Assembly (NCBI RefSeq): GCF_029892485.1 | Contig: NZ_JARXVG010000001.1 | Location: forward strand, 682,001-746,000 | DNA from: Variovorax boronicumulans | GTDB lineage: Bacteria; Pseudomonadota; Gammaproteobacteria; Burkholderiales; Burkholderiaceae_C | Length of the DNA stretch: 64,000 nucleotides | Reading direction: 5' to 3' | Shown here: one piece after another, positions 1-64,000 of the stretch | Layout of the letters: each line of letters opens with the position of its first letter | Numbering within the stretch: position 1 is the stretch's first letter | The notes under the pieces: model-generated | Databases searched by the model: none | Told to the model about the DNA's origin: nothing | What the model saw: only the letters and a program-made list of their open reading frames with translations | Program-made: the position numbers and the translations under genes

Positions 1-26
1 GGCATTCGCCGACCCTAAAGAAAAAC

Positions 27-470
27 TCAAACAGGCAACACAACAATTCTCTCAAAACAACCCTCGTCACTGAGAAACGTTTTCCAAGCCTCTAAAGCCC
101 GTAGATAGGTAAGTAAGCTTACCCGTCCTCCTCGGGGCCCATCCATAATTGCGTATTCAAATTCAACGCCATCGAGACCAAGTTCAACAGTCCATGCATT
201 ACCAGTCGACTTCCAGGTTTTTAGCTGTCCGGTCATAATATTTTCGGCAGCTAGCATCAACCGGCTCGCATCACCCTCTGTGAGCACATCATCCCGCAAC
301 TGTGATGACAAATATTGAATCTCACTTGACGAGGCGATCGATTCATTCAACTCATCTCGCAAGATTTCACAATTTAATCGAAAACCCGGAAAAAATCCTT
401 TTTTTCTTAATTTTTGATAATGCTCAGTCTCAGGCCAAATCTCTTTTTCCCTGGTGAATTTTATTTTCAT
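27..470 (-). CDS. Probable CDI immunity protein (CdiI-like)
   Basis: A 147-residue protein with no signal peptide or membrane segment, encoded 3 bp downstream of the cdiA stop and on the same strand. That position is where the cognate immunity gene of a contact-dependent inhibition toxin normally lies, so the inferred role is to bind and neutralise the EndoU-like CdiA C-terminus in the cytoplasm of the producer. I recognise no named immunity family in the sequence. The coding DNA is visibly more AT-rich than the cdiA passenger, which is usual for exchangeable toxin/immunity cassettes. The ATG start (MKIKFTREKE) is the most upstream in-frame ATG. The assignment rests on position, not on a motif. 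Confidence 0.65.
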   Translation of the reverse strand: MKIKFTREKEIWPETEHYQKLRKKGFFPGFRLNCEILRDELNESIASSSEIQYLSSQLRDDVLTEGDASRLMLAAENIMTGQLKTWKSTGNAWTVELGLDGVEFEYAIMDGPRGGRVSLLTYLRALEAWKTFLSDEGCFERIVVLPV

Positions 471-473
471 AGC

Positions 474-3400
474 TTACCTTAACGGCCAACCGCGCCATTG
501 AGTGACAGACCCCGCAGGAGGCACAAACCGAACTTCAACACCGGCCGGTGTAATACCAATCCATTGACCTCCAACGGAGACCTTATTATCAAAGGCTGCT
601 GCCAATTCGTATTTAAGTCTTGCCTCGGTCCAGCTTTGCGGAAAAAATGTAGATGCGGCGTTTTTGTCGATCCATTGACCCGATGAATTTTGGACCTGCA
701 CTGTGCCGGTGTAAACACCATTTGCATTTGGCGGACTTGTATAATTTGTAACTCGGGCTGCGCCTTCGCCGCTGGGTTCGTGATGAAAGCCAACCGCGTT
801 GCCCCGCAGATTTATGTGGCCCTGAGCGATGTGATCAACATCGATTTGACCGAGTGCAGCCTGGTTGGTTCGTTTAGCATAATAATCATTGATGCTATCG
901 CCCATTCGCTGCCCCGGAGTTAACCCCTTTCTCGGTGCCTTTCCTCCGTCCCCATCGATAAGCGATATGCCCAAAACTGCGGCGAATATCGCTGGGTTAC
1001 TTGCCAGTGCATCTCGAACATATTGATCGACAGGATTATTTTCATCAGAGCGACCCGATTGCATTCGAGTAATTGCACCTGACAACTCTTGGACACCAAA
1101 AGGCGATCGCCCCGCTTGGTCATTCAAGAATTTTGAAGCAGCCGCATTGGGATCAAGCCTTGAGATAGCCTCATCACGTGTCCGCGCGTAGATCGATCTT
1201 TCAAGAGTTCTGTCGTCGACGCACGCTTGGCTGTCTCCGCACATCGCGGTGATTCGCTCGTCGCTAAGCAAGCCTATTTGAGCTTCGGCTTGCGCAGCCA
1301 CACCTTCGCAGCTTGCCGTTCCTTTGCAACCTTGCCCTGCCGCGAGAATGCGATTTTGAACCTTGGCATCTCGGATTTGCTCAGGATGAGCGAGAAAGTT
1401 GTTAGCGGCCGCATTTCCGCCCGCTTGGCTGCCGAGGTTAATTTGACTTGCGTCGGCGCCCGTGATGGCCACAGCAAGGCCGCTGATCATCGCTGCAAAT
1501 TGCACCGTATCAGTCTGTCGACCGTAAGCTTCCGCGGCGAGTTCCCCGATGGCAGCCCCCAGGGCCCCAGCACCACACCCGCTTGCACTGTCCGCTCTTA
1601 CGGCCCCAACCATACAACCCGCAATCGCATGAGCCACCTTGTTGGTGAAATCATCAAGGACGTTTTTCTTAGTCAAGTCGCCGATCTCATACGCGGCTTG
1701 AGCAGCAATCGTGTCGAGGATTGCGTCTTTGAGACCGTTCTTCAAATTCTCCTCAAAACTCCCTCCGTTGATCGCAGAACCAATCACCGCACGGGCAGCC
1801 CCCGCCTGCAAGTTTTGCCCTAATTGAGTAAAGAATGATTGACTTCCCCCACCGGCCGTCGGCAAACCCGTCGGATTGAGATTCATCGAACCAAGCACGC
1901 CGCCAGTTACGATAGCAGTCAAAAGATTCTTAATGCTCGCGCTGCTGCCCAGATCATGCAAAGCGGCACCAATGTCGCCCTGGTTGTTGATGAGCGCAAT
2001 CGACGCTTGCGCAGCCAGCGTCGTGATGCCAGCCGTAACGGCCCCGCTAACAAAGGTGCCGACGGCCGCGCCGACACCGCTTCCCGCCGCGAAGACCGAG
2101 CCCTCGATGACCACGCCCTGGCCGACCGCTACCGCGGCAGCGTCACCTGTCACGCCACCTGCTGCAGCGCCGATCTCAGAGGCTGCACCCGCCGTGAAGT
2201 ACGCCACGACGATCGTCACGATCGCCGCCCCTTCCGGCGTCAATCCCTGCTGGTCGTAGTTCCAGTTCTTGTGCGCCTCTTCGACCCGTTGCCAATTGAT
2301 CTTGTCTTTGAGCTTGGGATCGTTGGTCAGTTGATCGACCCACGCCATGCCCGGTTGCTTGGCCAACTGTTCGACGCTGTCCCTGGCCCCAAGCCCTGCC
2401 TGAATGTGGTTCGCGGCGACCGTCAACTGCCCCACATTGAACTGGTTGTAATTCGTGGTCTGGTCGCTCTGCCCCTTGTCCTTGATTTTTTGGTAGGCCA
2501 GGTCGCGCCCTTGACTGGTGGTCTGCTCGCTGTGCTCGGTGGTCTGCGTGCCCAGAATGAGCTGGTCGGCTTGCAAGGTCAGCATGCCGGGGGTGTTCAC
2601 CGTCGTACCAGCCATCGCTAACGTGTCCACCGCCGAGATGGACACGTTGGCCCCGTTCAGGGTCGTGCGCGTCAGCGTGCTGTCCTCGACCTTGGTCTCT
2701 GTGGTCTTCTTCGCGTTGATGCCCGTGCTCGGGTCGTGCCATAGGAACTGACCGGGCTCAATACCCTTGGTTCGGAAACTGTTGGACGAGGTCGCCGAGG
2801 TGCTGTTGGTTGCGCCCTGGATGATGACGTTGCCGCCCTTGACGTTGACGTCCTTCGCCGCATCGACTTGCACGCCCTGAAGGAAAACGGTGTTGCCGGA
2901 CTGGAGCAGAACCCCGCCCTGGCTGCTGTCGATAGTGCTGGCCGACGCCGTGTCTGTTTTGATGTCGATACCGATCGTGCTTGCCTTGCCGTAGGGCAGC
3001 GACGGAATGGTCGGAGTCCCCATCAGCACCCCGCCGAGACCGCCAATCCCCTTCTTGTCGCTCTGCAGCTCCGTGCTGGCGCTGCTGGTGTTGCGCCCCT
3101 CGAAGATGCTCAAGTCCCTACCGGCACTGATCGCCACGCCCTGGGTGCCGCTGATGTGCGAACCCTCGATGGTGATATCCCTCGCGGCATCCATGGACAC
3201 GATGCCGCCCGACAGGTAGCTGCCGACGCTGGTACTGCTGCTGTATTCGCCCGTGAGCTTGTTGTCGGTTCGGCTGAAGGTGCCCTTATCCTTCCACTGC
3301 GCACTGAAATTCCCCGATGCATCGGTCTTGCCGGAGACAACATTGATGTCTCTGTCCGCGTGCAGGCTCAGCAGCCCCTTGCCAGCATCGACCGTGCCCT

Positions 3401-6400
3401 GTCTGATATTGACGTCCTGTCCAGCGTTGAACAGCGTGGTCCCATTGGTCGTGATCGTCGTACCGAGTTCTCTGCTCGTTGTGGACTGACCGCTGACCTT
3501 GTCGCCAAAGGCCACTCCAGTCGAGGACGTGGTGACGGTGCCAAGGTTGATGTCGTTCTTGGCTTTGAACGATGTCAGGCCACCGCCCTGGTTCGACACG
3601 ATGGCGCCGACCAGATTGATGTCATGCCCGACACTGGCCACCAGCGTGCCTCCGGGGTTGGTCACATACAGACCGGCGATACGGTCAATACCCGTATTTC
3701 CAAGGGCCGTACCCGTGGTCGTGCGCACGTTGATGTCACGCCCAGCGTCCAGCGTCAGCTTGTCCTTGGCGTCGATCGTGCCGCCGATGTTGTTGATGTC
3801 GAGCTGGGCCTTCAGGGCGACTTGACCGCCGCTGATGCGTCCGCCCAAGTTGTCGATGGTGCTGGCATTGATGCTGACCAACTGCCGCCCGGCGATGGTG
3901 CCGGTGTTCACCAGGTTGTTGTCCTTGCCATCGATCCGGACTTGGTTGCCCGCAAGCAGCGCGCCCGATCCGTCGATATCGCCAGGCCGCACGCGCACGT
4001 ATACCTGCGGCACGAGCACTTGCTGTTTGCTGCCATCTGGCAGCGTGACCGTCTGCTCGACCAGCCAGACGATGTCGCTGGTGAGCTGGGCCATCTGAGC
4101 TGACGTCAATGCGATGCCCGGACGCAGGCCATACTCTTTGGCGAAGGTGGCACCGGCGTTCATCAGTGCGGCGTATTGGTCCTCGTCACTGGAATAGCCA
4201 TCGAGGTAGCGGTAGCCCGTGAGCTGGGCAACTTGCTCGCGAATAAGCTTCTGTTCGTAGAACCCGTCGCCCAGACGCTTGAGCGTGTTGTTGGGGTCCA
4301 GGCCCAGGTTGTTCAGCAGGTAGTCGCTGCTGAGCCAGTTGCGGTAGTTGGCAAAGCGCGGATCGGATTCGATCAGATAACTGCCGGGTCCGGCCCGGAC
4401 GCCGAACAGGCTGGCATTGGGTATGTTCGTGTTCGGTATGCTGGTGCGCACAACCATGGGAAGGGTCTGGGTTGCGCCAGTCCCTACGGCACCGTTGGCG
4501 CCGTTCGCATTGCCCGCCGTGTTGCCGTTGCCGCCGACCACTGACCCGACGTTCGCTGCCACCTGCACAATGACACCGGGACCGCTGCCGCCGACACCGC
4601 CAGTACCGGTGCCGCCGGTGCTTACGCTACCCGTCCCTGCAGAGCCGATGGCATAGCCCTGAGTGCCATTGGTGTTCTCGATGTACTCGTAGCTACCTAC
4701 ATTGACAGTGGCGGGTGTGCCGAATTGGATCACCGGGGACTGTGGCTGCCCCTTGTCATTGACGATCGTTGCGAAGGCGTCGGTCTTGCTTGTGCCTTGT
4801 AGCGCCGTGCTCTTGACATTCGTTGCGAAGATCATACCGCCCGCGATGATGCGGCTGTCTTTGTTCCAGACCTGTCCATTGAGGGTCATGTCACCGCCCG
4901 AAGCGATGCGGGACGGATCGGCGTTGATTGCGGTATCGGCAGTCGTCGTGAAAGTACTGTTCCAGATGCCGTAGCCGTTGCTGTACAGCAAGGCACCCGT
5001 GGAGCCGTCCGGATTGCGCGCCCAGACGAAGGGTTGCCCTGGAATGATGACAACCTGGTCCATCGTGTACATGCCGCTGCCGCCGACCGGGGCAATGGTC
5101 GTCACTGGGCCAGTTGTGGCGGTCGTCTGTGGCCCCAACTGGACATGCGTGTCCCAGTTGTTGATCTGCCCCATGGCGACGGACATGTTGCCCAGCGCCT
5201 CGATGTTGGCGCTCAGGTTATTGAGGACTGCGCCCTGCCCCGTGGCAAAGCGATTGGCATCTAGTGCGCCGCCAATGAACATGTCTCCCGAGCTGAAGAT
5301 CAGCGCGTGCTCGCGATTGTTGACAACGCTTGCACCGATATCGAGGGTATCTCGAGCTGCGATGGTCCCTGCCTTAGTGACACCACTGACTGTCTCCGCA
5401 TCGTTGTTGAGCGTGCCAACTGCGATAGAGACGGCGTCGCCGTAGATACGGCCGCTGCCAATGTTGTTCAGCGTCCCCGCATTGACCTGCGTCGCGCCTT
5501 GGCTGTCGATGAGACCGCGATTCGTCAATGTACCGCTGGCGCTGGCGACTGCTTTCGCCCCCGACATCTCCGCATTGACCGTGTTATTGACGTTGTTGCC
5601 GCCTACCGTGAGCGTCTGCCCCGCCACTAGCTTATTGTTGTTCGTGAAGTTGCCCGTCGTCGTGTAGCTCAAGTTTCCATTGGCAGCCACCTCGCCGTTG
5701 TTGACGATGTCCTGCGTGAGGGCAATGCTCAGGTCCTTGCCCGAGAGGGCCTTGCCATCGCCGCTGAAAGTCGCAGCGTCGATCTTGACGCTCTTGTCGG
5801 CCACCAGCGTGCCGTTGGTGTTGACAAGGCTCAGCGTCTTGGCACCGGGGTTCGCGGCATTGGGATCGACGATGGCCAGCGTGTCGCCGGCCGAGATCAA
5901 GCCATTGGAGTTCGTGACAGTTCCGCCGCTCGTGATGGTGGCGTTGACGTCGGCACGGATCGCGCCCTTGTCGTTGTTCAGATTGCCGGTGCCGATGACA
6001 ACGTTTTTGCCCTCGATGCCCTGGTCCGTGCCCTGCGTGCTCGTGTTGACGATGGAGCCGGCGTTCAGCGTAGTGGTCGCAAGGGAGCGCACGAGACCGC
6101 TGGTGTTCTGGATATCCCCGGCATTGATCGAGAGATCGCCCACCGCCTGTGTCTTGCCACCGCCGTTGTTGTAGCTCGCGCCGTTGGTGTTGATGGCGAC
6201 GGCGGACTGGCCGAGGACGACACCGCCAGCCGCGTTGGAGAACGCTTGGGTTTTGGCGGTCAGCGCGTTCTTCGAGCCGATGAAGCCGGCCGTGTTGTTC
6301 AGCGCTCCTGTCTTCAGGTCGAGCGTGCCGGTACTGGTGATGCCACCCTGCTGATTGCTGTAGCCAGCCGAATTGGTATTGCTCAGGCTTTGACCATTCG

Positions 6401-9400
6401 TGTTGATGGTCATCGCGCCGCCAGACTGGATCCGTCCCGCGTCGTTGATCAGAGCACCCGAGCTGATGGCCACCGTGGTGGTTGCCGCCATCGTGCCGCT
6501 CGCGCTGTTGTCTAACGTGGCGCCGTGCGTGTCCACCGTCAGGCTGTTGCCGAAGACCTTGCCCGATTGGTTGACCAGACCGCCATTGCTCAGGCTGGTG
6601 ATGCCACCAGCCTGCAGAGTGCCGTCATTGTTGATCGTCTGGCCTGTGGTTGCGACCGTCAGATTGCCGTTGACGGCCGCCGTCGTGCCCGCGCTGTTGT
6701 CCAAGCTGGCGGCGCTGAGCGTGGTGTTGCCATTGGCCGCGAGCGTTCCGCCGAGGTTCGTTGCGGCGCCCGCGATGGTGGCATTCAAGTTACCGACGGC
6801 CGTCACGCTGCCAGTATTGTTGTTGAGGCTGCCTGACGCGATGGTGGTGTTGCCACCGGCGCCGATCACGCCCTTGTTGCTGTTGTCGAGCAGGCCGCCA
6901 ACAGTGAGGTCCAGGTTGGATGTTTCGGCAGCGCGGATCGAGCCGCCTTGGTTTATCAGACTGCCGGCCGCGATGGTCGTGCTGCTATTGCTGGCGATGA
7001 CGCCGGCGTTGCTGTTGTCCAGTGCGCCCACGACGTTGATGCGCGTGGCATTCACGCCGGTCTGAACGATCTGGCCGCCGCGATTGCTCAAGGAGCCGGC
7101 GTCGACCGTGATCTGCTTGGCGCTGGTCGCGCCGCCGTCCTGGTTGAAGGCGCCGGACATGGCAACCACCAGCGCGTTGTTCGTGGTGATCTGGCCGTTG
7201 GCGCCGTTGAAGCTGCCGCCTGCGATGGTCAGCGTGCCGTTGCCCGCGTGTTCGATCTTGCCGTTGGCATTGCCGATGGTCGCGCCTTGCAGCGTGAGAT
7301 CCTGCCCATTGCTGGCGATGCGACCGCTGTCGTTATTCAACGTGCCGCTGGTCGCGATGGTGGTCGCACCGGTGCCCGTCTGCACAATCTCACCGACGTT
7401 CGTGTTGGCAAGGTTCGAGACATTGATCTGCAACTGGCCGGCGTTGAGCGTGCCTGCGTTATTCGCGAGCGTCTGCATTGCTTTGCTGTTTGCCGTGACG
7501 CTCAGGGTCCCCGGCGTCACGACTGTGGCCTTGCTCGTGATCACGTCGCCTTGCGTCGCTGTAACGGCGATGTTGGCCGCACTTGTCTGGCTGGTCGACA
7601 AATCGACGCTCGTGCCTTGCAGCGTGGCATTGCCGGCAGCGATGTTGTTGCCGTAGGCAGTCAACACGCCGGAGGTCGTCACGCGCAGATCGCCTGCAGC
7701 CCCAAGCTTGCCGTCGTTCTGCACACCGGCGCCGAGCACCCCGGTGCTGCTGCTTTGCAAGCTTCCAGCCGTGATCGTCGTGTTGCGGCCCGCAGTGATG
7801 CTGCCGTCATTGGTCATTGCGCCGCCGACCGCAACGCTGACGTCGTTCGCGCCGCGCAAGCTGCCGCCGTTGGCGAGCGAACCAGCCTGAACGCCCAGAT
7901 CCGCGGCCGCATTGATGCTGCCGCCGCTGCCGTTGATCAGGACGTTGGTCACTCCAAGCTGCACACCGGCCTGTGCCGACTGGATGCTGCCCTTGGTGTT
8001 GTCCAGCGAGCCGCTGTTGAGCGCTAGACCTTGATTGGATGCAAGGGTCCCACCGGTGTTGTTCGTAGCGCCGGCCACGTTCGCGGTCAAGGCGCCCGTC
8101 GCCGATATCGTTCCGCGCGTGTTGTCAGCCTTGCCACCTACCGTGAGATTCGCATCGCTGGCACTCGTCAGCGTGCCGTCGACGTTGATCAGGTCTCCGC
8201 TGCTTGCGATGTTCAGGCTGCCCGCGTTCAGCTTGCCGCCAGTGTTGTCGAAGCGATCGACGTTCGCACTGAAGCCATTGCTGATGTTCAGCGTGCCCCC
8301 ATGGTTGTCGAAGGTGGGCTGGTTGACCGTCATGCTGGCGAGGCTCAGGGTCCCGCCGTTGTTGTTGATGTTCGCGCTCTGCAGCGTGATCGGGCCGCCT
8401 GCGTAAATGCGGCCACCGTCGTTGAGGATCGAGCCCGCCGCGGTGATGACGCCCGGCGAGGGTGGGACATACGGTGCAGGCGTGATGGTGGCCCCGGAAC
8501 CGCTGCCGCCTCCGGAAGCGGGTGTGCCTGGGGTGGCAGTGCCGCCGCCCGTGGCTGCGCCACCTCCGCTACCCGGACTCGCGCCGCCGCCTGGCTGCGA
8601 TGGCGCCTCCGAAACCGGCTCCAGTCCGATCACACCCCCGTTGGTGTTGCTCAAAGCCGGCGCAGAAATCCCCAGCGCCGCACTGCTGGTCTGGCGGATC
8701 GTGCCGCCGCTGCGGTTGTCGATGTTGCCTGCCGCGCTCGCGAGTTCGACGCGTGCCCCTTCGAGCGTACCGCCCGTGCCGTTGAGCGAATTGCCCAGCG
8801 TGTCTTGCGTCGCAACCTTCAGGTTGCCGCCGCTGCTGATGCGCCCGCTGTTGGCAAGGCTCGCCGCGGCGAGGTTTGCATCAGCCGTGGCCTGGATCGT
8901 TCCGATGTTCTCGAGGCGGCCCGCGCTGGTCACCACCAACTGCCCCGCACCCGCAAGCGCAGGGGTGCTTAGCGCGGCCTGGATCGTGCCGGCATTGCGC
9001 ACGCCAAGACCCGCTTCAGTGCCGATGAGCACGATCTTGCCCGCGTACATGCCGCCGAGCGCGGCCACATCGAGGGCAAAGGTAGGTGCAGCGCCAGTGC
9101 CAGCAGTCGGGCTGATCTGGCTGTGATCAGCCGAGACCTGGTTGGCGCCGGTCACGACTTTCAGTTCACTGGCCCAGATGCCCGCATTGGCCTCCACGGC
9201 CCGCGCGAGGATCGCCGCATAGTCGGTCTTGCTCGCATCGAGACCCGCACCGTTGATGGTGATGGTCCCGCCGCGCACGAGGAAGCTGTCGAGGCCACCG
9301 AGCGCATTGAGCTGCGGGGTGCCCGTGGTCAGGGTGGCGCGGCTCGCGTTGATGAAGCCTGCGCCGTCCACGTTGATGCCGGCCGGGTTCGCGATGATGA

Positions 9401-9905
9401 TTTCCGCGCGCTGCCCAGCAACCTCCATGTAGCCGCGCAGCTGGCTCACGTTGCCGCCGTTGACTTCGTTCAGGATGATGCGCGCCGGTCCCCCAGCCAA
9501 GTACGGATTGCCCTGAACGATGCCGCCGAGCTGCGTCTGCACATTCGTGCGGCTGTTGTTGAAGATCGCGCCGTTGGGTCCGACGTTGAGCTGGTTGTAG
9601 ATGTTGCGCGAAACGCCTGCGGCCGAAGGCGTCTGTATGTTGATCAGCGGCACGCCGTTGGGCGCCACCAGCACGGTGGGGCGCAGGCTGCCGGGAACGT
9701 TGGGCGCGCCGACGATCTGGGCCTGCCCCGGCGATGCACCCAGCAAGCCAAAGAGTGCGACCGCGGCGGCAGCCGCTGACGCCGCGCCACTGGCGCTACC
9801 GGTTGTCTTGGACTTCCCTTTGCCAGTGCTGGTGGCCGTCTCTTGAACCACCATCCGCATGCCTCTGGCGGCATTGAAGACGATGCGGTGCAAATGGCGG
9901 TTCAT
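474..9905 (-). CDS. cdiA: CdiA/FhaB-type two-partner-secretion exoprotein with C-terminal EndoU-like RNase toxin
   Basis: A 3143-residue secreted effector. The N-terminus (MNRHLHRIVFNAARGM, then an Ala-rich stretch ending GASPGQAQ) is the extended signal peptide typical of two-partner secretion. Residues about 65-330 form the TPS haemagglutination domain, with NPNGI-like text (IIIANPAGINVDGAGFIN). A Pro/Gly/Ser/Thr-rich linker lies near 425-490, followed by many filamentous-haemagglutinin beta-helix repeats. The pretoxin region near 2750-2960 is Ala/Gly-rich and ends in DENN (about 2954-2957), a variant of the VENN boundary. The last 125 residues match bacterial EndoU nucleases: DVDHIAQGHIN and AVGFHHEP supply candidate catalytic histidines (about 3025, 3030, 3041-3042), and STFFP with the upstream Lys near 3081 completes the pattern. 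GGGAG precedes the ATG. Delivery to a neighbour's outer membrane and RNA cleavage are inferred from the family. No cdiB lies in the window. Confidence 0.9.
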   Translation of the reverse strand: MNRHLHRIVFNAARGMRMVVQETATSTGKGKSKTTGSASGAASAAAAAVALFGLLGASPGQAQIVGAPNVPGSLRPTVLVAPNGVPLINIQTPSAAGVSRNIYNQLNVGPNGAIFNNSRTNVQTQLGGIVQGNPYLAGGPARIILNEVNGGNVSQLRGYMEVAGQRAEIIIANPAGINVDGAGFINASRATLTTGTPQLNALGGLDSFLVRGGTITINGAGLDASKTDYAAILARAVEANAGIWASELKVVTGANQVSADHSQISPTAGTGAAPTFALDVAALGGMYAGKIVLIGTEAGLGVRNAGTIQAALSTPALAGAGQLVVTSAGRLENIGTIQATADANLAAASLANSGRISSGGNLKVATQDTLGNSLNGTGGTLEGARVELASAAGNIDNRSGGTIRQTSSAALGISAPALSNTNGGVIGLEPVSEAPSQPGGGASPGSGGGAATGGGTATPGTPASGGGSGSGATITPAPYVPPSPGVITAAGSILNDGGRIYAGGPITLQSANINNNGGTLSLASMTVNQPTFDNHGGTLNISNGFSANVDRFDNTGGKLNAGSLNIASSGDLINVDGTLTSASDANLTVGGKADNTRGTISATGALTANVAGATNNTGGTLASNQGLALNSGSLDNTKGSIQSAQAGVQLGVTNVLINGSGGSINAAADLGVQAGSLANGGSLRGANDVSVAVGGAMTNDGSITAGRNTTITAGSLQSSSTGVLGAGVQNDGKLGAAGDLRVTTSGVLTAYGNNIAAGNATLQGTSVDLSTSQTSAANIAVTATQGDVITSKATVVTPGTLSVTANSKAMQTLANNAGTLNAGQLQINVSNLANTNVGEIVQTGTGATTIATSGTLNNDSGRIASNGQDLTLQGATIGNANGKIEHAGNGTLTIAGGSFNGANGQITTNNALVVAMSGAFNQDGGATSAKQITVDAGSLSNRGGQIVQTGVNATRINVVGALDNSNAGVIASNSSTTIAAGSLINQGGSIRAAETSNLDLTVGGLLDNSNKGVIGAGGNTTIASGSLNNNTGSVTAVGNLNATIAGAATNLGGTLAANGNTTLSAASLDNSAGTTAAVNGNLTVATTGQTINNDGTLQAGGITSLSNGGLVNQSGKVFGNSLTVDTHGATLDNSASGTMAATTTVAISSGALINDAGRIQSGGAMTINTNGQSLSNTNSAGYSNQQGGITSTGTLDLKTGALNNTAGFIGSKNALTAKTQAFSNAAGGVVLGQSAVAINTNGASYNNGGGKTQAVGDLSINAGDIQNTSGLVRSLATTTLNAGSIVNTSTQGTDQGIEGKNVVIGTGNLNNDKGAIRADVNATITSGGTVTNSNGLISAGDTLAIVDPNAANPGAKTLSLVNTNGTLVADKSVKIDAATFSGDGKALSGKDLSIALTQDIVNNGEVAANGNLSYTTTGNFTNNNKLVAGQTLTVGGNNVNNTVNAEMSGAKAVASASGTLTNRGLIDSQGATQVNAGTLNNIGSGRIYGDAVSIAVGTLNNDAETVSGVTKAGTIAARDTLDIGASVVNNREHALIFSSGDMFIGGALDANRFATGQGAVLNNLSANIEALGNMSVAMGQINNWDTHVQLGPQTTATTGPVTTIAPVGGSGMYTMDQVVIIPGQPFVWARNPDGSTGALLYSNGYGIWNSTFTTTADTAINADPSRIASGGDMTLNGQVWNKDSRIIAGGMIFATNVKSTALQGTSKTDAFATIVNDKGQPQSPVIQFGTPATVNVGSYEYIENTNGTQGYAIGSAGTGSVSTGGTGTGGVGGSGPGVIVQVAANVGSVVGGNGNTAGNANGANGAVGTGATQTLPMVVRTSIPNTNIPNASLFGVRAGPGSYLIESDPRFANYRNWLSSDYLLNNLGLDPNNTLKRLGDGFYEQKLIREQVAQLTGYRYLDGYSSDEDQYAALMNAGATFAKEYGLRPGIALTSAQMAQLTSDIVWLVEQTVTLPDGSKQQVLVPQVYVRVRPGDIDGSGALLAGNQVRIDGKDNNLVNTGTIAGRQLVSINASTIDNLGGRISGGQVALKAQLDINNIGGTIDAKDKLTLDAGRDINVRTTTGTALGNTGIDRIAGLYVTNPGGTLVASVGHDINLVGAIVSNQGGGLTSFKAKNDINLGTVTTSSTGVAFGDKVSGQSTTSRELGTTITTNGTTLFNAGQDVNIRQGTVDAGKGLLSLHADRDINVVSGKTDASGNFSAQWKDKGTFSRTDNKLTGEYSSSTSVGSYLSGGIVSMDAARDITIEGSHISGTQGVAISAGRDLSIFEGRNTSSASTELQSDKKGIGGLGGVLMGTPTIPSLPYGKASTIGIDIKTDTASASTIDSSQGGVLLQSGNTVFLQGVQVDAAKDVNVKGGNVIIQGATNSTSATSSNSFRTKGIEPGQFLWHDPSTGINAKKTTETKVEDSTLTRTTLNGANVSISAVDTLAMAGTTVNTPGMLTLQADQLILGTQTTEHSEQTTSQGRDLAYQKIKDKGQSDQTTNYNQFNVGQLTVAANHIQAGLGARDSVEQLAKQPGMAWVDQLTNDPKLKDKINWQRVEEAHKNWNYDQQGLTPEGAAIVTIVVAYFTAGAASEIGAAAGGVTGDAAAVAVGQGVVIEGSVFAAGSGVGAAVGTFVSGAVTAGITTLAAQASIALINNQGDIGAALHDLGSSASIKNLLTAIVTGGVLGSMNLNPTGLPTAGGGSQSFFTQLGQNLQAGAARAVIGSAINGGSFEENLKNGLKDAILDTIAAQAAYEIGDLTKKNVLDDFTNKVAHAIAGCMVGAVRADSASGCGAGALGAAIGELAAEAYGRQTDTVQFAAMISGLAVAITGADASQINLGSQAGGNAAANNFLAHPEQIRDAKVQNRILAAGQGCKGTASCEGVAAQAEAQIGLLSDERITAMCGDSQACVDDRTLERSIYARTRDEAISRLDPNAAASKFLNDQAGRSPFGVQELSGAITRMQSGRSDENNPVDQYVRDALASNPAIFAAVLGISLIDGDGGKAPRKGLTPGQRMGDSINDYYAKRTNQAALGQIDVDHIAQGHINLRGNAVGFHHEPSGEGAARVTNYTSPPNANGVYTGTVQVQNSSGQWIDKNAASTFFPQSWTEARLKYELAAAFDNKVSVGGQWIGITPAGVEVRFVPPAGSVTQWRGWPLR

Positions 9906-10372
9906 GTTCGGTCGCTCCCTGATAGTTGGCTGCCCGCGCTGCTCTTTGTGACAAGATGCTTCGGCGAGGCGCGCGATTATGCTGGGCGACCGATTAAGGC
10001 GCGCGGCATTTCTTCACGGATTACGACAGGGCGTAGCGCATCTTTTTAGGATGTAGGTCGTACGAATTACATTGATCCGGGGCAAGTGGAATCTGTACAA
10101 CAGACCAGGTCAACAAAGCGCACGAGTGCACTCCGCCTCTCGACTGAAATGAGCCCTTCTGTCGCCATGTAGCGGCGGGGCTTGGCCTGCTTCAAGGCGC
10201 GAACTTGCGTAAGCCCACGGCGGGCATGCATCGCGTCCGCTGACCGCTCAATCTCACACCCGAGACGCATCCGATCCATTCGGTCGAATTCGCGACAACC
10301 ACAGCTTCCATCAATGCCCAAAAGCTTGAAAAAAACGATGTGCGCGAGCTATCAGTTGCGCATCGGCCGAAA
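9906..10372. other. Intergenic region upstream of cdiA
   Basis: About 470 bp between cdiA and the cupin regulator. It must carry the cdiA promoter, because cdiA is the first gene reading leftward. I see no convincing gene, tRNA or strong hairpin. Short open frames on both strands have no ribosome-binding site or recognisable product. A cdiB gene would normally sit here and does not. Confidence 0.5.
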
Positions 10373-11074
10373 TCATTCACGCAGCGTGAAAACCACCGAC
10401 AAGTAGGAGACTGGCTGTGCCTGTATGGCCTCGATGCCGTGCAAGGCCGTCGCATCGAACAGTAACGAGTCCCCAGCCTTCACCTCGATCACCTTGGTGC
10501 CGTAGCGGTAGATGACCTCCCCAGACAGAAAGTAGAGAAACTTCAGACCTGGATGCTGGAAGGTCACGTAGGCTTCTGCATCCGGCAGAAGCGTGACCAA
10601 GTAAGGCTCGGCGAACAGATTCCCCGATAGCAGGTGTCCCAGCAGCTCATACCGGTAGTCCGCGACGGCCCCGATGCGATCGACCACCACGCCCTGGCCG
10701 GCGGGCACGTGGCAGAAGTCCGTGCGCCGCGCCTGATCCCCGAAAAAGCGAGAGATCGGCACATGCAAGCCCTGCGCGACTCGGTCCAAGGTCTCCACCG
10801 ACGGCGAAACCAGACCGCGCTCTATGCGCGAGAGCATCGAGGCGGAGATTCCCGACGTTTGGGCCAACGCGCCAGCAGAGGTCCCTACCGCCATACGAAG
10901 CGCCCTGATTTGCGCGCCGATGCGCAATGCCGATAGGCTCCGCGCAGGTGCCGGTTCCGGCAGCCGGGCACGGGTTACAGATGCGGGCATTCGCTGGGGA
11001 CGCGCCGTTGGAAAGGGGGAAGGAGCCTGGGCTTTTCTCATCGTCTCATCGCTCGCAGTCACCGAAGAATTCAT
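10373..11074 (-). CDS. XRE-family regulator with C-terminal cupin domain
   Basis: A 233-residue transcription factor. The first 45 residues are a Pro/Ala-rich extension. Residues about 47-105 form a helix-turn-helix of the Cro/C1 type (IGAQIRALRMAVGTSAGAL, then ASMLSRIERGLVSPSVETL). Residues about 155-230 form a cupin_2 beta-barrel (LKFLYFLSGEVIYRYG, GDSLLFDATALHGIEA) that in this family senses a small ligand. Such HTH-cupin proteins usually control one nearby metabolic operon, but no obvious target lies next to it: cdiA is downstream and jetD upstream, both on the same strand. A shorter form starting near the HTH is possible, since the N-terminal extension is of unusual composition. Confidence 0.8.
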   Translation of the reverse strand: MNSSVTASDETMRKAQAPSPFPTARPQRMPASVTRARLPEPAPARSLSALRIGAQIRALRMAVGTSAGALAQTSGISASMLSRIERGLVSPSVETLDRVAQGLHVPISRFFGDQARRTDFCHVPAGQGVVVDRIGAVADYRYELLGHLLSGNLFAEPYLVTLLPDAEAYVTFQHPGLKFLYFLSGEVIYRYGTKVIEVKAGDSLLFDATALHGIEAIQAQPVSYLSVVFTLRE

Positions 11075-11234
11075 TTTGACTTGAAAGAGGCTGACTTAGA
11101 AGCAAGAGAACTGCTGCAGCGGGCCTCAATTCCCGGCGGGCAAGCGAAGTACGTTCGAAAAAACCTTGCTCAGTAAGAGCCGCCTCGTCGGTGGCGGCTC
11201 AGCAGAACATTCCGGAACCGCTGCTCGTGCTGAC

Positions 11235-12065
11235 TCAATCCGACGCATTCAGCATTCGTTCCTGCGCTACCGCGCTGGCGAGAGACTTCATGAACACCCA
11301 GTTCTGCCGGATGAACGCGTCGCTGACGTCGTCCAGTGCGGCGCCAAACGCACGCAGTTGCTTGTCGTAGAGTTGGCGTCCATGCGGCGTGTTGGCGGCG
11401 GCCCTCAGCCAGTCGCGCCCGGGAAGCACAAGGCCCCGGAACCTGTCGGCCGGGATGGCTCTGGCCATGATGAGCCCGGCCGGATCGAAGTCGTAGAAGC
11501 CTCTCACGGGCTCAGTCCGCTCCCGCACAAGAGCCGCCGCATCCTCGTTGGGGCTCTCCGGATCGCCGCGGTAGACCACCAGCGTCCCGGCGCCGACCCA
11601 TCGAATCCAGCGGTAGGACATGATCTGGCGGAAGGTCTCGAAGTTCTCGACGACCATGATCTCATCGCAGGCGAGGGCACGAGCCTGCTCGAGCGTCGCC
11701 ACCAGGTGAGTTCCATCGGGCGTGTAGAGGCTGCGGCCGTCGAGGGTGCAGTTTCCGATGCAGCGGACCGAAACCGATCGCGCGCGAGGCGCGGCGCTGA
11801 AGTGCTTCTCGGACATGCCACCGAATGCCGCCGCCTCGGCGCGGCTGGCTCCCTCTGCGAGCTTGACCACCGGGAGCTGATGGGCCTGCAAAAGCTTCGC
11901 GGCCATCGCATGGTGCTGTGGGCTGTAGGTCACATCCCTGCCGACCGGCGCTCCAATGCTGTAGTGCTCGCTGAAAAAAAGCGCCGTCGGGCCGCTGCGG
12001 GTCGAGGCAGGCGCCACGGCGACGAGACGCTGCAGGAAGGAGATCTGCTGCGACGTGAACGTCAT
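11235..12065 (-). CDS. jetD: Wadjet JetD-like Toprim nuclease
   Basis: A 276-residue protein starting at an ATG that overlaps the jetA stop by 4 bp (ATGA). The longer in-frame extension upstream lies inside jetA and is not needed. The C-terminal half reads as the topoisomerase-VI-like Toprim fold of the DUF2220/JetD family: IMVVENFETF gives the conserved glutamate, VVYRGDP follows, and YDFDPAGLIMA gives the acidic metal site. In Wadjet systems JetD is the DNA-cleaving subunit recruited by the JetABC SMC complex to cut small circular plasmids. The protein is shorter than the roughly 380-400 residues I expect for JetD, mainly at the N-terminus, so its arm domain may be reduced. It is the last gene of the overlapping jetC-B-A-D operon. 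Confidence 0.78.
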   Translation of the reverse strand: MTFTSQQISFLQRLVAVAPASTRSGPTALFFSEHYSIGAPVGRDVTYSPQHHAMAAKLLQAHQLPVVKLAEGASRAEAAAFGGMSEKHFSAAPRARSVSVRCIGNCTLDGRSLYTPDGTHLVATLEQARALACDEIMVVENFETFRQIMSYRWIRWVGAGTLVVYRGDPESPNEDAAALVRERTEPVRGFYDFDPAGLIMARAIPADRFRGLVLPGRDWLRAAANTPHGRQLYDKQLRAFGAALDDVSDAFIRQNWVFMKSLASAVAQERMLNASD

Positions 12066-13315
12066 GACAGAGCAAGCCCTGCCAAAGAGGCCGTTACCAG
12101 TGGCGCTCGCACGCGCACATCGTGGAAGTGTTCGTTGATCGGGAAAGGATCCTCTTCTAGGGCCTCCACGAAATCCAGCTGAAACTTGCGCATCCTGAGC
12201 TGGGCGCACGCGAACACCATCCAGGCCGCGTCACTCGTGTCCACCAGCGAGTGCCGCTCCCGCTTGAAAGTGAGCAGGGAAATTGGCTCGCGCGCTTTCG
12301 CGACTGCGAGGGCCAAGTCCTCCAGCGCGGCATGTTCGGCACTCAGTGTGAACTCCACATGCTCTTCGTCCTCGATGAGGATCTGGAGGCTCGCCTCCTG
12401 CTGCACTGGTGCGACCGACGGCAACGCGGGCAACCGGGCGATGGCCGCCATCACACCTTCCGTCGTGACCGGGTCTGGATCGGAGACATCTGGCTGAGGC
12501 CGGAAGCCCAGCGACAGTGAGCCCACGACCGCATGGTGAATCTTCTCGTCGACCTCCACGTCCCAGCCATCCATGGTCTTGTTGCGGCCGATCCAGAGTG
12601 CAAATCGGGAAAGACGCCGCAGCTGCTGCTCCATGAGCCGCGCCTCGAACAGCCGTTTGCTGATCGCGGCCTGCGCATCCTTGATCTGGGACGTCCAGCT
12701 CAGCCGCTTGGCGCCAAGGCGCCGCGTCACCACGTTTCGCACGTATGGAAGACCGGCCGCGATGGCCTCGTTCGACACCACCTCAACGAAGGCGTCGATG
12801 GACTCCACGTCACGCAGGAACATGTCCACCTGGCGCGCGTAAAACCGGTTCTGGCGCAGCTTCGACGCCAGATCGTCCACGTTTCCGTACTGAGTCGAAA
12901 TCAGGGAGTGCAGCATCGCCAGGTTCTGCTCGATGGAATACGCAATCTCGACGATCGATTCATCCAGGGCCTTCTCCACCCGGGCCTGATCCCTCACGCT
13001 GCCGCTGGCCTTGAGCCGGCGAAGCTCGCCCCATTGCTCGCGCGCCTGGTGCATGGTGCCCGACACGCGTCTCAGCGCCTGCAGCACCTGGTAGCTGGAA
13101 AAGTGATCGGAGATGAACTCACGAATGCGTGGGTTGAGCCGATACTCGTCCTCGTCGTAGGCCATCAACACGCTCAGGTTGAACAGTGCTTCGATCGCCG
13201 AATTGCGTTGGCGGTCGCCACCAGAGATTGAACCTTCGTAGGCCTCGGCGACGAGGTCGGCGTGCTTCGCCAGTCCAGCTAGAAGCCGTTGGACCTGATC
13301 ACCACGTTCGGTCAC
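12062..13315 (-). CDS. jetA: Wadjet JetA-like kleisin subunit (MukF-like)
   Basis: A 417-residue, largely helical and charged protein with no signal peptide. It sits between the MukE-like jetB and jetD genes. Its GTG start forms a GTGA overlap with the jetB stop, and its TGA forms an ATGA overlap with the jetD start, so translation is probably coupled. The N-terminal part (NSAIEALFNLSVLMAYDEDE, then REFISDHFSSYQVLQALRRV) and the long helical middle fit the kleisin (MukF/MksF) component that bridges the SMC heads. I assign JetA from operon position, size and helical character, because no single diagnostic motif is visible. The Wadjet subtype is not assigned. Confidence 0.68.
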   Translation of the reverse strand: MTERGDQVQRLLAGLAKHADLVAEAYEGSISGGDRQRNSAIEALFNLSVLMAYDEDEYRLNPRIREFISDHFSSYQVLQALRRVSGTMHQAREQWGELRRLKASGSVRDQARVEKALDESIVEIAYSIEQNLAMLHSLISTQYGNVDDLASKLRQNRFYARQVDMFLRDVESIDAFVEVVSNEAIAAGLPYVRNVVTRRLGAKRLSWTSQIKDAQAAISKRLFEARLMEQQLRRLSRFALWIGRNKTMDGWDVEVDEKIHHAVVGSLSLGFRPQPDVSDPDPVTTEGVMAAIARLPALPSVAPVQQEASLQILIEDEEHVEFTLSAEHAALEDLALAVAKAREPISLLTFKRERHSLVDTSDAAWMVFACAQLRMRKFQLDFVEALEEDPFPINEHFHDVRVRAPLVTASLAGLALS

Positions 13316-13971
13316 GCGCCGTCCTCCTTCGGGTCGGTGTGTATAGGCATCTCATGCTGCGCGCCCTCATCCAGATCGTCGACCTCCTGATCCGGAACGA
13401 CCTTGTTCTCGTCGAGGAACTGCAGCACCGCATACAGCTGGTCGATCTTGCCTGTGACCTGGTATGCCCCCGTGTCCTTGTTGGCCATCACGACGTAGCC
13501 GTCGCGCATCAGATGCTCGAGCAACCGACGCAGGTTCTCATGGTTGCTGTTGCGCTGCGCGGCATTGCTGATGACGCCAATCAGCGACTTGAGCTGAGTC
13601 TCCAGCACACTCGATTGAGAGACCGCTCTCTCCAGTTCATAGAGGACGATGTACTCGCCAGGGACAAGCAGTCTTGCGCCAACGTCGCTCTGCCGGATGA
13701 AGTCCAGCAGGAGCACGGCCGGTCCGTACGTATCGCGAAACTTGGCCAACTCGCCCTTGATGCGCGTGATGTCCGCAGCGCCGATCACATCGGGCGCCAT
13801 GAAGAAGGCTCCCTCTTCGCCCAGGCGGGCAAGGCGCAGGTTGGCGTGCAGAAGCCAGGCGCCCACCTCCTCCTGCTCCGTTGCTTCGCTGAGGATTTCG
13901 TACTCGAGCGGGTACCGCACCGGACAGATGTACTCGCCGTCCCAGAGAAGTCTCAGAACACCGGCATTCAT
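13312..13971 (-). CDS. jetB: Wadjet JetB-like (MukE/MksE-like) subunit
   Basis: A 219-residue protein whose ATG overlaps the jetC stop by 4 bp and whose stop overlaps the GTG of jetA. The size and the winged-helix-like C-terminal half (LRRLLEHLMRDGYVVMANKD, followed by an acidic tail) fit the KITE subunit MukE/MksE/JetB, which binds the kleisin and helps load the SMC motor on DNA. The acidic last 25 residues (DQEVDDLDEGAQHE) are low-complexity. Assignment rests on size, fold impression and place in the operon. Confidence 0.68.
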   Translation of the reverse strand: MNAGVLRLLWDGEYICPVRYPLEYEILSEATEQEEVGAWLLHANLRLARLGEEGAFFMAPDVIGAADITRIKGELAKFRDTYGPAVLLLDFIRQSDVGARLLVPGEYIVLYELERAVSQSSVLETQLKSLIGVISNAAQRNSNHENLRRLLEHLMRDGYVVMANKDTGAYQVTGKIDQLYAVLQFLDENKVVPDQEVDDLDEGAQHEMPIHTDPKEDGA

Positions 13972-16900
13972 TGCATCACCTCGATGTCCCCACCGGCGTT
14001 GATGCTGGTGTTGTCGACGGCCTGTGATGGGCGCAGGCTCCCGGCGGGCACGTATTCACGGACACGACCCTTGTCCTCAAAGAGGTAACGCCGGGCGAAC
14101 AGCGCATGCTGGGTAGGGCCCAGGTCGGGCGAAGCGGTCATCACGTCGATCCAGTTGTCCCGCAGCATCTGCATCAGCGCCACGAAATTGCCACCGTCGA
14201 TGGTCCCGACTTCGTCCGTGACCCAGGGGATATAGACCGTCTCGTTGTCGCGGATGGTGTTGAGCAACCCGGTCATCAAGGTAACCTTGATGAGGGTCGT
14301 GAGCCCGGTGGACGAGATGCTTTCGAACTCGCTCTCGCGCATGAACACCTTCGGCACGCCGTTGTCGGTGACGCTACCGCGCAGGTTAATGTGCGACGCC
14401 AGGTTGACCTCCAGCGCGCCGTCGCTGCCGAGGACACTCAGGAATGCGCCGATCGCCTGGGTGACGTCGTCCGAAGGCAGGTCGCGCGACGCGTCCTTGC
14501 CATACTCGCTTGCGTGCTGGCGCGCCACCTCATCCATGCGCTGAAGCTTCTTGTAGAAGCCCAGGGTGTCGAAGTTCGTCACCAGGTCGACCCGCAGGTC
14601 CTTGATGCGCGCGAAACGGACCGCACTGAGGCCGGCCCGCAGCCGCTCGTTGAACACCTTCACCTCGTGCTCGAAGTTCGTGATCGCCTTGCGGAAGGCC
14701 CCGATGTTGGCCAGCAAGGCGGACAGCGTGCGATTGACGTCCGTCGCGACTTGCGGGCCAATCAAGCGATACGCCGTCACGAGCTCCTGCGCACGGGCGA
14801 TAGGGTCCTCCCCCGTTCCGGTCATGCTCGCTTCGAGCAGGTCGCGCACGGCTGAGTCCTTGGCGGTCATCGCGGTCAACAACCTGCCCGTCGTCGAAGT
14901 GATCACGGTCTCGAGCTTGGTGATGCCTTGCAGTTCGGCGTGCACCCTGCCCCGAAGCTCGCGCGCAGTGGTGTTCGGGTCGATCGCAGACACGCCCACA
15001 GCCTGGTAGGACCCGAACTCGTCGTCCAAGCCTTCGAGGGTCGCCAGCTCATCGTCGATGTCTTCGCGGCGCTTCTCTTTCGCACTCGCGAGCTCTTCGT
15101 GAGCTCGCTTCGCCTCGCCCGCGGCCTGGTCGAACCTGGCCAGCTTATCGGCCGCAGAGCGTGCCGCTTCATGATCCCGCCTGGCTGCCGCCTGCAGCTG
15201 CTGCACGCGCACGGAGCCGCCGGCGGCCTGCCACTTCCTCCAGCGGCCCACCAGGCTCTCTTTGGCTTCCAGCTCATCCACCTGCTGGCTGATGACGGCG
15301 GCGTCGTTCTTGAGCGCAAAGAGTCGCTCTGGATCGACACCTTGATCGGAAAGGTGCTCAGCGAGCTGCGCATTAATCTCCTTCGCCTGTCTGTCCGCGT
15401 CAGTCGCCAGGCTCTTGAGCGATTCATCGATCACGGAAATCGACGCATCGTGCGCCTCCTGCGCCTCTTTGCGCTGTGCCTGGTGCGCCTGGCGGATCTG
15501 CTCGAGGTCTTTCGCGTAGGAGTTGTTGAGGCCGACCAGCTGCTGCTCGATGGCACGCAGCTCGGACGCCAGGCGATCGAGTTCGGCCTGTGCCGTTGTC
15601 TTCGAACCGCTGCGCTCGGACTCGACGCGGTGGGTGGCCCGTTCGAAGCCGGCGGTGATCTCCTCGGTCTTGGCATCGTGTATCGACAAGCCCGATTCGG
15701 CGACCTGAACTGCGAGCTCCGCTTCCTTCTGGGCCCGTGAAACGGTCGCGACCCGCGCCTGCAGCATCTCCAGGTGGGCGCGGGAAGCGCCCACGCGGGC
15801 TTCGGCCTCCTCCGCGAGCCGCTTTGCCGATTCGTTGTGCACCCATTCGGGCGACGCGATGGCCGATGTACGCAGGCCCCAGCCATAGAGCGTGCGAGAA
15901 CCCTCCTCCATGAAATGGGGGTCAAGGTCCTCCCGGTGCAGCAGAGAAACATCGATGACCTTAGCCAGGTCGCGGCGCCAGGCCTCGTCGGCGTGGCCGC
16001 GCAACTTGGCCAGGAGCGAGCCAGGCTGCGGGTTCAACCGCAGGCGCGCTTCGTCGGCCGCGGCGATCAGCTCCTGCAGGCGGGTTTGCTCGGCGCGGAT
16101 CTCGCCGTCGAGCTGAGTGCCGCTGCGTTTGGCTTCCAGGTCTTTCGCTTTGGCTGCCGCCAGAGAGTGGACGATCGCCGATCGGTTATCGGTGTGCCGG
16201 TGGCGCCTCTCATTGGCCTCCTGCAGTTTTTTGAGTGCCTCCGGCGAAGCGGCAGGCTCTCGGACGCGGCTCTGCCAAGCCCCGCGCTGCTCGTGCAGCG
16301 GCTCCTTGGCGGCGTTCAGTGTCTCGCGCTGGGCATCGCGCAGCGCGGTCGCCTGCGTTTTTGCGCCCTCTTCCGCCGCGTTGATCTGGGCAAGCGCCTG
16401 GGCCAGTCGATCCCGGTGGGGCTGCTTGCTCGTTTCGACCTCGAGGCTACGGGCGGCTGTGCGCGTGCGCAGTTCCTGCTCCAGCGCCTCATAGCGGGAC
16501 GTGGCAGACGCGTGCGCCGCCTCCGCGGCCTCGGCTTGGCGCATTGCGTTCTGCCGGCTCAGGCGCAGCGTGGGCAGTTCCTCGATCCGGGATTCCCAGT
16601 AGCCGGCACGTTCCTTCTCGAAGAGCTCGGCCATGGCCGCGGCTTCGTCGTACGCTTCCTTGGAATCGATGCTGAGCTTGGTGGCCGCCTTGCTCGCCTC
16701 AGAGATTTCGTTGCGCTCGAATTCCTCCCGCTCGAGGTCGGACTTCCGCTTCACCTCCAAGGACTCGATGGTACGCACCACTTCCACGCGCTCAGCAGCT
16801 CTCGCCTGCCTGATGAACTCCACGTCCGCACGTCGCGCACGAAATCTCGATTCTGCGGCTCGGTGTTCCTTCAGGTCGAGACCGAGATCTCCGATTTGAC

Positions 16901-17666
16901 CTTCGAGCTTGAACGCTTCGGCTACGGCATCCCGGTTGCGCATCCAACGCTCGATCGGCGCCCTGCCCTGTCGAAAGACGAGCCGGGACCGCTCAGAGCC
17001 CTGTCCAATGTCCTGCTGCGCGAGGCCCACGGCCACCTGCACGATGTCGGAGAACTTGACATGCTTCTTCACCATGGCGGCGACGAGACGATCCAGGTTG
17101 TCCAGCGGCTTAGGGCCATACGACCACTCCAGGCTGAAGCGTCGCAGCCGATCCCTCTCTTTGGTGTTGGAGGGCACACGCAGGATGACGCTCCTGTATT
17201 CCGCGGTGCTGAGCTTGCTGCTGGTCTGGATGTCGAGCTCGGTGGCGCGCAACTGGGTCTCGTCGTCGCTCAGGAAGCGTCCGTCGCGCACGAACAGCTC
17301 CTTGATGAATCCGCAGGTGTAGAAGCGATAGAACGGCGTATCGGGATCGTCGGCGCGACGGCGGATGACCGCGAGCCGCATGTCCGCCTCGTTCGGGCCA
17401 CGCTGATACTCGAAGGCGATGGCGCTCGCGTCAGTCGGGAGCAAGAACCGGATCATCGGCAGATTGCCCTGGCCCGCCGAGACAATCTGACTTGGTGGAT
17501 GACCGAAGAACAGTGGCACGATCTGCAGCGTGCTGGTCTTGCCAACGCCGTTGTCTCCGAGCACGGCCGCGCCACCGCGCGGATCGACGGCCGTGATTCG
17601 GGCGCTGGGGACTCGTTGATTGGTGCCGGCATTCACAAGCAGCGTGCGGCAAAGGCGGTATGTCAT
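13968..17666 (-). CDS. jetC: Wadjet JetC SMC-like ATPase (MukB/MksB-like)
   Basis: A 1232-residue SMC-type ATPase. The N-terminal head has a Walker A, GDNGVGKTS, at about residues 38-46 (preceded by DPRGGAAVL). Residues about 240-960 are long heptad-rich coiled coil with many Glu/Arg/Ala, broken near the middle by a hinge-like segment (PQPGSLLAKLRGHADEAW to EWVHNESAKR). The C-terminal head carries a degenerate ABC signature (SISSTGLTTLIKVTLMTGLL) and a Walker B with catalytic glutamate (VYIPWVTDEVGTIDGG). In Wadjet this motor extrudes plasmid DNA and presents it to JetD. It is the first of four overlapping genes. The order jetC-B-A-D is the reverse of the usual A-B-C part. The 118-bp gap upstream separates it from the 189-residue gene. 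Confidence 0.85.
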   Translation of the reverse strand: MTYRLCRTLLVNAGTNQRVPSARITAVDPRGGAAVLGDNGVGKTSTLQIVPLFFGHPPSQIVSAGQGNLPMIRFLLPTDASAIAFEYQRGPNEADMRLAVIRRRADDPDTPFYRFYTCGFIKELFVRDGRFLSDDETQLRATELDIQTSSKLSTAEYRSVILRVPSNTKERDRLRRFSLEWSYGPKPLDNLDRLVAAMVKKHVKFSDIVQVAVGLAQQDIGQGSERSRLVFRQGRAPIERWMRNRDAVAEAFKLEGQIGDLGLDLKEHRAAESRFRARRADVEFIRQARAAERVEVVRTIESLEVKRKSDLEREEFERNEISEASKAATKLSIDSKEAYDEAAAMAELFEKERAGYWESRIEELPTLRLSRQNAMRQAEAAEAAHASATSRYEALEQELRTRTAARSLEVETSKQPHRDRLAQALAQINAAEEGAKTQATALRDAQRETLNAAKEPLHEQRGAWQSRVREPAASPEALKKLQEANERRHRHTDNRSAIVHSLAAAKAKDLEAKRSGTQLDGEIRAEQTRLQELIAAADEARLRLNPQPGSLLAKLRGHADEAWRRDLAKVIDVSLLHREDLDPHFMEEGSRTLYGWGLRTSAIASPEWVHNESAKRLAEEAEARVGASRAHLEMLQARVATVSRAQKEAELAVQVAESGLSIHDAKTEEITAGFERATHRVESERSGSKTTAQAELDRLASELRAIEQQLVGLNNSYAKDLEQIRQAHQAQRKEAQEAHDASISVIDESLKSLATDADRQAKEINAQLAEHLSDQGVDPERLFALKNDAAVISQQVDELEAKESLVGRWRKWQAAGGSVRVQQLQAAARRDHEAARSAADKLARFDQAAGEAKRAHEELASAKEKRREDIDDELATLEGLDDEFGSYQAVGVSAIDPNTTARELRGRVHAELQGITKLETVITSTTGRLLTAMTAKDSAVRDLLEASMTGTGEDPIARAQELVTAYRLIGPQVATDVNRTLSALLANIGAFRKAITNFEHEVKVFNERLRAGLSAVRFARIKDLRVDLVTNFDTLGFYKKLQRMDEVARQHASEYGKDASRDLPSDDVTQAIGAFLSVLGSDGALEVNLASHINLRGSVTDNGVPKVFMRESEFESISSTGLTTLIKVTLMTGLLNTIRDNETVYIPWVTDEVGTIDGGNFVALMQMLRDNWIDVMTASPDLGPTQHALFARRYLFEDKGRVREYVPAGSLRPSQAVDNTSINAGGDIEVMQ

Positions 17667-17784
17667 TGAGTGCTTCGTTTTATTTGCTACGTCCCCGCCC
17701 CGTAAACGCTACGACGGTCGGCATATCTGGTTCGTTCGTTCTTGGCAGCGCAAGCGATCTCGTCAAGGCTTGGTTCGCGGTGCG

Positions 17785-18354
17785 TCATCCGCGAATCGAG
17801 ATCTCGCCTCGCTTCTCCGTCTTGATGATGACGTCGTAATCGCGCTTCGCCTCGCTGAACGAGGAACGGTAGGAGTTCGGGTAGTTTTCTCCGACACTCT
17901 TGAACACGCGAATCACCTCGCCGACCGGCACGCCAAACAGCATGCGGTTGCGCTCGCGGTCGGACGACACAAGCACCGATTCCAGAACGCGTTCCTCGTC
18001 GAATGCGCAGCTGAAGACGTAGCTGTGAACGAACTGGTGGCACACCGGGAGCAGCTGCATCTTTGTCTTGCGCGGGTCTTCCAGATCGTAGAGCTCCCAC
18101 CATCGATGCCGGTTGTTCCGTGTCACCAGCTTGCCAGCCGACGGAAATACGATCACTGAGAGGCTCTGACCTGACGTTTTGTCATCGATCTTGTGTGCCT
18201 CGGTCAACTTGCGGATGGCGTAGAACCCGAGCATGACCTTCTTCTCGACGTCCGCGAACGTTCCGTCGTACCAGCGCTGTTGCTTTAGACGACGCTCGAG
18301 CGAAGCGGCGGACTTGATGAGGTCGTCTTTCCAGTAATGAGATTCATGGATCAT
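17785..18354 (-). CDS. Unknown protein upstream of the Wadjet operon
   Basis: A 189-residue soluble protein on the same strand as jetCBAD and 118 bp upstream of jetC. I recognise no family. Visible features are basic/aromatic-rich text (KDDLIKSAASLERRLKQQRW, RNNRHRWWELYDLEDPRKTK), a His-rich middle (VCHQFVHSYVFSCAFDEERV) and a C-terminus of alternating charged residues. It has no signal peptide or membrane segment. Its place as first gene of the run suggests an accessory or regulatory partner of Wadjet, but the gap could hold a separate promoter, so the link is only positional. Confidence 0.55.
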   Translation of the reverse strand: MIHESHYWKDDLIKSAASLERRLKQQRWYDGTFADVEKKVMLGFYAIRKLTEAHKIDDKTSGQSLSVIVFPSAGKLVTRNNRHRWWELYDLEDPRKTKMQLLPVCHQFVHSYVFSCAFDEERVLESVLVSSDRERNRMLFGVPVGEVIRVFKSVGENYPNSYRSSFSEAKRDYDVIIKTEKRGEISIRG

Positions 18355-18704
18355 GATTAGCGATCATGAACGAAGCTTGGCGCCTAGGCAAAAGCGTCCG
18401 TAAGCGGGCTCCGGCACAGGCCGCGTTGCAACACCAGTGCCGCCCGCCTCGCCGAGCAGCCAGCGCCACTTGCAGACGCACGATATGCCTGAGTTTTTTG
18501 GCTTCCATCGATGGCAACAACTCCTTCTGAATTCCTGCGCGGTCAAGTTGCCAGAAAGCAGAGCCAATCACCCATAGAGTACCGTGGCCGCAGTTCTCGC
18601 GCCGACAACTGACGTCCGCTAGCGGGGAATGCAGTCACTCATTGCTGAGACGACAATTCACCGCAGTCAGCCAGAAGCAGCCGCCTAGCACGCGCGACAT
18701 TCCG

Positions 18705-18736
18705 CTTGTCGGCTTGTCGGCTTGTCGGCTTGTCGA
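18705..18736. repeat. Four tandem copies of an 8-bp unit
   Basis: The unit CTTGTCGG is repeated at 18705, 18713 and 18721, with a fourth copy ending in A at 18729-18736. It is outside any gene I accept. Confidence 0.9.
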
Positions 18737-18801
18737 GCCATACCCTGCCTATCGAAGCGGCTCCGATACAAACTACTTTCGCGCCAACGATGAGGCGGGT
18801 C

Positions 18802-18850
18802 GCCCAACCGGCGATAACCATAGGCGCGGAAACACCCAGTTATCGCCGAC
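18802..18850. repeat. Dispersed palindromic repeat, copy 1 (attC-like)
   Basis: The left arm is GCCCAACCGGCGATAAC and the right arm is GTTATCGCCG, separated by a short G/C/A-rich centre. GATAAC pairs with GTTATC. The left arm matches the copy at 22252 almost base for base. The start GCCCAAC fits the RYYYAAC form of an integron attC R'' box, but no GTTRRRY box follows the right arm. Confidence 0.6.
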
Positions 18851-18942
18851 TAGCTATTTGGCGGCCTCCCACGAACAAGGGAGGTACAAGCGCCCCCGAA
18901 GCGTCCTAGCATTCGTCTCCTATCGAATGAAGTTGACGCACT

Positions 18943-19821
18943 ATGCGAGTTGCCTTCACCTCCTGCAAGCAACAGCCCACCGGGGGTCAGATCGCAGCGG
19001 CCAACCCACTGCCCGATCACCTCTTGCTACTGGGCGACTCAGCGTACTACGATGCGGATGGGTCGAGCATGTCTGCAGTCAAGGCAATGGGCGCCGACAC
19101 CTTTGCAAGACATGCCACGGGGCGCCTTCGGGATCAGTTGACTCAGCCTCAGTCCGCTAACTTGGTTCGCCTTCGCGAGCTACGAATTGACCCGATCCGG
19201 GAGGACTACGACCTTCTCTGGAACGGTGCCTGCGGCGCGCAGGTGGGGAAGCAAAATTCATTGAAGCACCTCATTCCTTCAACACTGGCAGCATTCCAAG
19301 CCTACCGTGATGCGTTGGATGTGCACGATCCCACAACCTTTCCCGGACCTGCAGACCCCTGGCGTTCCGATATCAAGGAGCGAGGCTACCGGATGATCGA
19401 CGTCGGCGACGCAGCCAATCCGTCGCGATTTCACCTTACCGACGGAAGAAGCTGCAAGACCGGTGGCGGTGAAGCTGCGGTGTTAGGCCCAGCGCAAATG
19501 AGCAAGTTGGCGTCGTCCATTTTTTCCTCGCCAACAAAGACCGTGCACATTGTTGCCAGTGGATCGGTCTTTGAAGCACGCCACGGCGAAACACGGATGT
19601 CGGGTCAGGCTGAGCACGACAAGATGCTGGAACTCGCTCGGGACCATCGTATCCTGCTCCTGAGCGGTGACGTCCACGAGAACCGCTTTGCGGTACCGTA
19701 TCCGGCGGCCAACTGGAGCCTGTTCGAAGCGACTTCATCAGGTGCTTCCTTGCGTACTTCGGTCACTGTCGGCGCGCTGCGATGCAACTGGGGCTTATGG
19801 AAATCACGCCGCAAGCCGTAA
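18943..19821 (+). CDS. PhoD-like metallophosphoesterase domain protein
   Basis: A 292-residue protein without a signal peptide. Three blocks match the PhoD/alkaline phosphatase D metallophosphatase pattern: AFTSCKQ near the N-terminus, LLLLGDSAYYDADG at about 28-41 (the metal-binding GD-x-x-YxD block) and ILLLSGDVHENRF near residue 245 (the conserved GDVH). HIVASGSVFE precedes the last block, where PhoD proteins have a similar strand. The family hydrolyses phosphoesters using bound metals, and the natural substrate here is unknown. The lack of a Tat or Sec signal suggests a cytoplasmic role, unlike classical PhoD. It stands alone on the plus strand just after a palindromic repeat, with no operon partner. 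The C-terminus (KSRRKP) is short and basic. Confidence 0.6.
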   Translation: MRVAFTSCKQQPTGGQIAAANPLPDHLLLLGDSAYYDADGSSMSAVKAMGADTFARHATGRLRDQLTQPQSANLVRLRELRIDPIREDYDLLWNGACGAQVGKQNSLKHLIPSTLAAFQAYRDALDVHDPTTFPGPADPWRSDIKERGYRMIDVGDAANPSRFHLTDGRSCKTGGGEAAVLGPAQMSKLASSIFSSPTKTVHIVASGSVFEARHGETRMSGQAEHDKMLELARDHRILLLSGDVHENRFAVPYPAANWSLFEATSSGASLRTSVTVGALRCNWGLWKSRRKP

Positions 19822-20132
19822 AGACTCAACCTCTCGCAACTACACATGCCGCCACGTAAGCGAGTGATCGATGGCGAAACTTGGACACTTGCGCTCAGCG
19901 CGTGAGCGAGATGCACATGATGAGTTGGCGCTTCCTGCGCTCCGCATGCTGCCTGGCGAGGGACAGAGCGGAGGCAAGACGAGTCGAAGATCGCCCTCGT
20001 AGGTCGTAATTTTCCGCATCTTTCTAACGAAAAGGTCGATATGCAGCCAAAAGGTAATTGATGGTAATTCGAGATGTGAAAGTGGCTCATGTCGAGCCTG
20101 CGATGTTCCCAAGAGACCGGGAGAGTTCGCCC
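19822..20132. other. Intergenic region, nothing recognised
   Basis: About 310 bp between two plus-strand genes. I see no copy of the dispersed palindrome and no RNA gene. It presumably carries the promoter for the lipoprotein gene downstream. Confidence 0.4.
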
Positions 20133-21164
20133 ATGCACTTTAGCCTGCTCTCCGTGGGCGTTACTGCATTGGCCAGCTGTCTAGTATCTCTATCCGGCTG
20201 TGCAAGCTTCAACCAAACACCTAACGATGTCTATCGGCGTGAAGCCGGCGGTAAGCTGGAACTTTGGAAGAGCGTTGGTGATGCTTCGGCGATGCACTGG
20301 CCGTACGCTTGGTCCGCAGTTGCTGCTTACCAGGACTCGGACGATCCCAAGCGGAAGCCACTCGATAGCAGCCCGACCTGTCCGGAGCCCCACGCCTTTC
20401 TCACCCAACGCGGATGGGTGCAATGGGCTGACCTCCCGTCGCTCAGACCGCAGTTGAATGAGCAGTACGCAGAAGCAGCGCAGAAGATGCGGGAAGTGCA
20501 CCTTCGCGCTGAAGTTTGGTCCAACGAGCAGACCCGGCAGGTCGTCGTAGCGTTCGGTGGTACTGCTGCATCTAGCTCCGACGACTGGAAGGCAAACCTT
20601 CGATGGTCTTTGCGATTCTTCGACTCTGAGCGTCGAGACGAGTACACGGTCCTGACGGACATCTTCGTGCCGGTGTTCGTCAAAGCGTACAAGAATCGAC
20701 GTGACGAGGATGGTTGGAAATGGCTCAATGAGGCGCGGATTGTTTCGACCGGCCACTCGCTCGGAGGAGGCTTGTCGCAGCGATTCGCATATTCACTAGA
20801 GGCGTCGAGCGACGTGCCGATCGTTAAAGAAGTCTATGCCTTCGACCCCTCACCCGTTTCGGGCAAGAGGGACTCGCCGAACTTCCAAGAGCAGGCCAAA
20901 GGACTCACAATCTATCGAATCTACAAGCGCGGTGAGGTGCTCGCCAGTCTTCGATCGCTTGTGCACTTCGGGAATCCAGGCGATGAGCGCAATCAGGGTC
21001 AAAAGTGGATCGATATCCGCTACCTCGATGACTGGACATTCCGGACGCTATTGCCCTCTGGCTCAGTGCACGCACATGGCATGCATGAATTGGCAAAGTT
21101 CATGGCACGAAACCTCCCAGCCGCCGAAAAACCAGCGTGCCTGGCTGGCGTCGTTGCAAACTGA
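20133..21164 (+). CDS. Lipoprotein with lipase class 3-like alpha/beta-hydrolase fold
   Basis: A 343-residue protein starting at the ATG at 20133, with GGGAGA about 9 bp upstream. In-frame codons further upstream would bury the signal peptide. The N-terminus (MHFSLLSVGVTALASCLVSL followed by SGCASF) is a lipoprotein signal with lipobox LSGC, so the protein is likely anchored in an envelope membrane. STGHSLGGGLSQRFAYSL near residue 215 is the GxSxG nucleophile elbow of class 3 lipases, and VVVAFGGTAASSSDDWKANL upstream resembles the lid/oxyanion region. AFDPSPVSG offers a candidate catalytic Asp, and a late His is present in VHAHGMHEL. A role as lipase or phospholipase is inferred from the fold. 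It is a single-gene unit followed by repeat copies. Confidence 0.7.
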   Translation: MHFSLLSVGVTALASCLVSLSGCASFNQTPNDVYRREAGGKLELWKSVGDASAMHWPYAWSAVAAYQDSDDPKRKPLDSSPTCPEPHAFLTQRGWVQWADLPSLRPQLNEQYAEAAQKMREVHLRAEVWSNEQTRQVVVAFGGTAASSSDDWKANLRWSLRFFDSERRDEYTVLTDIFVPVFVKAYKNRRDEDGWKWLNEARIVSTGHSLGGGLSQRFAYSLEASSDVPIVKEVYAFDPSPVSGKRDSPNFQEQAKGLTIYRIYKRGEVLASLRSLVHFGNPGDERNQGQKWIDIRYLDDWTFRTLLPSGSVHAHGMHELAKFMARNLPAAEKPACLAGVVAN

Positions 21165-21255
21165 TTATTGGCAAGGTGGGGAAGATCCGCGCGACCAATG
21201 CCTGAAGAACGCTGCGCGTGGCTAGCAGCAACCTCCCCTCTCTCCATGATCATTT

Positions 21256-21360
21256 GCCGATAACGGGAGCTTCACAGATGCGAAGCTGCTGGCTGGTTCC
21301 GCCTTGGTCTGAACTAGCGATAGAGAGGGTCACAAGAGTGCCTCATTACAGATAGTTGCT
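21256..21360. repeat. Dispersed palindromic repeat, two degenerate copies
   Basis: The first copy has left arm CCGATAACGGGAGC and a loose right arm GGCTGGTTCC. The second reads GAACTAGCGATAGAGAGGGTC, then CATTACAGATAGTTG. Both share the order and centre of the clearer copies (GATA, then GGxTCAC, then CC-xx-TTA), but with mismatches. Confidence 0.45.
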
Positions 21361-21462
21361 GCGCTACACCCCCGATTCCAAGTGCTAGCAGGCGGATTCA
21401 GTTACCTATCATCATCGATGTGGTGCTCGTAGCCCGCGCGCCCCAACAACTAGGAAGGTCCT

Positions 21463-22110
21463 ATGAGCTTCAAGAAATACCTGGAGGAGAAGTACCCCAT
21501 CGCGTGTGATATGCAGCGACAGATTGACGGGGATCCACTCATGGTCGATATGCTACGCATGAACGGGGCCGATCATGAACTTGTTAAGAAGTGGATGAGA
21601 AACTATGGCCTCTTCCAAGGTATCGAGGGCGATTCTCGCAACAAGATCGCGAAGCGATTTCTTACTTTCGCACAGCAACACCACCGCGCCACTCGCATCA
21701 ACGACACAATTGTCGCCGACCTATATCGAGAACTACTCATCGCGCTCTTCAAGGTAAAGCCGCGGAGTTGGATGTCGGCGACGTCCAAGCTGCTTTGGTG
21801 CCTGTATCCCCACGACATCGTCATCTACGACGCATTCGTTCATCGCGCACTGGTGACCCTTCAATGCGTTGACCCTGACCTCGGAAGCACTGAGCGGATC
21901 GGTGCAGCGCCGATGATCAGAGAGCTCGCCGACATTGATTCCGCCGTCGCGGCGTATATGCGATACCAGGGTTTGGTCCGCAAGCTGCTGGCCGTCAATA
22001 CACCCGCACTCACTGAATTGCGCCGCCAATACAAGGAGCAGTACCAGTACGACATCAGGATTGTGGACAAACTGCTTTGGATGATCGGCGATAGCAAAAG
22101 GGCGTACTGA
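21463..22110 (+). CDS. Unknown protein with SK-x-L-x-x-L-x-P-x4-IYD motif
   Basis: A 215-residue soluble, helical protein. The ATG is preceded by AGGAAGG at a normal distance. I recognise no named family. The most distinctive stretch is ATSKLLWCLYPHDIVIYDAF at about residues 106-125. The same spacing recurs in the protein at 28424-29059 (ATAKALHLLAPSFLPLWD), suggesting that the two are distant relatives. There is no catalytic motif I can name. It lies between palindromic repeats as a single-gene unit. Confidence 0.6.
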   Translation: MSFKKYLEEKYPIACDMQRQIDGDPLMVDMLRMNGADHELVKKWMRNYGLFQGIEGDSRNKIAKRFLTFAQQHHRATRINDTIVADLYRELLIALFKVKPRSWMSATSKLLWCLYPHDIVIYDAFVHRALVTLQCVDPDLGSTERIGAAPMIRELADIDSAVAAYMRYQGLVRKLLAVNTPALTELRRQYKEQYQYDIRIVDKLLWMIGDSKRAY

Positions 22111-22251
22111 CTTCGCTAGGGTGTGACCATCCCGCACCCCGATGTATGCCGCCGCTCGAGATGAGGACTGCGCGACGCAGTTGGCGGCGATTCCGGCGCG
22201 GGCGCTGGGGCCATGCGCCTGCCCGGTGACGCACAAAGCCAGACGCCATGG

Positions 22252-22297
22252 GCCCAACCGTCGATAACCAAAGGCACGTCAATACCCCCTTATCGTA
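22252..22297. repeat. Dispersed palindromic repeat, copy 4 (attC-like)
   Basis: The left arm GCCCAACCGTCGATAACC and right arm CTTATCG enclose the centre AAAGGCACGTCAATACC. The left arm is nearly identical to the copy at 18802. Downstream of TTATCG the sequence diverges from the other copies, as at a cassette junction. Confidence 0.6.
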
Positions 22298-22355
22298 AGC
22301 GTCCGAGCAATCCGTGTTGACGGACCAGCCGACCTGCCCCATTAGACTGATGCGA

Positions 22356-22904
22356 ATGAGCCTGCAAGCGACCTTCATTGCCACCGAGGACATCAGCAAC
22401 TGGCAGGACGCCGGTTGCGTCGTACTCGGGAACCCTTCTGGATCAACGGAACGTGTGGTCATGGCAGTCGGGATCAGCGTGGGATCGGGGGTTCGATGGC
22501 GAGTCGATTTGTTCGCAAGCGTTGGCCAATCTTGCTTTCAAGACGTACGCTGCATCGGCGAACTGGTTTACATCGGCTACGGTCAGCAAGTTGCGGTGTT
22601 CTCGCCCAAGACGGCGAGCTTGGCATCGCACTCGCTCGATGGCTACTTCGGCCATGTATTCACGACTTTGGATCTTGAGTCGCCCAATCTTGGTTCGTCG
22701 GTGCTGGTCGCATCGGCTTCAGAGTTGCTGCGCTTCGACGGCGCTGGCCAACTCTTGTGGCGGAGGTCAGGGCTTGGAATCGATGGTGTCGTCATTCACC
22801 GAGTCCAAGACGGTGAGATCTTTGGCGATGCTGAGTGGGACCCTCCAGGAGGCTGGAAGTCCTTTCGATTGCGACTGGATTCTGGAGAGATATGTCAGAG
22901 TTGA
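22356..22904 (+). CDS. Unknown beta-rich protein
   Basis: A 182-residue protein from the ATG at 22356 (MSLQATFIATEDISNWQD). In-frame GTG and ATG codons at 22314 and 22350 could extend it, and none has a good ribosome-binding site. The text alternates short strands and turns (GELVYIGYGQQVAVFSPKT, SELLRFDGAGQLLWRR), like a few blades of a WD/PQQ-type propeller or an immunity-type fold. I cannot name a family. It ends only 20 bp before the IS66 tnpC stop, so the IS may have trimmed the 3' side of this unit. Confidence 0.5.
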   Translation: MSLQATFIATEDISNWQDAGCVVLGNPSGSTERVVMAVGISVGSGVRWRVDLFASVGQSCFQDVRCIGELVYIGYGQQVAVFSPKTASLASHSLDGYFGHVFTTLDLESPNLGSSVLVASASELLRFDGAGQLLWRRSGLGIDGVVIHRVQDGEIFGDAEWDPPGGWKSFRLRLDSGEICQS

Positions 22905-22923
22905 GGCCTTCCCTCTCGGCGGT

Positions 22924-24643
22924 CTAGCCTGGCGTCCAGCGATGCGGCAGCAACTCCCCCACGAGACGCGCTTTGTGCGTGGGCAGGCGCTGCAGGACGT
23001 CCTTTAAGTACGCGTACGGATCGAGCCCGTTCAGCTTGGCCGACTGGATCAAGCTCATCACCGCGGCCGCGCGTTGCCCCGCCCGCAGCGAGCCCGCGAA
23101 CAACCAGTTCGAGCGCCCGAGAGCGATCGGGCGGATCTGGTTCTCCACCCAGTTGTTGTCGATCGGCAATTGCCCATCGTCGATGTAGCGCGTGAGCGCG
23201 GTCCATCGCTTCAGGCTGTAGTCCAGCGCGCGGGCCAGCGCCGTGCCATCGGTCGCGCGAAGGCGGTGCGCGACCATCCATGCGTGCAGCGCATCGGCCA
23301 CGGGCCTGGCCTTGTGTTGGCGGATCGCCAAGCGTTGCTGCATGGTCAAGCCGTGCACCTCGCGCTCGATCTCGTAGAGCTCACCGAAGAACTTCATCGC
23401 CTGCTTAGCCACGGCACTCTTGGTGCTCGCCTGAAGCTCGAAGAACTTGCGCCGCGCGTGCGCAGCGCAGCCAATCTCGGTGACGCCCTGTGTGAAGCTG
23501 GCCTTGTATCCAGCGTAGTCGTCGCACACCAGCTTGCCGATCCACGGCTCGCTGCCCTGCTGCAGGAAGGCCCGAGCGTGCTCGCCGGCGCGGCTGTCCG
23601 CGAAGTCATAGACGACGGCCCGGAGGTCCTCAAAGACACCGGGGCAGTATGCCCACAGGTAGGCCTTGTGCGTCTTCTTCTTGCCCGGCGTGAGCATCGC
23701 CACCGGCGTCTCGTCGGCGTGCAGCACGCTGTGGCTCAGGATCTCCTTGCTTGAGCGCGTCGACCAGCGGCTGCAGCTGCACGCCGCATACGCCCACCCA
23801 TTCGGCCAGCGTGGAGCGCGCCAGCGGCATGCCTGCCCGCGCGAAGATGCTCTCCTGGCGGTACAGGGGCATGTGGTCGGCGTACTTCACCACCAGCACT
23901 TGGGCCAGCAAGCCGGCGGTCGGCATGCCCTTATCGATGACTTGTGCGGGCACCGGCGCCTGGATCAGGGTCACGCACTTCGCGCAGGCCCATTTGCCCC
24001 GAACATGGCGCTCCACCGTGAACACACCAGGCGTGTAGTCGAGCTTCTCGCTCACGTCCTCGCCTATGCGCTTGAGCTCGCAGCCGCACCTGCAGGTGGT
24101 GCAGGCGGGTTCGTGATGGAACGACGTGCGCGGCAGGTGAGCAGGCAGCGGTGCCCGCTTTGGGTGCTGCGGCGCCGAGGGCAGCGGCTTCGTTCTAAAC
24201 AGCTCGAGTTCCAGTTCGATGGCAGCAATGTCGGCGTCGACGGTCTCGTCGAGCAGGCTCTTCTGCGTGGCGTCGAGTTGCTCGCTGCGGGCACCGAACT
24301 TCCAGCGCTTGAGCACCGCGATCTCGTGGGTGAGTTGGTCTATGCGTGCTTCGCTCCAGACGAGCTTGCGATCCTTCATCAGGATCTCGCCGTCGGCCTG
24401 CGTGAGCTGGGCTTGCCTGAGCGCGATCTCGGCATCCCGCTCGGCGATCAAGCCATCGCGCTCCGTGATCTGGGCTAGCAACCCCTGCGCCAGCGCGCGC
24501 AGCTCGGCCTCGCCGAGTCCCTGGAGTTGTTCGCTGGTGAGCATGGACGCCAGTGTGCCGAACTCCGCGGCAAGGGCCATTCGCAAACGCCCCAATTGCT
24601 GCGGGACCACCTCCCGCTCACGCCATGGTGATGGCGCCTCCAT
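22924..24643 (-). pseudogene. tnpC: IS66 transposase TnpC, frameshifted
   Basis: Two reading frames together give a full IS66 transposase. The N-terminal frame has a Leu-zipper-like helix, the KFGARSEQLD motif, and a zinc-binding pattern (ACTTCRCGCELKRIGEDVSE, WACAKC). The C-terminal frame holds the DDE core: HADETPVAML, KLVCDDYAGYKA, CAAHARRKFFE, and IDNNWVENQIRPIALGRSNW with the catalytic Glu. The frames meet at about 23743-23746, where LVDALKQ is followed by GDPEPQ instead of the expected E-I-L-S-H-S. One extra G in GGAGATC explains the shift. No slippery run or stimulatory structure suggests programmed frameshifting. The start at 24643 overlaps tnpB; later ATGs are possible. Confidence 0.85.
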
Positions 24644-24953
24644 TACCCAGGCGCTGCCACGGTAGCCCGAGCACGAGCGCGTCGAGCTGTTCACGAGACA
24701 GAGCCATCTGCGCCCCCAGGGCGGTGTTGGCCCAGAGGAAGCGGCCCTGATGGAGTCGGCGAGCGCATAGCCAGATCCCGATGCCGTCATGCACAAGGAC
24801 CTTCATGCGGTTGGCCCTTCGGTTGGAGAACAGGTAGGCGTGATGAGGCTTGGCCGATCCGAAGACTTGCACGACGCGCGCCAACGCGGTGTCGGTGCCG
24901 GCGCGCATGTCCAAGGGCTCGGCCGCAAGCCACACCGCATCGATGCGGATCAC
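24618..24953 (-). CDS. tnpB: IS66 Orf2-type accessory protein TnpB
   Basis: A 111-residue protein with the family signature: IRIDAVWLAAEPLDMRAGTD at the start, HHAYLFSNRRANRMKVLVHD, then GIGIWLCARRLHQGRFLW. The start is the GTG at 24953, which forms a GTGA overlap with the tnpA stop. In-frame sequence further upstream lies inside tnpA. TnpB is required with TnpA for IS66 transposition, but its biochemical role is unknown. It appears intact. Confidence 0.88.
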   Translation of the reverse strand: MIRIDAVWLAAEPLDMRAGTDTALARVVQVFGSAKPHHAYLFSNRRANRMKVLVHDGIGIWLCARRLHQGRFLWANTALGAQMALSREQLDALVLGLPWQRLGNGGAITMA

Positions 24954-25309
24954 AAGTCGCGCATCCAGGCCGCGCACTCGGCGGCAGCGGTGATGGGCCA
25001 TGTGGCCTTGACCATGAGCGTGCCTCGACGCAGTTCGATGACCAGTTCTTGGGCGGGCGTAACCGCGGGAGGCGCAACCGGCAACGCGATGAACGAGTGA
25101 GCGGGGATCGGGTTCACAACCGGCTTCTGCGTTGATGGCCCCGCAGCCATCCGGCGCCACTTGTGCACCAGGTTGGCGTTCAGGCCATGGGCCAGCGCGA
25201 TGCCGGCCACCGAAGCGTCGGGCTTGGCGCATTCGGCCAGAACTTGAGCCTTGAGGGCGGCATCATGGCGCCGCCGAATGAGTCGCTTGGAGTCTTTGAT
25301 GGTGTCCAC
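24950..25309 (-). CDS. tnpA: IS66 Orf1-type DNA-binding protein TnpA
   Basis: A 119-residue protein with a transposase helix-turn-helix (RRRHDAALKAQVLAECAKPD, then VAGIALAHGLNANLVHKWRR), as in IS66/IS3 OrfA proteins. The C-terminal part (ELVIELRRGTLMVKATWPIT) is the typical IS66 TnpA tail. It overlaps tnpB by 4 bp and appears intact. It probably binds the IS ends. Confidence 0.88.
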   Translation of the reverse strand: MDTIKDSKRLIRRRHDAALKAQVLAECAKPDASVAGIALAHGLNANLVHKWRRMAAGPSTQKPVVNPIPAHSFIALPVAPPAVTPAQELVIELRRGTLMVKATWPITAAAECAAWMRDL

Positions 25310-25370
25310 CTATTGGTCTGGTGCACACCATGCTGGCCCAGCCGCCTGGGGGATTCAATATGTGTTGGGC

Positions 25371-25402
25371 GGACGCATACCCCTTATCGGCGACTGGAAC
25401 CG
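25371..25402. repeat. Dispersed palindromic repeat, right half only
   Basis: ACGCATACCCCTTATCGG followed by CGACTGGAACC matches the centre and right arm of the other copies. The left arm (GATAAC) is missing on the IS66 side. This fits truncation by the IS66 insertion or an associated deletion. Confidence 0.5.
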
Positions 25403-25496
25403 CCCCAGGTCTCAACTCGCAAAGAACCCGCATTCGCAAAAACCAAAATCTCGGCAGATCAATTGGCACCAGCAACTTATGTAAAATTAAGACAAT

Positions 25497-26774
25497 TCAG
25501 ACCCTAGGATCCAAAATGCCAAATACTAGCCCTGATCGGATAAAGTGAAAGTTTCCTTCAGTACGCAACTTGACATGTCCGCGATCCATCTCCTCCCACG
25601 GGACAGAATCAACGCCAAGCCTTGACGCCTCGTCGTGCCGAAGAACCAACTCAATCGGCCACCGCTCAGTTGTGGACGTTGCGCCGTACTCCAGAATCTC
25701 GTCAAAGCGCTGGTCGGCCGCTAGAGGCAATAGATTCTGGTTAATTCCAATAAATGCGATACTCTTTTCGCTCAGCACGATCGCTAAGCCACCGCCCGGG
25801 AATCCCAGCAGTCTAGACCTACCACCAAAGAAGGTGTAGTGATCCGAATTTGCAGAAGATAGAAAGAACTTGAACTCCTCGCCACTTCCTCGTACCAATG
25901 GAACCGAGTCCAAGTCCAAAGGATCATTCAAAGCGAGTAGCGCATTGAGCCGACTCGCCAACGCGGACGTAAGCTGAGACCGAGGGCTAACAAGGCCCAG
26001 CCATCTCGCGAGAAATGTCATTCTCGAGAGGAGCTTGTAGGCACGCGGCTCGATTGGCAAACCCTCGGCCGGTGGATCGACAAGCCAGCATCGCAAGCGC
26101 GAGTCGATCCTTCCATCAACCGTCGTAATAGTCCCGTATCGAACATCGGCAGGATAGGGATCTTCGGCATCACTAGGGAGAGTCGATAACTTAACTTTCT
26201 TCTTTGTGATGTTGGCCTTGTGTAGTGAGACGACAGATGCCTTAAGTTGATTGCGGTCTACTACACTGCCCTTGGTCTCCACCTGAACAAATCGGTTTTC
26301 CTCCGCCGCGAGTTGATAGTCGAAACTCGGGGTCAGTTTCTTGTTTTTTCCAAAGCCCTTTACCTCTAAACGTTGCCAGTCAGCTTCTGTCAGGCCATGA
26401 AGTTTGCTGGCAACGGCCAAACCGACAGCTTCTCCCAAATGTTCCGCAACGTCATTTGGTGGTCTGGTTTGAGGACTCGGCAACGCTAACGACACCCCGT
26501 TGTGAATCAACGCCGTGTCTATCGCGTTTACTGCGCGGCTCAGGTCCCGCCGTACAGCTTCTGTAGACTCATAGCCAGGCATGCCTCGAGCCATGCGGTG
26601 AAATAAAAAGAAATACAGGAACGTACTGGTGGATATTGATACCGGCCCCGACGTCAGTTCGGCCAGTCCTTTCTGCAAATCCTGTGGATAGCTTTTAAAC
26701 TTCTGAGCCTCAGCTGTGTCGTAGTACGCAACATCAACCTCAATGGCCGGCGAGTTAATTTTCTCAATAGTCAA
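25497..26774 (-). CDS. Unknown protein with possible PD-(D/E)XK nuclease motif
   Basis: A 425-residue soluble protein. It starts at a TTG (26774) with GAGGA 7 bp upstream. The nearby ATG at 26781 is out of frame and stops after five codons, so TTG is the best start. Residues about 149-169 (PSFDYQ, then RFVQVETKG) look like a PD-(D/E)XK core: D152 and E166-x-K168 on successive strands, with E112/E115 (EHLGEAVG) as an upstream acidic helix. This would make it a restriction-like endonuclease, but I cannot confirm the fold. The C-terminal 200 residues are beta-rich with no motif I know (GFPGGGLAIVLSEKSIAFIG). The DNA is clearly more AT-rich than the core genome. The CBS-protein gene lies just upstream on the same strand, about 100 bp away. 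Confidence 0.55.
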   Translation of the reverse strand: MTIEKINSPAIEVDVAYYDTAEAQKFKSYPQDLQKGLAELTSGPVSISTSTFLYFFLFHRMARGMPGYESTEAVRRDLSRAVNAIDTALIHNGVSLALPSPQTRPPNDVAEHLGEAVGLAVASKLHGLTEADWQRLEVKGFGKNKKLTPSFDYQLAAEENRFVQVETKGSVVDRNQLKASVVSLHKANITKKKVKLSTLPSDAEDPYPADVRYGTITTVDGRIDSRLRCWLVDPPAEGLPIEPRAYKLLSRMTFLARWLGLVSPRSQLTSALASRLNALLALNDPLDLDSVPLVRGSGEEFKFFLSSANSDHYTFFGGRSRLLGFPGGGLAIVLSEKSIAFIGINQNLLPLAADQRFDEILEYGATSTTERWPIELVLRHDEASRLGVDSVPWEEMDRGHVKLRTEGNFHFIRSGLVFGILDPRV

Positions 26775-26875
26775 ATGTCATTCCTCGAGTTCCCCACCAC
26801 TCTTAGAGCAATCTGAATGCAATAGACAGTCTTCTAAGATCTGCGATTTTTTAGTGACGATGGCGACAACTCCTG

Positions 26876-27967
26876 CTACTGCAAGGCAGCGGGCTGGTGA
26901 GCCTTCAGGTGGTGAAGGAACTGTACGAAATTTCGAAGAGAACCTCGCTCCATCTCCGTCATGCGATCAGCGTCAAAATGCATGACATCATTTCGTAACT
27001 GACGCACCACCTCAAGTTCCCTGACGAAAACAGCGCGGTCAGCCCTGAGCCCCAACCGCACCCAGTTTCCAGGCTGCTGAATCAGCCGCAAATGCTCACC
27101 CAATGTGAGGTCAGCAACAGACTGCACTGCACGTCCAGGGTCATTCGCGTTGCGGACTGCTTCCAGCTCTTGCTGGGTGAACCTGCCGTCGATCAATGCG
27201 CGAATGTGATTCTCGATCTCACCAATGAGCAAGAACGGCTCAGCGAGATCTTGGAACTGTTGACTAAGATCGCTCGTAGTTAAGATTCCGACAACAACAC
27301 GCCGCTCATCGCGAACCAATACGTATGAGCTTTCAATGATTCGATTGATTACTTGAAAAATCGAGTCTGTCGTCCTAACTTCGACCTGCGGCCGCATACA
27401 TTCGCGTACGAAGCGCGGCGCCGGATGCCCTAGTGTCATTGCTGGCCCAAGGCTGTCCCAGCTAACAACGCCTCGAACATCGCGCTCATTAGTCATAACA
27501 GGAAGCTGGGAAAAATCATGCCGCAACATCAAGGTTGCCGCTTCCTCCAACGTAGCGTCTGGGCCAAGCGTGACGAGCTGCAATCTCGGATCAAGTAGGC
27601 GACTTACTCTATATGCCGGCTCCACTCCCGCGCCTCCAACAAACTGGACTGCAACCTGCATCTCTTGATGCATTGGGAGATCCACAACTCGAGGGCCGGC
27701 CTCTCCAGGTGCTTGTGCTTCATACGGGGGCGCACCTGCAAGCGCAAACTGAACAGTCCCATCAATGTGCGAACCCTCGAAATCGGGCACCGTTGTCAGT
27801 CCGCTCTGATCGAGCATGCGCCGCACGGTCCAATTTACATTCACCCCTCTTCGCGCGACATTGAACCATCCAATCAGTTCCCGAACCGAAATTGGCTCAG
27901 CTGCGTTGCCTTCCCGAAGCGCGTGAGCAATCTCTGCAAAATGGCGATTTCTAGCTTCGGCTTCCAT
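26876..27967 (-). CDS. CBS-domain pair protein with C-terminal HEPN-like RNDVMH motif
   Basis: A 363-residue protein. Residues about 1-95 form an N-terminal domain with winged-helix character (ISVRELIGWFNVARRGVNVN, WTVRRMLDQSGLTTVPDF). Residues about 130-255 hold two CBS motifs (LVTLGPDATLEEAATLMLRH with SQLPVMTNERDVRGVVSWDS; VEVRTTDSIFQVINRIIESS with VVVGILTTSDLSQQ) that normally bind adenosyl ligands. The C-terminal helical region contains RNDVMH (R325 to H330), matching the R-x4-6-H motif of HEPN RNases, within LEVVRQLRNDVMHFDADRM. An adenine-nucleotide-gated RNase is therefore possible, but a non-catalytic HEPN-like helical domain is equally compatible. The ATG has GAGGT upstream. It is AT-rich like its neighbours. 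Confidence 0.65.
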   Translation of the reverse strand: MEAEARNRHFAEIAHALREGNAAEPISVRELIGWFNVARRGVNVNWTVRRMLDQSGLTTVPDFEGSHIDGTVQFALAGAPPYEAQAPGEAGPRVVDLPMHQEMQVAVQFVGGAGVEPAYRVSRLLDPRLQLVTLGPDATLEEAATLMLRHDFSQLPVMTNERDVRGVVSWDSLGPAMTLGHPAPRFVRECMRPQVEVRTTDSIFQVINRIIESSYVLVRDERRVVVGILTTSDLSQQFQDLAEPFLLIGEIENHIRALIDGRFTQQELEAVRNANDPGRAVQSVADLTLGEHLRLIQQPGNWVRLGLRADRAVFVRELEVVRQLRNDVMHFDADRMTEMERGSLRNFVQFLHHLKAHQPAALQ

Positions 27968-28114
27968 GGGTACCCCACCTCAAAAAGGAGCAGAAAGTGT
28001 AGCTGAGCACGCGTAAGCAGCCGCGCGCTGGTGCAGAGTGTCGTGATACTGCGCGAGCAGTACCTCTCTTCGAAACCATGACAGCGAAGATCATGCGTTC
28101 AGGCTTTATATGAG

Positions 28115-28410
28115 CTGGACATCCCGGACTACTATCGGCGGTTGGAGCCGCATCAAGTCTCAACTCGCGAGAAGCAGGCGTTTAAAGACTAGCCTTGGCC
28201 CAGAAGCGAGACAGCGCCGCGTCGTTGGTGAGAGCTTGATCAACTCGCGATAACGAAGGTCACCAGAACACGAATTTATCGGTGGTTGGTTCAGTCTCAC
28301 GTCCCGATTCGCGATAACGAGAGCCACGAGCATGCCCAGTTATCGGTCGTTGGTTCAGTTTTATCTGAACTCGTGGTAACGGTAATCTCGAGGACCCCCT
28401 CTTACGTCGT
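28115..28410. repeat. Cluster of dispersed palindromic repeats
   Basis: At least two clear and two degenerate copies lie in tandem. The clear ones are 28240-28291 (TCAACTCGCGATAACGAAGG, then TTTATCGGTGGTTGGTTC) and 28301-28357 (GATTCGCGATAACGAGAGCC, then GTTATCGGTCGTTGGTTCAG). A right half stands at 28130-28148 (CTATCGGCGGTTGGAGCC). A degenerate copy at about 28364-28410 reads CTGAACTCGTGGTAACGG, then CTTACG. The cluster fills most of the 456-bp gap between the CBS gene and the next gene. Confidence 0.6.
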
Positions 28411-28423
28411 CGCGAAGAGACTG

Positions 28424-29059
28424 TTAGGCATTCACCCATCCTCTCGTGAAACGAGCAAAGTTGTACTCGTCGATGACCTCAATCGCGCTATATCCGTCGG
28501 CGCCATCTTGCAAACTTTTCGGCAAGCCAGTTGCGATGGCTTTGATCATCCATAGGAAACCGAGATACTTTTCGACGGGATCATTCGCATAGTGGCAGCC
28601 GTAACCGCGTGCGATCTTGTGGTCCCAGAGTGGCAAGAAACTTGGGGCTAGAAGATGCAGCGCTTTAGCGGTTGCAACGGGACTCTGCATTCCCTTTTTA
28701 GATCCCCTCCGAATCGCCAGCGCGGCAGAAAAACCTTTGAAGAGCCTTCGGACGAGAGGCTCATCAACCTTACCGAATTCCAAAATGTTCCGCGTACGAA
28801 GGCTCTCTAGATGCGTCATATTCTTCTCGATGCATCGCTCAAGCTTAACGAAGTCAAACTGCCCATAGCGGTAGAAAGCTTGGTTCCAGGTGAGAAGCAG
28901 AACACCCATTCCGTCTGCCATCTCCCTCGCGTTCCCCCAGTGATGATCCACCAAGAAAGTGGCAGTTTTGTACATGGCTTCGCGAGGCAGATTCTTCCTG
29001 AATGCCTTGCTGCCGCGCAGGATCACTCTCTGACCAGGCAGTTCCTTTTCTGTTATCAC
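28424..29059 (-). CDS. Unknown protein, distant relative of the 21463-22110 product
   Basis: A 211-residue soluble helical protein. The GTG start has AAGGAG 5 bp upstream. No named family is recognised. SPVATAKALHLLAPSFLPLW followed by DHKIARGYG shares spacing with the SK-x-L-x-x-L-x-P-x4-YD stretch of the protein at 21463. The N-terminal half is basic and aromatic (HWGNAREMADGMGVLLLTWN). It is divergent from the uracil-DNA-glycosylase-like gene, with about 100 bp between them. Single-gene units of this kind between repeats are typical of cassette-like arrays, and function is unknown. Confidence 0.6.
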   Translation of the reverse strand: MITEKELPGQRVILRGSKAFRKNLPREAMYKTATFLVDHHWGNAREMADGMGVLLLTWNQAFYRYGQFDFVKLERCIEKNMTHLESLRTRNILEFGKVDEPLVRRLFKGFSAALAIRRGSKKGMQSPVATAKALHLLAPSFLPLWDHKIARGYGCHYANDPVEKYLGFLWMIKAIATGLPKSLQDGADGYSAIEVIDEYNFARFTRGWVNA

Positions 29060-29162
29060 TTTTGCTCCTTTTATTCTTATCGACAGCGCTAGATACTGAT
29101 AGTCCGGTTACTTGGGCCAAGCCTTGTTGCGCTACGCGCACTGATGTGCATACTACAAGCCT

Positions 29163-29843
29163 ATGAGCATAAATTCTCTGCAGTTGGTCGACCAACGGAT
29201 TGGCCAGATCGCCGAAGAATTGTCACGATGCAATCGGGCGTGCTCCGGAGTGAGATCCAGTGAAGGGTGTCCTCCCCGAGGCTTAATACTCCAGCACGAG
29301 GACGTACTAGACACAGCACGCGGAGTCATAGTGGTTGGACAGAACCCCGGGTTCGCCGCCCGGTGGGAGCAAAAACTGTACGGACAACACGGCGCTGGCT
29401 ACGTTCAGCAACGAATGGCTTGGCAGTCCGGTGTGAAGAATGTGCCTTACTTCACCATGCTTAAGAGACTTCTCGACATCCTCAATGTTCGAGGTCCTGT
29501 ACTCTGGACAGACGTCGCCAAATGTGAAGGACGGAGTCCCCCAGAAGAGACGCGGATGATCTGCTCGCAGAAATTCATGAGCAGAGAATTCGCGGCCGCT
29601 CCGCAAGAATGGCCGGTTATTGCTGCCGGCCGGGACGCGTATGCCGCATCAGGCTACATGGCCGCTCTGAGAACCGTTATCGGCTTCTATCATCCAACTG
29701 GGCGCAATGGACAACAGTTCAGGCTGCAACTGTCTCGCCTAGAAAACGATCAAGTGTTTCGAGAAGAGATGAACACCGCTTTGCACTCGCAAGGGGCGCG
29801 CAAGTGGGTAGGCAAACAACTTGCAGTCGATCTCGCTCGCTGA
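29163..29843 (+). CDS. Uracil-DNA glycosylase superfamily-like protein
   Basis: A 226-residue protein with the general layout of the UDG-like alpha/beta fold. VIVVGQNPGFAARWEQK at about residues 60-76 resembles motif 1 of family 4/5 UDGs (G-E/Q-x-PG). GPVLWTDVAKCEGR occupies the next strand-loop position, VIAAGRDAYAASG the third strand, and FYHPTGRNG near residue 180 resembles the HPS/HPT leucine-loop motif. Four Cys in the N-terminal third (CNRACSGVRSSEGC and KCEGR further on) could ligate an iron-sulfur cluster or zinc. It may excise bases or bind nucleic acid, but the family includes non-glycosylases. The ATG has only a weak ribosome-binding site. Confidence 0.55.
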   Translation: MSINSLQLVDQRIGQIAEELSRCNRACSGVRSSEGCPPRGLILQHEDVLDTARGVIVVGQNPGFAARWEQKLYGQHGAGYVQQRMAWQSGVKNVPYFTMLKRLLDILNVRGPVLWTDVAKCEGRSPPEETRMICSQKFMSREFAAAPQEWPVIAAGRDAYAASGYMAALRTVIGFYHPTGRNGQQFRLQLSRLENDQVFREEMNTALHSQGARKWVGKQLAVDLAR

Positions 29844-30262
29844 GCCTGAAAAGTTATTTCTGCTGAAGAAGCGATGAAAGATCTGCCAGCGGTGAATCAC
29901 GATTGCTCGTCGGTACGGGATGGTAGCGGCGCCGCACTGCGTTTTTTTTTTGCGCGGTAGACATCTTCTTCGCTCCAGCCAACGATAAGCAGGCGTTTAA
30001 GAATGCCAGCTTTGGCTGAACAGCCAAGCCAGTACTTACGCTGTAGATGAGTGCCCAATCAGTTCCCGATAGCAAGCGTCACGGGAATGCCCCTTATCAG
30101 CGGTTGAGAACGCAGCCCAAGCGGTAGAAGCGTGCCACACCTCGTCGACGCTAGCGGCGGCAGGTATGCAGTGATTCCGGTCGCTCGCCTGCGTGGGTCC
30201 AATGTACGCTGGCTTCCATTGAGCTGCCCCTAGGCACAGCCGAAAGCACTGAAGGTCGGCTG
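29844..30262. other. Intergenic region with poly-T tract and one palindromic repeat
   Basis: About 420 bp between convergent genes. A 10-T run at 29942-29951 follows the GC-palindrome GCGGCGCCGC, a possible terminator for the rightward gene. The dispersed palindrome copy at 30051-30112 is listed separately. No gene is supported. Confidence 0.45.
30051..30112. repeat. Dispersed palindromic repeat, last copy
   Basis: GCCCAATCAGTTCCCGATAG, then CAAGCGTCACGGGAATGCC, then CCTTATCAGCGGTTGAGAAC. The centre and right arm follow the family consensus, while GATAAC is degraded to GATAGC. I found no copy to the right of this point. Confidence 0.5.
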
Positions 30263-31648
30263 CTAGAGGGGCTGCATGGTGTCCACCTCCCATTCGCGCA
30301 TCCGGCGCTGATCGTCGCTCTCTTTCTCGTGCGGGTGGGTAAGGCGCTGTACCGCGACAACCAGCGATTCATTCCCGGTCAGAACGCTGGCGATCAGCGT
30401 GCGCAAGTTCTCGGTAGTCGACGCGTCGCTGCCGATGTAGCCTGCCCGCAGCAGGTCAACGAACGCCGTCTGACGCATGTATCTGCCATCGAGTCCCTTG
30501 TAGCCCACGCGGATGTTGCCCTTGGCGGTTCGATGTTTCTTGTCGTTCAAGAGCTCCTCGAAGTGCCCAAGCGGCAGCAGGAAATTCTTCGAAGCCTCCG
30601 GCTCGTGCCGTCTCACGAACTTGAAATAGAACGCCTCTCTACTCAGTCTAAAGCCGTCGTGCTTCCTACCGCGCGGGCGGAATAGGCGCATGGTCGTCAG
30701 TTGCTTGTGGAGGTGGTCGTCCTCGCTGTAGACCCAATCCGTAGGCTCGTCCTTGCTACCCCGAGGTTCGAGCATCTTGTACTGAACGAGTACCGCGTTG
30801 CGATGGAAAAGGTTCAAGTAGATGAGGTCGACACCGAACGCCTCCTCGAGCTTGCGTCGATTCGCTGTGTAGACCTCCAATGTCTGCTCACCCTTGCGAA
30901 ACGTGGCTTGACCGCGGACGTAGCTGGAAATGAACTCGTACCCGGGCACCACGCGCGCATCGTGCTCAATGACGCCATCCTCGTGCACGTTCAACCTAGT
31001 GAGGCCGGTCTTCGAGCCGTGCGCCAGATTCATCGTCGCGGCCGGCGCTTCCTCTTGCAGACCGAACGCACGCAGTGCCAACTTGAGCGCGTTCAATTGG
31101 AGCCGCTCATTGGATTCCGGCTTGGGCTTGGTCAACCCGCCCGTCAAGGTGCGCAATGGGCCGCGGTTGGACTCTACGTTCAGGAGTTTCTCGATCAGCC
31201 TGATGCTCTCCTTGGGGCCAAGGCGGACGAGCGGGGCGTCCTTATCCAGACGCTTCCTGATGTCCCGTTCAAACTTCTCGCCTTTGAAGAGCTCAACCAT
31301 TTCCGACGGCGTGCTTGGCTGGATTTCCACGCCGCGGCGCAAGGTCAGGCGGGAATCGAACGTCGTCGCCGCAGCCTTGGACTTGAAGATCGTTGCGTAG
31401 GCCGCGGGCGGGTCCACCAAGTTTCCGAACGGCCGTGACCTCTCTGCGAAAAACAGGCAGATACATGGCGTGGGTATTCCCCTGGCTTCGTCGTGCGCCC
31501 GCGTTAGCGAGAACTGCCGCACCCCATCCTTGGTCTCCTTCAGTCCCTGAAGCTCTCGGTCCTGCAGCTTCAGGATGACGATGGGGCGTTGAGCGACATG
31601 CATCTTCAACTCCCGAGTCCAGGTGTCGTCGGATTCTTCCTTTGCCAT
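30263..31648 (-). CDS. Unknown protein divergent from the SPARSA operon
   Basis: A 461-residue protein. The ATG at 31648 has GGAGG 8 bp upstream; a GTG two codons earlier is a weaker choice. I recognise no family. The sequence is basic and mixed alpha/beta, without signal peptide, Walker or nuclease motif that I can name. Notable stretches are VKGEKF-like basic helices, YEFISSYVRGQATFRKGEQT and NLFHRNAVLVQYKMLEPRGS, the latter two spanning regularly spaced strands. It shares a roughly 190-bp divergent promoter region with the SIR2-APAZ gene, so it may be a regulator, an accessory defence protein or an unrelated cassette. Convergent neighbours downstream mean that it is monocistronic. Confidence 0.55.
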   Translation of the reverse strand: MAKEESDDTWTRELKMHVAQRPIVILKLQDRELQGLKETKDGVRQFSLTRAHDEARGIPTPCICLFFAERSRPFGNLVDPPAAYATIFKSKAAATTFDSRLTLRRGVEIQPSTPSEMVELFKGEKFERDIRKRLDKDAPLVRLGPKESIRLIEKLLNVESNRGPLRTLTGGLTKPKPESNERLQLNALKLALRAFGLQEEAPAATMNLAHGSKTGLTRLNVHEDGVIEHDARVVPGYEFISSYVRGQATFRKGEQTLEVYTANRRKLEEAFGVDLIYLNLFHRNAVLVQYKMLEPRGSKDEPTDWVYSEDDHLHKQLTTMRLFRPRGRKHDGFRLSREAFYFKFVRRHEPEASKNFLLPLGHFEELLNDKKHRTAKGNIRVGYKGLDGRYMRQTAFVDLLRAGYIGSDASTTENLRTLIASVLTGNESLVVAVQRLTHPHEKESDDQRRMREWEVDTMQPL

Positions 31649-31842
31649 CTTCACTGCCTCCCTGCGCGCATTGGACGCTTGGCATAGGCGTGACGCCCTT
31701 CGGCTGACCCTGGGGTTAGCGGAATACCAACAGCTGCTACCGATTCGCGCCCCGGGGTGGCGCTATATTGGGGCTTCACTCGAGATGTAAGAAGTACAAG
31801 TACAGCGCGGAAAAGCGCGCACCTAGCACACGAGGGAGTATT

Positions 31843-33726
31843 GTGACCCAATCCATTCCGACGATGACGTCGCGGGCGTTCGCGACGGCGCTTGCCCTGA
31901 GGCCGAACTTGGTGAGTTGGTTCCTGGGCGCTGGCGCCTCGGCCGCCTCGAACATCCCGACTGGCTACGCCATGATCCGGGACTTCAAAACCAAGATTTT
32001 CTGTGCCCAAAACGACATACCGCGCCGCGAAATCGACGCCGGCGACCAAGTTTGGGTCGATCGGATGAATGACTTCTTCCGGCGAACGTCCATGCTGCCG
32101 CCCGATGGCCATCCGAACGAATACGCGGCGGCCTTCGAGATGGTCTACCCGCAGGAACGCCATCGCCGCCAGTACATCGAAGATGCGGTTAAGAACGGCG
32201 TTCCCTGCTTTGGCCACAAGGTGCTCTCCGCATTGATGGCGGCCGGCAAGGTGAACTGCGTGTTCACCACCAACTTCGACACGCTGATCGAGGACACCGC
32301 GCTGTCCGCCAACGGGTTGCTGCAGGTCGTGGACCAGAAGCGCCCTACCGTTGCGGCAATCGACTCGGGTGAGCGCGCCATGCTCTGTCTGAAAGAGTCG
32401 AGCTGGCCGCTGGTGGCCAAGCTCCACGGTGACTACCGTTCCATGCGGATCAAGAACACCGGGTCCGAACTTGAAACGCAGGACGAAACCATGCGGCACG
32501 TCCTGGTTGAGGCAAGCCAGCGCTTTGGGATGGTGTTCGTTGGCTACAGCGGCCGCGACGAGTCCGTCATGGAGGCGCTGACGTCGGTTTTGAAGGAGAA
32601 AACGCCGTTCCCGAACGGGCTGTATTGGGTCACCAGTTCGGCCTCCAAGCTGCTACCCGCAGTCACCGAGTTCTTGACCATCGCCCATCATGCCGGCGTG
32701 GATGTCGCGGTGGTCGAGTGCTCGACTTTTGACGAGGTGGCGGCGGACCTGATAAAGGAGATAGACCTTCCAGCGCCGCTCTTCAACATGGTCACCCAAG
32801 GGCGACCTACGCCCCGCCTTGTGCCGGTGGAGCTTCCTTCGAACACGACCCGGCAGTACCCGATGCTTCGGTTCTCGGCGCTGCTCATCGAATCGATGCC
32901 GCGGGTGGCGCGCAGGGTGACATTGGCCCAGCCGCTGACGACGCCGATGGCTCGTGGGCTTCTGAGGGAACAGCACTGCAAGGCGGTTGTCGCATCCTAC
33001 GGCCGCGAACTGGCCGTGTTTGGCAGAGACGAGGAGGTAATGGCGGCTCTCGTATCGGTCGGGGGGCAGCTCGCCGGCACGGTGGACCTGAACCCGAAGC
33101 AGGACAGCTGGGCGCTGGGCCTACTGTATGACGCACTGACGAAGGCGTTGTCGCGGCACAGGCCGCTGATCCCACGGTACAAGCGCTCGGGTCATTCGCT
33201 TCTGGTTGCCGGGCCGAGGGAAGGCGAGGACCAGGAATGGGCTCGCAAACGCGCTCAGGACCTCGCGCGGCTCCGCGCTGCATACGAGGCCAACCTGACC
33301 GGCCAGGTGCAGAAGCTCGGCTTCCCGTTCCACGAGGGTGTCTACTTGAAGCTGGAACAGATCGAGGACCGCTGGTGGTGCGGTTTTGAGCCGTACACCT
33401 TCGTGGACGTGCCCCGAGAACAACTGGACCAGGCGCCTACCGGGGAGGCAGCGAGTGTTCAGGAGGCCCTGGGGGTGCAGTACGGGCGCCGTGGAGGCGA
33501 CCCGGCAGGTGACTGGCGCCGGGAGCACTGGGCGACCAAGTACAACAAGCATTGGGCCGCCATCATCGACGCCTGGGCCGCGATGCTGACCTCGACCAGA
33601 GACGGCACGGTGCGCGCATTTGGAATAGATGACCAGGCGGGCGTCGACGCCTCGTTCACGATTTCCACGCAGACCGGGTGGAGCCGACCTGGCCATCACC
33701 ACACCTACTTCGAAAGGACCAAGTGA
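31843..33726 (+). CDS. SIR2-APAZ effector of a short prokaryotic Argonaute system
   Basis: A 627-residue protein. GGGAG lies 4 bp before the GTG at 31843; an ATG at 31864 is the alternative start. Residues about 25-300 are a SIR2-type NAD-binding domain: WFLGAGASAASNIPTGYAMI near the start, TTNFDTLIED, AKLHGDYRSM and VFVGYSGRDESVMEAL give the canonical GAGxS, NxD, HGD and GYSxxD blocks. The C-terminal half has the look of an APAZ domain (LRFSALLIESMPRVARRVTL, HWATKYNKHWAAIIDAWAAM), which mimics Argonaute N/PAZ parts and binds the partner. In SPARSA systems the heterodimer detects invader nucleic acid and the SIR2 domain destroys NAD+, killing the infected cell. Its stop overlaps the Argonaute ATG by one base. 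Confidence 0.85.
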   Translation: MTQSIPTMTSRAFATALALRPNLVSWFLGAGASAASNIPTGYAMIRDFKTKIFCAQNDIPRREIDAGDQVWVDRMNDFFRRTSMLPPDGHPNEYAAAFEMVYPQERHRRQYIEDAVKNGVPCFGHKVLSALMAAGKVNCVFTTNFDTLIEDTALSANGLLQVVDQKRPTVAAIDSGERAMLCLKESSWPLVAKLHGDYRSMRIKNTGSELETQDETMRHVLVEASQRFGMVFVGYSGRDESVMEALTSVLKEKTPFPNGLYWVTSSASKLLPAVTEFLTIAHHAGVDVAVVECSTFDEVAADLIKEIDLPAPLFNMVTQGRPTPRLVPVELPSNTTRQYPMLRFSALLIESMPRVARRVTLAQPLTTPMARGLLREQHCKAVVASYGRELAVFGRDEEVMAALVSVGGQLAGTVDLNPKQDSWALGLLYDALTKALSRHRPLIPRYKRSGHSLLVAGPREGEDQEWARKRAQDLARLRAAYEANLTGQVQKLGFPFHEGVYLKLEQIEDRWWCGFEPYTFVDVPREQLDQAPTGEAASVQEALGVQYGRRGGDPAGDWRREHWATKYNKHWAAIIDAWAAMLTSTRDGTVRAFGIDDQAGVDASFTISTQTGWSRPGHHHTYFERTK

Positions 33727-35165
33727 TGGCGTCGTCGAAACTGCCTCCTTTCGAACTGCTCGAGGAGCCGCTGCTGGCATTCTCGCCTTCAGACCCTAAG
33801 CAGACGTCGGTGCATCCGCTGCGCGGCCTGCTGTCTCATGGCCCGTTTTCGAAAGGGTCCTTCGGCGGCTACACGTCCTCCATCCGCATCGCTACGATCG
33901 GCCCAATTAGCGCCTTCAAGCGCCGCGGCGTTCTGATGGCCTCGCTGCGCGACCAGCACCGGCCGCAGGACAAATCCGAATATGTGCCGCTGTATCCGGG
34001 CTTCGAGGCCTTGTATCGCGTGAAGCTCGAATCGGCAGTTGCGGCGGCGCATGTGCGGTGGCCAGACCGCGTGAATGACCTTCCCGGGGACGGCGACATC
34101 CACCAGCGTCTGTTCCATGCAATGGAGGGGGCTTTGCGGCGCCTAGACACCATGCGCGGCGAGTTCGACGTGGTGCTAGTGCATTTCCCCGATGCGTGGG
34201 AGGCCGCGACTCGCGGCAAGCACTTCGACGCCCATGACACCTTGAAGGCGCTCGGGGCCAAGTACAACATTCCTACGCAGGTATTGAACGACCGCGTGTT
34301 CACGTTCGGTCATGCTGCGTCGCTCGCCTGGCGGCTCTCGACAGCGCTCTACGTGAAGGCCGCGGGAACACCCTGGAAGCTTGCCCCGCTGAAAGGCGTG
34401 CCCGATGGGACGGCATACATCGGCCTTGCGTACGCGCTGCGCGGTGATGCCAGAAACGCCCATTACGTGACGTGCTGTTCGCAGGTGTTCGACATGGACG
34501 GCGGCGGTATGCAGTTTGTGGCGTTCGAAGCCCGTGATCCGGTCGAGGATGTCGCAGAGGCGAAGCACAACCCGTTCCTCAGCCGCGATGACATGCGCGC
34601 GGTCCTGGCTCGAAGCCTAGAGCTCTATCAAAGTCGCAATGGCGGCGTGCTGCCCAAGCGCCTAGTAATCCACAAGACCACGGCGTTCAAGCAGGAGGAA
34701 CTCGACGGCGCGTTCGACGCGCTGAGCGGTGTACCCGAGATTGAATGCATTGAGGTGGGTGCGGCGACGTGCTGGCGGGGCGTCTGGCTCATTGAGTCGG
34801 GGCGCGAAAACCCGCCCTACAAGCCTGCGATGTACCCAGTGCCGCGGGGCACTACCGTGATCCGTTCGGGCAACTCAGTCCTGGTGTGGGTGGCTGGCAA
34901 TGCGCCTGAGGCCTCGACGAAAGGCGATTACTACCAGGGTGGCAAGAGCATTCCAAAGCCACTGCAACTCATCCGGCATGCGGGAAAGGGGTCGCTGGAG
35001 CTCATCGCCCATGAGGCGCTGGCGCTGACCAAGATGGACTGGAACAACGACGCGCTATACGACCCGGTGCCCGTCAGCATTAGATACTCGCAGCGTCTTG
35101 CTCGCACTATCGCGAACGTGCCGGACCTACCGAAAAGCGTCTATCCGTACCGGCTGTTCATGTAG
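33726..35165 (+). CDS. Short prokaryotic Argonaute (MID-PIWI)
   Basis: A 479-residue protein whose ATG overlaps the SIR2-APAZ stop (TGATG). The length and order fit short pAgos, which have only MID and PIWI domains. LRGLLSHGPFSKGSF at the N-terminus is the typical opening. FDVVLVHFPDAWE and KYNIPTQVLND lie in the MID region. GTAYIGLAYALRG, RLVIHKTTAFKQEELDGAFD and the C-terminal VPVSIRYSQRLARTIANVPD with the terminal aromatic FM are PIWI landmarks. The usual DEDX catalytic tetrad does not appear complete, as expected for short pAgos that guide rather than cut. It should load a small guide and license NADase activity of its partner. Confidence 0.85.
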   Translation: MASSKLPPFELLEEPLLAFSPSDPKQTSVHPLRGLLSHGPFSKGSFGGYTSSIRIATIGPISAFKRRGVLMASLRDQHRPQDKSEYVPLYPGFEALYRVKLESAVAAAHVRWPDRVNDLPGDGDIHQRLFHAMEGALRRLDTMRGEFDVVLVHFPDAWEAATRGKHFDAHDTLKALGAKYNIPTQVLNDRVFTFGHAASLAWRLSTALYVKAAGTPWKLAPLKGVPDGTAYIGLAYALRGDARNAHYVTCCSQVFDMDGGGMQFVAFEARDPVEDVAEAKHNPFLSRDDMRAVLARSLELYQSRNGGVLPKRLVIHKTTAFKQEELDGAFDALSGVPEIECIEVGAATCWRGVWLIESGRENPPYKPAMYPVPRGTTVIRSGNSVLVWVAGNAPEASTKGDYYQGGKSIPKPLQLIRHAGKGSLELIAHEALALTKMDWNNDALYDPVPVSIRYSQRLARTIANVPDLPKSVYPYRLFM

Positions 35166-35462
35166 TCGTCCAAGGGCGAGCGACCGGTGACACTAAGCGA
35201 AGGAGCCCACCAGGCTTTCCTCTGAGGAGGCGGCTGGACGACATGCGCCTGCGCGGCTTTCCCATCGAAAGTACCGAGAGGCCAAGCCGTTCTCCGCGAT
35301 TCGTGAACTCGCCCTGGTAGCCGATGTGGAAGCCCTCTGCCATCGAATAATCTAGTGAGCTCTGACAAGAGCTCAGCCGCGACTTAGATACAAACTGGCT
35401 TTGCAGATCATCTCGAGGTCATCAGAATATCGTTGATACCTTGCCCTACGATCAGGGACCCA
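35166..35462. other. Gap between the SPARSA and Druantia operons
   Basis: About 300 bp without a supported gene. It presumably carries the promoter of the Druantia-like operon. No member of the dispersed palindrome family was seen here. Confidence 0.4.
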
Positions 35463-36428
35463 ATGAAAGTTCGCGCGACCTCCACGTCCCTCAATTCAAG
35501 CCTGTCGGTTGTGCCAGCACTCGATCCGCTCGAGTTTGCCCGTGGCGCGCTTTGCGCGGCGACCTTCGTGGCTGCAGACGCCGCGCGCGAAACGCACGTT
35601 GCGAAGCTTCACAGCTTGTTCGAGCGAGCCGGCTTGGCGCCGTCAATGGAGGTCGCCCTCGGAACCATGCAGTTCCTGCGTGAGGCCGAGCCATTGGGCG
35701 GCGGATATTGGGCCGCTGCTCCCGTCCGCGCTGTTGAGCTCGCGCCCGATTGTCATCTCTTGGTCGGGCCCCAACCCACATCGGAGTTGCAGCGGCACTT
35801 TGCCGGCCTGCGGCGGGCCGGGGCGGGACGCGTGATGAATCGTGCCAGCACTGCGGCGTTGCCCAGGCAATCGCAGGCGGCTTGGCGGGGAAGCGACGGA
35901 AGCGATGCACGCGCGTGGACGCAGTCAGCCATCAATTCGGCAATGAAGCAACTTGCGCCGTCGGTTGTCGCTGACAACTTGCAGGTTTTCGCTGTCCGGC
36001 AGGCTAGCGGAAGGCGTCGCGAGCCGGTCTGGGTTTCGGCGGAGAACAGTCCTCCGTGCGAATGGCGCGGCGTCGGCCTTTTCCGCGCACGAACTGGCGC
36101 GACGCGCTATCGCTATTTCCTGGGGAAGCACGAGGCGGGCACGGAGTTTCTGGAGGGACCCACGGTCCTCGACGCGGCCCGGGTTCAATTCGGACTCGCC
36201 GCTCTGCAGAGCCAGCCGTTGACGACCACCATTACAGCTATCTCGGGCACGACTTCGATTTCCTTGCCGGTGGCTCCGCCCCGATCCGTGAGACGCCTGC
36301 TCGTCGCGCTCTGCGAAGCAGATCCAAGATCGTTCGGGCGCGTCTGGACATGTTGTGTCCCGACCTATGTGCCGGTACTACTAGAAGCCCTACAAGAACT
36401 CAGTTGCGAGACAAAACACCATGAGTGA
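35463..36428 (+). CDS. First gene of the Druantia-like operon (possible DruD)
   Basis: A 321-residue protein from the ATG at 35463, which has AGGGA a few bases upstream. It overlaps the DruE start by 8 bp. No domain is recognisable: it is Ala/Arg/Leu-rich, without signal peptide, and its middle (RYRYFLGKHEAGTEFLEGPT) reads as a beta-sheet. The reference Druantia type I operon is described as druA-B-C-D-E. If this gene is DruD, the present order D-E-A-B-C is a circular permutation of it. That label is inferred from position only. Confidence 0.5.
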   Translation: MKVRATSTSLNSSLSVVPALDPLEFARGALCAATFVAADAARETHVAKLHSLFERAGLAPSMEVALGTMQFLREAEPLGGGYWAAAPVRAVELAPDCHLLVGPQPTSELQRHFAGLRRAGAGRVMNRASTAALPRQSQAAWRGSDGSDARAWTQSAINSAMKQLAPSVVADNLQVFAVRQASGRRREPVWVSAENSPPCEWRGVGLFRARTGATRYRYFLGKHEAGTEFLEGPTVLDAARVQFGLAALQSQPLTTTITAISGTTSISLPVAPPRSVRRLLVALCEADPRSFGRVWTCCVPTYVPVLLEALQELSCETKHHE

Positions 36429-39400
36429 CCCCAAAACTTACTCTGCCCGCGCTGTCTTTGATGGGATGAAGGGGACATTGCATCGCTATTTGGAAGCGCA
36501 GTATCACATCTGGAATGAAAGTCTGATTGAAGGACGAAAACGGCTCCTGGAGGCCGAGGGCGTCACATTTCAGGAGCCTCGTATTGAGGCGACACCCTTC
36601 TACGTCGCGGGGAACACATACGCCGAGATGCAGATTCCTGCGACAGCCAAGGCCGTGCTCGCGCTTGCTGCCGGTCACGCCGGAACCGGAATTCCCGAGC
36701 GGCCCTACAAACACCAAGCGGACGCACTTGAATCGTTCCTTGGCCGTGGTGAAGAGATCATCGTCGCCACCGGCACCGGCTCCGGCAAGACCGAGTGTTT
36801 CCTCATGCCCATCCTCGGATCGCTCGCCGTCGAGTCCTCCGAGCGGCCGGATTCGTGGCTGAAGCCCGGCTGCCGGGCGCTGCTGCTCTATCCGATGAAT
36901 GCGCTGGTCAACGATCAGCTTTCGCGGCTGCGGCGTCTAATGGGCCAGCAAGACGTTGCTGAACACATTCGCGGCAGGCGGCCCGGCCGCGCAACGTTCG
37001 GGATGTACACGAGCCGGACCCCGTATCCCGGAGTGACAAGCAGGGCGCGCGATCAATCGCGCCTGCGGCCATTGGTACAGCATGCTTATATCGACCTTCC
37101 CCTGGAGGCCAGGGAGCGGCTCGACCGGGAAGGCAAGTGGCCGGTCAAGGATCTTGATGCCTTCGTGGCCTCCTCCTTCGCTACAGGCGCCAACGACTCG
37201 GAAATGCTGTCGCGCGGCGAGATGCAGGTCCGTTGCCCCGACCTACTCGTCACCAACTACTCGATGTTGGAGTACATGCTGCTGCGGCCGATCGAGCGGA
37301 GCATGTTTGATCAAACGGCGGCGTGGCTGGCTGCCGACCAATCGAACTATTTCACCGTCGTGCTCGACGAGGCTCACATGTATCGCGGCTCGGGGGGCGC
37401 CGAAGTTGCATACCTCCTTCGGAGGCTGCATGCGCGCCTTGGTGTCGGTCGGGACCGGGTGCGGTACATCCTGACCAGCGCAAGCCTTGGCAAGTCTGCC
37501 GAGGCGATCACACGGATGAAGTCTTTCGCCGCCGATCTGAGCGGTCTTAAGGCCGGTCAGCGCGAGTTCACACTCATCCGGGGCGAGCAACTGACGAAGT
37601 CAGGGGAAAGACCGGCCACGCGAGAAGAAGCGGCCGCTTTGGCACGGTTCGACATCGGGGCGATGCACGATTCCGCGATCAATCCGAGCAAGGCGATAGA
37701 GGGGTTCGGCGCGCTGCTAGTTGCACTGGGTCAAGAAGCCGAGAAGGCACGCGGGGGCAATCAGGCTTCACTTCAACAGGCCGTTTATCAATGGCTCCAG
37801 TCGTTTGGCCCGGCAGCACTCGTTGCGAACTTGGTGACGGCACATCCGCAGAAGCTGCGGGCCGTCGCAACCTTGGCGTTCCCGGGAGCGCTCGATGCCG
37901 AGGGGGCGATAGAAGCAACGCTGGCCCTCATGTCGTTCGCGAAAGAGCGAGATAGTGGACGCGTGTTCGCCCCAGTGCGCGCCCACTTGTTTTTCCGCGG
38001 GATCGCGGGCATCTATGCCTGCGCCGATGCGCGCTGCAGTGCAAGGGATTTTTCGGTTTCTTCGGGGCGGCTCGGAAAGCTCTATTCGGAGCCGATGCTC
38101 CGATGCGAGTGCGGCGCTCGCGTGTACGAGGTACTGACGCATCGCGATTGCGGAGCGGCATTCATTCGAGGATACGTTCAGGACCAGTTCGGAATGTTCC
38201 TCTGGCACCAGCCCTCCAGCGGCCTATGGGGAGCGGGCGGGCTGATGGAGGCGCATTTCCTGGTTGAGGTTGACCGCCGCGCAGCCGGTACAACGGGGCG
38301 GATGGAAGGCTCTCACATGTGGCTACACACGACCACTGGGAGACTCGTTCAGGCACCGCCTGCCGAGGCGGAACTTGACCAATACCTTGCGCTCGTCCGG
38401 CCAGATGGTCCCGTGCCGATTTCTGGACAGCAGGCGCTGTCCTTCAACCGCGAGTGTCCTGTGTGCACGCGCCGTTGGCGGGCCGGCTCGACCAAGATCA
38501 TGGATCTGGCCACGAAGGGTGAAGCACCGTTCGCACAGTTGGTCCGCACGCAGGTCGAACTACAGCCAACTACGCAGCGGAAAACCGATAGCTCCCCCAA
38601 TGGCGGCCGCAAATCGCTGCTCTTCTCCGACGGACGGCAAAAGGCAGCACGGCTGGCGCGAGACATCCCGCGCGAAATTGAGAACGATGTGTTCCGGCAG
38701 TTGCTGCTCCTCGCCTCCAGGGAACTGCGCGGACTCGGGCGCGAAGCCACGCTCGGCGATCACGTATATGTTGCCCTCCTGCATGTGCTTGCCAAGAACG
38801 CTTTATTGTTGTTCGACGGCGCCGACCGCGAGCGGTTGCAGCGAGATGTGCTTGATCATCGTCGCCACTATCTGGGCGAGCTTCGCGATGCGCTCGAAGA
38901 GTCACCCCCGGCCAAACCGCCGCGATTCTCCTCGCTCCTTCTGCGACATCTGGGGTCGCCGTTTTACTCACTGAATGCGCTGACGCTGGCGCATATCATT
39001 CCCATCAGTCGGGTACGTCGGCAGATCCTCGCGGAGCTGCCGGGCATCGACGAGGCGCGCTTGCGTGCCGTGTGGACGGCATGGATTCAAAGCTTTGCAA
39101 GCGACTTCGCAGTGGATGCGGACCTGCCCCAAGGCGTCAGATCACAGGCCGCAGGCTATCCTATCGGCGGAGGCCTGGACCGGAACGGCGGCTTCTCGGC
39201 GAGACAGCAGGCGTTCTTGCGTGCCCGCTTGCCGGACCTTGACCTGATCTTCGATACGCTGACTGCAGCCCTTTGCCAGGCTCATCCGGGGCGTCCCGGC
39301 TTCTTCGTCGTCCCGGGTCGACTCGCCCTCGAACTCGCGTCGGAACAGCACGATTGGTATCAATGCGGGCGATGCGCCACTGTATCGCCGGTCGAGTGGT

Positions 39401-41679
39401 GGGGACACTGTCCCAACTGTCTAGCTGACGGAGTGACCGCCGTTCGCCCCGGGGCGACCCAGTATTTGCGCGCCCGCAAGGCGTTCTTCCGAGATCCTGT
39501 TAACGACATCCTGGAGGGAAAGGCGAGCCCATTTAACCTATCGGTGGAGGAACATACTGCTCAACTCTCTTACCGGGACGTCGACGATTCCACGACAACG
39601 ATCGAGGAATTCGAGCGCCGCTTCCGGGACATTCTGGTCGAGCGCAGCGACACGTCAATTGATGTGCTCAGCAGCACGACAACGATGGAGGTCGGCATCG
39701 ACATCGGTTCCCTGGTCGCGGTGGGGCTGCGCAACGTGCCGCCGCTGCGACAAAATTACCAACAGCGCGCCGGACGCGCTGGGCGAAGGGGCTCGGCCGT
39801 ATCGACTGTCGTCACCTATGCTCAGAACAGTCCTCACGACAACCACTATTTCGGAAATCCCGAGCCGATCATCTCCGGTGAGCCGACTCTGCCTGGTGTC
39901 GATATCGCGAATCCCAAAATCGTTGAGCGACACATCCGCGCCCAACTCATTCAAGCGTACTTTCACTCGCAGCCGTTGAACTCGGCGAGCGGAGACGTCT
40001 TTTCGGTACTGGGTGAGACGATGGATTTCTATGGCGGCACAGGCCCGTTCAGCCTGCCTGCGTTTGCCGAGTGGCTCTCAGGCTCTCAGTCAGCACAAGC
40101 TTGCTACACCGCCATGGGTCGGTGGGTGCCCGCATCGTTCAGCAAGTCGCCTGTGGATGTAGCGAGCGAATTCATCGCAGGGCTGCAGAAAGTGCGGCCG
40201 AAAGATGTCCATGAGCTGGACCCGGCAGACGAGAAGCTCATTGAGTTCCTCTTTGCCAAGGGCTTCCTGCCGTCCTATGCCTTTCCACGCGACCTGTGCG
40301 CACTGCAAATCGAATGGCTGGAGAGACGCGGAAACTTCACGCAGCCGAAGATCCTTCAGCGCCCTCAACAAGGGCTGAATGTCGCGCTGTCTGAGTACGC
40401 ACCCGGCCGCCTTGTCGTTGTCGACAAGAAGACCTACCGTGTTGGAACGGTCGCCGCCAACGGCTCGACCGCCGTCGTCGATCGGGCCGAGCGGCTGTTC
40501 GGCGAGCGCCGCTACTACGTTCATTGCCCGGAATGCGAGTACACCTCCGGCTTCAGCATCACGACTCCGGCAAATGAGCAATGCCCGCTTTGCCGCACAG
40601 CCGTGCTGCAGGCTGCATCGGTCATCGAACCGCAGGTCGTCTTTCCCGAAGGGCGCGGGGAAGTCGATGAGTTCGACGATGAGCAGACCTACACGAATGC
40701 CACAAGCGCACAACTGTCCGTGCCGGCTGGAAGCCCTGCGTTTGACCTGCGGAAGCTGGGCGTTCACTGCGAAATAGGGTTCGCACGCGATCAGCCGCTT
40801 GTGATGGTCAATAAGGGAGAAGAAGATGCTGGCCAGTATCCCGGCTTCCTAATTTGCAATCGTTGCGGGAAAGCGGCATCCGATCCGCAGCGCGTCGGCC
40901 CGCACGAGCGCGACTACTACCTTTCGACGCGAGGGACGGGACGTTGCACGGGCCAGTTCGAACAGGTGTACCTCGGCTATGGCTTCGCATCCGATGTGCT
41001 CATCGTGCGGTTCCCTTTGTCGAGGCCGCTCCGTTTCGACCCAATACGAGCGACCGAACGAGAGCCCATTTCAAGCGCGCTGCAATCGGTCGCCGAGGCC
41101 TTCGTGCTTGGCATAAGCCAGGAACTGGACATTGACATCCGCGAAATCAACGCAGGCTTCCGGTTCGCACGCGTGCGTGAAGAGCATTTCGCCGACATCT
41201 TCGTGTATGACACACTGTCCGGCGGCGCCGGCTATGCGACCCAGGCAGGGGAAATCTTTGAGGCGGTTATGAAAAGAGCTGAGGCGCTGCTGAGCCGATG
41301 CACGTGCTCGACCTCCTGCGACAAGTGCCTGCGTCACTATGGGAATCGTTTCCATCACTCGATACTGGATCGGCGCCTGGCGCTTGACCTGCTGCGCTAC
41401 GCGCGCGACGGATTCGTACCGGCAGTGCCATCACATGACGAGCAGCGGGCCACACTGCGGCCGCTGAAGGACATGATGCTGCTCGCAGGCTGGTCTGAAG
41501 ATCCTTCCCGTGCTGCTCCCTATGCGCTCACGCATCAGGGTCGAAGCGCGCTGCTCTTCTCGTTTCCGTCGCTGGTCCACCCGGCTCACTACGGCTTCGC
41601 GCCGGGAACACGGCGCTTTGCGTTTTCGGCGTTTGAACTCGGGCGTGACCTGCCTGGCGCCTATGGAGAGATCGCGTGA
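36421..41679 (+). CDS. druE: DruE-like DEAH helicase with C-terminal DUF1998 domain
   Basis: A 1752-residue protein. The helicase N-lobe has Walker A ATGTGSGKTECF at about residues 116-127 and the DEAH box LDEAHMYRGSGGAE near 315-330, with the motif Ia-like LLLYPMNALVNDQL between. The C-lobe has motif IV-VI elements (STTTMEVGIDIGSLVAVGLR, QQRAGRAGRRGSA near 1110-1125). Several CxxC pairs suggest zinc sites (CPVCTRRW, CGRCATVSP with HCPNC, CPECEYTSG with QCPLC, CNRCGKA). The C-terminus is a DUF1998/MZB module with CTCSTSCDKCLRHYGNRFHH. In Druantia, DruE is the conserved core ATPase of an anti-phage complex. The stop overlaps the druA GTG (GTGA). The companion DUF4338 gene favours Druantia over other DUF1998 systems. 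Confidence 0.85.
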   Translation: MSDPKTYSARAVFDGMKGTLHRYLEAQYHIWNESLIEGRKRLLEAEGVTFQEPRIEATPFYVAGNTYAEMQIPATAKAVLALAAGHAGTGIPERPYKHQADALESFLGRGEEIIVATGTGSGKTECFLMPILGSLAVESSERPDSWLKPGCRALLLYPMNALVNDQLSRLRRLMGQQDVAEHIRGRRPGRATFGMYTSRTPYPGVTSRARDQSRLRPLVQHAYIDLPLEARERLDREGKWPVKDLDAFVASSFATGANDSEMLSRGEMQVRCPDLLVTNYSMLEYMLLRPIERSMFDQTAAWLAADQSNYFTVVLDEAHMYRGSGGAEVAYLLRRLHARLGVGRDRVRYILTSASLGKSAEAITRMKSFAADLSGLKAGQREFTLIRGEQLTKSGERPATREEAAALARFDIGAMHDSAINPSKAIEGFGALLVALGQEAEKARGGNQASLQQAVYQWLQSFGPAALVANLVTAHPQKLRAVATLAFPGALDAEGAIEATLALMSFAKERDSGRVFAPVRAHLFFRGIAGIYACADARCSARDFSVSSGRLGKLYSEPMLRCECGARVYEVLTHRDCGAAFIRGYVQDQFGMFLWHQPSSGLWGAGGLMEAHFLVEVDRRAAGTTGRMEGSHMWLHTTTGRLVQAPPAEAELDQYLALVRPDGPVPISGQQALSFNRECPVCTRRWRAGSTKIMDLATKGEAPFAQLVRTQVELQPTTQRKTDSSPNGGRKSLLFSDGRQKAARLARDIPREIENDVFRQLLLLASRELRGLGREATLGDHVYVALLHVLAKNALLLFDGADRERLQRDVLDHRRHYLGELRDALEESPPAKPPRFSSLLLRHLGSPFYSLNALTLAHIIPISRVRRQILAELPGIDEARLRAVWTAWIQSFASDFAVDADLPQGVRSQAAGYPIGGGLDRNGGFSARQQAFLRARLPDLDLIFDTLTAALCQAHPGRPGFFVVPGRLALELASEQHDWYQCGRCATVSPVEWWGHCPNCLADGVTAVRPGATQYLRARKAFFRDPVNDILEGKASPFNLSVEEHTAQLSYRDVDDSTTTIEEFERRFRDILVERSDTSIDVLSSTTTMEVGIDIGSLVAVGLRNVPPLRQNYQQRAGRAGRRGSAVSTVVTYAQNSPHDNHYFGNPEPIISGEPTLPGVDIANPKIVERHIRAQLIQAYFHSQPLNSASGDVFSVLGETMDFYGGTGPFSLPAFAEWLSGSQSAQACYTAMGRWVPASFSKSPVDVASEFIAGLQKVRPKDVHELDPADEKLIEFLFAKGFLPSYAFPRDLCALQIEWLERRGNFTQPKILQRPQQGLNVALSEYAPGRLVVVDKKTYRVGTVAANGSTAVVDRAERLFGERRYYVHCPECEYTSGFSITTPANEQCPLCRTAVLQAASVIEPQVVFPEGRGEVDEFDDEQTYTNATSAQLSVPAGSPAFDLRKLGVHCEIGFARDQPLVMVNKGEEDAGQYPGFLICNRCGKAASDPQRVGPHERDYYLSTRGTGRCTGQFEQVYLGYGFASDVLIVRFPLSRPLRFDPIRATEREPISSALQSVAEAFVLGISQELDIDIREINAGFRFARVREEHFADIFVYDTLSGGAGYATQAGEIFEAVMKRAEALLSRCTCSTSCDKCLRHYGNRFHHSILDRRLALDLLRYARDGFVPAVPSHDEQRATLRPLKDMMLLAGWSEDPSRAAPYALTHQGRSALLFSFPSLVHPAHYGFAPGTRRFAFSAFELGRDLPGAYGEIA

Positions 41680-42878
41680 AAACAGGCGTAGTCATAGCGC
41701 TGCCGGGTGACGAGGCTCGGCTCAAACGGAAGGTACGTGCTCATTTCAAGCGGCTCGGGTTTTTGAAGGCCGCCGACGGTACGCTGATACCGCCCAACCT
41801 CGACAAGCAGAGCTACCGCGATATGCATGCGCATCAGCGGGACTCTCGCCTTGGAGACAATCGCGCATGGATCGTCGAGCGATCTACGCGCCTGAGCCAG
41901 CACTTCGCGTCTGGGGCTGAACTTGATGTCGAACGCATCCGTCCACGCATTGAAGTCGTTCGCTCCGGCACATGGCAAGGCGATCTCTTTCGATTCGCAA
42001 GCTACTACTGGAGGATACCGATCTCCGAAGGCTACGGCCGTCGATTGAGATTCCTGGTTTGGGATGAGCATCATCAGAAACTCATCGGTCTGTTCGCGTT
42101 GGGGGACGCCGTATTCAACCTGCGAGCTCGGGATGAATTCATCGGCTGGGACCATCATCGTCGAGTGGATGCGATGGTGAACCTCATGGACGCCTACGCG
42201 CTTGGAGCTGTGCCGCCGTACAACATGTTGCTCGGCGGCAAGCTGGTCGCGTCACTCATTCGTAGCCAGGATGTCGTTGACACCTTTCAAGCGAAGTACC
42301 ACGACTCCGTTGGCGTGATCTCGGGGCAAACCAAGCACGCCAAGCTCGTCGCGGTCACAACGACTTCAGCACTCGGGCGCTCGTCCTTGTACAACCGCCT
42401 GAAAATCGAGCGTCAGCCGATTTTCAGCCCGATCGGCTCGACCTCGGGCTGGGGTCATTTCCACATTTCCGACGAACTGTTCGATGACTTGCGAGAACAT
42501 CTCCGGTCGGTCGGCCATCCCTACGCCGACTCGCACGGCTACGGGCAAGGACCTAACTATCGGCTTCGGCTAATACGCAAGGCGCTCGGTCTGCTGGGTC
42601 TTGACCCCGACATGGCAAAGCATGGCCTCGTGCGAGAGGTGTTCTTCTGCTCGCTCGCAAGCAACGCCCTCCAGTTTCTCCGGGGAGACCACAAGCGCGC
42701 CAGGTACGATCGCTTACCGACGGTAGCGCAGATGGGAGAGGCCGCTAAGGCGCGCTGGGTCATTCCACGAGCAGAGCGAATGCCTGAGTTCCGGGCCTGG
42801 CGCAGTGAGCAGTTTCTTCGGGAGCTTGACGGCACCGATGTGCATCTCAAGCGCAAGCGCAGCGAACAGGTCGGATAG
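41676..42878 (+). CDS. druA: DruA (DUF4338)
   Basis: A 400-residue protein with the DUF4338 pattern that defines DruA of Druantia type I: RFASYYWRIPISEGYGRRLR, LFALGDAVFNLRARDEFIGW, PPYNMLLGGKLVASLIRS near residue 190, and TTSALGRSSLYNRLKI. The length is normal for the family. GTG start with 4-bp overlap to druE. The start agrees with the conserved N-terminal region, though a few codons either way cannot be excluded. DUF4338 is proposed to be related to acetyltransferase-like folds and its biochemical role is unclear. The next gene starts inside its stop codon. Confidence 0.85.
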   Translation: MKTGVVIALPGDEARLKRKVRAHFKRLGFLKAADGTLIPPNLDKQSYRDMHAHQRDSRLGDNRAWIVERSTRLSQHFASGAELDVERIRPRIEVVRSGTWQGDLFRFASYYWRIPISEGYGRRLRFLVWDEHHQKLIGLFALGDAVFNLRARDEFIGWDHHRRVDAMVNLMDAYALGAVPPYNMLLGGKLVASLIRSQDVVDTFQAKYHDSVGVISGQTKHAKLVAVTTTSALGRSSLYNRLKIERQPIFSPIGSTSGWGHFHISDELFDDLREHLRSVGHPYADSHGYGQGPNYRLRLIRKALGLLGLDPDMAKHGLVREVFFCSLASNALQFLRGDHKRARYDRLPTVAQMGEAAKARWVIPRAERMPEFRAWRSEQFLRELDGTDVHLKRKRSEQVG

Positions 42879-44461
42879 TGGACTGGGCACGCGATCATCT
42901 GGGCAATGATGTGCCGGCCTGGCGGGGCGGCATGTCGGGGTTCGGTTTGACGTGCCCATCCTGTGGCGAGCCCGTCCGTCGGCGCGCAGGCGGAGAACGC
43001 CGGCCGCACTTTGCGCACTACAGTCATCGCGCCAAGCCCGGCTGCGACAACTACTTTCCTACCCAAGGCAGTGCCGTGCTGACGGGATTGGGGACGGGCA
43101 TCCGGGTGCCGCCGAGCCCATGGAAGAGGGAGTCGTTGAGCTGTGGACTGTTCCTGGCCGCTGAGGCGGGACGGACATCGCGGACGCTATGGCTGCGAAT
43201 CCCGCCCATGAATCTTGGGACAACCGCCGTGGGGCGAGTGGAAGTCCAGTCGGGCCTCGGGCACCGCACCTACCAGCTTACCGATCTCTCCGCTGCGCGC
43301 CTCGTACCTATGGTCCCGCAGGTCCCATTGGCGACCATCGCCGGGTTTGGAGATCTCCTGCCGCTTGCTGCCGAGCTCGCGGGACAGGTCGGCGCATTTG
43401 CCGCGGATCGCAATCTCTTTTATGCCGACGAGAAGGGTGGACGCTTCATCTTCAGCGACGAACAGTTGGAGTGGGGAGCACGGTATCGCCTGCTCTCGCT
43501 TCTTGAAATTGCTCCGTCGCTGGAGCTCGGTTTAGTTCTAAGTTGGAAGCCGGAAGGAAAATTCGGCGACTGGCACAGTTACGAACTTGCGCTGCCCTCG
43601 ACCTTCATTGGATCGAAGCCAGACTTACCCAGAGGGATTGCCGAGTTCTTGGGGCATCGCATTCGCAGCCCGCGACCGCGGCTCTATGTGGTTGACCCCC
43701 TGCCACACCACGTCGAAATCGGTGGGGCATATGTGTACCCCGTGCCACCTGAGTCACTGCTCCTTCGCAGAAGCGGAAGCGGTGAAATTTCCGTGACGGC
43801 ATCAACCGGTACGGTGGCAACAGACATCAGCAGGCACGGGGAGGAATGGGTCCGAGCGGAGGGGCTGTGGGCGGACGCATGTGAATACACCATCGCGATC
43901 GACGGGAGGGAGCAGGTGATCTTCCGGGTTGAGCCCTGCGAGTTGTTTTGTCCCGCCGGCGTCAGTGTTGTTAGCGGCGATCTCTCGTGGGACCTTTGTG
44001 CCGATGCGCCGCTTGACGCACAAACACTTGCTGCACGCGCTGTCAACGTCGACTGCGGGAGTGCTCGGATCGCGGCACATCTCGCGCGCTTGAACAACGG
44101 TTGGATTCTTGAAGAGACACGGCTTTCGTTACCAGGCGGATCAGCAAAACATCTGTACGCGGGAAGCTTTGGGGAATTTCGTGGCATGGTGCCCGCTTCG
44201 CTGCAAACATCCGAAGAGAACGTCGTCGCTAAGCCTGCGGCACATCAAACGCGTCCAATCAGCGTAAATCGCTGGATCGAGCAATTGGTAATTCGAGACT
44301 ATGGCGCCGACGGGGCTAGTAACGTCAAACGCTATCTCTCCAACCCCAGCTCAGAAAACTTGTATCGGCTCGGGCCCATCATAAAGAGTCGCCTGATACC
44401 TTACATCCGGGCGGCCAAACATCAACAGCGCAATCGGACGGAGGGAGACGAAGAGCTATGA
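42878..44461 (+). CDS. Druantia-like protein with N-terminal CxxC zinc-ribbon (possible DruB)
   Basis: A 527-residue protein whose GTG overlaps the druA TAG by one base; an ATG at 42932 is a possible later start. Residues about 20-55 contain CPSCGEPVRRRAGGERRPHF, then AHYSHRAKPGCDNY, a Cys-x2-Cys/His arrangement like the N-terminal zinc motif of CoiA-type nuclease families. The rest is beta-rich with no motif I recognise (GGAYVYPVPPESLLLRRSGS). The C-terminal 70 residues are helical and basic. Position directly after druA suggests DruB, but the name is inferred from order alone. The next gene overlaps by 4 bp. Confidence 0.55.
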   Translation: MDWARDHLGNDVPAWRGGMSGFGLTCPSCGEPVRRRAGGERRPHFAHYSHRAKPGCDNYFPTQGSAVLTGLGTGIRVPPSPWKRESLSCGLFLAAEAGRTSRTLWLRIPPMNLGTTAVGRVEVQSGLGHRTYQLTDLSAARLVPMVPQVPLATIAGFGDLLPLAAELAGQVGAFAADRNLFYADEKGGRFIFSDEQLEWGARYRLLSLLEIAPSLELGLVLSWKPEGKFGDWHSYELALPSTFIGSKPDLPRGIAEFLGHRIRSPRPRLYVVDPLPHHVEIGGAYVYPVPPESLLLRRSGSGEISVTASTGTVATDISRHGEEWVRAEGLWADACEYTIAIDGREQVIFRVEPCELFCPAGVSVVSGDLSWDLCADAPLDAQTLAARAVNVDCGSARIAAHLARLNNGWILEETRLSLPGGSAKHLYAGSFGEFRGMVPASLQTSEENVVAKPAAHQTRPISVNRWIEQLVIRDYGADGASNVKRYLSNPSSENLYRLGPIIKSRLIPYIRAAKHQQRNRTEGDEEL

Positions 44462-47028
44462 CCTATCTGGGGATAGATAGAAGACGATTCGCGCAGTTGC
44501 TCGAATGGGGCGCCGATGACGACGAGCTTCGGCGCTTTTTCGCGGAGACTCGGCTACAACTGGTTCAGAAGGGTGCCAAAGTACAGAATCCTCCGCATGG
44601 CAAGCCTGCACGTATTCGAATGCTGGCTCAGGGAATGCCTGAAGCGACAGATCGAGTTGTCCAAAAGTGGTTTAGCGAAAATCTGAAGATGCTCGATCCG
44701 AAGCCAGTCGAGAAGTTACTGGAGGATTTAAGGCTGTACGAAGAGGCGGGAGAGAGCCCACCGGAGGACGAGGCGAAACGGCTCGCTCGCTCGTGCCTCG
44801 TGCACCTTTTTTCAAGTACTCAGCCTGCGGATCTCATGTCGTTCCTCCGCCCTGCGCAAGCAGGAGCAGCGGCCGAACCGACTGAAGTGAAGGAAGCGTC
44901 GACTCCATCGACGAGCGTGCAAAGTTCCGATGCCCTCTCGGAGGCCCTTGGCCGGACGATCGTAGCCCTCGCCGAAGGACGAGATCCGGATGAGTTCTTA
45001 TCGTCTTTGCCCCCACCGACGGCGGCATTCGTAGCCGGTGTTCAGGCGGTGCGCAGTGACCGTTACGAAGATGCCCGGGTAGCGATGGAGGCGCTTGATC
45101 ATCAGCAAGCTGCGCGAGCTTTGCTCGCCGAATACATTACCCGGAGAACCTCCGCGCGCTCCAGCGGAGCGACGCGCGGTCTGCAGATGCTGAACTTCAC
45201 TCGTCCCGACGATGCCTTCAGCTTCGATTTTGATCGAGATGAGGTTCTCGCCGTCTGCACACGAGACTTTCCGGAGACGAAGGTTTTCTTGCATCCGTCC
45301 GCCATTCGAGCGGCAGATGGATCCTGGCTTGACCTGTCAAACAACGCATATCGCGAAAAGCTCTTCTATTCGTCAGGCGACCTGATAGCCTTCCCTGGGG
45401 TACGAGACATCCCGCGGCAGCCCAAGCGCGGCGAAATTGGCATCTGGCGGGTTGCCGAAAACAAGGGCTCCAACACAGGGCATCGCACGAATTTCCACAT
45501 CGCGTCTGAAAAAACCTTGGTCTACGAAGTCCGCGATGTACCTTTCGACTCGTCCAACCACGATGCGGTTCGGGAGTACATAAAGCACGCGTTCGGGGAA
45601 CGCGGAACGGTCGTCATGCCATTGCTATTCCTGCTGCGAGATCAACTGATCATCGGTTGTCCCCCGGGCAAGGACTTGGCTCGGGACGAGGGATTCGACG
45701 CCGGCCTACCTTGCTGGCGCACGCTATCGGCATTTCGTTTCGAAGGGCGAGCCTTTGTTCCGGGGCCGCTGCCGCCATCTGAGTTGTATGAGTGCGAAGC
45801 GCTTGCGTCGAGTCTGCGCAAGCTATTTGCGGGCGAATACTGGGATACCGACAAGCCCACAAGAGCGCTGACAAGAAAGCTACAGGACCTGATCGCATCC
45901 GGCAGTCCAAAGCTCGGTTCCGAGCGCGCAGCACGATTGCGCGCGGAACTCGCCACTATCGAAGAGCACGAGGGGGCAATGTCTGTTTTGCTGGACGAGG
46001 TGATGCGCGATCCGCGGATCGGCGCACAGGTCGAGGAGCTGGTGGAAGCGAAGGTGGATGTGCTCGTTGCACAGAAGGAGCAGCTCCGCAAAAGCGTTCA
46101 GCAACTGGAACAGAAGCAGTCTGAACTGTTGGAACTTCGGCGGCAGGCGGAAAAGGAGCAAAAGGCAATTGCTCCCGCGATCGCAAAGACGATTCGTGGC
46201 GCTTTTGATAGGGCACGGGCTGATGCGGTGGGCACGCTCGGGGAAGTAGCTGTATTTAAGACACTGATAGATGAACTAATCGAACGGCCGGCTCCATCAC
46301 CGGTGGCCGAAGTTGCCTCATCGAGGCTAAGCCCCACAGACCGCCGATGCGCAGCATCAATCGTTCGTCCATCGATTGGTGGGCATGGACCGATAACAGA
46401 GACGCTACGAGCTTTTGGGGTAATGCCGAAAGCGGCGCGCGCGATTGAAGCAGTGGGAGTGATGGCGCGCGAATGCGGGCTCATGCTAATTGTCGATGGT
46501 CTTGCGGGAAGAATAGCCGCTGAGGCGTGGGTTGGCGAGGGAGAGCAGCCCGGTACGGTGCTCGAATGTGGCTTCGGTGAGACCGATGACTACACCGTTC
46601 GAGCTGCTCTTGGCGGAGCTCCAACAGCTTTAGCAATTTTGGATGCGAATCTTTCGCCGTTCGATGTCTATGCGAGGACGCTGGTCGACTCAGTGTTGCG
46701 CCGTTTGGCCGGACTCCAAGATCAAAGCTTTCCGACCAGGGTAGTGGTATCAATGGCAGACGCTACGGTAGCGCTGCCTCTCCCAGCAGTGGTGGAGTCG
46801 ATATCGTTGCGGGTATACCTTGACCGCATTCCCCAGTTTATTCAAGAGAGCGAAGCCGAAGTGTGGTTCGACGAGGTTGATGACGCGAAAGAGCCGGCCG
46901 AATGGTTTGCCAGACTCTGGAAGCCCGCGAGATCCCGTGTTCTTAGCTACTTGAGGACATTGCCTGTCGAAGAGGCGGCAATCATCTTGGCGGCACTTCA
47001 AGTCGCCCACTCGCCGAGTGGGAATTGA
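44458..47028 (+). CDS. Large coiled-coil protein of the Druantia-like operon (possible DruC)
   Basis: An 856-residue protein starting with ATGA overlap. Residues about 510-590 are a clear coiled coil (QKEQLRKSVQQLEQKQSELL and flanking Glu/Gln/Lys heptads). The C-terminal 200 residues are mixed alpha/beta with no motif I recognise (VMARECGLMLIVDGLAGRIA). Some residues near 270-400 read as a beta-domain (YREKLFYSSGDLIAFPGVRD, RDIPRQPKRGEIGIWRV). There are no Walker or nuclease motifs. The DruC label is inferred from order after the presumed DruB. It is the last gene of the operon, followed by a 257-bp gap to the convergent integrase. Confidence 0.5.
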   Translation: MTYLGIDRRRFAQLLEWGADDDELRRFFAETRLQLVQKGAKVQNPPHGKPARIRMLAQGMPEATDRVVQKWFSENLKMLDPKPVEKLLEDLRLYEEAGESPPEDEAKRLARSCLVHLFSSTQPADLMSFLRPAQAGAAAEPTEVKEASTPSTSVQSSDALSEALGRTIVALAEGRDPDEFLSSLPPPTAAFVAGVQAVRSDRYEDARVAMEALDHQQAARALLAEYITRRTSARSSGATRGLQMLNFTRPDDAFSFDFDRDEVLAVCTRDFPETKVFLHPSAIRAADGSWLDLSNNAYREKLFYSSGDLIAFPGVRDIPRQPKRGEIGIWRVAENKGSNTGHRTNFHIASEKTLVYEVRDVPFDSSNHDAVREYIKHAFGERGTVVMPLLFLLRDQLIIGCPPGKDLARDEGFDAGLPCWRTLSAFRFEGRAFVPGPLPPSELYECEALASSLRKLFAGEYWDTDKPTRALTRKLQDLIASGSPKLGSERAARLRAELATIEEHEGAMSVLLDEVMRDPRIGAQVEELVEAKVDVLVAQKEQLRKSVQQLEQKQSELLELRRQAEKEQKAIAPAIAKTIRGAFDRARADAVGTLGEVAVFKTLIDELIERPAPSPVAEVASSRLSPTDRRCAASIVRPSIGGHGPITETLRAFGVMPKAARAIEAVGVMARECGLMLIVDGLAGRIAAEAWVGEGEQPGTVLECGFGETDDYTVRAALGGAPTALAILDANLSPFDVYARTLVDSVLRRLAGLQDQSFPTRVVVSMADATVALPLPAVVESISLRVYLDRIPQFIQESEAEVWFDEVDDAKEPAEWFARLWKPARSRVLSYLRTLPVEEAAIILAALQVAHSPSGN

Positions 47029-47285
47029 CTCCACTCAGAAGCGGACATGCAAGTCTGGACGTTGTTAGGAACTCGTTCGCTCTGCACCACTTGACAAGGC
47101 AGCTGTCATCGACATACGTCGATAAAAGGCATTGCTTGCCAGCCCACCGGTGGCATGACCGTCCGCTCTGTGCACACTAGCTGTCAGACAATCGATAGGG
47201 CTTGACCGTCCGTAATCGGTCGATTGTGTTGAAAAAACTCGAGTGGCCGTTGCTGAACTTCGCAAGGTGCCCTCACTCTGCCGCC

Positions 47286-48263
47286 CTATGCCCTGCTCAA
47301 CGTATCGAAGGCATTCCGTTCGAATGGAGAAAGCCCCCTGATATAGCGATGCACGGTGCTCTCCGAACGATGCCCCGTCTGCCGTTGAATGGCCCAAGTC
47401 GGAACGCCGGCTTTGGCGGCGGCGGTGACCAACCCCGACCGGAGGCTGTGCGCGGAGAAGCCGCTCGGATCAAGACCGCAATCATGCATACGCCGCCGTA
47501 GCACTCCTCCGACCGCTGCTCCACTCAACCCACCTCCTAACTGTCCATGCCGATTCACTCCGCAAAACAAGGGCAGCGAAGCCGCCTCTCCCGCAGCCGC
47601 CCCTTGTCGCAACTGAATCCAAGCCTTTAACAGCTTGACCGGGCACATGCGCCCCGACCCCGGCGGCAGCGCCACCACCCTTCCCTTGCCCTGCTGATCT
47701 GTCTTCGAGCGCACCAGCGTCACCGTCACGCCTTGTGCATCGAACACCAAGTTCTCAACCTTGAGCCTCGCTAGCTCCGATCTGCGAAACCCTCCCGCAA
47801 ACCCCACCACCAGCAAGGCCCGATCCCTCAGGTCTCGCACCAGATCCAAGTGCCTCTGCGGCTTGGCGAGGAGCCGCAGCATCTCTATGCTGATTGGCTT
47901 GGCCTGCACTTGCGCCGATCCGTGGATTCGTCGGATCCCCCGCATCGTGGTCTGCACCAGTTCTGACCGCGTGGGCGACGGCTTGCCCAGCATCGTGTGT
48001 GCACTGGCAATTGCAGCCAAACGCCGGTTCAACGTGCTCGCCTTGACCTTGCCAGCGAAGGCCGCCAGGTACCGCGCCACCATCGCGGGCGTGGCGGGCA
48101 CCCGGCCGCCCCAGTTCCGGAAGTGCCTGAGGTCCCCGGCATAGGCCCGCCGCGTGCTATCGGCCACGGCACTGACAACATAGTGATTGAACTTGGCATT
48201 GGCCTTCCCAGGCTTGCGCGTGACGGACGCGCCCCTTGACGAATCGATGCGAACCTTCTTCAT
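47286..48263 (-). CDS. Tyrosine recombinase/integrase
   Basis: A 325-residue integrase from the ATG at 48263 (MKKVRIDSSRG); a TTG 20 codons upstream is the alternative. The N-terminal core-binding domain is at about 30-130 (DSTRRAYAGDLRHFRNW). The catalytic domain shows Arg in VGFAGGFRRSELARL, Lys in VRSKTDQQGKG, HSLRSGL (His-x-x-Arg), QTGHRSESTVHRYIRG (His and the Tyr nucleophile). All catalytic residues appear present, so it is probably active. It lies about 4.2 kb from tRNA-Pro and convergent with the Druantia operon, as for the integration module at one end of an island. The attachment site was not identified. Confidence 0.9.
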   Translation of the reverse strand: MKKVRIDSSRGASVTRKPGKANAKFNHYVVSAVADSTRRAYAGDLRHFRNWGGRVPATPAMVARYLAAFAGKVKASTLNRRLAAIASAHTMLGKPSPTRSELVQTTMRGIRRIHGSAQVQAKPISIEMLRLLAKPQRHLDLVRDLRDRALLVVGFAGGFRRSELARLKVENLVFDAQGVTVTLVRSKTDQQGKGRVVALPPGSGRMCPVKLLKAWIQLRQGAAAGEAASLPLFCGVNRHGQLGGGLSGAAVGGVLRRRMHDCGLDPSGFSAHSLRSGLVTAAAKAGVPTWAIQRQTGHRSESTVHRYIRGLSPFERNAFDTLSRA

Positions 48264-48308
48264 GGTGTTGCTCGCTTTGAGTTGATGTTTTTGGTTCTTG
48301 AGAATGAG

Positions 48309-48332
48309 CAACGCCCGCGTCAACGGGCGTTG
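48309..48332. terminator. Perfect 9-bp inverted repeat upstream of the integrase
   Basis: CAACGCCCG and CGGGCGTTG enclose a 6-bp loop. It lies just beyond the stop of the 48380 gene and before the integrase, so it may end that transcript. There is no clear T-run, so an operator or recombination accessory site is also possible. Confidence 0.5.
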
Positions 48333-48379
48333 TCTAGAGATACCATGGGGATGCCCATGGCTGATGCACGGGGTCTGAC

Positions 48380-49258
48380 CTACTGGAGGCGCGTGTGCGC
48401 TCGCGGCGTGCTCACCACCACCGTCAGATACGCCGTCAGGTCCGTCGTGACTGGCCGGCTGCGCAGCCGGATCGTCAAGTGCATTGCCCCGGCCCCCAGC
48501 GCCCCGCCCAAGCTAAGCCCCAAGCCCCGCACCACCCGCACGCTGAGTTGGTACTCCGAAGGCACCCACAGCACTAAGACCGCACCCAGTGCCTGTTCCA
48601 GCCAAACGCCTCGCTGCTGGAGCTCCGCCAGAACCTCCACCATCGCCGCGTCCAGCTGCGCGGGCTCGTCCAGCGGCTGCGTGAAGAGTTCCAACTGCAC
48701 TTGGCCGAAGTCCAGAGTCTCAACGACATCCGAGTGATCCCAGGCTGCCTCCAGGACCGACAGGCCCTCCAGCACCGAACGCTGCAGCGCCACGTAGAAC
48801 CATTGCAAGGGTGCGAACTCGGCGGGATCGCTTGGGCTCGCAATATCGACGCGCGCATCGATCGACTCGCAGAGGATGCCGAGCATCGACTCGCTCTCCG
48901 GCGGTGGATGATTGTGGGCTTCGAGCACGATGCCAATGACATGGGCATCCTGGCCCCACATGTGCCAGACCAGCAGCATGGCCGCTTCGATCTCGGCGGG
49001 TGTGACGTCAAAGCCAAAGGCCATGCACAGGATGCGCGTGTCTTTGAGATTCACCTGCTCGACCAGGGCGTCGACCTCGCCCTTGTCGATCTCAATACAG
49101 ACTGGCGCCTGCTTCAGAAGGTCCGCCAGTGGCGTGTGCGGGGGCGCATCGATACGGGTGTGAAGCTGATGAACAAAGTGCCGGCCCGAGGCACCGATGC
49201 CAATCATGCGAACAGCCGTGCTCGGCCCGCTGTCGGCGGGCGTGTGAAGAACATTCAT
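48380..49258 (-). CDS. Possible divergent FtsZ/tubulin-like protein beside the integrase
   Basis: A 292-residue protein from the ATG at 49258 (MNVLHTPADSG). AVRMIGIGASGRHFVHQLHT at the N-terminus resembles the opening strand-glycine loop of FtsZ (VIGVGGGG-NAV). ILCMAFGFDVTPAEIEAAM sits where the tubulin-signature loop GGGTGTG would be, but that loop is missing. VIGIVLEAHNHPPPESESML, then SIDARVDIASP, parallels the next FtsZ strands, and VETLDFGQVQLELF with the late beta region (LTIRLRSRPVTTDLTAYLTV) parallels the FtsZ C-lobe. If related, it has lost the GTP-binding signature. The comparison is by eye and weak. It lies in an element module with the integrase. No signal peptide. Confidence 0.35.
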   Translation of the reverse strand: MNVLHTPADSGPSTAVRMIGIGASGRHFVHQLHTRIDAPPHTPLADLLKQAPVCIEIDKGEVDALVEQVNLKDTRILCMAFGFDVTPAEIEAAMLLVWHMWGQDAHVIGIVLEAHNHPPPESESMLGILCESIDARVDIASPSDPAEFAPLQWFYVALQRSVLEGLSVLEAAWDHSDVVETLDFGQVQLELFTQPLDEPAQLDAAMVEVLAELQQRGVWLEQALGAVLVLWVPSEYQLSVRVVRGLGLSLGGALGAGAMHLTIRLRSRPVTTDLTAYLTVVVSTPRAHTRLQ

Positions 49259-49414
49259 ATGGATTACCTGTGGCGCCACGTGTGAACACGCGCGGCGGGG
49301 AAAAAGAAAGGAGAAGAAACAGCAAAGGCGCCGGACCGGCCTGATGGCCAGCACGGCGCCTTCGCAAAGGGCTGTGGTCAGTAACGCGCAGTCGCTACGT
49401 CATGGGCATTTGCC

Positions 49415-50734
49415 TCAGCACTGGCTGTCCAGGCTCTCGGCCGCGAAGTTCTTGCCTTCAGTGCGCACGAGCTCACGCAGGCACACTGGCGTTTTGCTGC
49501 TGATGGCCCGGTCGAGCAATGCGTAGTCCATGCGACGCATTTGCCCGGCCTGCATCCAGACCGTGTTGCCCTTGCCGGTATGCAGGCATACGGCCTCGTC
49601 ACCACAAGCCTCGTACTTGGTGATCAGCGACATCACGCTTTCCGGCCCCGTACCCGCGAGCGCTGCAACGGGTCCCGCAGGGGTGGAGGCTGTTGAGGCG
49701 GACGGCACAGGCTGAGCCACCGTCCCCTTTACCTTGGCCGCAGCTTCGGCTTCGGCCGCACCCGGGCGGCAGTCTTCCAACTGGCCCCTGTCATCACGCA
49801 GCGTGGACCACATCGAGTACGCGAACACGCCGGCATCTGAGGTTTTCTTCAGCCCGATCAGGCACACACGCGCACCCGCAGTCAGGTTGCTGCGGGTCTT
49901 CTCACGGGATTCGTCGGTCGTGTTCGGCCCGGCCTTGATCATGTACAGCACGCTGCCCATGAGGTCATCGGCCTGCCCAACAAAGCAGAAAGCGTCTTGT
50001 CGACGGCAAAACTCGGGGTCCTTTTCCCACTTGAAGCCATCGATGGTGACCGCCCTTCGCCAGTTGCCAGTGGCTGCCAGTCGGTCGATCTCTGTTTGCT
50101 TTTGCTGCTGCTCTTTGGCCGCCTGGGCTTTTGATTCAGCAGCACTCTTGGCTCGTTGCTCCGTGAAGGCCGCAACACGCAAGTACTGGATCGAGCCGTC
50201 GACATCCACGTTGGTGCTGGCCACATACTCGTTGCTGCCCTCCTCCTTCTGAACCTGGTAGGCCAGGGATTTGCGTATGGGCTCCTGGGTCAGCGGGACC
50301 GCGTTGCGCTGTTGAAGGTAAAGCACTTCATTGCGGATGACCTCGGGGTACAGCGCGTCCCGCCGCCCCGAGAGCATCGCAAGAGCACCGAACAAGCTGG
50401 GGTTCGGGTTGGTGATGAACTCGTTCATCGTCGCCACCCTGTCGGGCTGGATTTGCATGACAAAGGTGGTCTTGCAACTGCGCAGCTTGAGCTTGTCGTC
50501 GTAGGCCGTCACCGTTGGAGTTTCCAGCGTGAATGAGGCTAGGTCCTTGCTTTTTGAAGGGTACTGCTTGAGGTGGGCGTCGTGAGCCTTACCCACCATC
50601 TCAAGGATCGAGCTTGTCACCTTGGGATCGTTGCAGGCAGGGGCTTCGGGAGCACACCCGGCGAGCAGCATCAAGCTCGCGAGCATGCATGCCGAAAGCC
50701 ATCGGCGGATAAGTCCGTGTGAATGCCTAAACAT
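49415..50734 (-). CDS. Lipoprotein of unknown function
   Basis: A 439-residue protein from the ATG at 50734. The N-terminus (MFRHSHGLIRRWLSACMLAS, then LMLLAGCAPEAPAC) is a lipoprotein signal with lipobox LAGC. A Gln/Ala/Lys-rich helix near residues 200-225 (AKSAAESKAQAAKEQQQKQT) is followed by a Cys-containing domain (FCRRQDAFCFVGQADDLMGS). The C-terminal third after an Ser/Ala/Pro/Thr linker carries further Cys (CGDEAVCLHTGKG). No family is recognised. It may be an element-encoded envelope protein, for example an entry-exclusion or surface protein. The upstream in-frame codons would spoil the signal peptide. Confidence 0.6.
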   Translation of the reverse strand: MFRHSHGLIRRWLSACMLASLMLLAGCAPEAPACNDPKVTSSILEMVGKAHDAHLKQYPSKSKDLASFTLETPTVTAYDDKLKLRSCKTTFVMQIQPDRVATMNEFITNPNPSLFGALAMLSGRRDALYPEVIRNEVLYLQQRNAVPLTQEPIRKSLAYQVQKEEGSNEYVASTNVDVDGSIQYLRVAAFTEQRAKSAAESKAQAAKEQQQKQTEIDRLAATGNWRRAVTIDGFKWEKDPEFCRRQDAFCFVGQADDLMGSVLYMIKAGPNTTDESREKTRSNLTAGARVCLIGLKKTSDAGVFAYSMWSTLRDDRGQLEDCRPGAAEAEAAAKVKGTVAQPVPSASTASTPAGPVAALAGTGPESVMSLITKYEACGDEAVCLHTGKGNTVWMQAGQMRRMDYALLDRAISSKTPVCLRELVRTEGKNFAAESLDSQC

Positions 50735-50949
50735 GATCAAGTTACTCCTACGTTTCGAATCGCGCGCTCGCAAGCGCTCTGTATTGGTTGCGGATTCAAT
50801 TTCACTAATGATGTATTTGAATATCTTTTGTCGGCACAGAAAATCTTGCACTCGAGACGTGCAGCGATCTGCGCAACTATGCGCGGCAAACCTCTAATGA
50901 TATTCAAACACCGTGGTTTTAAACACATCTTTTTCCAACCATCGGTTGG

Positions 50950-51288
50950 ATGCCTGCCTCGCCTGCCAAGTCCTCCACTCCCCCACGCCTTCGCTCGATT
51001 TTCGCCAAGAATGTTCGGATGGCGCGTATCGCTGCGAAGCTCTCCCAGGAGAAGCTGGCACTTGAATGCGGGCTCGATCGAACATTCATCGGGAGCCTTG
51101 AGCAAGGCATTCGCAACATTTCCATCGACAACATCTCGTTGATCGCTCAGGCGTTGAAGATCCCAGCACATGAGTTGTTGCATCCTCAACTGGCCGAGCA
51201 ACGCGGCTTCGATACGAGCTTGACTCGAGCGCCTCGCTCTGCCAATCGCTCTGCTCCAGTTCGGCGACGAACGACCAAGGGTCGTTGA
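50950..51288 (+). CDS. Small XRE-family DNA-binding protein
   Basis: A 112-residue protein with a Cro/C1 helix-turn-helix at about residues 20-75 (RIAAKLSQEKLALECGLDRT, then FIGSLEQGIRNISIDNISLI). The C-terminal tail is basic (RSAPVRRRTTKGR). It is divergent from the lipoprotein gene. The 215-bp region between them is AT-rich and may be its operator. It probably regulates element genes. The ATG has a poor ribosome-binding site. Confidence 0.75.
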   Translation: MPASPAKSSTPPRLRSIFAKNVRMARIAAKLSQEKLALECGLDRTFIGSLEQGIRNISIDNISLIAQALKIPAHELLHPQLAEQRGFDTSLTRAPRSANRSAPVRRRTTKGR

Positions 51289-51314
51289 CATTCGATTTCG
51301 TTGCTGGATTTTCA

Positions 51315-51674
51315 TCAGTACTCCTCTGGCAAGAGCAACGTCGATACGCTGCGGTCTGCCTCGGTGATCACCCAGATCCGATCGCCAGTCAGGTCTGCTT
51401 GGCTCTGCGTGTCGCCTTTCTCGCCTGCAGCTCGCAACGGGAGGCGGTAAACAGAGAGCACGCGCGAACCGTGGGTGAGAGCGTCTTCGTTGGTCTGTGC
51501 GTCTTCTGGATCGCACTCACCCCAGTCGCCGGTGACATGACGGCCCAAGAGGGCGAACGGGTTGGTCTCCGTTCGCTGCATGAGTTCGATGGCGCCAGGA
51601 GTGGCGACGACGCGGCCGAGCGCGAAACGCGGCTTGCTGTTGGGGTTGATGTAGCCGTACAGAAAGTTCTTCAT
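51315..51674 (-). CDS. Small conserved protein common on plasmids and integrative elements
   Basis: A 119-residue protein from the ATG at 51674 (MKNFLYGYINPNSKPRF). RIWVITEADRSVSTLLLPEE at the C-terminus is a pattern I associate with small proteins near replication/integration genes of beta- and gammaproteobacterial elements. Function is unknown. Its gene faces the XRE gene convergently, and the 26-bp gap is tight. Confidence 0.55.
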   Translation of the reverse strand: MKNFLYGYINPNSKPRFALGRVVATPGAIELMQRTETNPFALLGRHVTGDWGECDPEDAQTNEDALTHGSRVLSVYRLPLRAAGEKGDTQSQADLTGDRIWVITEADRSVSTLLLPEEY

Positions 51675-52413
51675 GGTTGAGTGCTCAAAGTGACGTGCCC
51701 ATGCGGCGGCGCACCTGGCCTGCGGGGCGAGGTGTGCGTGCTTGAGGGGCGCAGGGTTTACGGGAAGAAAAACAGCCGCAACGGCCACCGGGAAAATCGG
51801 CGCCTATTGCGGCTGCTTGCTACAGGTGGCAGGTCCACCTGACACGGGCACCGGCTAGCCTAGCTTTCGCTGGCAGGCCTACACCCGTAAACCAATTTTA
51901 TACCAAATTCTGGACTTTTTGTCCATTATTGGACATATTTCCCGGATTCCCCGTGAGTTCGATGCCATAAATCGAGGGGCGGGAACCCAGCTGCGGCATC
52001 GAGCTAGGCCTAAGGAACACCAAGGACGACGATTGGCAGCGCTCAACTGAATATGAGCGAAAACTGGTAGACCAGCGTACGGCCGCCGCAAAGTGGGGCG
52101 CCCCAAGCAAAAAGCTCCTGTAGCAGTCCCTGCTACAGGAGCTTCGGTTTGGCGGAGTGGGCGCCGCCGGTCCGGCTCGCGCGGGGCGTGGCCCAGGAGT
52201 CACCTAGTAGGCTTGCCCCAGGGAAGCTCCCTTGCAGCCGCACGAGGTTCGCAAAGTCGGCTTTGCAGGCGGTTGGCTCGCAAGGTACAAGCCTCGCCGG
52301 CCCCCATAAGCCGCGGGGCGCTGGCGGCGCGGGCAAGGCGCCCATCGGTCCACGCATCAGCCAACCCCAGCAATTTAGGGCACATCTAGGGCACGGGCGC
52401 CGCAAATGACAAA
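51675..52413. other. Non-coding right end of the island
   Basis: About 740 bp with no supported gene, between element genes and the tRNA-Pro terminator. It contains a short AT-rich dyad at 51911-51925 (TGGAC, T5, GTCCA) followed by TTGGACA, and the long hairpin at 52112-52144. An attachment site is likely in or near this region, but I cannot define it. Confidence 0.45.
52112..52144. repeat. Perfect 15-bp inverted repeat (hairpin)
   Basis: Arms AAGCTCCTGTAGCAG and CTGCTACAGGAGCTT are separated by TCC. The arms are perfect. It is flanked by A-rich sequence on the left and GGTTT on the right. It might be a bidirectional terminator or a structural element of the island end. Confidence 0.8.
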
Positions 52414-52443
52414 GGGGTTAGCAACTACTACGCTGCTAACCCC
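52414..52443 (-). terminator. Rho-independent terminator after tRNA-Pro
   Basis: Arms GGGGTTAGCA and TGCTAACCCC enclose a 10-nt loop. On the minus strand the stem is followed by TTTGTCATTT. It starts 9 bp downstream of the tRNA 3' end and would end the merR-tRNA-Pro transcript. Confidence 0.8.
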
Positions 52444-52452
52444 CGTCAATAC

Positions 52453-52529
52453 TGGTCGGTGTGAAAGGATTCGAACCTTCGACCCCTTGCACCCCATGCA
52501 AGTGCGCTACCAGGCTGCGCCACACACCG
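52453..52529 (-). tRNA. tRNA-Pro (GGG)
   Basis: A 77-nt gene including encoded CCA. On the minus strand the acceptor CGGTGTG pairs with CACACCG, followed by discriminator A and CCA. The anticodon stem CTTGC/GCAAG encloses ATGGGGT with anticodon GGG. The T-loop GGTTCGAATCC is canonical. Its 3' end faces the integrase-bearing region, as expected when a tRNA gene serves as an island attachment site, though no duplicated 3' fragment was found in the window. Confidence 0.95.
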
Positions 52530-52555
52530 AAGCCCGCAATTATAGCCGGCTGAAA

Positions 52556-53020
52556 TCAGTGTCCGACGGTCAGGAGCTCACGAATTTCAAAAAGCTCGCG
52601 CCGAAGGTGCAACAACTGCGACAGATCGACCGTGCGCGGTGCGGCCGGCTCGGGGCTGTCCTGCACGGCGGCATCGAATTCTTCCTGGTCGATCTCGATC
52701 GCCTCCATGCCTTCGAGCGGCACTTCGCCAGACTTGCGGCGATCGCGCTCGCCCTGCACGAGCTCCTGCAGCTTGTTGCGCGCACCGCTGATCGTGAAGC
52801 CCTGGTCGTAGAGCAGGTCGCGGATGCGGCGGATCATGAGCACCTCGTGGTGCTGGTAGTAGCGACGGTTGCCGCGGCGCTTCATGGGCCGCAGCTGCGT
52901 GAACTCTTGTTCCCAGTAACGCAGCACGTGCGGCTTGACGCCGCAGAGTTCGCCGACCTCACCGATGGTGAAGTAGCGTTTGACAGGAATCGGCGGGAGC
53001 GCTTTCTCCATTATTTCCAT
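52556..53020 (-). CDS. MerR-family regulator next to ihfA
   Basis: A 154-residue regulator. The N-terminal winged helix (RYFTIGEVGELCGVKPHVLR, then YWEQEFTQLRPMKRRGNRRY) is classical MerR, and the helical dimerisation region follows to about residue 85. The C-terminus is acidic with a Leu-rich helix (LLHLRRELFEIRELL), with no metal-binding Cys pattern, so a ligand is not evident. A MerR gene directly downstream of ihfA and upstream of tRNA-Pro is a conserved arrangement in Burkholderiales, though its targets are unknown. ATGs at 53020 and 53011 are both possible; the extra leftmost in-frame codon region is less likely. Confidence 0.85.
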   Translation of the reverse strand: MEIMEKALPPIPVKRYFTIGEVGELCGVKPHVLRYWEQEFTQLRPMKRRGNRRYYQHHEVLMIRRIRDLLYDQGFTISGARNKLQELVQGERDRRKSGEVPLEGMEAIEIDQEEFDAAVQDSPEPAAPRTVDLSQLLHLRRELFEIRELLTVGH

Positions 53021-53084
53021 TGAAATCAAGACGGTGCGCGGCAAACCTGAGAGATTACTCTACGCAACCGCCGAGCACCAAGCA

Positions 53085-53456
53085 CTATTCGGTGCCCAGG
53101 CTCCACTCGACTTCGGATGAGCCGCTCTGCTCGATGCTTCCGTGAATCTGTTCCTTGAGCTTGGCACTCGCATGGAACGTGGCGACGCGACGTTCGCCGA
53201 TCGGAATGGCTTCGCCGGTGCGCGGATTGCGGCCGGGCCGAGGCGCCTTCACGCGGATCTGGAAGTTGCCGAAGCCCGAGATCTTCACGTCCGTGCCTTC
53301 GATAAGACTGTTGGCCACGAGCTCGAAGAACGCCTCGACCATGTCCTTGGACTCGCGCTTGTTCAGGCCGATCTGCTCGAACAGCAGGTCGGCCAGGTGC
53401 GCCTTGGTAAGCGCCGGCGTTTCGAGGGCCTCGAGCGTGAATTCGGCGGCGTTCAT
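53085..53456 (-). CDS. ihfA: Integration host factor subunit alpha
   Basis: A 123-residue HU-family DNA-bending protein. ALTKAHLADLLFEQIGLNKR, then VEAFFELVANSLIEGTDVKI and FGNFQIRVKAPRPGRNPRTG are standard IHF-alpha text, with PRPGRNPRTGEAI including the Pro that intercalates into DNA. An extra 20 residues at the N-terminus and a short C-terminal tail are typical of Burkholderiales. The ATG at 53456 has GAGAGG 6 bp upstream; the ATG at 53462 overlaps the pheT stop. It is translated right after pheT, as in enterobacteria. IHF assists site-specific recombination, including many integrases, and transcription. Confidence 0.95.
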   Translation of the reverse strand: MNAAEFTLEALETPALTKAHLADLLFEQIGLNKRESKDMVEAFFELVANSLIEGTDVKISGFGNFQIRVKAPRPGRNPRTGEAIPIGERRVATFHASAKLKEQIHGSIEQSGSSEVEWSLGTE

Positions 53457-53458
53457 CT

Positions 53459-55900
53459 TCATCCTCTCAAGCGGCCGCCCAGCTTGGCGCCCAATTGTTC
53501 GACGATTGCACGGACTGCGGGCTCGACCTGCTCGTCGGTGAGGGTAGCGCTGTCGCTCTGGAAACTCAGGCGCACCGCCATGCTCTTCTCGCCCTGCGCC
53601 AGTGCGCCGGGTGCCGCGACGGCACCTTCGCGCAGCGGCTGCGGACGGTAGATGTCGAACAGCGTTGCATCGCGCAGCAAGCCCTGTGTGCCCGCGGTCG
53701 AGCGGATCGCTTGCATCAACGCGTCGTGGGTGACGGCCTCCGCGACCACGATGGCAATGTCTCGCTCGACGGCCTGGTGCTTGGGCACCGGCTGCGCCAC
53801 CGGCACGGGGCGCGCCGTGACTGCATCGAGGTCAAGTTCGAAGAGCACGGGTGCCTGCGCGAAGTCCCACTTCTGGCGCCAGCGCGGATGCAGTTCGCCG
53901 ACGAAGCCGACGGCCTTGCCGTCGACCGAGATGCGGGCCGAACGGCCGGGGTGCAATGCGGGATGCTCGGCCGGCTCGAAGCTCGGCACCAGCGGCGCGA
54001 GCAGCGCCTCGACATCGCCTTTGACGTCGTAGAAATCGATGCGTTGCGCCTTGCCGTCCCAGCGCGCTTCTTCAGCATCGCCCCAGGCAAGGCCTGCCAC
54101 GCGCATCGGCTGGTTCACGCCGCGTACCGTGCTGTCGGTGGTGACGACGCTGTCGTCACGCATGAACACGCGGCCCAGCTCGAACACGCGCACGCGCGGC
54201 GCCTTACGGTCGAGGTTGAACTTGAGCACCTGCAGCAGCGAGCCGAGCAGCGACGAACGCATCACGCTCATCTGGCTGGCGATGGGGTTCAGCAGCTTGA
54301 CGGGGTTGGCATTGCCGGCGAGGTCCTGTTCCCAGTGCGCCTCGACAAAGCTGAAGTTGATGGTTTCCTGGTAGCCCAGTGCCGCGATGCTGCGGCGCAC
54401 GGCAAAGCGGCTGCGCTGCGCTTCGGGCCGCACGCGGGCGGTGATGGGCGCGAGCGGTGCGGTGGTCGGCAGGTTGTTGAAGCCGATCAGGCGCGCGACT
54501 TCTTCGATCAGGTCTTCCTCGATCAGCAGGTCGAAGCGGTGCGGCGGCGGGGTCACGGTCAACGTGCCTTCGCCTTCGGTGATCGCAAAGCCGAGACGGC
54601 TCAGCGCATCGGCGCATTGCGCCTGTGTCAGCGGCATGCCGATCACACGCGCAGCACGCGCCACGCGCAGCGTGACAGGCACAGCTGCGGGCACATGCAG
54701 CGTCTGGTCGTCCATCTTGCCGGCTTCGCCGCCGCAGATTTCGATGATCAACTGCGTGATGCGCTCGATGATCTCGACGCTGCGGCTCGGGTCCACGCCG
54801 CGCTCGTAGCGGTGACCCGCATCGGTCGAGAAGTTGAAGCGGCGCGAACGGCCCTGCACGGCTTCGGGCCACCAGAACGCGGCCTCGACGTAGATGTTGC
54901 GGGTGTCGTCCGAGACGGACGTCGCATCGCCGCCCATGATGCCGGCCAGCGATTCGACTTCGCGGTCGTCGGCGATCACGCCGACCTTGTCGTCGACGGT
55001 GATCGTGGTGCCGTTCAGCAGCTTGAGCTGTTCGCCCGCCTTGCCCCAGCGCACCGTGAGGCCGCCATGAATCTTGTCGAGGTCGAAGATGTGGCTGGGC
55101 TGGCCGTACTCGAACATCACGTAGTTCGAGATGTCGACCAGCGGCGTCACGCTGCGCTGGCCGCAACGCGCGAGGCGCTCGACCATCCAGGCGGGCGTGG
55201 CGACGGTGGTGTTCACACCGCGCACGACGCGGCCGGAGAAGCGGCCGCAGAGCTCGGGCGCTTCGACCTTGACCGCCAGCACGTCGTTGAACGAAGCGGC
55301 CACGGGGGCGATGGCAGGCGTCTTGAGCGGCGTACCGGTGAGCGCGGCGAGTTCGCGTGCGACACCGTAGACGCTCAGGCCATGCGCGAGGTTGGGCGTG
55401 AGCTTGAGGGTCAGCAGAGCGTCGTCGAGCTTGAGCACATCGCGCACGTCGGCACCGATGGGCGCATCGGCGTCGAGCTCAAGCAGGCCGCCGTGGTCCT
55501 CGCTCAGTTGCAGTTCGCGCGCCGAGCACAGCATGCCTTCGCTTTCGACGCCGCGCAGCTTGCCGAGCTTGATGAGGAAAGGCTTGCCGTCTTCACCCGG
55601 CGGCAGTTCGGCGCCGACGAGTGCGCACGGCACCTTGATGCCGACGCGCGCATTGGGCGCGCCGCACACGATGTTGAGCAAGGCGCCCTGCCCCGCGTCG
55701 ACCTGGCACACACGCAGGCGATCGGCGTTCGGGTGTTGAGCGGCTTCCTTGATTTCGCCGACCACGATGCGCGTGAAAGGCGGCGCTACCGGTCGGCGCT
55801 CTTCGACCTCGAAGCCGCCCATGGTGAGCGTTTCGGCCAGTGTGGCGCTGTCGAGGGGCGGGTTGCAGAACTCGCGCAGCCAGGATTCCGGGAATTGCAT
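53459..55900 (-). CDS. pheT: Phenylalanyl-tRNA synthetase beta subunit
   Basis: An 813-residue class II synthetase subunit of normal length. An N-terminal EMAP-type tRNA-binding OB fold is at about 40-155 (DRLRVCQVDAGQGALLNIVC, GAPNARVGIKVPCALVGAEL). The B3/B4 editing domain (LVDISNYVMFEYGQPSHIFD) lies near 240-290, B5 near 415-480, and the ferredoxin-like anticodon-binding fold at the C-terminus (PKHQAVERDIAIVVAEAVTH, ending EQLGAKLGGRLRG). With PheS it charges tRNA-Phe and hydrolyses mischarged Tyr-tRNA-Phe in the cytoplasm. It follows pheS by 50 bp and abuts ihfA. Confidence 0.97.
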   Translation of the reverse strand: MQFPESWLREFCNPPLDSATLAETLTMGGFEVEERRPVAPPFTRIVVGEIKEAAQHPNADRLRVCQVDAGQGALLNIVCGAPNARVGIKVPCALVGAELPPGEDGKPFLIKLGKLRGVESEGMLCSARELQLSEDHGGLLELDADAPIGADVRDVLKLDDALLTLKLTPNLAHGLSVYGVARELAALTGTPLKTPAIAPVAASFNDVLAVKVEAPELCGRFSGRVVRGVNTTVATPAWMVERLARCGQRSVTPLVDISNYVMFEYGQPSHIFDLDKIHGGLTVRWGKAGEQLKLLNGTTITVDDKVGVIADDREVESLAGIMGGDATSVSDDTRNIYVEAAFWWPEAVQGRSRRFNFSTDAGHRYERGVDPSRSVEIIERITQLIIEICGGEAGKMDDQTLHVPAAVPVTLRVARAARVIGMPLTQAQCADALSRLGFAITEGEGTLTVTPPPHRFDLLIEEDLIEEVARLIGFNNLPTTAPLAPITARVRPEAQRSRFAVRRSIAALGYQETINFSFVEAHWEQDLAGNANPVKLLNPIASQMSVMRSSLLGSLLQVLKFNLDRKAPRVRVFELGRVFMRDDSVVTTDSTVRGVNQPMRVAGLAWGDAEEARWDGKAQRIDFYDVKGDVEALLAPLVPSFEPAEHPALHPGRSARISVDGKAVGFVGELHPRWRQKWDFAQAPVLFELDLDAVTARPVPVAQPVPKHQAVERDIAIVVAEAVTHDALMQAIRSTAGTQGLLRDATLFDIYRPQPLREGAVAAPGALAQGEKSMAVRLSFQSDSATLTDEQVEPAVRAIVEQLGAKLGGRLRG

Positions 55901-55950
55901 CTCTTCGATCTCGATCTGTTTTTCTGGTGTGGAAAGGGCGTGTCAGTGGA

Positions 55951-57027
55951 TCACTGGAACTGCGAGAGAAAACGCAGGTCGCCGTCGAAGAAGAGGCGCA
56001 GGTCGTTCACGCCGTAGCGCAGCATCGTGAGCCGGTCGGGGCCCATGCCGAAGGCGAAGCCGATGTAGCGCTCGGGGTCCAGCCCCATGTTTCGCACCAC
56101 GTTCGGATGCACCTGGCCCGAACCGGCCACCTCGAGCCAGCGGCCGGCCAGCGGGCCGCTCGCGAACTGGATGTCGATCTCGGCGCTGGGCTCGGTGAAC
56201 GGGAAGAAGCTCGGGCGGAAGCGCAGCACGAGGTCGCTGCGTTCGAAGAAGGTGCGGCAGAAGTCGGTGAAGACGACCTTCAGGTCCTTGAAGCTCACGT
56301 TCTCGCCGAGCCACAGGCCTTCGCACTGGTGGAACATGGGCGAGTGGGTGGCATCGCTGTCGACACGGTAGGTGCGGCCGGGGGCGATCACTCGGATCTC
56401 GGGCGCCTTCACGGTGCCGGTGGTGTCGGCGGCAGCAGCGGCGAATTCGGCCGCGTACTTCTTGATGTGCTGATGCGCATAGCGCACCTGCATCGGGCTG
56501 GTGTGCGGACGCAGGTTGTAGGGGATGCCGTCGTCGCCGTTGAGGTCGACGTAGAAGGTGTCCTGCATCGAGCGCGCAGGATGGTTCGGCGGGTTGTTGA
56601 GCGAGGTGAAGCTGTGCCAATCGCTCTCGATCTCGGGGCCGTCGGCCACGTCGAAGCCCATGCTCGAGAAGATGTCCTCGATGCGCTCCAGGGTGCGGCT
56701 CACGGGATGCAATCCACCGGGAATGCGGCGGCGGCCGGGCAGGCTCACGTCGAGCGCTTCGGCACGCAGTTGCAGCGAGAGTTCTTCGTCGGCCAGTTGC
56801 TGGCGGCGATCGGTCAGCGCGGACTCGATGGCCTGCTTGGCCACGTTGATCGCGGCGCCGCGGGACTTCTTCTCTTCGACACTCAGCGCGGCCATGCCCT
56901 TCATCAACTCGGTGATGCGGCCCGACTTGCCGAGGAACTGGGCCTTGGCGTTTTCGAGCTCGGCGGGCGTTTTCGCTTCGGCAAAGGCGGCGCCTGCGGT
57001 GGCTGCAAGGGAGTCCAACTCGTTCAT
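55951..57027 (-). CDS. pheS: Phenylalanyl-tRNA synthetase alpha subunit
   Basis: A 358-residue catalytic subunit starting at the ATG at 57027 ([12 protein letters not shown]); earlier in-frame codons lie in the leader. The N-terminal coiled coil ([20 protein letters not shown]) is followed by the class II core: motif 1 around [17 protein letters not shown], motif 2 in [20 protein letters not shown], and motif 3 in [18 protein letters not shown]. It binds ATP and Phe. A terminator-like hairpin at 57053-57087 precedes it, suggesting separate regulation of pheST within the thrS-ihfA operon. Confidence 0.97.
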
Positions 57028-57052
57028 GGCAACAAAAATCTTCGAGGGGAAA

Positions 57053-57087
57053 TAAAAAAGAGCTGGAGCCTTTTCAAGCGCCAGCCC
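57053..57087 (-). terminator. Terminator or attenuator between rplT and pheS
   Basis: On the minus strand GGGCTGG pairs with CCAGCTC (one G-U pair), followed by six T in TTTTTTATTT. It lies about 26 bp upstream of the pheS ATG. It could end the rplT transcript in part or act as an attenuator for pheST. I see no leader peptide in front of it as clear as the one before thrS. Confidence 0.6.
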
Positions 57088-57139
57088 TTGAGCCGTGGGC
57101 GCAGGAAGCTGCCCGAAGGCAGCACCCTGCTGTGCAGAA

Positions 57140-57499
57140 TCAAGCAGCCAGCTTGGCCTTGACCTGCTCCACGATGCCGGCAAAAGCGGCCTTGTCGTGC
57201 ACGGCGATGTCCGCAAGCATCTTGCGGTCGATCTCGATACCGGCCTTGCGGATGCCGTTGGCGAACTGGCTGTAGGTCAGGCCCAGTTCACGCGAGGCGG
57301 CGTTGATACGCGCGATCCACAGCTGACGGAACACGCGCTTCTTGGTACGGCGGTCACGGTAGGCGTATTGGCCTGCCTTCATCACCGCCTGTTTGGCGAC
57401 GCGGAAGACATTGCCACGGCGACCGCGGAAACCCTTGGCGAGTGCGAGAACTTTCTTGTGGCGGGCGCGAGCCGTTACACCACGTTTGACGCGAGGCAT
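57140..57499 (-). CDS. rplT: 50S ribosomal protein L20
   Basis: A 119-residue basic protein ([60 protein letters not shown]), typical L20 length. It binds 23S rRNA early in 50S assembly. In many bacteria L20 also represses its own infC-rpmI-rplT operon. It follows rpmI by 24 bp. Confidence 0.98.
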
Positions 57500-57523
57500 G
57501 TGTGTACTCCTTGTTCGTCTGAG

Positions 57524-57727
57524 TTAAATGCCACGGCCGGGCAGCATGGCGGCGACAGAAACCATGTTGGTCTCATGCACTGCGACTGCACCACGGAGGT
57601 GACGCTTGTTCTTGGTGGTCTTCTTCGTCAAGATGTGACGCTTGAAGGCTTGACCGCGCTTGACGGTGCCACCGGGACGAACGCGGAAACGTTTTTTCGC
57701 GCTGCTCTTGGTCTTCATTTTGGGCAT
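57524..57727 (-). CDS. rpmI: 50S ribosomal protein L35
   Basis: A 67-residue basic protein ([40 protein letters not shown]) with normal L35 sequence. It lies between infC and rplT in the conserved translation operon, with a 154-bp gap to infC. That gap may hold an L20-responsive leader, which I could not define. Confidence 0.98.
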
Positions 57728-57881
57728 GTGAATGCTCCTTTAGTTTGTGCTCGTGAGGCGCCGCGGATACTCCACGGACTTGTTGGCCCCGAGACACTTC
57801 TTTATCTCGCCCCTGCCTGCGCTTCTTTCAAAGCGCCGGCAACGGCGAAATCCCTTCAAAACCTCGTCTGCTGCAAAAGCC

Positions 57882-58496
57882 TCAGGCGGTTGCCGCGGGC
57901 GCCGTTGCCGGCGCAGCGTCTGCTGCCGGCTTGGGAGCACCGCCACCGGCCTTCTTGCGGCCCGGCGCGATCATCATGATCATCTGCCGGCCTTCCAGCT
58001 TCGGGAATTGCTCGACCATGATCAGGTCGCCCAGTTCGTCGCGGATGCGCTGCAAGAGTGCCAGACCGAGTTCTTGGTGCGTGATCTCGCGGCCGCGGAA
58101 GCGCAGCGTGATCTTGCATTTGTCGCCCTCTTCAAGAAAGCGCTTGATGTTGCGCATCTTGATGTTGTAGTCGCCGTCGTCGGTACCGGGCCGGAACTTG
58201 ATTTCCTTGACCTCGATGACCTTCTGCTTCGACTTCGCCTCGGCCGCTTTTTTCTGCTCGTGGTACTTGAACTTGCCGTACTCGATCAGGCGACATACCG
58301 GCGGATTGGCCGCCGCGACGACCTCCACCAGATCCACATCGGCCTCGCCAGCAAGGCGCAGGGCCTCCGAGAGACTCATAACACCCATTGGCTCGTTTTC
58401 CGGGCCTACAAGGCGGACTTCCGGGGCCATGATTTCCCGGTTCAGGCGGTGTTGGCGTTCCTCGCGGTGGCGGCGGTCGCGAAATGCAGTAGCGAT
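57882..58496 (-). CDS. infC: Translation initiation factor IF-3 (ATC start)
   Basis: A 204-residue protein if translation starts at the ATC at 58496. The internal ATG ([16 protein letters not shown]) would give 182 residues and cut off conserved basic sequence ([20 protein letters not shown]). AAGGA stands 8 bp before the ATC, and IF-3 genes classically use rare AUU/AUC starts so that IF-3 can repress itself. Domains are the N-domain ([20 protein letters not shown]), linker ([20 protein letters not shown]) and C-domain ([40 protein letters not shown]). The C-terminus has an Ala/Lys-rich tail typical of Burkholderiales. IF-3 monitors start-codon selection on the 30S subunit. Confidence 0.95.
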
Positions 58497-58606
58497 GGTC
58501 AGAATCCTTCAAAATTTGCTACAAAATCTGTAGCGAACGCCGGGCAGTCCTCGCGGACAAGCGGCACGACTTGGCTGGGAAACATATGGGGTGTTTCAGA
58601 GACAAA

Positions 58607-60514
58607 TCAACGCTTGTCGGCAACATCCTGGACGAGCCGTTGCACGAACGATTCGAGGGACATTGCTCCGAGGTCTTGATTGCCCCGGGCGCGCACTGCG
58701 ACGGCACCTGCTTCCTTCTCCTTGTCGCCCACGACGAGGATGTAAGGGAGCTTTTGCAACGAATGCTTCCGTATTTTATACGTAATCTTCTCGTTGTGCA
58801 GATCCAGCTGAACCCTAAGCCCTTGATTTTGCAGCGTTTTCGCAACTTGCGCAGCGTAATCGGCCTGCCCTTCGCTGATATTGAGCACTGCCACCTGCAC
58901 CGGAGCGAGCCATGCGGGCATCGCGCCGGAGTGGTGTTCGATCAGCATGCCAATGAAGCGCTCCAGGCTGCCCACGATGGCGCGATGCAGCATCACGGGG
59001 TGCGCGCGGCCGCTCGATTCCGTCACGTATTCACCGCCCAAGCGCTCGGCCGTGTTGAAGTCGACCTGCATCGTGCCGCACTGCCATTGGCGACCGATGG
59101 CGTCCCGCAGCGTGTATTCGATCTTCGGGCCGTAAAAGGCGCCATCGCCCGGCGAGATGATGAAGTCCACCCCCGAGCGGCGCAGCGATTCCATCACCGC
59201 ATGCTCGGCCTTGTCCCACAGCTCATCGGAGCCCACGCGGTTCTCGGGCCGCGTGGCGACCTTGTAGAGGATGTCCGTGAAGCCGAAGTCGGCATAGACC
59301 TTTTGCAACTGCTCCGTATAGGCGATGCATTCGTCGAGGATCTGGTCTTCCGTGCAGAAGATGTGACCGTCGTCCTGCGTGAAGCCGCGCACGCGCATGA
59401 TCCCGTGCAGCGCACCGCTGGGTTCGTTGCGGTGGCACTGGCCGAACTCTCCGTAGCGCAGCGGCAGATCGCGGTAGCTGCGCAGGTCGCTTTTGAAGAT
59501 CAGCACGTGGCCTGGGCAGTTCATCGGCTTCAGCGCGTACTCGCGCTTCTCCGACTCCGTCGTGAACATGTTGTCGCGATAGTTCTGCCAGTGGCCCGTT
59601 TTCTCCCACAGGCTCTTGTCCAGAATCTGCGGGCCCTTCACTTCCCAGTAGCCCGTGTCGCGGTAGATGCCGCGCATGTACTGCTCGACCTGCTGCCAGA
59701 TCGCCCAGCCCTTCGGATGCCAGAACACCACGCCCGGCGCCACTTCGTCGATGTGGAACAGGTCGAGTTCCTTGCCGAGCTTGCGGTGGTCGCGCTTCTC
59801 GGCTTCCTCGATGCGCTGGATGTACTGGTCGAGTTGCTTTTTGTCAGCCCAGGCCGTGCCGTAGATGCGCTGCAGTTGCTCGTTCTTGGCGTCGCCGCGC
59901 CAGTAGGCGCCGGCCAGCTTCGTGAGCTTGAAGACCTTCAGGAAACGCGTGTTCGGCACGTGCGGGCCGCGGCACATGTCGACGTATTCCTGGTGGTAGT
60001 AGAGGCCCATCGACTGCTCGTCTGGCATGTCCTCGACAAGACGGAGCTTGTAGTCCTCGCCGCGCGACTTGAACACCTCGATCACCTCGGCACGCGGCGT
60101 CATCTTCTTGACCACGTCGTAGTCCTGCGCAATCAGTTCGCGCATGCGCGCTTCGATCGCCGCCATGTCCTCGGGCGTGAACGGGCGCTCGTAGGAGATG
60201 TCGTAGTAGAAGCCTTCGTCGATCACCGGACCGATCACCATCTTCGCCGTCGGGTAGAGCTGCTTGACCGCATGACCGACCAGGTGGGCCGTGGAGTGGC
60301 GAATGATCTCGAGGCCCTCGTCATCCTTGGGCGTGATGATCTGGAGCTTGGCGTCGTGGTCGATGACGTCGCTGGCATCGACGAGCCGGCCGTCGACCTT
60401 GCCGGCCACCGTCATCTTGGCGAGGCCAGGGCCGATGGACTGGGCCACTTCGGCCACCGAAACCGGGCCAGGGAACTCGCGGCGCGAGTTGTCGGGGAGC
60501 GTGATCTGGATCAT
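58607..60514 (-). CDS. thrS: Threonyl-tRNA synthetase
   Basis: A 635-residue class II synthetase of normal length. The N-terminal TGS domain is at 1-60 ([20 protein letters not shown]). The editing domain (H-x3-[21 protein letters not shown]) comes next. The catalytic core has [20 protein letters not shown] (zinc Cys and His), [20 protein letters not shown] (motif 2) and [16 protein letters not shown] (motif 3). The anticodon domain closes the C-terminus ([20 protein letters not shown]). ATG start at 60514, with GAGG upstream. It is the first large gene of the thrS-ihfA operon. A leader peptide and attenuator-like hairpin stand directly upstream. Confidence 0.98.
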
Positions 60515-60531
60515 GTGAAACCTCGGGAGAA

Positions 60532-60600
60532 AAACAAAAAAGCGCGGTGAATGCCGCGCTTTGCTTGGTTGGGAGCTGGAAGAAACCAGCGAGCGCGGGC
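60532..60600 (-). promoter_or_regulatory. Candidate transcription attenuator upstream of thrS
   Basis: On the minus strand a 9-bp stem AAAGCGCGG / CCGCGCTTT with loop CATTCA ends in a T-run (TTTTTT), about 20 bp before the thrS ATG. A second segment, CCGCGCT at 60592-60598, follows the leader stop codon directly and is complementary to the 5' arm AGCGCGG, so it could form a competing antiterminator. A ribosome at the leader stop would cover this segment and allow termination; a ribosome stalled earlier would free it. Confidence 0.65.
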
Positions 60601-60674
60601 TACCGGCCCTTTCCTTCGATCGCTTCGAAGAAGAAAAAGCCGCTGAATCCTTGCGGAGTAGTTCGCGGTGTCAT
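60600..60674 (-). CDS. Thr/Phe-rich leader peptide of the thrS-pheST operon
   Basis: A 24-codon open frame. ATG at 60674, with AAAGG about 10 bp upstream, TAG at 60600-60602. The peptide begins MTPRTTPQG (three Thr in six codons) and contains GFFFFEA (four consecutive Phe codons, TTT TTC TTC TTC), then ends EGKGR. The downstream genes include thrS and pheST, whose products charge exactly these amino acids. That match, with the competing hairpins downstream, suggests a cis-acting leader for attenuation rather than a functional peptide. The overall mechanism is inferred. Confidence 0.6.
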
Positions 60675-60717
60675 AACCAAGGTGCCTTTCTCGCTCTTGT
60701 TGAGTGCAGAGGCGGCG

Positions 60718-60723
60718 ATTCTA
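60718..60723 (-). promoter_or_regulatory. Possible -10 element of the thrS operon
   Basis: TAGAAT on the minus strand, about 45 bp upstream of the leader ATG, matches five of six positions of the sigma-70 -10 box. No good -35 box is visible, so support is weak. Confidence 0.3.
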
Positions 60724-60787
60724 ACTTCTGCCCGCCGGGGCCGTGCCCCCTGCGTTCTCGAGCCCCTGCGCTTGGCCGGGCCGCCCA

Positions 60788-60814
60788 CAAAAAAGCCCGG
60801 CGCATGGCCGGGCT
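60788..60814 (-). terminator. Rho-independent terminator of aceA
   Basis: Arms AGCCCGGC and GCCGGGCT with a 5-nt loop. On the minus strand a T6 run follows. It lies about 30 bp beyond the aceA stop, separating aceA from the thrS leader. Confidence 0.85.
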
Positions 60815-60844
60815 CGAAAGTGTCCGCGAAAGGTGTGTCGCAGA

Positions 60845-62164
60845 TCAGTGGAACTGTTCTTCTTCGGTCGAGCCGGTCAGCGCGGTGACGCTGGACTTGC
60901 CGCCCTGGATCACGGTGGTCACATCGTCGAAGTAACCCGTGCCCACTTCCTGCTGGTGCGACACGAAGGTGTAGCCGCGGTCGCGCGCCGCGAATTCGGG
61001 CTCCTGCACCTTCTCGACATAGGCCGACATGCCGCGCGCCACATAGTCCTGCGCCAGGTCGAACATGTTGAACCACATCGAGTGGATGCCGGCCAGCGTG
61101 ATGAACTGGTACTTGTAGCCCATGGCACCCAGTTCCTTCTGGAACTTGGCGATGGTCGCGTCGTCGAGGTTCTTCTTCCAGTTGAACGATGGCGAGCAGT
61201 TGTAGGCCAGCATCTTGCCTGGGTGCACCTTGTGCACGGCTTCGGCGAACTTGCGGGCGAACTCGAGGTCGGGCGTGCCGGTTTCGCACCACACCAGGTC
61301 GGCGTAGTAGGCGTAGGCAACGGCGCGGCTGATGGCCTGGTCCATGCCCTTCCTGGTCTTGTAGAAGCCTTCGGCGGTGCGTTCACCGGTCAGGAAGGGC
61401 TTGTCGTTCTCGTCGTAGTCGCTGGTGATCAGGTCGGCAGCTTCCGCATCGGTGCGGGCGATCACGAGCGTCGGGGTACCGCAGACGTCGGCAGCCATGC
61501 GCGCTGCGATGAGCTTTTGCACCGCTTCGGTCGTGGGCACGAGCACCTTGCCGCCCATGTGGCCGCACTTCTTGACCGAAGCGAGTTGGTCTTCGAAGTG
61601 CACGCCGCCGGCGCCGGCCTTGATCATGGCCTTCATGAGTTCGAAGCCGTTCAGCACGCCGCCGAAGCCGGCTTCGGCGTCAGCCACGATGGGCGCGAAG
61701 TAGTCGGTGTAGCCCTTGTCGCCAGGGTTCACATTCTTGGACCACTGGATCTCGTCGGCGCGGCGGAAGGTGTTGTTGATGCGCTCGACCACGGTCGGCA
61801 CCGAGTCCACCGGGTACAGCGACTGGTCGGGGTACATCGAGGCGTAGCTGTTGTTGTCGGCGGCAACTTGCCAGCCCGACAGATAGATCGCCTTCACGCC
61901 GGCCTTGACCTGCTGCATCGCCTGGCCGCCAGTGAGCGCGCCGAGGCAGTTGACGTAGGGCTCGTTGTTCACGAGTTCCCAGAGCTTCTCGGCGCCGCGG
62001 CGGGCCAGCGTGTGCTCGATCGGGAAGGAGCCGCGAAGGCGCACGACGTCGGCGGCGCTGTAGCCGCGCTTGATGCCCTTCCAGCGCGGATTGGTGGCCC
62101 AGTCTTTTTCGAGGGCGGCAATCTGTTGTTCGCGGCTCAGTTGTTCTGTGAGGGTCTGGGGCAT
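60845..62164 (-). CDS. aceA: Isocitrate lyase
   Basis: A 439-residue protein starting at the ATG at 62164 ([14 protein letters not shown]) with GGAG 5 bp upstream. [18 protein letters not shown] near residue 200 carries the catalytic Cys signature [25 protein letters not shown] and [14 protein letters not shown] are conserved substrate-site regions. The length and text fit the shorter bacterial Icl class. It splits isocitrate to glyoxylate and succinate in the glyoxylate shunt, needed for growth on acetate or fatty acids. It is monocistronic with its own terminator. A palindrome about 150 bp upstream is a candidate operator. Confidence 0.97.
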
Positions 62165-62311
62165 GGTCACTCCGTGAGGTTGATTGAGGGTTGGGCGCTG
62201 CGGCCTTGGAATCAACTGTAATCGGATCGCAGACTCTTATGTCTTATAGAAGACATATTTTTCACTCAACAGAATCAATGGGTTACGCGAATATTTCTCA
62301 ATGCAAAATTA

Positions 62312-62332
62312 TTTTTCTCATATTGAGAAAAA
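62312..62332. promoter_or_regulatory. Perfect palindrome upstream of aceA (candidate operator)
   Basis: Arms TTTTTCTCA and TGAGAAAAA are separated by TAT. A further half site TTTCTCAAT stands about 20 bp away at 62293-62301. It is about 150 bp before the aceA ATG, within AT-rich DNA of the divergent-free gap to the 62372 gene. It may be the binding site of a glyoxylate-shunt regulator, or part of the terminator for the 62372 gene. Confidence 0.5.
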
Positions 62333-62371
62333 ATATTGCGCCGCAGCAGTCAAACATTCCACGATGTGCAA

Positions 62372-62785
62372 TCAATCTTTCGGTGGTGAAAACGCCGGTG
62401 ATTTCTTCGCGGCATGTGCGATCCAGTCGCCGTCCCCGATCACCGGATGGTCCCCAATCCGCGAAGGATGGATCTCGTAGACCAGGCAATCGAACCACCG
62501 CGCACCAACCGCCACGCGAACCTCGCGCTTGATGTACTCGCCCGAATCGTCCTCGGCCACTTCTTCCAGAAGATCGAGCGCCGCCTCGACCGCAGGCTCG
62601 ATGCGGTAGACCTCGCCCTTCACGCGCCCCGCGCCGCCGAGCACGATGCCCGGATAAGCGCCGAGGTCGTGCAGCGCCCCGGCAATGCTCGCTTCTCCGA
62701 CGAACACAGGCGCTGGCCGGAAGCGCGCGATGTCGTTGCGCCCATTCCGGCGCAGCGTGCCGTAGACAAAAACGTGGGGCATCAT
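62372..62785 (-). CDS. Gamma-glutamylcyclotransferase-like (AIG2/GGCT) family protein
   Basis: A 137-residue protein from the ATG at 62785 (MMPHVFVYGTLRRNGRN); another ATG follows directly. VFVYGTLRR is the family signature (YGSL/YGTL) and binds the gamma-glutamyl group. The candidate catalytic Glu lies in LDLLEEVAEDD, followed by KREVRVAVGARWFDCLVYE. The family cyclises gamma-glutamyl amines or peptides, but the substrate is not known here. It is a single gene ahead of aceA on the same strand. Confidence 0.85.
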   Translation of the reverse strand: MMPHVFVYGTLRRNGRNDIARFRPAPVFVGEASIAGALHDLGAYPGIVLGGAGRVKGEVYRIEPAVEAALDLLEEVAEDDSGEYIKREVRVAVGARWFDCLVYEIHPSRIGDHPVIGDGDWIAHAAKKSPAFSPPKD

Positions 62786-62825
62786 CGAATCCGCTTTCTT
62801 TCGCAACAACAAGAACTTCAGTCTA

Positions 62826-63752
62826 TTGAACTCCGCTGCCCCCGCATCCGGCCGCCTCGTCGCCTACGGCTGCCTGGCCTTGAGCATGTCGCTCGTCGGC
62901 GCCTACGTCGCCCTCTCCAAGCCCCTCGTTGCCGCGTTCCCGGTGCTGCTGCTCGCATGGCTGCGCTTCGGCATCGCCGCACTGGCCATGCCTCACTGGC
63001 TCAAGCGCGGCGCGGACGAACCGCCGATGACGGCACGCACGCGCTGGCTCGTCTTCCTCGAATCGTTCCTCGGCAACTTCCTGTTCTCGATCTGCATGCT
63101 GTACGGAGTGAGCCTGACGAGCGCGGTGTCGGCGGGCGTGATCATGGCGTCGATTCCCGCGGTGGTCGCGGTGGCGAGCTGGCTGTTCCTGCGCGAACGC
63201 ATCACGGTGCGCATCGGTCTGGCCATTGCATGCGCCGCGCTCGGCATCGGCCTGCTGGCCCTCAGCCCCGCGCATGCGCCTGCATCGCCCGATGCGGCCA
63301 GCTCATCGTCGATGCCGTGGCTCGGCAACCTGCTGGTGTTCTGTGCGGTGCTGTGCGAGACCGCCTATGCAGTGATCGGCAAGTCGCTCACCGGCCGGCT
63401 CGGCCCCAAGCGCATTGCGTCGCTGATCAACCTCTGGGGCTTCGTGCTCTCGACGCCCTTCGGCATCTGGTTCGCGTTGTCGTTCGACTTCGGCGCGGTG
63501 CACGGCGGCATCTGGGCCCTGCTCGCGGTCTACGCACTCGCCGCGAGCATCTGGACAGTGTGGCTCTGGATGACGGGCCTGCGCCATGTTCCCGCTGCGC
63601 AGGCCGGTGTTTTCGCAGTGATGCTGCCCGTCAGCGCGGCCCTCGTGGGCGTGCTCGTGCTCGGTGAAAACCTCTCTTCGCCACAGCTGCTCGCATTCGC
63701 GATTGCACTCGTGGGCGTGGTGCTTGCGACCTGGCCTGGGCGCCGAACGTGA
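62826..63752 (+). CDS. EamA/DMT-family transporter
   Basis: A 308-residue membrane protein with about ten hydrophobic helices arranged as two repeats (ALSMSLVGAYVALSKPLVAA, then VLLLAWLRFGIAALAMPHWL; VFAVMLPVSAALVGVLVLGE near the end), typical of EamA exporters. The first codon is a TTG with a weak ribosome-binding site; the internal ATG at 62886 would cut the first helix. The substrate is unknown (metabolite efflux is usual). It is divergent from the GGCT gene. Confidence 0.88.
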   Translation: MNSAAPASGRLVAYGCLALSMSLVGAYVALSKPLVAAFPVLLLAWLRFGIAALAMPHWLKRGADEPPMTARTRWLVFLESFLGNFLFSICMLYGVSLTSAVSAGVIMASIPAVVAVASWLFLRERITVRIGLAIACAALGIGLLALSPAHAPASPDAASSSSMPWLGNLLVFCAVLCETAYAVIGKSLTGRLGPKRIASLINLWGFVLSTPFGIWFALSFDFGAVHGGIWALLAVYALAASIWTVWLWMTGLRHVPAAQAGVFAVMLPVSAALVGVLVLGENLSSPQLLAFAIALVGVVLATWPGRRT

Positions 63753-63907
63753 AAAACGAGGCTTCTCCCCTCTGAAAAAACAACAACTCCCAATGAAAAA
63801 ACCGTTTTTTCCCTTGGAAACGCGTTTTTTCTCCTTTAGCATCCGCATTGCCACTGGAGACGCAAGTTTTTCATTGGTGAATGTTCAACCAAAAAAGGAA
63901 ATCAACC

Positions 63908-64000
63908 ATGGCAACTGCAAAGAAGGCTCCGGCCAAGAAAGCTCCGGCAAAGAAGGCCGCCCCCGCAAAGAAGGCTGCGGCTCCTGCGAAGAAGGCTGCA
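63908..64000 (+). CDS. Histone H1-like Lys/Ala/Pro-rich DNA-binding protein (partial)
   Basis: The first 31 codons of a protein cut by the window edge. AAAGGA precedes the ATG. The text is MATAKKAPAKKAPAKKAAPA with further AKKA repeats, as in the H1-like nucleoid proteins of Burkholderiales. The DNA upstream has two T6 tracts and A-runs of possible regulatory or bendable nature. The end and length are unknown. Confidence 0.85.
   Translation, partial: MATAKKAPAKKAPAKKAAPAKKAAAPAKKAA

Follow-up and report, generated by a model that had tools for sequence, protein, structure and literature searches.

We detected a leader gene and putative attenuator element between aceA and thrS on the minus strand of a 64,000-nt stretch of the Variovorax boronicumulans genome (hereafter the window). 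The element is quite probably a ribosome-mediated transcription attenuator, which would sense threonyl-tRNA and control thrS together with the downstream genes as far as read-through goes. The leader, its Thr codons, the conservation, a −10-like element, the possible pairings and a predicted terminator can all be read from the DNA itself. A putative leader peptide and attenuator had been proposed before thrS by a sequence-only reading, and the proposal is supported by wide conservation, by an in-frame Thr surplus and by pairing alternatives that exceed those of shuffled sequences when 129 leaders are taken together.

The isocitrate lyase gene upstream of the element (aceA, named by NCBIfam) has a frame that ends at 60845. 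From there towards thrS, all on the minus strand, a −10-like promoter element TAGAAT (60718–60723) and a conserved, purine-rich Shine-Dalgarno block AAGAGCGAGAAAGGCA (60683–60698), which precedes most leaders and is missing before some, are followed by a near-invariant 18-mer GGTTATGACACCGCGAAC (60661–60678) around the leader start codon. The leader peptide gene (60600–60674) comprises 24 codons and TAG, its peptide being predicted from the frame and its conservation. Segment 1, CCGCGAACTAC (60658–60668), lies in codons 3–6 and has segment 2 as its partner, as assessed by comparing the duplex with shuffles. According to pairing computations, segment 2, GGTAGCCCGCGCT (60592–60604), which has the stop codon inside it, could pair with either segment 1 or segment 3. 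The Phe codon run forms the 5′ arm of an inner hairpin (60604–60642), a predicted apical extension of the 1:2 hairpin, and a small hairpin GCTGGTTTCTTCCAGC (60575–60590) appears between segments 2 and 3 in the minimum-energy fold, similar sequence being seen by eye in several members of the genus. Hairpin prediction identifies segment 3, AAAGCGCGG (60554–60562), as the terminator 5′ arm and segment 4, CCGCGCTTT (60530–60547), as the 3′ arm with a T-rich tail. The predicted hairpin occupies 60562–60539 and the whole terminator 60562–60530, ahead of the thrS start at 60514. Directly 3′ of the leader stop is CCCGCGCT, and CCGCGCT matches, as an exact reverse complement, the AGCGCGG of the terminator 5′ arm.

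The threonyl-tRNA synthetase gene thrS (58607–60514, minus strand; NCBIfam TIGR00418, 725 bits) is followed on the same strand by infC, rpmI, rplT, pheS, pheT and ihfA (53085–58430), which were assigned by NCBIfam equivalogs and whose starts come from a mechanical, uncurated ORF list. The NCBIfam models place ThrS, IF-3, L35, L20, PheS, PheT and IHF-alpha in this order, and a single transcript across them is putative. On re-reading the sequence, the leader frame, its coordinates, the CCGCGCT/AGCGCGG pairing and the T-run hairpin before thrS all proved to have been described correctly in the sequence-only reading, and the models confirmed its gene order thrS-infC-rpmI-rplT-pheST-ihfA. Elsewhere in the window, the interval between aceA and the leader promoter contains a strong terminator-like hairpin (60793–60815, minus strand), and a tRNA-Pro(GGG) gene is found downstream of ihfA (52453–52529, minus strand). 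An ORF between ihfA and this tRNA gene (52556–53044) had no NCBIfam match at 1e-10. A plus-strand frame (63881–64000) that starts with MATAKKAPAKKAPAKKAAPAKKAAAP and runs off the window end looks histone-H1-like by eye, being rich in Lys, Ala and Pro.

Conservation of the leader was assessed in 150 genomes drawn from the GTDB family of the window. ThrS was detected in 145, and the DNA before thrS was read in each of these, with window-genus members G001–G018 left out of the 18-mer count. The 18-mer, which encodes the core M-T-P-R-T, was found exactly in 109 of the 145 genomes, and 12 further genomes have it with one or two mismatches (121/145), placing the leader ATG 113–204 nt before thrS; the best match in 100 shuffled upstream stretches had six mismatches. 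It is because of this conservation, and not because of the window duplexes alone, that the locus exceeds chance. No leader match within two mismatches was present before thrS in the remaining 24 of 145 genomes, two of which have shortened upstream sequence. A covariance model, built from RNAalifold on 24 leaders with six base pairs only and used solely for searching, gave matches in 123 of 150 genomes at E ≤ 0.1, some of them weak and not before thrS. One family genome (L021; G095) has a terminator-like hairpin before thrS and no recognisable leader start motif in the 205 nt upstream.

The N-terminal 150 amino acids of ThrS (60065–60514 in the window) divide the same genomes into 15, including the window, at 81–100% identity and another 130 at ~56–66%, with none between. 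The leader is present in both identity groups, to which replacement of thrS under a retained leader would fit. In a genome of another family (G282), ThrS matched twice, at 72% and 58%.

Beyond the family, an order-level scan at up to two mismatches found the pattern in 54 of 250 genomes, many of the matches being away from thrS. Those directly before thrS came from the sampled families f1, f3, f8, f10, f23, f35, f39 and f47, which places the leader before thrS in seven further families of the order beyond the window's own. About 50 families were sampled at this level (with the DNA upstream of thrS read for part of them), and most gave no pattern at up to two mismatches. In a class-level scan of 185 genomes that allowed no more than one mismatch, the pattern turned up in both genomes from the order and in a single genome from outside it (one mismatch). 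When the 18-mer was shifted by one base and searched in contigs that represented each species by a single genome, 115 of the 119 exact matches listed stood 114–306 nt before thrS; of the other matches listed, three are on stretches that end 43–347 nt past the match, and for the fourth (L237) no thrS lies within 1,510 nt. Variovorax, Acidovorax, Polaromonas, Massilia, Janthinobacterium, Cupriavidus and Roseateles are among the organisms in the matches listed.

The leader of the window is a short frame with putative Thr regulatory codons, as expected of an attenuator: codons 2, 5 and 6 are ACA, ACT and ACT, and Phe codons occupy positions 10 and 13–16. Codon usage was compared over 130 leaders, one per genome, with the window genus counted once, nine leaders from other families and some genera included twice. 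A duplicate of the window (L011) was dropped, as were the window-genus members other than the window itself, from both the codon counts and the duplex tests. Codon 2 is ACA in 128 of the 130 leaders, codon 3 is CCG in all 130, codon 4 is CGA in 122 and codon 5 is ACT in 116; Thr is found at codon 6 in 99 leaders and at codon 7 in 65. From codon 7 onward the leaders contain 187 in-frame Thr codons, compared with 18 and 24 in the two other frames (1051 codons, 130 leaders). In the f35, f39 and f47 leaders, as in some others, Thr is confined, or nearly so, to codons 2 and 5. Glu is likewise enriched in frame (60 against 10 and 27 out of frame, 29 of them at codon 8), possibly through shared ancestry. 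ACA and ACT are rare in the window: of the 139 Thr codons counted across eight of its genes, they account for 4.3% and 0.7%, respectively. According to a passage in PMC1183508, regulatory codons are not defined by being rare alone, as in the thr leader of E. coli, where ACC occurs eight times.

Among those of the 121 genomes with a leader match that share the most frequent residue at a given position, the most frequent codon reaches 99, 100, 95 and 88% at leader codons 2–5, compared with 48% at leader codon 6 and 41–77% at thrS codons 2–10 of the same genomes. Judged by these shares, the constraint at leader codons 2–5 is on the nucleotides, beyond the coding need.

Transcription would start ~35–40 nt before the leader gene, as inferred from the −10-like element. 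In 134 leaders (including the window genus), 100 TAxxxT sites scoring at least 5/6 fell 40–60 nt upstream of the leader ATG, where mononucleotide shuffles averaged ~3, and 106 of the 134 leaders have such a site starting at −75 to −35. A start of transcription downstream of the leader, which would have spoken against the sequence-only reading, is unlikely given the −10-like element 40–60 nt before the leader start. Six Cupriavidus loci (L254, L262, L267, L278, L329 and L331) have a tRNA-Val (GAC) gene before the leader, which suggests a shared tRNA-leader-thrS transcript in this genus. The same tRNA gene stands before thrS, with no leader recognised, in four loci of other families (L201, L204, L216 and L221). 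An excerpt from the start table of C. metallidurans assigns one transcription start to Rmet_R0015/thrS, and the −10 sequence given there resembles that before tRNA-Val in the six Cupriavidus loci (PMC9045368). The same excerpt also has starts for infC, rpmI and ihfA (PMC9045368), and the attenuator would therefore not be the sole entry to the operon in C. metallidurans.

Once transcribed, the leader would be initiated by a ribosome that translates M-T-P-R-T-T. With charged Thr-tRNA available, the ribosome would reach the stop codon and mask segment 2, the 3:4 terminator would form and transcription would end before thrS. If no ribosome were loaded, segment 1 could pair with segment 2 and leave the terminator likewise free. 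Where Thr-tRNA is scarce, the ribosome would stall at codon 2, 5 or 6 and cover segment 1, and segment 2 would then pair with the emerging segment 3, allowing the polymerase to proceed into thrS. Translation, stalling, antitermination and the physiological response are the parts of this scheme that we infer.

The scheme predicts mutually exclusive pairings 1:2, 2:3 and 3:4, of which the alternative duplexes 1:2 and 2:3 are supported over the 129 leaders together and do not reach the 0.05 level for the window alone. The mean 1:2 duplex energy was −11.5 kcal/mol against −9.4 kcal/mol in dinucleotide shuffles (Wilcoxon p 3e-15, 129 leaders), and the mean 2:3 energy was −13.9 against −11.4 kcal/mol (Wilcoxon p 9e-18, 129 leaders). 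Individual leaders reached p < 0.05 in 35 of 129 cases for 1:2 and 31 of 129 for 2:3; the corresponding values for the window against shuffles were 0.154 and 0.179. As a whole, the leader of the window folds better than 200 of 200 shuffles (z −4.2). Duplex scores are weak in some leaders whose frame runs over segment 2 (e.g., G032, G035 and G056), and we think that this overrun is the cause. In other families, changes on both sides of 1:2 (codon 4 CTG, or CCGCCGAC) were seen by eye and carry no weight as a covariation test, since segment 1 hardly varies. A terminator-like hairpin, predicted to act as an intrinsic terminator and judged by eye, was reported by the script after all 145 leaders, one of which (G051) it had mis-assigned. 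G051 was dropped by hand from the duplex tests and from the ribosome-folding model.

In the folding model, the leader was taken as far as the terminator loop and folded with a ribosome of 28 nt set at chosen codons. The modelled 2:3 probability in the window was 0.70 for the free leader, 0.99, 0.99 and 1.00 with the ribosome at Thr2, Thr5 and Thr6, and 0.08 with the ribosome at the stop. The means for the 16 window-genus leaders were 0.51 (free), 0.97, 0.99 and 0.92 (Thr2, Thr5 and Thr6) and 0.19 (stop), and those for 128 leaders of other genera were 0.40, 0.78, 0.66, 0.64 and 0.34 in the same order. A ribosome modelled at Thr5 gave more 2:3 pairing than both the free and the at-stop state in all 16 window-genus leaders and in 105 of the 128 others; the expected order was not given by the model in the other 23 of 128. 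Without a ribosome the modelled off state is leaky: nine of the 16 window-genus leaders and 50 of the 128 others have a 2:3 probability above 0.5. When region 4 was added, the terminator probability was at least 0.84 at every ribosome position in eight of nine leaders profiled and fell as low as 0.10 in the ninth (G101). The complete terminator dominates in those eight, and the switch would therefore have to be kinetic. Direct pairing of segment 1 with the terminator 5′ arm was dismissed, its mean probability never rising above 0.12 in the states modelled. As a model of the switch, these folds are convincing only in part.

The sequence-only reading had envisaged control by charged tRNA-Thr and/or tRNA-Phe. 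Comparison across Burkholderiales bore out the frame, the Thr codons and the pairings, and the in-frame Thr excess argues for the Thr half of this claim; the Phe half is not supported in general, since no Phe codons are conserved. Outside the window genus FFF occurs in none of the 129 leaders and FF in five. The leader frame has 65 Phe codons and the two other frames 49 and 46 (1051 codons, 130 leaders), and the presence of Phe at codon 10 in 25 of at most 130 leaders points to a possible slight in-frame preference. Mononucleotide shuffling gives a Phe z of 10.8 but breaks T runs, and the other reading frames were preferred as the Phe control for this reason. On the frame comparison and the genus comparison, Phe was rejected as a family-wide conserved signal, although Phe sensing in the window's own strain is conceivable. 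The predicted attenuator is thus not of the pheM (Phe) type, because conserved Phe regulatory codons of the pheM/pheL kind were looked for and were absent.

Within the window genus, 20 genomes were searched and 16 leaders read; G005, G006 and G008 matched and were left out, and G012 (62% complete) gave no match. FFF is present in 11 of the 16 leaders, and the other five read LFL, LFR, LFP or SIF at this place. A hairpin of −14 to −21 kcal/mol with the Phe run as its 5′ arm forms in 21 of 22 distinct leaders of Variovorax and close relatives, in which the Phe codons after codon 6 range from five to one, and it is more stable than synonymous recodings (p < 0.05) in 17 of the 22. L268 departs from this pattern: it lacks any such Phe codon and its stop comes earlier, within the stem, with GGCCCT/AGGGCC arms visible by eye across the stop. 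As relatives retain the hairpin while Phe codons are lost, the Phe run is best read as serving mainly as a hairpin arm in the RNA, the hairpin being an extension of the 1:2 pairing in Variovorax.

This reading has to be weighed against a dual Thr/Phe attenuator in Variovorax, in which stalling at the Phe run would also break the inner hairpin and free segment 2, and the operon would answer to either tRNA. The in-frame FFF of most window-genus leaders, the small in-frame surplus of Phe and the position of pheS and pheT downstream in the same gene row are all consistent with such a second input, yet the five genus members that lack FFF keep the hairpin, and FFF is absent from the 129 leaders outside the genus. 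The folding model speaks on both sides: a ribosome at Phe13 or Phe14 of the window raises 2:3 to 0.95 and 0.96 from 0.70 in the free leader, whereas at Phe15 and Phe16 the value drops to 0.63 and 0.46. In another FFF leader (G009), a ribosome at Phe13–15 reduces 2:3 to 0.06–0.15 from 0.39, and in two more (G152 and G014) 2:3 is ~0.9–1.0 with the ribosome at Phe but already 0.98–0.99 without it. Modelled stalling at Phe thus yields no consistent antitermination, being favourable at two of the four run codons in the window, and we regard dual control as unlikely.

The attenuator model does not require GGTTATGACACC, which lies before and inside the start, to be near-invariant; the pairings seem not to demand it, because segment 2 varies. 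Binding of ThrRS or another operon protein to the conserved leader start, with repression of its own operon and the Thr codons secondary, would account for the nucleotide-level conservation of leader codons 2–5 beyond that of thrS codons, as for a binding site, and for those leaders that carry two Thr codons only. E. coli threonyl-tRNA synthetase is described as a self-regulating RNA-binding protein in a passage of PMC2965389. Such binding would have no need for the in-frame Thr excess, the rare Thr codons or a terminator with an alternative partner, and as a replacement for Thr-tRNA sensing we judge it improbable. It is equally doubtful, though conceivable alongside the attenuator, that GGTTATGACACCGCGAAC serves as a second sensor on it, bound for example by ThrRS, an RNA or the initiation complex, which would combine Thr-tRNA charging with initiation capacity. 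GGUUAUG (60672–60678 of the window; L351) has its complement, CAUAACC, in an anticodon arm that resembles that of initiator tRNA and lies in the window's genome, an arm identified by one match, with one mismatch, to the search pattern; leader initiation might so be tuned to initiator tRNA and IF3, the latter encoded by infC in the operon. A constitutive leader gene that aids initiation or re-initiation at thrS, does not sense amino acids and is followed by a weak terminator of the ordinary kind, draws on the proposal that leader genes raise translation by re-initiation (an excerpt of PMC4833913). The leader start, however, lies more than a hundred nucleotides before thrS with a terminator-like hairpin between, and the Thr excess would be left unaccounted for, which makes this explanation highly improbable. 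A Thr-tRNA-sensing attenuator remains the reading we prefer.

No Rfam 15 family reached its gathering score at the locus or in 20 upstream stretches of relatives, and this includes RF00506 (Thr_leader) in these 20 stretches, 19 of which hold the leader. RF00506 was also absent among the nine matches up to E 10 in 58000–64000 of the window. PrrB_RsmZ, BSnc120, anti-hemB and SorX matches near the locus were dismissed, lying below the Rfam gathering scores. No earlier description was found in the open-licence literature (that is, without most subscription papers), and none of the open-licence papers listed as containing MTPRT concerns this leader by title.

The enterobacterial thrL (RF00506) shares with the element a Thr-rich leader peptide, a terminator and the proposed stalling logic. 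It controls biosynthesis through thrABC, not thrS, and the element differs from it in having few Thr codons at fixed places, a near-invariant start region and no RF00506 match. The pheM-pheST attenuator of enterobacteria likewise stands before an aminoacyl-tRNA synthetase operon, but pheM carries Phe codons and lies before pheS, whereas here Thr codons are found before thrS at the operon head. The same gene is controlled in its 5′ region by the E. coli thrS operator, where ThrRS represses translation through protein-RNA tRNA mimicry, in contrast to the leader peptide and terminator seen here. The T-box of Firmicutes thrS also couples tRNA charging to thrS by antitermination; unlike the element, it reads uncharged tRNA directly and has no leader peptide. 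Attenuators at pheST in gamma-proteobacteria are named in a passage of PMC1262725.

The Rfam attenuator motifs then available were limited to His, Leu, Thr and Trp and were possibly gamma-proteobacterial in origin, according to an excerpt from PMC3766115. The element would add a beta-proteobacterial attenuator to motifs of this type. It also illustrates that an RNA hairpin can mimic regulatory codons, given that the Phe run looks like a sensor and is more readily accounted for by a stem. The most interesting part of the element is how strongly its leader start region is conserved, a puzzle that can be tested. If the proposed mechanism is true, a large beta-proteobacterial family and parts of at least seven others would use charging-sensitive control at a position where E. 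coli uses protein autoregulation, and the products of the operon so controlled would include two tRNA synthetases, IF3 and two ribosomal proteins.
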